This document shows, in pieces, positions 1 to 14,429 of a stretch of 14,429 nucleotides of DNA; position 1 is the stretch's first letter, and each line of letters starts with the position of its first letter. The stretch is taken from NCBI GenBank assembly GCA_029979405.1, contig JAPOHM010000014.1:1-14429 (forward strand), written 5' to 3'. A model generated the notes under the pieces. The model was given only the letters and a program-made list of their open reading frames with translations, ran no database searches and was not told where the DNA came from. The stretch comes from Methanobacteriota archaeon (GTDB lineage: Archaea > Thermoplasmatota > Poseidoniia > Poseidoniales > Poseidoniaceae). The position numbers and the translations under genes are program-made.

Positions 1-399
1 AGGGCCTGGATATCCGCCAACTGGGAATCCAAGAGGGAGTCGTGTATCTACGTCCATGATGAAGTATTCTTGTTCAAATCCGAACCAAAAATCATCATCA
101 TCGTCATCGATGGTTGCTCGCCCATTGCTTGGATGTGGGGTGCCGTCTGGATTCATTACTTCGCACATAACTAAGTAGCCGTTTATCCTCTGAGGATCTG
201 GGAAAATATTGACCGGTTTCAATAAACAATCGGACGAACTACCGTCGGCTTGTTTGGTGGAAGAACCGTCAAACATCCACATTGGGCATTCTTCTAAGGT
301 ACCGCCAAAATTATTGCGGACCATTGTTTTGCTTCTCATGTTTTGCGTTGGCTCGTAACCATCGAGCCAGATGTACTCAAGTTTTGCTTTATCCATCAT
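1..399 (-). CDS. glnII: Glutamine synthetase type II, N-terminal part (cut by window edge)
   Basis: This gene makes glutamine from glutamate, ammonia and ATP in the cytoplasm. The 133 visible codons start at an ATG ATG pair (399) and run off the left edge with no stop. The type II (eukaryotic-type) family is recognised from several stretches: LEYIWLDGYEP at residues 7-17, the FDGSSTKQADGSSSD signature around 43-57, NGRATI at 92-97, FGFEQEYF at 106-113 with metal-binding Glu residues, and GFPVGGYPGP at the edge. Archaeal glutamine synthetases are normally type I, so a type II enzyme here suggests lateral transfer. A six-Asp run lies just before the FGFEQEYF motif. The start could be either Met. 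A TATA-like element 30-38 bases upstream points to a very short leader. The family call is firm; completeness cannot be judged. Confidence 0.93.
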   Translation of the reverse strand, partial: MMDKAKLEYIWLDGYEPTQNMRSKTMVRNNFGGTLEECPMWMFDGSSTKQADGSSSDCLLKPVNIFPDPQRINGYLVMCEVMNPDGTPHPSNGRATIDDDDDDFWFGFEQEYFIMDVDTRLPLGFPVGGYPGP

Positions 400-588
400 G
401 GGTATCAGAGCGTTCGTAGCCAATACGGTATATTATACAATCGCCCTAATTTTTTGTGTTTTATTTGCTTTTTTTATCAAATATTTTTTAATTTGCTATT
501 CATATGAATAAATTATAATTTACTAATTAATCTTAACCTGTTCATTTTTTAAGAAACATTGGATTGATTTGAGCAAATGCCTAACTCG
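400..588. other. AT-rich intergenic region with 14-bp perfect palindrome
   Basis: This gap lies upstream of glutamine synthetase and downstream of the S15-type peptidase; both genes are on the minus strand. It is strongly AT-rich, with several T runs on the plus strand (450-455, 459-462, 469-475, 484-489). It also holds the perfect palindrome TATTCATATGAATA at 497-510. The palindrome lies upstream of the TATA-like box, where an activator or repressor dimer could bind. No gene was seen in it. No convincing terminator for the peptidase gene was recognised. Confidence 0.5.
429..437 (-). promoter_or_regulatory. TATA-like box of the glutamine synthetase gene
   Basis: On the minus strand the sequence reads TATAATATA. 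Its centre is about 34 bases before the ATG at 399. Archaeal TATA boxes lie about 25 bases before the transcription start, so transcription would begin near 405-410 and the mRNA would be almost leaderless. This agrees with the lack of a clear Shine-Dalgarno sequence. Confidence 0.5.
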
Positions 589-2379
589 TTAATTATTGGC
601 TGCTTCCTCTGACTGTGGGGTCTCCAGAACGGTATTTGCATCGCGAATAATTGTTGGAATTGAAAACTCTCCACCATTCACTGTAACTGGACAGTTAACT
701 CCACACGCTGGAGCAAGGTAGTCCTCTCCGGTTTCAGTTAGAACGAGTTTGATGCCGTGCCCCGCAGGAAGAACTACGTCAAGACCTTGGAATTCCATCA
801 ACATCACTAAATTTTGCCCAGGAAACACCGTTTGAGGCTCATATCCACCAGCATGGTATCGAATATCCATAGTAGCATGGCCGAGTCGTAAGCCAGTTTC
901 TGCGTCCTGTAACTCAGCAAAAATTTGGCCTCCATTGTAAGAAGAGGTTACGTCTAAGTGTAGTGTTGGAAGCCCGGCAATATGTAATTCATCAGAAAAT
1001 CCAGGGCAGTTAAACTCGACTGTGGAAAGCCCTCCGCCGATTACGGATGCTCCACCAACCCTAACCCCTGATTGATCGCAATTGGAAAGGTCGATTCTCT
1101 CCCACAAAGCATCTTCCGGTGGCCAAACTTCCTCTATCCTCCACTGGCCGTCGTTCCGCTGGATTTGGGCGTGATTGTCCGGTTTAGGGCCAACTCCTTT
1201 GAGATAATATTCAAACCATTCAAACAGGTCTTGACCCCAATCCCATCGCGTCATATTGTCAATCGCTTCTCCGCCATATCCACTTGCTTGGTTGTTATGT
1301 TTTGTCCACTGGTCAGGATAGTTGTGTTCCCACTGGCCAAGCATTCCTCTAACGTTGTAGCCCGCATTGGTATAATCAAGGTACCAATTTGTTCCAGAGG
1401 GCCCTCCGAATACTTGGTGCGGGTCAACATTCCAATCTTGCATCCCCTGAACCCAATAAATCGAGCCGTTCCAATTCATAAACGCCTTATCTATGTGACT
1501 TCTCTCGTCATAGTAATTTTCCATATATGGATCCAATTCTCCTAATCCATAAGTAACAGGGCCTGCAAACAACCCCTCCACGATATCGGGACAAATGTTG
1601 TCCAAATCATCGCCATTATAATCCACAGTGCTACTAAAATAATTCATGTGCATTACTTGACTGCGTGCTTCAGCACTTCCGTTCTTGTATAGTAATGGAT
1701 GCAAAGCGGTTGTTCCAGAAATTGGTACTATCGTTTTCAGATATTCGCTCCCCATTGCAGCAGCTTCCCATTGTGTTGCCCCCTCATACGATTTTCCGTA
1801 AAGCCCTACGTGCCCGTTAGACCAATTTTGCTGGCCTAACCATTCAACGGCGGCGTGAATGCCCAGCCCTTCACCAGCGCCTCTATAATCGAAACAACCG
1901 CTAGACTCTTCTGTTCCGAAAACTGATACCTGTGCCAATGCATAGCCGTGAGGAACATAATTGTCATAGATAAATTCGCCTCTACCCGCAGCTACAACGT
2001 TGGTTGCACCTGACTCTGAACCTGGTTGCCCATAGGAGTAATATGGACTCACTATACCGATAACTGGGACTTTTTCTCCCAATTCTGTGTTAGAAGGAAG
2101 CCAGTAAGATAGGTGCACTTCTGAAGTTGGCGGTCCGGTTTCCCAAATATCTGAAGTATCTACTTCGATAAGAGCCTCTTGTACAGGGAGTGCTTCGTAT
2201 GGCCCAGGATTTAGAACCATTGAATAAGTCCCGTTCCATTCCCACTTCAGGTCTTTTCTATCGTAAATGTCAGGATAATATGATGTTTCAACGGGCTCGT
2301 CTTCTATCTTTTCGCTACCAAGACATCCAGAAAGTGGCACCAATACGAACAGGAATGCCGTGAAAATTGCTGCTCGCAT
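589..2379 (-). CDS. Secreted S15/CocE-type X-Pro dipeptidyl-peptidase-like lipoprotein
   Basis: This 596-residue alpha/beta hydrolase belongs to the S15/CocE family (X-Pro dipeptidyl peptidases and acyl hydrolases). It starts with a short hydrophobic signal and a lipobox-like LSGC (residues 16-19), so Cys19 is probably lipidated and the enzyme sits outside the cell. The catalytic serine is expected at Ser197 in GKSYEG, the acid at Asp315 in QGMQDWNV, and the base at His352 in GQWEHNYP. The C-terminal third (about 420-590) fits the jelly-roll domain of this family. The ATG at 2379 gives the signal peptide directly. It is divergent from the SDR gene at 2437, with 57 bases between them. Together with the S8 protease in this window it suggests use of external peptides. 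Whether it cleaves X-Pro or other amide/ester bonds cannot be told from sequence. Confidence 0.85.
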   Translation of the reverse strand: MRAAIFTAFLFVLVPLSGCLGSEKIEDEPVETSYYPDIYDRKDLKWEWNGTYSMVLNPGPYEALPVQEALIEVDTSDIWETGPPTSEVHLSYWLPSNTELGEKVPVIGIVSPYYSYGQPGSESGATNVVAAGRGEFIYDNYVPHGYALAQVSVFGTEESSGCFDYRGAGEGLGIHAAVEWLGQQNWSNGHVGLYGKSYEGATQWEAAAMGSEYLKTIVPISGTTALHPLLYKNGSAEARSQVMHMNYFSSTVDYNGDDLDNICPDIVEGLFAGPVTYGLGELDPYMENYYDERSHIDKAFMNWNGSIYWVQGMQDWNVDPHQVFGGPSGTNWYLDYTNAGYNVRGMLGQWEHNYPDQWTKHNNQASGYGGEAIDNMTRWDWGQDLFEWFEYYLKGVGPKPDNHAQIQRNDGQWRIEEVWPPEDALWERIDLSNCDQSGVRVGGASVIGGGLSTVEFNCPGFSDELHIAGLPTLHLDVTSSYNGGQIFAELQDAETGLRLGHATMDIRYHAGGYEPQTVFPGQNLVMLMEFQGLDVVLPAGHGIKLVLTETGEDYLAPACGVNCPVTVNGGEFSIPTIIRDANTVLETPQSEEAANN

Positions 2380-2436
2380 CAGTCACACCGACAAAGATTG
2401 CGACAATAAAATGACGGTGGACCGGTTCGGTCGTTC

Positions 2437-3402
2437 ATGACCGTATTGGTTACTGGAGCTACGGGGTTTATTGGCGCACATGTTGTCATGGAGTTACTTT
2501 CACGAAATATACCGGTTAGAGCAATGTTAAGGGATGAAAAATTCGAGAGTATGTTCCCTAATGACGATATTCTTGAGTTCGTCAAAGCGGACTTGTTTGA
2601 TGTAGAATCTTTGCGAAATGCCGTAGAAGGTTGTGAAGATGTAATACACTGTGCGGCTTCTCTATATGTAAGCGCTAAAGACGTTCAGAAAGAGGTGGTG
2701 GACCCCTCGATAATTGGTGTAAGGAATCTTTGTTCAGTAATGGATGATGTAAAAAGAATCGTCCACACCTCTTCGGTTGCTGCGATTAGACCAACAAAAT
2801 ATCAGAATGGTCAAGTTCTCACCGATGAGGATTGGTGTGATGATGCAACTGTATCAACTAATGGCTACGGTCTTGCTAAAGCGGAAGCGGAAAGAATTAT
2901 TCGCGCCTGGGCTGAAGGAAAGGATGTCAGGTTGGTTACCATTCACCCATCTGTTGTTTTTGGCCCTGTTCTACACAAAAGGCACGTTGAAGGTTCGATG
3001 TCTTATCTGAAGCATTTTGTCACCGGGCCACCTTTTGTATTAGATATACATGTAAACTTCGTCGATGTTAGAGATGTTGCTATTGCTCACGTCAACGCAT
3101 TGAGTCTCGGAAAAGACAGGAGTAGATACATTATTCATAAATTTGGGATGTGGATGAATGAAATTGGAGAAAGGTTGACTCAGATAACTGAAAAGAAATA
3201 TTCGTCACGTAGATTGATTAAGCCACTAGCTTATCTTGTTGCGATTTTTCATCCAAAATTATCTATTAAACGGTTAAAGGAATCTTTGGGAACCCACGTT
3301 GACTATAATGTAAAAGATGCTTTTTCGGTTTTAGAGCTACCCGACTATGATATCGATGTAACATTAAAGGATGCAATAAATTCAATCGAAGCGCAAGATT
3401 GA
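2437..3402 (+). CDS. NAD(P)-dependent epimerase/reductase, extended SDR family
   Basis: This 321-residue protein is an extended short-chain dehydrogenase/reductase. The Rossmann motif TGATGFIG is at residues 6-13. The catalytic pattern is Ser112/Ser113 in VHTSSVAAI and Tyr144-x3-Lys148 in YGLAKAE. The general pattern (VIHCAAS at 69-75, HTSSV, HPSVVFGP) is closest to dihydroflavonol-4-reductase/3-beta-HSD-like and sugar epimerase members. The substrate is unknown; candidates are a nucleotide sugar or an isoprenoid/steroid-like alcohol. The start ATG at 2437 gives the usual short lead into the first beta strand. The gene precedes pyrF by 26 bases on the same strand and may be co-transcribed with it, though no functional link is evident. 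Confidence 0.85.
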   Translation: MTVLVTGATGFIGAHVVMELLSRNIPVRAMLRDEKFESMFPNDDILEFVKADLFDVESLRNAVEGCEDVIHCAASLYVSAKDVQKEVVDPSIIGVRNLCSVMDDVKRIVHTSSVAAIRPTKYQNGQVLTDEDWCDDATVSTNGYGLAKAEAERIIRAWAEGKDVRLVTIHPSVVFGPVLHKRHVEGSMSYLKHFVTGPPFVLDIHVNFVDVRDVAIAHVNALSLGKDRSRYIIHKFGMWMNEIGERLTQITEKKYSSRRLIKPLAYLVAIFHPKLSIKRLKESLGTHVDYNVKDAFSVLELPDYDIDVTLKDAINSIEAQD

Positions 3403-3428
3403 CACATTACCAATCTGTCGATTAACAC

Positions 3429-4226
3429 ATGGCAGAAGAATTCTGGGGCCAGCGCTGGATAAGTGCTGATTCTGAAATTGCCAGAAAATACATGGCTACT
3501 GCTGTGAAAAAGAGGAGTTTGGTTTGCTTGGCCGCAGACCGAAGTACAATGAAGGGTTTAGTGGATTTGGTAAAGGAGGTAGGGCCTTACATTGCCGCCC
3601 TAAAGACGCATGTTGACTTAGTCGATGACTGGACTGCGGAAGGATGGAAGGATTTTTGCGAATTGGCACATGAATCTGGACTAATGATATTCGAAGATAG
3701 GAAATTTGCTGATATAGGTAAAATTACCAAGAATCAGATGGGCGGAATATACGACATCAAGACCTGGGGTGATTTAGTAACTGCGCACCTAATCAGTGGC
3801 CCAGATATTGTAGACGGTATCCAATCTGCATGGTCGGATGCTGAAAGGGTTGGGGGCGTCCTGTTACTCGCTCAAATGTCAAGTCGTGGAAACCTGTTAG
3901 ATTCAGATTATACCGCCAAGGTTGTCGAATCAGGTAAGGCACATAGCGGGGTTTTAGGTTTCATAGGAAATGGTTCAAAACCGGATGAAATCATGAAGCT
4001 TCGAGAGGCGGTTGGACCCAGTAAAATGATTTGGACCCCTGGAATTAATCTAAAAACTGGAGATGGCGCCATGGGCCAGAGATATGGTGACCCAAGAGAG
4101 GCTGTTCTATCGGGGTCAGACTGCATTATTGTCGGCAGTGGTATTCACGGATCTGATAATCCAGCCGAACAGGCTAAGAAATATGCTGCACAATCCTTTG
4201 CCGCCCTGATCGAAAGGGAGGAATGA
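3429..4226 (+). CDS. pyrF: Orotidine 5'-phosphate decarboxylase, eukaryote (Ura3)-like type
   Basis: This enzyme makes UMP from OMP, the last step of pyrimidine synthesis. It has 265 residues, longer than usual archaeal OMP decarboxylases (roughly 210-230). It carries the eukaryote-style motifs KTHVD (59-63) and FEDRKFADIG (88-97), which contains the catalytic D-x-K-x-x-D array (Asp90, Lys92, Asp95). The C-terminal part has WTPGI (202-206) and the Gln217 loop. The segment aligned with the yeast IIVGRGL motif reads IIVGSGI (233-239), so the Arg that grips the substrate phosphate is Ser237 here. The sequence AGT reads clearly. Either another residue takes over or the activity is altered. The stop overlaps the next start in an ATGA. 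Family assignment is firm. Confidence 0.93.
   Translation: MAEEFWGQRWISADSEIARKYMATAVKKRSLVCLAADRSTMKGLVDLVKEVGPYIAALKTHVDLVDDWTAEGWKDFCELAHESGLMIFEDRKFADIGKITKNQMGGIYDIKTWGDLVTAHLISGPDIVDGIQSAWSDAERVGGVLLLAQMSSRGNLLDSDYTAKVVESGKAHSGVLGFIGNGSKPDEIMKLREAVGPSKMIWTPGINLKTGDGAMGQRYGDPREAVLSGSDCIIVGSGIHGSDNPAEQAKKYAAQSFAALIEREE
4217..4221 (+). promoter_or_regulatory. Shine-Dalgarno GGAGG inside the end of pyrF
   Basis: A strong GGAGG sits 1 base before the ATG at 4223 but 7 bases before an in-frame GTG at 4229. The spacing favours GTG 4229 as the true start of the downstream membrane protein, unless it starts by translational coupling at the ATGA overlap. Confidence 0.5.
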
Positions 4227-4567
4227 TTGTGGATTTAGCCGGATATATCGTTTCAATACCTATTGCAATTTCTATAATTTGGATGGTTTGGAATTATGTG
4301 CAAGGTAACGTAAAGCTAGACTCAAGATTGAGAGAAGGGGATTTGGATTTGCTTAACTCTTCGAGATATAATGTTTCAGAAGCCGTTAGAGCTCCGGCTG
4401 GTAGTCGTATTGAGAATATCCAGCCCATACAGATGCAACTCGGTGGTGGAGGATTCACAAGGGTGCAACTACCTGATGGAAGAATTGGTTTGATACCGAT
4501 TAATCCAGGCGTGCAGGTGGTTAAACCAAGCCCTGGGACCATGCATAATAACCAGCCCCACCAATAA
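4223..4567 (+). CDS. Small single-pass membrane protein of unknown function
   Basis: This protein of 114 residues (112 if it starts at GTG 4229) is not recognised. It has one N-terminal membrane segment (about residues 5-25, rich in Ile/Val/Trp). A polar region follows, with LGGGGFTRVQLPDGRIGLIP around 73-92 that reads like a small beta-rich domain, and then a Pro/Asn/His-rich tail. It overlaps the stop of pyrF (ATGA), so it is translated with it. Its 3' end runs 47 bases into the convergent receiver-domain gene. The coupling to pyrF is positional only and says nothing firm about function. Coding status is supported by the Shine-Dalgarno sequence and the membrane segment. Confidence 0.7.
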   Translation: MIVDLAGYIVSIPIAISIIWMVWNYVQGNVKLDSRLREGDLDLLNSSRYNVSEAVRAPAGSRIENIQPIQMQLGGGGFTRVQLPDGRIGLIPINPGVQVVKPSPGTMHNNQPHQ

Positions 4568-5177
4568 TTGAGAATATAATCAATACTGTGAAAAGTCGTT
4601 TTGCTTTGCTTGATTTTTTCTTCTTTGGTTTTGCCACATCGCCCTCAGTAACCGGATTTATTGGTAAAGGAGGGAGTTGTCCGGGGAAAGGGAGTGGGGG
4701 CAATTCCATATCTGGCTCGGGCTCTACCACGTCATCAGCCGGATGGATTTCATCCAAGTCCTGTAATCCTGGAGCATCCGGAATGGGTCCCAAAACCATG
4801 GGCCAGATGGTGTCTATTGATGATGCAGTTATCGGTTTTTCAACCCAGCCGATTGCTCCTGCGGAATAGGTCGCATCATGAGCAAGTTGGGCTTGTCTTT
4901 TTGGCGCAGAAAACAGTATTCTGCAATCCTTGCTGTGCTCTCTCATTTCCAATGCCGCTAGGTGGCCGTCAAGTGAGGGGATATCGAGTGCAAGAACTAC
5001 CAATTCGGGGTCTATTCTAATGAATTCATCTACGGCCCTATCCCCATCTTCGCAAACGGCTACATTGAATTGTCTTTGACGAAAAATCGATGTCAAACGA
5101 TGTACAGACATTTGGTTGTTATCAACCAAAAGCACAGTTGGTGCTTCGTCGTCGTTAGTATCGGTTACTAGTGCCAT
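4521..5177 (-). CDS. Tail-anchored receiver-domain (response-regulator-like) protein with degenerate phosphosite
   Basis: This 218-residue protein has a CheY-like receiver domain at about 14-125, a proline-rich acidic linker (about 130-175, with LPPLP twice), a Lys-rich patch (KPKKKKSSKAKR) and one C-terminal membrane helix (about 195-213). It has no DNA-binding output domain. Of the usual receiver residues, Asp19 of the acidic pair is kept and its partner is Asn20. Ser90 and Lys114 are kept. Aligned from the PEL side and from the P-x-x-DG side, the phospho-acceptor position is Ala63, with an Asp at 65. It may therefore not be phosphorylated in the standard way. It follows the DUF1844 gene by 60 bases in the same direction and may work as a membrane-bound scaffold or partner-binding module. 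Function is unknown. Confidence 0.8.
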   Translation of the reverse strand: MALVTDTNDDEAPTVLLVDNNQMSVHRLTSIFRQRQFNVAVCEDGDRAVDEFIRIDPELVVLALDIPSLDGHLAALEMREHSKDCRILFSAPKRQAQLAHDATYSAGAIGWVEKPITASSIDTIWPMVLGPIPDAPGLQDLDEIHPADDVVEPEPDMELPPLPFPGQLPPLPINPVTEGDVAKPKKKKSSKAKRLFTVLIIFSIIGGAGYYAWSQGLV

Positions 5178-5237
5178 GTTCAGTTAGCCGTGACTATTCT
5201 CACAAATGAAACAACCGCTAAAATTTAGTCCGTTGAT

Positions 5238-5609
5238 TCATTCTTCTTCATCTGTGATTATTTCCGCTGGACCCTCTTTTGGATTAAGGAATGTCTCTTT
5301 CACCGCTTCCGATTCTTCTACTTGATCTTCTAAGGCTCTTTGGCGAGCTGGTGCTTTGACAAATTGTAACTGTAATTCAGAGATGATTCCATTCAGCATG
5401 GTCGATTCCTTATCGGTAAGATTACCTGCCGTTTTTTCTTTAAACATCGAGAGTGTGTCAATTGCTGCCTTCGTTTCGCCGAGGTTATAGTGTACTCTGC
5501 CTTCGCTATCTGGTAAAAGCCCCATGTGCATCATTGCGCTTCTTTGTAACATCAAAACCAATTGGAAAAAATGAGCGCTAATATCGTCATCAAAGAATTC
5601 TTTCTCCAT
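5238..5609 (-). CDS. DUF1844 family protein
   Basis: This 123-residue protein is unknown in function but matches the DUF1844 pattern. A helix HFFQLVLMLQRSAMMHMGL is followed by LGETKAAIDTLSMFKEKTAGNLT, then by ESTMLNGIISELQLQFV, and the tail is acidic. A longer reading frame opens at 5651, but it would overlap ftsY. The ATG at 5609 lies 4 bases after the ftsY stop (5614) and gives the normal family start, so it is preferred. DUF1844 proteins are known mainly from bacteria. The tight link to ftsY suggests co-translation, and possibly a role near the membrane targeting machinery, which is inference only. Confidence 0.8.
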   Translation of the reverse strand: MEKEFFDDDISAHFFQLVLMLQRSAMMHMGLLPDSEGRVHYNLGETKAAIDTLSMFKEKTAGNLTDKESTMLNGIISELQLQFVKAPARQRALEDQVEESEAVKETFLNPKEGPAEIITDEEE

Positions 5610-5613
5610 AATA

Positions 5614-6996
5614 TCACTCGAATAATTGTTCCAATAACCAATCAGGGTCAAACTGAATTACATCATCGTATTCTTGACCGACTCCACAAAGAACGATTGG
5701 TTTTTGTGTTGAGTAGGCGATTGAAAGGCCTGCTCCGCCTTTTGCATCTGTGTCAAGTTTTGTCAGAACGGCTCCGTCAAATTTTAGCATTTCTTGGAAA
5801 TTTTTTGCCTGGTCTACTGCGTCATTTCCAGCTAACGCATCACCAACAAATAATGTTAGATGGGGGTTAGTAACTCTTCTAACTTTCTCAAGTTCAGCCA
5901 TTAGATTTGTCTTATTTTGCATCCTTCCAGCAGTATCAACAAGCACCACATCGATTCCTTTTGCTCTCGCAGAATCAACGGCATCTCTAGCAATTGCGGC
6001 TGAATCCCCCCCTCTTTGAGATGATACGCAACGAATTCCTAGTCTTTCGCAATGAGTTTCTAATTGTTCAATAGCGCCTGCTCTGAATGTATCTCCTGCC
6101 GCAGCAATAACTGACAAGCCTCTGGATTGTAATTGATGGGCGATTTTGGCAATCGTTGTGGTTTTGCCTGTACCGTTTACGCCAACGAACATGATGATAA
6201 TTGGTGTATCGCCATTTTGCTTAAATTTGTCAATGCTTTCGAAGAAGTCCCAATATCCTGCCTCCAATATACTCCTAAGTGCACGTTTCAAGCTGGCCTC
6301 CAATACCTTGGATAAGTCAGCGCCTTTTCGTAGTCTTTGCCCAATTAAATTATTTTCAAGAGCCGCCATAACCGCTGAAACAGCATCTGAGGAAATATCA
6401 GACTCTAGCATAATCCACTCAAGCTCTTCGAGAAGATTGTCTAGCGTCTCGGATTGTTTAATTACGCGGCCGCCAGATTCCACTACACCGCCTCCGAGGT
6501 CTATTTTGATCCCAGATTCTTCGACTTTTATTGAACTCCCAACTGGCGATTTTTTCACCTCGACGAGTTGCCTTCCAGTGGTTGTTCTCATCATGTGTAA
6601 ATTAACTTTTGAGCCTGCTAATTTTCCGAGTTCTTTTCCACCCCGTTTTTTCAGTTCTGATTGTTTTGCTTTCTCCAATTTCTGCTGATCTTTGACCTCT
6701 TTAGCCAATATTTTCTTTTCTCTGCGGCTTAGCTTTGTGGGAAGTGTATATTCTTCATCATCATCCCAATCCTCCCAATCATCGTTATCTGATTCCGGTA
6801 ATTCGAGCTCCTCCTCTTCGTCGAATTCTTCCCAATCCTCCTCAATAGATTCTGTTGATTGTTCGCTATCGAATTCCCTCTTGAATTCTAATGCTTTATT
6901 TGCATCATCTGAGCCTTCTTCAGCAGATATTGCTTCGGTATCAATCTCAGAAGCGGCGTCTCTGACTTTCTTCCTGAATTTGTCAAATAACCCCAT
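5614..6996 (-). CDS. ftsY: Signal recognition particle receptor FtsY
   Basis: FtsY is the SRP receptor GTPase that docks ribosome-SRP complexes at the membrane for cotranslational insertion. The protein has 460 residues. Its NG domain spans about 185-460: G1 GVNGTGKT at 272-279, DTFRAGA at 302-308, DTAGR at 354-358, TKLD at 412-415 and GVGQ at 438-441. Before it come a short amphipathic start (MGLFDKFRKK), a very acidic Trp-containing stretch (about 50-83) and a basic helix (about 88-125). The long acidic front resembles bacterial FtsY A domains more than the short archaeal ones. The start at 6996 has a strong Shine-Dalgarno GAGGTGA. The order eL20, prefoldin alpha, ftsY is conserved in archaea. 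Confidence 0.97.
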   Translation of the reverse strand: MGLFDKFRKKVRDAASEIDTEAISAEEGSDDANKALEFKREFDSEQSTESIEEDWEEFDEEEELELPESDNDDWEDWDDDEEYTLPTKLSRREKKILAKEVKDQQKLEKAKQSELKKRGGKELGKLAGSKVNLHMMRTTTGRQLVEVKKSPVGSSIKVEESGIKIDLGGGVVESGGRVIKQSETLDNLLEELEWIMLESDISSDAVSAVMAALENNLIGQRLRKGADLSKVLEASLKRALRSILEAGYWDFFESIDKFKQNGDTPIIIMFVGVNGTGKTTTIAKIAHQLQSRGLSVIAAAGDTFRAGAIEQLETHCERLGIRCVSSQRGGDSAAIARDAVDSARAKGIDVVLVDTAGRMQNKTNLMAELEKVRRVTNPHLTLFVGDALAGNDAVDQAKNFQEMLKFDGAVLTKLDTDAKGGAGLSIAYSTQKPIVLCGVGQEYDDVIQFDPDWLLEQLFE

Positions 6997-7000
6997 AAAA

Positions 7001-7007
7001 TCACCTC
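7001..7007 (-). promoter_or_regulatory. Strong Shine-Dalgarno (GAGGTGA) of ftsY overlapping the pfdA stop
   Basis: The minus strand reads GAGGTGA four bases before the ftsY ATG. It shares two bases with the TGA stop of the prefoldin gene at 7006-7008. This fixes the ftsY start and ties its translation to the end of pfdA. Confidence 0.8.
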
Positions 7008-7500
7008 AGTCATCGAGTGTTAACTCTTCACCCATTCTTCTCCTGCGCCTGGGTTTGGGTTTTGCCTCTTTTTCATCGACTGTTTCCTCTTGAGTTGTGG
7101 TTGTTATTTCCTTTGACAGTTTGTCAAAAGTGGTTGAAAGTTCCTCGATTCTGCTTGCAACTGTAGATAATTCGGTTTGAAATTGTTGTTTTAGATTTGA
7201 CAAATCATCGTACCTTTCACTAACTATTTCCGAGGCGTCCTCGGGTGTTCTCTCGCCAAAAACACCACTACCTAAGTCTACGATTGTGGTTAGATTTGAA
7301 GAAATCGGAATCATTACTCCGGCACCTAATGGTATGTGTCCTTTACTACCATTGGATAATGCTTCAAGGGCTGTTTTTGTTTCTTCGTGTTCGAATAAAA
7401 CTGTATCAATCCTTTGGATCTGAGTTTGGAGTTCTTCCATGCGTTGCCTATTCAAATCAACCATTTTTGCGATTTGTTGTAAATCTGAAGGGTTTGACAT
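7006..7500 (-). CDS. pfdA: Prefoldin alpha subunit
   Basis: Prefoldin alpha is a subunit of the hexameric cochaperone that captures unfolded proteins and hands them to the thermosome. The 164-residue protein has two coiled-coil helices (about 5-50 and 90-140) flanking the beta-hairpin stretch HIPLGAGVMIPISS and the following VDLGSGVF, typical of the alpha class. A Lys/Arg-rich then acidic tail (KPKPRRRRRM...LTLDD) extends the C-terminus. A GTG at 7509 is in frame, but the ATG at 7500 has GGTGA five bases upstream and is preferred. It lies between eL20 and ftsY, the usual archaeal arrangement. Confidence 0.93.
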   Translation of the reverse strand: MSNPSDLQQIAKMVDLNRQRMEELQTQIQRIDTVLFEHEETKTALEALSNGSKGHIPLGAGVMIPISSNLTTIVDLGSGVFGERTPEDASEIVSERYDDLSNLKQQFQTELSTVASRIEELSTTFDKLSKEITTTTQEETVDEKEAKPKPRRRRRMGEELTLDD

Positions 7501-7549
7501 GGGCCTCACCCTATGGGAAATGTTCCCCTATGAAGAAGTCGTCGTTTGT

Positions 7550-7822
7550 TTATTCTTCTTCGGCTTGTGGAGCTAGTGGTCCGCCAGCAGCCGCTATTTC
7601 ATCCCTAAAGGCGTGAAGTACTCTTGGTTCGGTAGAAGTGCGCGGGTCAATCTCTGAAATAGATTCGATTGAAATCGCTCTTCGGTTAGCTTTGTGTCTT
7701 GAACCCATGATGGAGTAACAGCGGTGTTCTGCATCCTCTGTAGATGATGCAACTAAATCGATACTGAACTTCTGTCTTTGACTTCCGAATGGGGCGATGC
7801 CGGAAACTCGGTAGGCTTGCAT
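7550..7822 (-). CDS. rpl18a: Large-subunit ribosomal protein eL20 (LX/L18a)
   Basis: This 90-residue archaeal large-subunit ribosomal protein (LX, also called L18Ae/L20e) begins MQAYRVSGIAPFG. It has the family-like core EDAEHRCYSIMGSRHKANRR and ISIESISEIDP. The usual length is about 75-90. The C-terminus carries a short Ala/Gly/Glu-rich extension. It heads a run with prefoldin alpha (50 bases downstream) and ftsY, a gene order shared by many archaea. It is divergent from the S8 protease gene. The ATG at 7822 starts directly at the first beta strand. Confidence 0.92.
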   Translation of the reverse strand: MQAYRVSGIAPFGSQRQKFSIDLVASSTEDAEHRCYSIMGSRHKANRRAISIESISEIDPRTSTEPRVLHAFRDEIAAAGGPLAPQAEEE

Positions 7823-7906
7823 AAACCGGCCGACCCATGATTGTGTCTTAAACGCGCTGGCGCGGTACTTTGAGCGTTAAGGTTGATTGGTAAGGGTGTT
7901 TTACCG
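7823..7906. promoter_or_regulatory. Divergent promoter region between eL20 and the S8 protease
   Basis: This 84-base gap must hold promoters for both directions. On the minus strand a TTTAAG element around 7847-7852 lies about 25 bases before the eL20 ATG, which suggests a leaderless or short-leader transcript. A GC-rich inverted repeat, CGCGC-TG-GCGCG (7853-7864), stands out in the AT-rich surroundings. The box assignments are weak. Confidence 0.35.
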
Positions 7907-9967
7907 ATGTTTGTGCGGGCAGTAGTTACCATTATTTTTCTACTGATGTTAGCGCCTCAGTACAGCGCTTCTAAGGCGACTGAGGTAATGGATGCTTCGC
8001 CAGAAAATACAGATTTAGTCGACCTAAATGGATCTGGGGTAATTATAGCAGTAGCTGATACTGGACTTGACCTCGACCACTCCTGCTTCAGAGAAAATCA
8101 AACTATTGTTGGCGAACCTAGTATCTCACATAGAAAGGTTGTTTTCGTAAACACTACCATAGACGAATCTGATAATCCTGCTCACCAACAATTCAAACAC
8201 GGGACTCATGTCGCTGGTTTGCTAGTGTGTGATCCGATTGAAAGTAATGATGAAATCAAATCTCTTTCACATGGGTCAAAATTATTGTTCCAGGACATTG
8301 TTAGCCAAGAGGGGTGGGTTCCGCCAAATGTAAGCCTGCTTCTGGAAGAAGCGGCTTCCCATGGAGCTATCATCAATAGCTGGTCGTGGGGAGATAATAC
8401 CATCGAATATACTGATAGGAGTAGGATGATTGACGCTTGGGCGATGGAAAATCCGTGGTCTTTGGTCTTCATTGCTCCGGGAAATAATGGAAATACTGTG
8501 ATGGAGCCTGCAAATGCGATAAATGCGGTTTCAGTTGGAGCAACTAACTCGGAAGTTAATGGATCGATGTGGGGCTCATCATCGCAAGGGCCCGACGTTA
8601 ATGGTAGGAGGGGTATTCTAATTTCGGCTCCGGGAATTAACGTCAACTCATCATTGGCAGACGGAATTAATGACTCTATGAATTCGGGAATTTACAGTAT
8701 GGGTGGAACATCTGTGGCCACTCCTTTAGCGGCTTCGTTCACAAGTTTGCTACAACAATTTGTTCAGGACAGAGAAGGTTTCACTCCTTCGGGACCGCTA
8801 CTGAGAGGTATGTTGGCAATGTCGGCCACACCGATTAATGGCATGGTTCCAGATTCTCAACAAGGTTACGGTCGGCCTTCATTGGATTCTCTCGAAAATG
8901 ACTTGTATTTACACGATTCATTCGCAGTTGAAGATTGGCAAGGCGTGGTTGCATCTAGAGGTTCTAATTTTACCTCTTTTTTGTCTAATCCATGGGACGG
9001 TAGTGAAGCGGTTGGGCCGTTTTTAGCTGAAAACCAATCGTGGGAAAAATATCTGCGCCCAACCGGAGATTCCGATTTTGAAATTGTTATGTCTTACAAC
9101 GCAAGACCCGATTACTATGCTGAGGACGACCTTCGCTTAGTTGTTACAACGCCTGATGGAAATTTTGCTTTGGATGATAATTTTACAAGCAGTGGTTACA
9201 GTAAAATGTATACTCCGTTCTTTTCAGCACCTTATAGTCACAATTCCACAAATGAGACAACAGTCATGATTAGATTGCCTGCTGATGATGTAAAGGACTA
9301 TGAATGGATAAAAGTGGAAGTATTTGCAAAATCCGTTCATAATGGGAGTAGTCAAGGAACTGTCGGCCTGGATGGAAATGCCCTCGGATTTGCGATTGCT
9401 GCGAGTGGTGGTGTTGAGTTACCCCAAAATACACCTCCGCAAATAACAATTTTAGATATTCCATCAAATGGGGAAAACGTATCTCATGAAATGGATATCA
9501 AATTAATTGTAAATGATTCTGAAGGCGATAGTGGTGTTGTAGCAATAAGGCTGGTTAACCAAAACTTTACAGTGGATCTAAGTGATTGTGCCAAAATGTT
9601 TGAAGTCGAGGTAAGTATAGAGTGTAACGTAAATTTCTCGAGGGGTTTGATAACTATGCCAATAAATCGAGAGGATTGGAGAGTAGAGGTTGTTACTGTA
9701 GACAATAATTCTTCAATTTGGACAAAAGAAATGTTATCCACTTTTTTATCTGACAATTTCACGATATGGTGGACTTCTCCATTCTCAGAAGATGGTGGTC
9801 GTGAGTTCAACAACCCCCAAACAACTGAAAGTCATGATAGTAGGGCTTTACTGTGGGGTGTTTTTGGTGTTGTTTTAGGTGTTATTGTGGCGGCCAGTGT
9901 GATGTTTAGACGATTGGAAAAAGAGATTTTTGACGATGTAAAACCGCCGTTTATTGAAGAAGAATAG
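7907..9967 (+). CDS. Membrane-anchored subtilisin-like (S8) serine protease
   Basis: This protein has 686 residues from the ATG at 7907. An in-frame TTG at 7883 would add eight; ATG is preferred because the signal peptide then starts cleanly (MFVRAVVTIIFLLMLAP). The S8 triad is Asp51 in VADTGLD, His98 in HGTHVAG and Ser269 in GGTSVATP, with the oxyanion Asn193 in APGNNG. The catalytic domain begins almost directly after the signal, so no classic I9 propeptide is visible. After about residue 325 come beta-rich regions resembling a P-domain/jelly roll and an Ig-like fold (from PQITILDIP), then one membrane helix (about 647-667) and an acidic cytoplasmic tail. It is probably an external protease held at the membrane. 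The actin-like gene follows 74 bases later on the same strand. Confidence 0.9.
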   Translation: MFVRAVVTIIFLLMLAPQYSASKATEVMDASPENTDLVDLNGSGVIIAVADTGLDLDHSCFRENQTIVGEPSISHRKVVFVNTTIDESDNPAHQQFKHGTHVAGLLVCDPIESNDEIKSLSHGSKLLFQDIVSQEGWVPPNVSLLLEEAASHGAIINSWSWGDNTIEYTDRSRMIDAWAMENPWSLVFIAPGNNGNTVMEPANAINAVSVGATNSEVNGSMWGSSSQGPDVNGRRGILISAPGINVNSSLADGINDSMNSGIYSMGGTSVATPLAASFTSLLQQFVQDREGFTPSGPLLRGMLAMSATPINGMVPDSQQGYGRPSLDSLENDLYLHDSFAVEDWQGVVASRGSNFTSFLSNPWDGSEAVGPFLAENQSWEKYLRPTGDSDFEIVMSYNARPDYYAEDDLRLVVTTPDGNFALDDNFTSSGYSKMYTPFFSAPYSHNSTNETTVMIRLPADDVKDYEWIKVEVFAKSVHNGSSQGTVGLDGNALGFAIAASGGVELPQNTPPQITILDIPSNGENVSHEMDIKLIVNDSEGDSGVVAIRLVNQNFTVDLSDCAKMFEVEVSIECNVNFSRGLITMPINREDWRVEVVTVDNNSSIWTKEMLSTFLSDNFTIWWTSPFSEDGGREFNNPQTTESHDSRALLWGVFGVVLGVIVAASVMFRRLEKEIFDDVKPPFIEEE

Positions 9968-10030
9968 TAAAAATTCCAATAGTGAACATTCAAGAATAGA
10001 AACACTGTGGATTAACCGTCCGAAAGGTTT

Positions 10031-10036
10031 GGTGAG
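10031..10036 (+). promoter_or_regulatory. Shine-Dalgarno GGTGAG of the actin-like gene
   Basis: GGTGAG lies five bases before the ATG at 10042 and supports that start. The 74-base gap after the protease contains no convincing TATA box of its own apart from a weak TAAAAATT at the protease stop. Confidence 0.65.
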
Positions 10037-10041
10037 TAAAA

Positions 10042-11046
10042 ATGGGAGAAAGACTGTATGTAGGAATTGATTTAGGAACATACCAATCTACTATCGCTAG
10101 TAGTGCAGGTTCCTTGGACACTATTGAGACTGTTGTAGGTAGACCAAAAGACCCTGTAGCAAGAAATTTTCTGGGTAAAGATGTTTTGTTCGGCAATGAT
10201 GCTTTGAAGAATAAGCTCGCTTGTAACCTATACAGACCAATGGCTGCCGGTGTTGCTCAGGATGACGAAGCAAATCTTGCGGCGGCTAAGGCTTTCGTTA
10301 CACACTTAATCGAAACGGTTGAACCTGAAGAATACGACGAAGTTTTCGGAGTAATTTGTTCACCATCTCACGTTTCATTTACAGACAAGAGTAATCTTGT
10401 TGCAACCCTGCGTGGGCAAGTCAACGCAATCATGGTCGTAACCGAACCGTTCGCAACAGCATATGGAATCGGTGAAATTGCTGGTTCTATTGTTGTCGAC
10501 ATCGGTGCAGGAACCACTGACATTGCAAGATTGTATGGCGTATTCCCATCTGATGAGGACCAATTGACAATTAATGAAGCTGGCGACTGGATCGATTTGC
10601 AACTTATGGAACTTGTAAAGAAGAAATACACGGGCGCTCAAGTTACAAAGGACATGGTAAGAAAGTGGAAAGAAGAATTCTCATACGTTAACGGTGATGA
10701 CAGAGAACAGATGATTGAATTGTCCGTTGAAGGTAAAAAGCAGGTTGTAGATATTGGCGATTTAATCAAGGCGGCTTGTTCATTGATCATCAATAAAGTC
10801 GGAAATGCAATCAAGGCTATTGTAGCAAGCGCTGACCCAGAATACCAACCTGTTCTAAGAAACAACATCATTCTATCTGGAGGAGGTTCCCTAATCGATG
10901 GAATTGCCGACGCTATTGCAAATGAGATTGCAGACATTGGTGACGTTACCGTCACATGTGTAGAAGATCCAATCGACAAAGTCGCTCTCGGAGCTATGGC
11001 ACTCGCTCAAGATATGCCTGATGAGCAATACACCGCTATCAATTGA
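10042..11046 (+). CDS. MamK-like actin family filament protein
   Basis: This 334-residue protein belongs to the actin/MreB/MamK ATPase superfamily. It has phosphate-1 GIDLGTYQST (8-17), phosphate-2 VVDIGAGTTD (151-160) and the adenosine motif ILSGGGSLIDG (277-287). The hydrolysis Glu is expected at Glu135 (VVTEPF) and Asp153 is 18 residues later, the spacing remembered for MamK Glu143/Asp161. MamK-specific stretches also match: VVGRPKD (31-37), LYRPMAAGV (63-71), FPSDEDQLTINEAGDWID (168-185) and the C-terminal VTCVEDP...AQDMPDEQY. It resembles MamK more than MreB, crenactin or salactin. No magnetosome genes are near. Codon use is richer in GAC for Asp than in the next gene (16 of 29 against 8 of 36), which hints at high expression. 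It presumably forms ATP-dependent filaments; their role is unknown. Confidence 0.9.
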   Translation: MGERLYVGIDLGTYQSTIASSAGSLDTIETVVGRPKDPVARNFLGKDVLFGNDALKNKLACNLYRPMAAGVAQDDEANLAAAKAFVTHLIETVEPEEYDEVFGVICSPSHVSFTDKSNLVATLRGQVNAIMVVTEPFATAYGIGEIAGSIVVDIGAGTTDIARLYGVFPSDEDQLTINEAGDWIDLQLMELVKKKYTGAQVTKDMVRKWKEEFSYVNGDDREQMIELSVEGKKQVVDIGDLIKAACSLIINKVGNAIKAIVASADPEYQPVLRNNIILSGGGSLIDGIADAIANEIADIGDVTVTCVEDPIDKVALGAMALAQDMPDEQYTAIN

Positions 11047-11075
11047 GGGTCCATTAAACGGGCTTTTTGACCCGT
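11047..11075 (+). other. Two competing short inverted repeats with a T run, between actin and coiled-coil genes
   Basis: Directly after the actin stop, GGGTC (11047-11051) can pair with GACCC (11069-11073), and ACGGG (11058-11062) can pair with CCCGT (11071-11075). The second arms overlap, so only one stem can form at a time. A five-T run (11064-11068) lies in the loop. It could act as a partial terminator, an mRNA end or a processing site that sets different levels of the two proteins. The stems are only 5 bp, so the call is weak. Confidence 0.3.
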
Positions 11076-11120
11076 CCAGCAATGAAAGGTTGAAGAATGG
11101 TTAGTGTGCGATAGGTCGCA

Positions 11121-12386
11121 ATGACGCTAGGAACTTCACCATCTGGAGGCATAGGACGCATCTCTGAATCAAGTGGAGATGAGCGTGCTGCGCTTGAAGG
11201 AATGCTTCGAGCATACCCTGTCGAACAACTGGTTGAGGAAGTTCTTGTGGCATGGCAGGAATTAGCAGATAGAAATGAAGATCTTGTCACTACAAAACAG
11301 AGATTGCGAGTTCTTGAATTAGACCTGGCAGAAAGAAAAGATGAGGTCGCTCCTGAAGTCGCCCAACTGAAAACTACAGAGGCTCACCTTGAAGAAGCAA
11401 ATGCAAGGATTATCCATCTTGAAAGAATGTTAGAAGATTCCAAAGGCGAATTAGCTGAAAGCATGGCTGGTTTATCCGCAGAGGAAAAAGCAAATTTGGA
11501 AAAGGAAACTTCTCAATTGCGAGAATTAACAACACAGCAAGACGAAATTATTGCTGAAATGGAAGGTCGAATGTCACAACTCGTTGAGGCTTTAGAGAGA
11601 GCCGCTGAAGCAGGCTTGACCAGTGTTACTGCGGATGAAGTTAGAGCCATGAAAGCAAAGGCGGATTCTTTGTCTGCGGATTTAGATGCTGAAAAGGCTG
11701 CAAATGATGCTTTGGAAGAAGAAAGGCAGCGTCTCAGAGATATTGCGGATAGGCTTAGGGGCTTACTGGATGCAAGAGATAAGCGACTCGGTGAATTAGA
11801 GGAGCAAATTGAACGTGTAATGCAAGGTCCGCGCTCTGTTTCGGCTGAACATGATTATCTTGTTGAGCAAATTGAAGAATTAAAGAGAAGGTTGTTAGAA
11901 CGTAATCGTGAATATGAATCACTAAGAAGAAGAGAAAGGCGATTACATAACGATGTATTCGAGAGAGATGAAAGAATCCAACAAATGTCGTTAACTATTT
12001 CAGACCTTGAAGCGGCACTAACTGACAGAACTTCTGAAATCAGAGAATTGGAATCGCAAAGAGATTCTGCAATGCATGAATTAGATGGAGCAAAACGGTC
12101 TGAAAGAACGAGAGAGGTTGTTGGACAAGCGTTTGCTGACTCCCTTTCACTGGTTAGAACTCATGATGAAAGAGAATTACGTAAAGAAGTATACGCTAAT
12201 GCTCCGAATGTTGAAAGAAAGATTTCCTCACCGAATGCTGATGATATGAAAACCTTGGCTGACGGTGGAACCGTAGATTTGGATAAGGCGTTAGAAGTCA
12301 TCGAACAAGGAATGGATATTGACGTCGACAGGCCTGCTGCTCCAGGTGGAAGCGGCGATCCTGTTCTTTACGAAGATGAGGATTGA
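11121..12386 (+). CDS. Long coiled-coil protein, candidate partner of the MamK-like actin
   Basis: This 421-residue protein was not recognised as a named family. Residues about 20-48 (ALEGMLRAYPVEQLVEEVLVA) look like a small helical head. From about 45 to 335 it is a nearly continuous coiled coil rich in Glu, Arg, Leu and Ala, with a likely break near AGLTSVTADE (164-173) and another near GPRSVSAEHD (236-245). The last 85 residues are less helical and end in an acidic PVLYEDED. There is no signal peptide and no membrane helix, so it is cytoplasmic. It lies 74 bases after the actin gene on the same strand, with TAGGT before the ATG. It may be a filament bundler, crosslinker or anchor by analogy with coiled-coil partners of other filaments, which is inference. 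The 3' end overlaps the convergent GGGP synthase gene by 19 bases. Confidence 0.85.
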   Translation: MTLGTSPSGGIGRISESSGDERAALEGMLRAYPVEQLVEEVLVAWQELADRNEDLVTTKQRLRVLELDLAERKDEVAPEVAQLKTTEAHLEEANARIIHLERMLEDSKGELAESMAGLSAEEKANLEKETSQLRELTTQQDEIIAEMEGRMSQLVEALERAAEAGLTSVTADEVRAMKAKADSLSADLDAEKAANDALEEERQRLRDIADRLRGLLDARDKRLGELEEQIERVMQGPRSVSAEHDYLVEQIEELKRRLLERNREYESLRRRERRLHNDVFERDERIQQMSLTISDLEAALTDRTSEIRELESQRDSAMHELDGAKRSERTREVVGQAFADSLSLVRTHDERELRKEVYANAPNVERKISSPNADDMKTLADGGTVDLDKALEVIEQGMDIDVDRPAAPGGSGDPVLYEDED

Positions 12387-13186
12387 ATTCCTTCAACCAC
12401 TTCGGTTATTCTCTGATGGAGTTCTTGTAGATTGTCGGCGTCTTCCGTTAAAGTGCCAGTTACAACCCAATTTGCACCTGAATTAGCTGCCAAAGTTGCT
12501 TGTTCTTTGGTTCGTATTCCGCCTCCTACAAACAAACATAATTCCTCAACCTCTCTTGCGGCTTCTATACATTCTTTGGACACTTGGGTATCTGAACCGC
12601 TTCCTGCTTCTAAATACAATATTTTGAACCCGTACATTTTTGCTGTAATAGCATATGATTTTACTAGGCCTGTCTCATCTTTTGTTATCAAATCGGCCTC
12701 GCCTACTTCTCCTACTTTACCACCTGGAGAAAATACGAGATAGCCGGTTGGTATTGCTTCAACACCAAATTTGTCTAGATGTGGGGCTCCCTTAAGTTGC
12801 TCTTCGATAAGGAACCGTCTAGTTCTTGAATTCATTAACATCATGAAAGTTATTCCGTCTGCCGCTGGAGATAATGCATGGGCCCCTCCTGGAAAGAGAA
12901 CAACGGGGATTTTCCATTTATCCTCATCTGATGTTGGGTCTTGGCTTGCAGCGAAAATTTGGAGTTCGAGTGCTTCTTGAATCAATTTACATGTCTCATG
13001 AACTACTTCGTTTGGGGTGTCTGTAGACCCTCCTACAAAGATCATGTTAGATCCTGCTTCTATTGCAGTAATTGCCCGTTTTGTTGCTATTTCTGCGGAT
13101 TGTTTTCCCGGGTCGATAAGGGTTACATGCCTACAACCTTGGGATGTGTCTTGAATGTAATTCAGCAATCCAAAGTCTGGTAGCAT
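12368..13186 (-). CDS. Geranylgeranylglyceryl phosphate synthase (GGGPS)
   Basis: GGGPS joins geranylgeranyl diphosphate to sn-glycerol-1-phosphate, the first committed step of archaeal ether lipids. The 272-residue TIM-barrel protein shows HVTLIDPGK (20-28), FVGGSTD (50-56), LFPGG...SPAADGITFMMLMNS (97-120), AIPTGYLVFSPGGKVGEVG (144-162), MYGFKILYLEAGSG (184-197) and LFVGGGIRT (218-226). All are conserved in the family for G1P and prenyl-diphosphate binding. Length and motifs fit the larger (group II-like) archaeal enzymes. It begins one base after the stop of the reductase-like gene, with AGGAA upstream, so it is the third gene of the ferredoxin/reductase operon. Confidence 0.95.
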   Translation of the reverse strand: MLPDFGLLNYIQDTSQGCRHVTLIDPGKQSAEIATKRAITAIEAGSNMIFVGGSTDTPNEVVHETCKLIQEALELQIFAASQDPTSDEDKWKIPVVLFPGGAHALSPAADGITFMMLMNSRTRRFLIEEQLKGAPHLDKFGVEAIPTGYLVFSPGGKVGEVGEADLITKDETGLVKSYAITAKMYGFKILYLEAGSGSDTQVSKECIEAAREVEELCLFVGGGIRTKEQATLAANSGANWVVTGTLTEDADNLQELHQRITEVVEGIQSSSS

Positions 13187-13187
13187 A

Positions 13188-13817
13188 TTAGTTTCCTTCC
13201 TGTAGGGATTGAATTGTTTTTTTGGCTATCATTACTCCTTCTAATAATGAATTGTCGGCCCAAATATCATTTGCGTTTATCGGATGTTCCCCTTGGATTA
13301 TTTCGAGCCATCCTTGAGGGGGGTTTGGTAGTTTTCCTCTTATCCAACATTCAATTAAACCATCAGAGTGTTCAAAACAGAATTTATCATCCTCTAATGT
13401 ATTCAATTCAAAAACGTCTGGTATGTTGTTCTCTATTGTTATACCACCATTCCAAGTGATTAGTGATTCATCTATTGGGTTTGTTGATGGCCATCCTGGA
13501 GCTGGCGTTTTACCACCTCGACAATCTATTGCGTCTGGAGGTGCCTCGGATTTCAGAATTATTTCTCCACCTAAATCAATCACCCTTTCCGCATATTTTT
13601 TCTCTAGCCATTCCCTTCGTAGGCACCATCCAAAATCATTCGATTTAGCATTACAAATTAAAATTAAATTTGAATCTAAATGTTTTATTATTCCTGGAGA
13701 CCTTATTGGATTACCAATTTCTTGTCTAGTTTCATAGACCATTACGTTGTATCCTTCTTCAAGAAGAGTTATGGCGCAATTAAGTCCCCTTAATCCACCG
13801 CCTGCTATCGATATCAA
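13188..13817 (-). CDS. Short geranylgeranyl-reductase-like flavoprotein
   Basis: This 209-residue protein (from TTG 13817) has an FAD-binding Rossmann start: GGGLRG at 6-11 with acidic Glu29 ending the second strand. IGNPIRSPG (34-42) then resembles the IGxPxRC segment of archaeal geranylgeranyl reductases, and LRREWLEKKYAERVIDLGG fits their next helix. Known reductases are about 390-450 residues, so much of the substrate-binding domain is missing. The reading frame looks intact, with no obvious frameshift. ATGs at 13868 and 13856 are in frame but lie inside the ferredoxin gene; TTG 13817 overlaps the ferredoxin TGA and has GAGGATG seven bases upstream. It may reduce lipid double bonds with ferredoxin electrons, or be a derived relative with another role. 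Confidence 0.7.
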   Translation of the reverse strand: MISIAGGGLRGLNCAITLLEEGYNVMVYETRQEIGNPIRSPGIIKHLDSNLILICNAKSNDFGWCLRREWLEKKYAERVIDLGGEIILKSEAPPDAIDCRGGKTPAPGWPSTNPIDESLITWNGGITIENNIPDVFELNTLEDDKFCFEHSDGLIECWIRGKLPNPPQGWLEIIQGEHPINANDIWADNSLLEGVMIAKKTIQSLQEGN

Positions 13818-14017
13818 TTTTGCACATCCTCTATTGATAGTGCAAATACTGGACATGAAGGAATACAATGATTACACAATGTACAATCATCTTGGGTTAC
13901 AACCGCTAATCTATCAATAAGATCCAAGGCGTTTGTAGGGCAAAGTCCAATACAAGCTCCACACCCATAACACAATTTTTCATCAACCACGAATAGTTGA
14001 GTCTGATGTTGTGCCAT
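13814..14017 (-). CDS. 2[4Fe-4S] ferredoxin
   Basis: This small 67-residue electron carrier has two full cluster motifs: CYGCGACIGLCP (Cys16, 19, 22, 26) and CTLCNHCIPSCP (Cys45, 48, 51, 55). Each is C-x2-C-x2-C-x3-C-P, so two [4Fe-4S] clusters are expected. It has no signal and no membrane segment. It is the first gene of an operon with the reductase-like flavoprotein (overlapping stop/start) and GGGP synthase. In Methanosarcina, geranylgeranyl reductase needs a ferredoxin as electron donor, which fits a dedicated donor role here. That role is inference from context. Confidence 0.93.
   Translation of the reverse strand: MAQHQTQLFVVDEKLCYGCGACIGLCPTNALDLIDRLAVVTQDDCTLCNHCIPSCPVFALSIEDVQN
13825..13831 (-). 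promoter_or_regulatory. Shine-Dalgarno GAGGATG supporting a TTG start
   Basis: GAGGATG on the minus strand lies seven bases before TTG 13817. That TTG overlaps the TGA of the ferredoxin gene (13814-13816). This favours the shorter reductase-like protein over in-frame ATGs upstream. Confidence 0.6.
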
Positions 14018-14342
14018 GTTTATTCCAGTGGTAACTAACTCAAATTACCTTCGCCAGATTGCCATTGGAAAATATTGAATGAAAAGGAAAAATTATTTTT
14101 CGTTGGAAAAAGATTTCGAAGAGAAATGAATTTAACGTGTTTAAACATGGAAACAAACGATACCTTAGACCCCTGCATTTCCATTGGAATCTTTAGAATA
14201 TAAAGAGTGACGATAGTAAAGATTGATGATAATAAGAGTGACGAAGTAAGCCCCATTGATGTTTAACGCGTGAAGTAAATAATATTCATTGTAAGAAAAT
14301 ATAATCCAACTACCATAAATTATCTCCATAGGAAATGTAGGG
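14018..14342. other. AT-rich intergenic region with spaced direct repeats
   Basis: About 325 bases separate the ferredoxin operon (minus) from the possible gene at the right edge (plus). The region holds two copies of AAGAGTGACGA (14203-14213 and 14234-14244) whose starts are 31 bases apart, about three helical turns. CCATTGGAA occurs twice (near 14062 and 14181), and TTTAACG occurs twice. A TATA-like AAAATATAAT (14296-14305) lies about 40 bases before the GTG at 14343. I saw no tRNA or other RNA gene. A minus-strand frame at 14035-14256 looks like chance. Confidence 0.45.
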
Positions 14343-14429
14343 GTGGGGTATATTCATTTCTCAGAACTTACTGGAGTTGAATATGGTAATGTATTCTCCT
14401 GGCCGGACTTCAAATTATCCATCAAGTCC
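14343..14429 (+). CDS. Possible start of a protein gene, cut by the right edge
   Basis: From GTG 14343 the frame stays open for all 29 remaining codons and reads VGYIHFSELTGVEYGN and onward with balanced composition (VFSWPDFKLSIKS). AGGAA lies upstream and a TATA-like box is near 14300. A shorter frame on the other strand is also open across 14354-14429, so direction is not certain. The family was not recognised. Confidence 0.35.
   Translation, partial: MGYIHFSELTGVEYGNVFSWPDFKLSIKS

Follow-up and report, generated by a model that had tools for sequence, protein, structure and literature searches.

A pair of MamK-like actins with constant gene neighbours in the marine archaeal order Poseidoniales

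MamK is the filament that lines up magnetosomes in magnetotactic bacteria, and among the archaeal actins crenactin is placed near eukaryotic actin. Published reports describe several arrangements with which a new member of this family can be compared. MamK relatives occur outside magnetotaxis, as reported for BeeR (PMC11929497). MamK of Desulfovibrio magneticus RS-1 places magnetosomes jointly with Mad28, a second actin, and with coiled-coil Mad proteins (PMC12748827), and this report and another (PMC13170167) provide precedents for actins working with coiled-coil proteins. The MamK and ParM branches of the actin family have been described as primarily bacterial, with some archaeal proteins (Yutin and colleagues, 2009; PMC2651865). 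Poseidoniales, which are among the commonest archaea of the ocean and are abundant in its surface waters, carry a conserved pair of MamK-like actins. Among the matches listed in searches of the open-access literature, a scope outside which most subscription papers lie, no report of MamK-like actins in Poseidoniales was found, and the titles and opening lines of abstracts among those matches held no description of a cytoskeleton in this lineage. An earlier note on the DNA considered here had recognized a single MamK-like actin; beyond that note, two MamK-like actins with two constant neighbours are present in Poseidoniales.

The window, a stretch of 14,429 nucleotides from a member of the Poseidoniaceae, carries the first of these actins, referred to here as paralogue A, in a single open frame that begins with ATG and fills exactly the interval given in Table 1. 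Eighty A loci were kept of 177 confirmed, and neighbour counts are based on those with enough flanking sequence (71, 72, 63 or 68 of the 80, depending on the neighbour). All 80 carry archaeal titles (Poseidoniaceae, Poseidoniales, Poseidonia, Euryarchaeota or euryarchaeote); they are up to 93% identical and include the 2.06-Mb chromosome record CM001443.1 (L048). The surroundings had been read as archaeal and devoid of mam genes, and both points hold for the genes scanned: L18a, prefoldin alpha, FtsY and GGGPS are among the neighbours, the contig is archaeal rather than bacterial, and no magnetosome gene was found among the window genes scanned, nor among 18 proteins from four loci of the second actin, paralogue B. 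A genome-wide search for magnetochrome PF18509, the sole marker tried, matched none of 145 genomes, but the controls gave no match either and the result carries no weight. The S8 subtilase lies upstream of paralogue A in 72 of 72 Poseidoniaceae loci with room, and in nine of nine in a second family of the same order (that of genome G114, probably Thalassarchaeaceae); its position is fixed although its own sequence diverges fast (median identity 38%), and it is possibly co-transcribed with paralogue A. Elsewhere in the window, positions 4521-5177 of the minus strand encode a receiver domain (PF00072), then a linker and, at the C-terminal end, a hydrophobic segment; this gene, found near A in 59 loci, possibly specifies a membrane-tethered response regulator with no recognized output domain.

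Table 1. Positions of paralogue A and its principal neighbours in the window
Feature	Coordinates	Strand	Remarks
Ribosomal protein L18a	7553..7822	-	Archaeal flank; present in 67/68 loci with room
S8 subtilase	7883..9967	+	Pfam PF00082; hydrophobic segments, N- and C-terminal; conserved upstream of paralogue A
MamK-like actin, paralogue A	10042..11046	+	334 aa; complete actin fold with an intact set of nucleotide-site residues
Coiled-coil partner of paralogue A	11121..12386	+	421 aa; no TM segment; downstream neighbour
Geranylgeranylglyceryl phosphate synthase (GGGPS, archaeal lipid gene)	12368..13186	-	Archaeal flank; 61/63 loci with room

A profile search, one of the checks proposed in the earlier note, gave MamK as the best NCBIfam model for paralogue A (NF040964, 333 bits, E 1.8e-99), ahead of BeeR (211), MreB (83) and salactin (33). 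Because 333 bits lies below the curated NCBI cut-off of 400, the protein is, on its sequence score, properly named 'MamK-like' and not 'MamK'; the best Poseidoniales copy seen, at 377.9 bits, also falls below this cut-off. The other models were further from being satisfied: BeeR NF053558 gave 210.7 bits against the 530 needed, the MreB models PRK13927 and TIGR00904 gave 83.3 and 71.8 bits (cut-offs 293 and 365.75), and salactin NF053533 gave 33.3 bits against 400, a score that excludes a salactin identity. The Pfam families, which are broader than the NCBIfam models, were passed for MreB_Mbl (85.1, cut-off 27), at a lower score for Actin (47.6, cut-off 27), and barely for Salactin (28.0, cut-off 27.1). 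The best relatives of solved structure were MamK 5jyg (213 bits, E 5.9e-62), BeeR 8r2n (134) and MreB (54), and a protein-database search with paralogue A reached E <= 0.001 for 1143 of the 4849 candidates scored. The likeness to MamK previously noticed by eye is thus well beyond chance, and the motifs quoted for it (VVGRPKD, LYRPMAAGV and VTCVEDP...MPDEQY) are all present in the translation.

Structure and residues agree with this classification. The predicted fold, also among the checks proposed, superposes on the MamK filament subunit at 1.3 A over 324 aa (TM 0.94), with 33% identity in the structural alignment. E135 and D153, correctly described as lying 18 residues apart, are aligned with the EPF and DIGAGT motifs of MamK, so that paralogue A combines the MamK fold with its ATPase residues, including active-site E and D at this spacing. 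D10, G12, T13, E135, D153, T158 and D160 are conserved in all 135 A rows, many of them near-copies, and in all 38 B rows. No hydrophobic TM-like segment was detected in paralogue A. Strong purifying selection acts on the gene: its median dN/dS is 0.021, calculated over the 49 of 136 pairs with dS between 0.05 and 1.5.

The MamK model matched 51 of 292 genomes in a phylum-wide sample, and the matches are dense in the Poseidoniaceae (the family of genome G001), in which 142 of 145 sampled genomes matched at E <= 1e-30 (at least two matches in 117, a single one in 25). One of the three genomes with no actin match, G305, still carries a piece of the coiled-coil gene described below, so incomplete assemblies explain some of the misses. 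In the second family, actin was found in 17 of 60 genomes, 14 of which had two or more matches. When genomes were searched with paralogue A itself, the second copy type, B, was found in 14 of 16, at 44-46% identity where full length. Three matches were found in five of the 16 genomes. In G003, G004 and G005 two of them are A copies of almost equal score on separate contigs, probably the product of mixed bins; G300 carries an additional, partial B, and in G001 the B gene is split in two pieces. The B actin gene of chromosome CM001443.1 appears in two pieces (L142:9001-9992), possibly through an assembly error.

A tree of 68 rows was built from proteins thinned by identity and limited to 320-420 aa, with crenactin and salactin outside its scope. 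It split off MreB at 100/100, recovered A and B as clades at 100/100 each and united them at 100/99. Paralogue A grouped with MamK-family proteins apart from MreB, the branch of which is very long. Since the A clade and the B clade each include sequences from the two families, their duplication is old and predates the split between these families. The long branch of BeeR was flagged with a warning on long branches that meet MreB, and the tree was therefore rebuilt without it; in the resulting 67-row tree A and B were still clades at 100/100, and the 16 rows retrieved by searching with MamK of AMB-1 were no longer on one side of a branch. AU tests rejected neither a grouping of A+B with these 16 rows (p 0.224) nor a grouping with MreB (p 0.305). 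A separation from the AMB-1 rows as a result proven by the AU test was accordingly dropped; the tests are compatible with more than one placement of A+B, and of the root, in the MamK family. Of the tree that had been proposed for this protein, the part that stands is the separation from MreB; a place firmly inside MreB was not seen, nor one in another known archaeal actin group, given the salactin score and with crenactin outside the tree, and the root within the MamK family is not fixed.

One further Thermoplasmatota genome, G086 (5 Mb, the sole genome of its order), encodes an actin that scores 435.5 bits on the MamK model, the only one above the cut-off of 400 in the phylum-wide sample. A TsaD/Kae1-family protein is encoded nearby, as is a diphthamide synthase (PF01902), the latter being typical of archaea and eukaryotes. 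This actin is followed directly by a 618-aa open reading frame with much charged, coil-like sequence (L143:8905-12056), the same actin-then-coil layout as at A loci; its homology with the coiled-coil partner of A was considered and set aside, with no sequence match (best E 0.23). A single origin of A+B with the Thermoplasmatota actin clade to which G086 belongs was rejected (p 0.011, for a grouping chosen after the first tree). P0134, a MamK-family protein that shares 76% identity with the G086 actin, is filed under '[Eubacterium] cellulosolvens', a label that may be wrong; another close relative, P0146, is recorded under Thermoplasmata.

Downstream of paralogue A, in the same orientation, is a gene for a coiled-coil protein of about 421 aa; it occupies this place in 71 of 71 Poseidoniaceae loci with enough flank and in all 10 loci of the second family. 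It was seen at 79 of the 80 A loci (median identity 71%), in 77 of the 79 at a distance of less than 250 bases from the actin gene, the exceptions being L056 (418 bases, partial match) and L012 (3.9 kb). In the second family the matched parts are 135-164 bases apart in nine loci and 631 in L172. The intergenic gap in the window is 74 bases, a distance that is not proof of an operon. No Pfam family matched the protein above its cut-off, and its NCBIfam matches were sub-cut-off coiled-coil models only, SMC first. An AlphaFold2 model contains long helices at residues 34-116, 120-164, 169-234 and 241-360 and a low-confidence C-terminal tail; with a mean pLDDT of 77.6 and a pTM of 0.35, the overall arrangement of the helices in this model is unreliable. 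The heptad signal peaks in windows beginning at residues 197-281, and median dN/dS is 0.015, a value based on 3 of 136 usable pairs, too few to rely on. Across the order, the coil was found in 127 of 243 genomes at E <= 1e-30. In the second family it was found in 18 of 60 at E <= 1e-10, 15 of them with strong matches (E < 1e-60). These strong matches occur in every one of the 14 genomes with at least two actin matches, in none of the three with one (G404, G410 and G421) and in one of 43 with none, G399, in which the match is partial. Weak partial matches (E 1e-10 to 1e-12) were found in the actin-negative genomes G129, G208 and G408, two of them with internal stops.

Paralogue B has a constant neighbour of its own: in 11 of 11 B loci the gene immediately upstream, in the same orientation, encodes a protein of about 340 aa. 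It has cysteine pairs near both ends, and Pfam matched it to a zinc ribbon only below cut-off. In the second family this zinc-ribbon protein is present in 18 of 60 genomes, comprising all 17 actin-positive genomes and one of the 43 actin-negative ones (G418, in which the gene ends 356 bases from the end of the contig). The other scanned neighbours of B, clusters of which were counted only when present in at least four of 12 loci, are housekeeping genes, including one for a member of the amino-acid-kinase family and one in which NUDIX is fused to an isoprenoid-type polyprenyl synthase. Isoprenoid-lipid genes thus lie near both actins, with GGGPS beside A (window positions 12368-13868) and the NUDIX-polyprenyl synthase fusion and kinase-family gene near B (L150:1974-4610); a link of the actin loci to the membrane is conceivable.

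Across the 60 genomes of the second family, the association of actin with each partner gives very small Fisher p-values (coil, 5.5e-10; zinc-ribbon protein, 4.6e-14). In a 35-row tree of FtsY, which was obtained from 24 of 30 genomes, the Poseidoniaceae rows fall together with the actin-positive genomes in a single group (95/96). The actin-negative G399 and G073 lie inside this group and the other 14 actin-negative genomes outside it, an arrangement that needs at least three changes of presence. The distribution of the actins and their partners corresponds roughly to one main gain or loss, and the small p-values therefore overstate the amount of independent evidence; adjacency conserved across two families is a better argument than co-occurrence. 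In the second family, genome size is also lower where actin is absent (medians of rounded sizes 1.4 versus 1.7 Mb; Mann-Whitney p 3.8e-7, for genomes that are not phylogenetically independent), and it is possible that the actins were lost along with genome reduction, a trend against which the actin-negative G418 (2.2 Mb) stands.

We consider it likely that the window gene is paralogue A of a two-actin, cytoplasmic MamK-type cytoskeleton of Poseidoniales with dedicated adaptors, the polymerization, binding and cargo of which we infer. A and B would each form polar, MamK-type filaments in the cytoplasm by ATP-dependent polymerization. By analogy with the coiled-coil proteins that act with MamK in magnetotactic bacteria, the long coiled-coil rod would bind filament A, cross-linking filaments or tying them to cargo, and the zinc-ribbon protein may be a comparable adaptor for B. 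The role of the filaments would be to place a cargo inside the cell or to establish cell polarity; as a first guess, this would involve the positioning of the chromosome or of a membrane complex rather than motility. A dual-actin positioning machine, in which the two MamK-type filaments, the coiled-coil rod and the zinc-ribbon adaptor jointly place an intracellular cargo or compartment independently of magnetosomes, is a more tentative proposal, and a rather doubtful one.

The protein might instead serve cell shape or the chromosome in the manner of MreB or salactin, merely scoring well on MamK models, with its neighbours as membrane or DNA partners. Public database entries do label its Poseidoniaceae relatives 'rod shape-determining protein', MamK has been reported as the nearest family of salactin (PMC10746226), and the AU test did not reject a place for A+B beside the MreB root. 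However, NCBIfam and fold scores favour MamK and BeeR, no mreC, mreD or rodZ was found among the scanned neighbours of A and B, and neither the coil nor the zinc-ribbon protein has a TM-like hydrophobic segment, making this explanation an unlikely one. The earlier note had also thought of a motility structure, and a MamK-like filament could position or anchor the archaellum or an adhesion apparatus at the cell surface. The archaellum operon has been reported in all Poseidoniaceae genera and in half of the Thalassarchaeaceae genera (PMC6461757), a distribution that suggests such a link and on account of which the co-occurrence of archaellin was tested. Archaellin (PF01917), the sole marker used in these incomplete genomes, was found in 22 of 60 second-family genomes, 8 of 17 with actin and 14 of 43 without (Fisher p 0.38), and thus does not support the link; three genomes of 2.0-2.1 Mb (G114, G205 and G275) have the actins and no archaellin match, and archaellum genes are absent from the scanned neighbours of A and B, so we regard this role as quite improbable. 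A recent bacterial import or a binning artefact, to which the bacterial nature of the named relatives outside archaea might point, can hardly be entertained, and binning is largely refuted, given the matches in 142 of 145 Poseidoniaceae genomes, including chromosome record CM001443.1, the archaeal and conserved flanks, and the age of both paralogues, which are older than the split of the two families. An ancient transfer from bacteria before that split is possible.

If a MamK-type cytoskeleton with dedicated adaptors is indeed present in Poseidoniales, the alignment of magnetosomes would be one specialized use of a broader filament family, and a MamK-type system would exist in another domain of life, independently of magnetosomes. 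The actin pair and its two partner genes form a small, defined gene set that is open to expression and testing.

Among the known systems, crenactin and its arcadins provide an archaeal actin with a regulating partner (PMC5173319), a likeness of description rather than of sequence. Salactin of Haloarchaea is a euryarchaeal actin with MamK as its nearest reported family (PMC10746226), and paralogue A reaches only 33 of 400 bits on its model. BeeR of Verrucomicrobiota (8r2n) has, as its reported hallmark, a disordered N-terminal extension of 30-50 aa (PMC11929497), which is missing in paralogue A, the first actin strand of which begins at residue 4. The system of RS-1, in which two actins and coiled-coil proteins place cargo, would be matched in this by the one proposed for Poseidoniales; the RS-1 cargo is the magnetosome, its coils are likened to the Poseidoniales coil by description and not by sequence, and Mad28 reportedly branches as a clade separate from MamK (PMC10653835), in contrast to the sister paralogues A and B. 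To MamK itself (PDB 5ljv, 5jyg), paralogue A is linked by a full-length collinear alignment, by the 1.3 A match to the filament subunit and by the same ATP-site residues. The MamK rows retrieved with AMB-1 lie apart from A+B in the tree, though their grouping was not rejected (AU p 0.224), and paralogue A differs from MamK in the lack of magnetosome genes among its scanned neighbours, in its archaeal host and in the presence of two paralogues, each with neighbours of its own.
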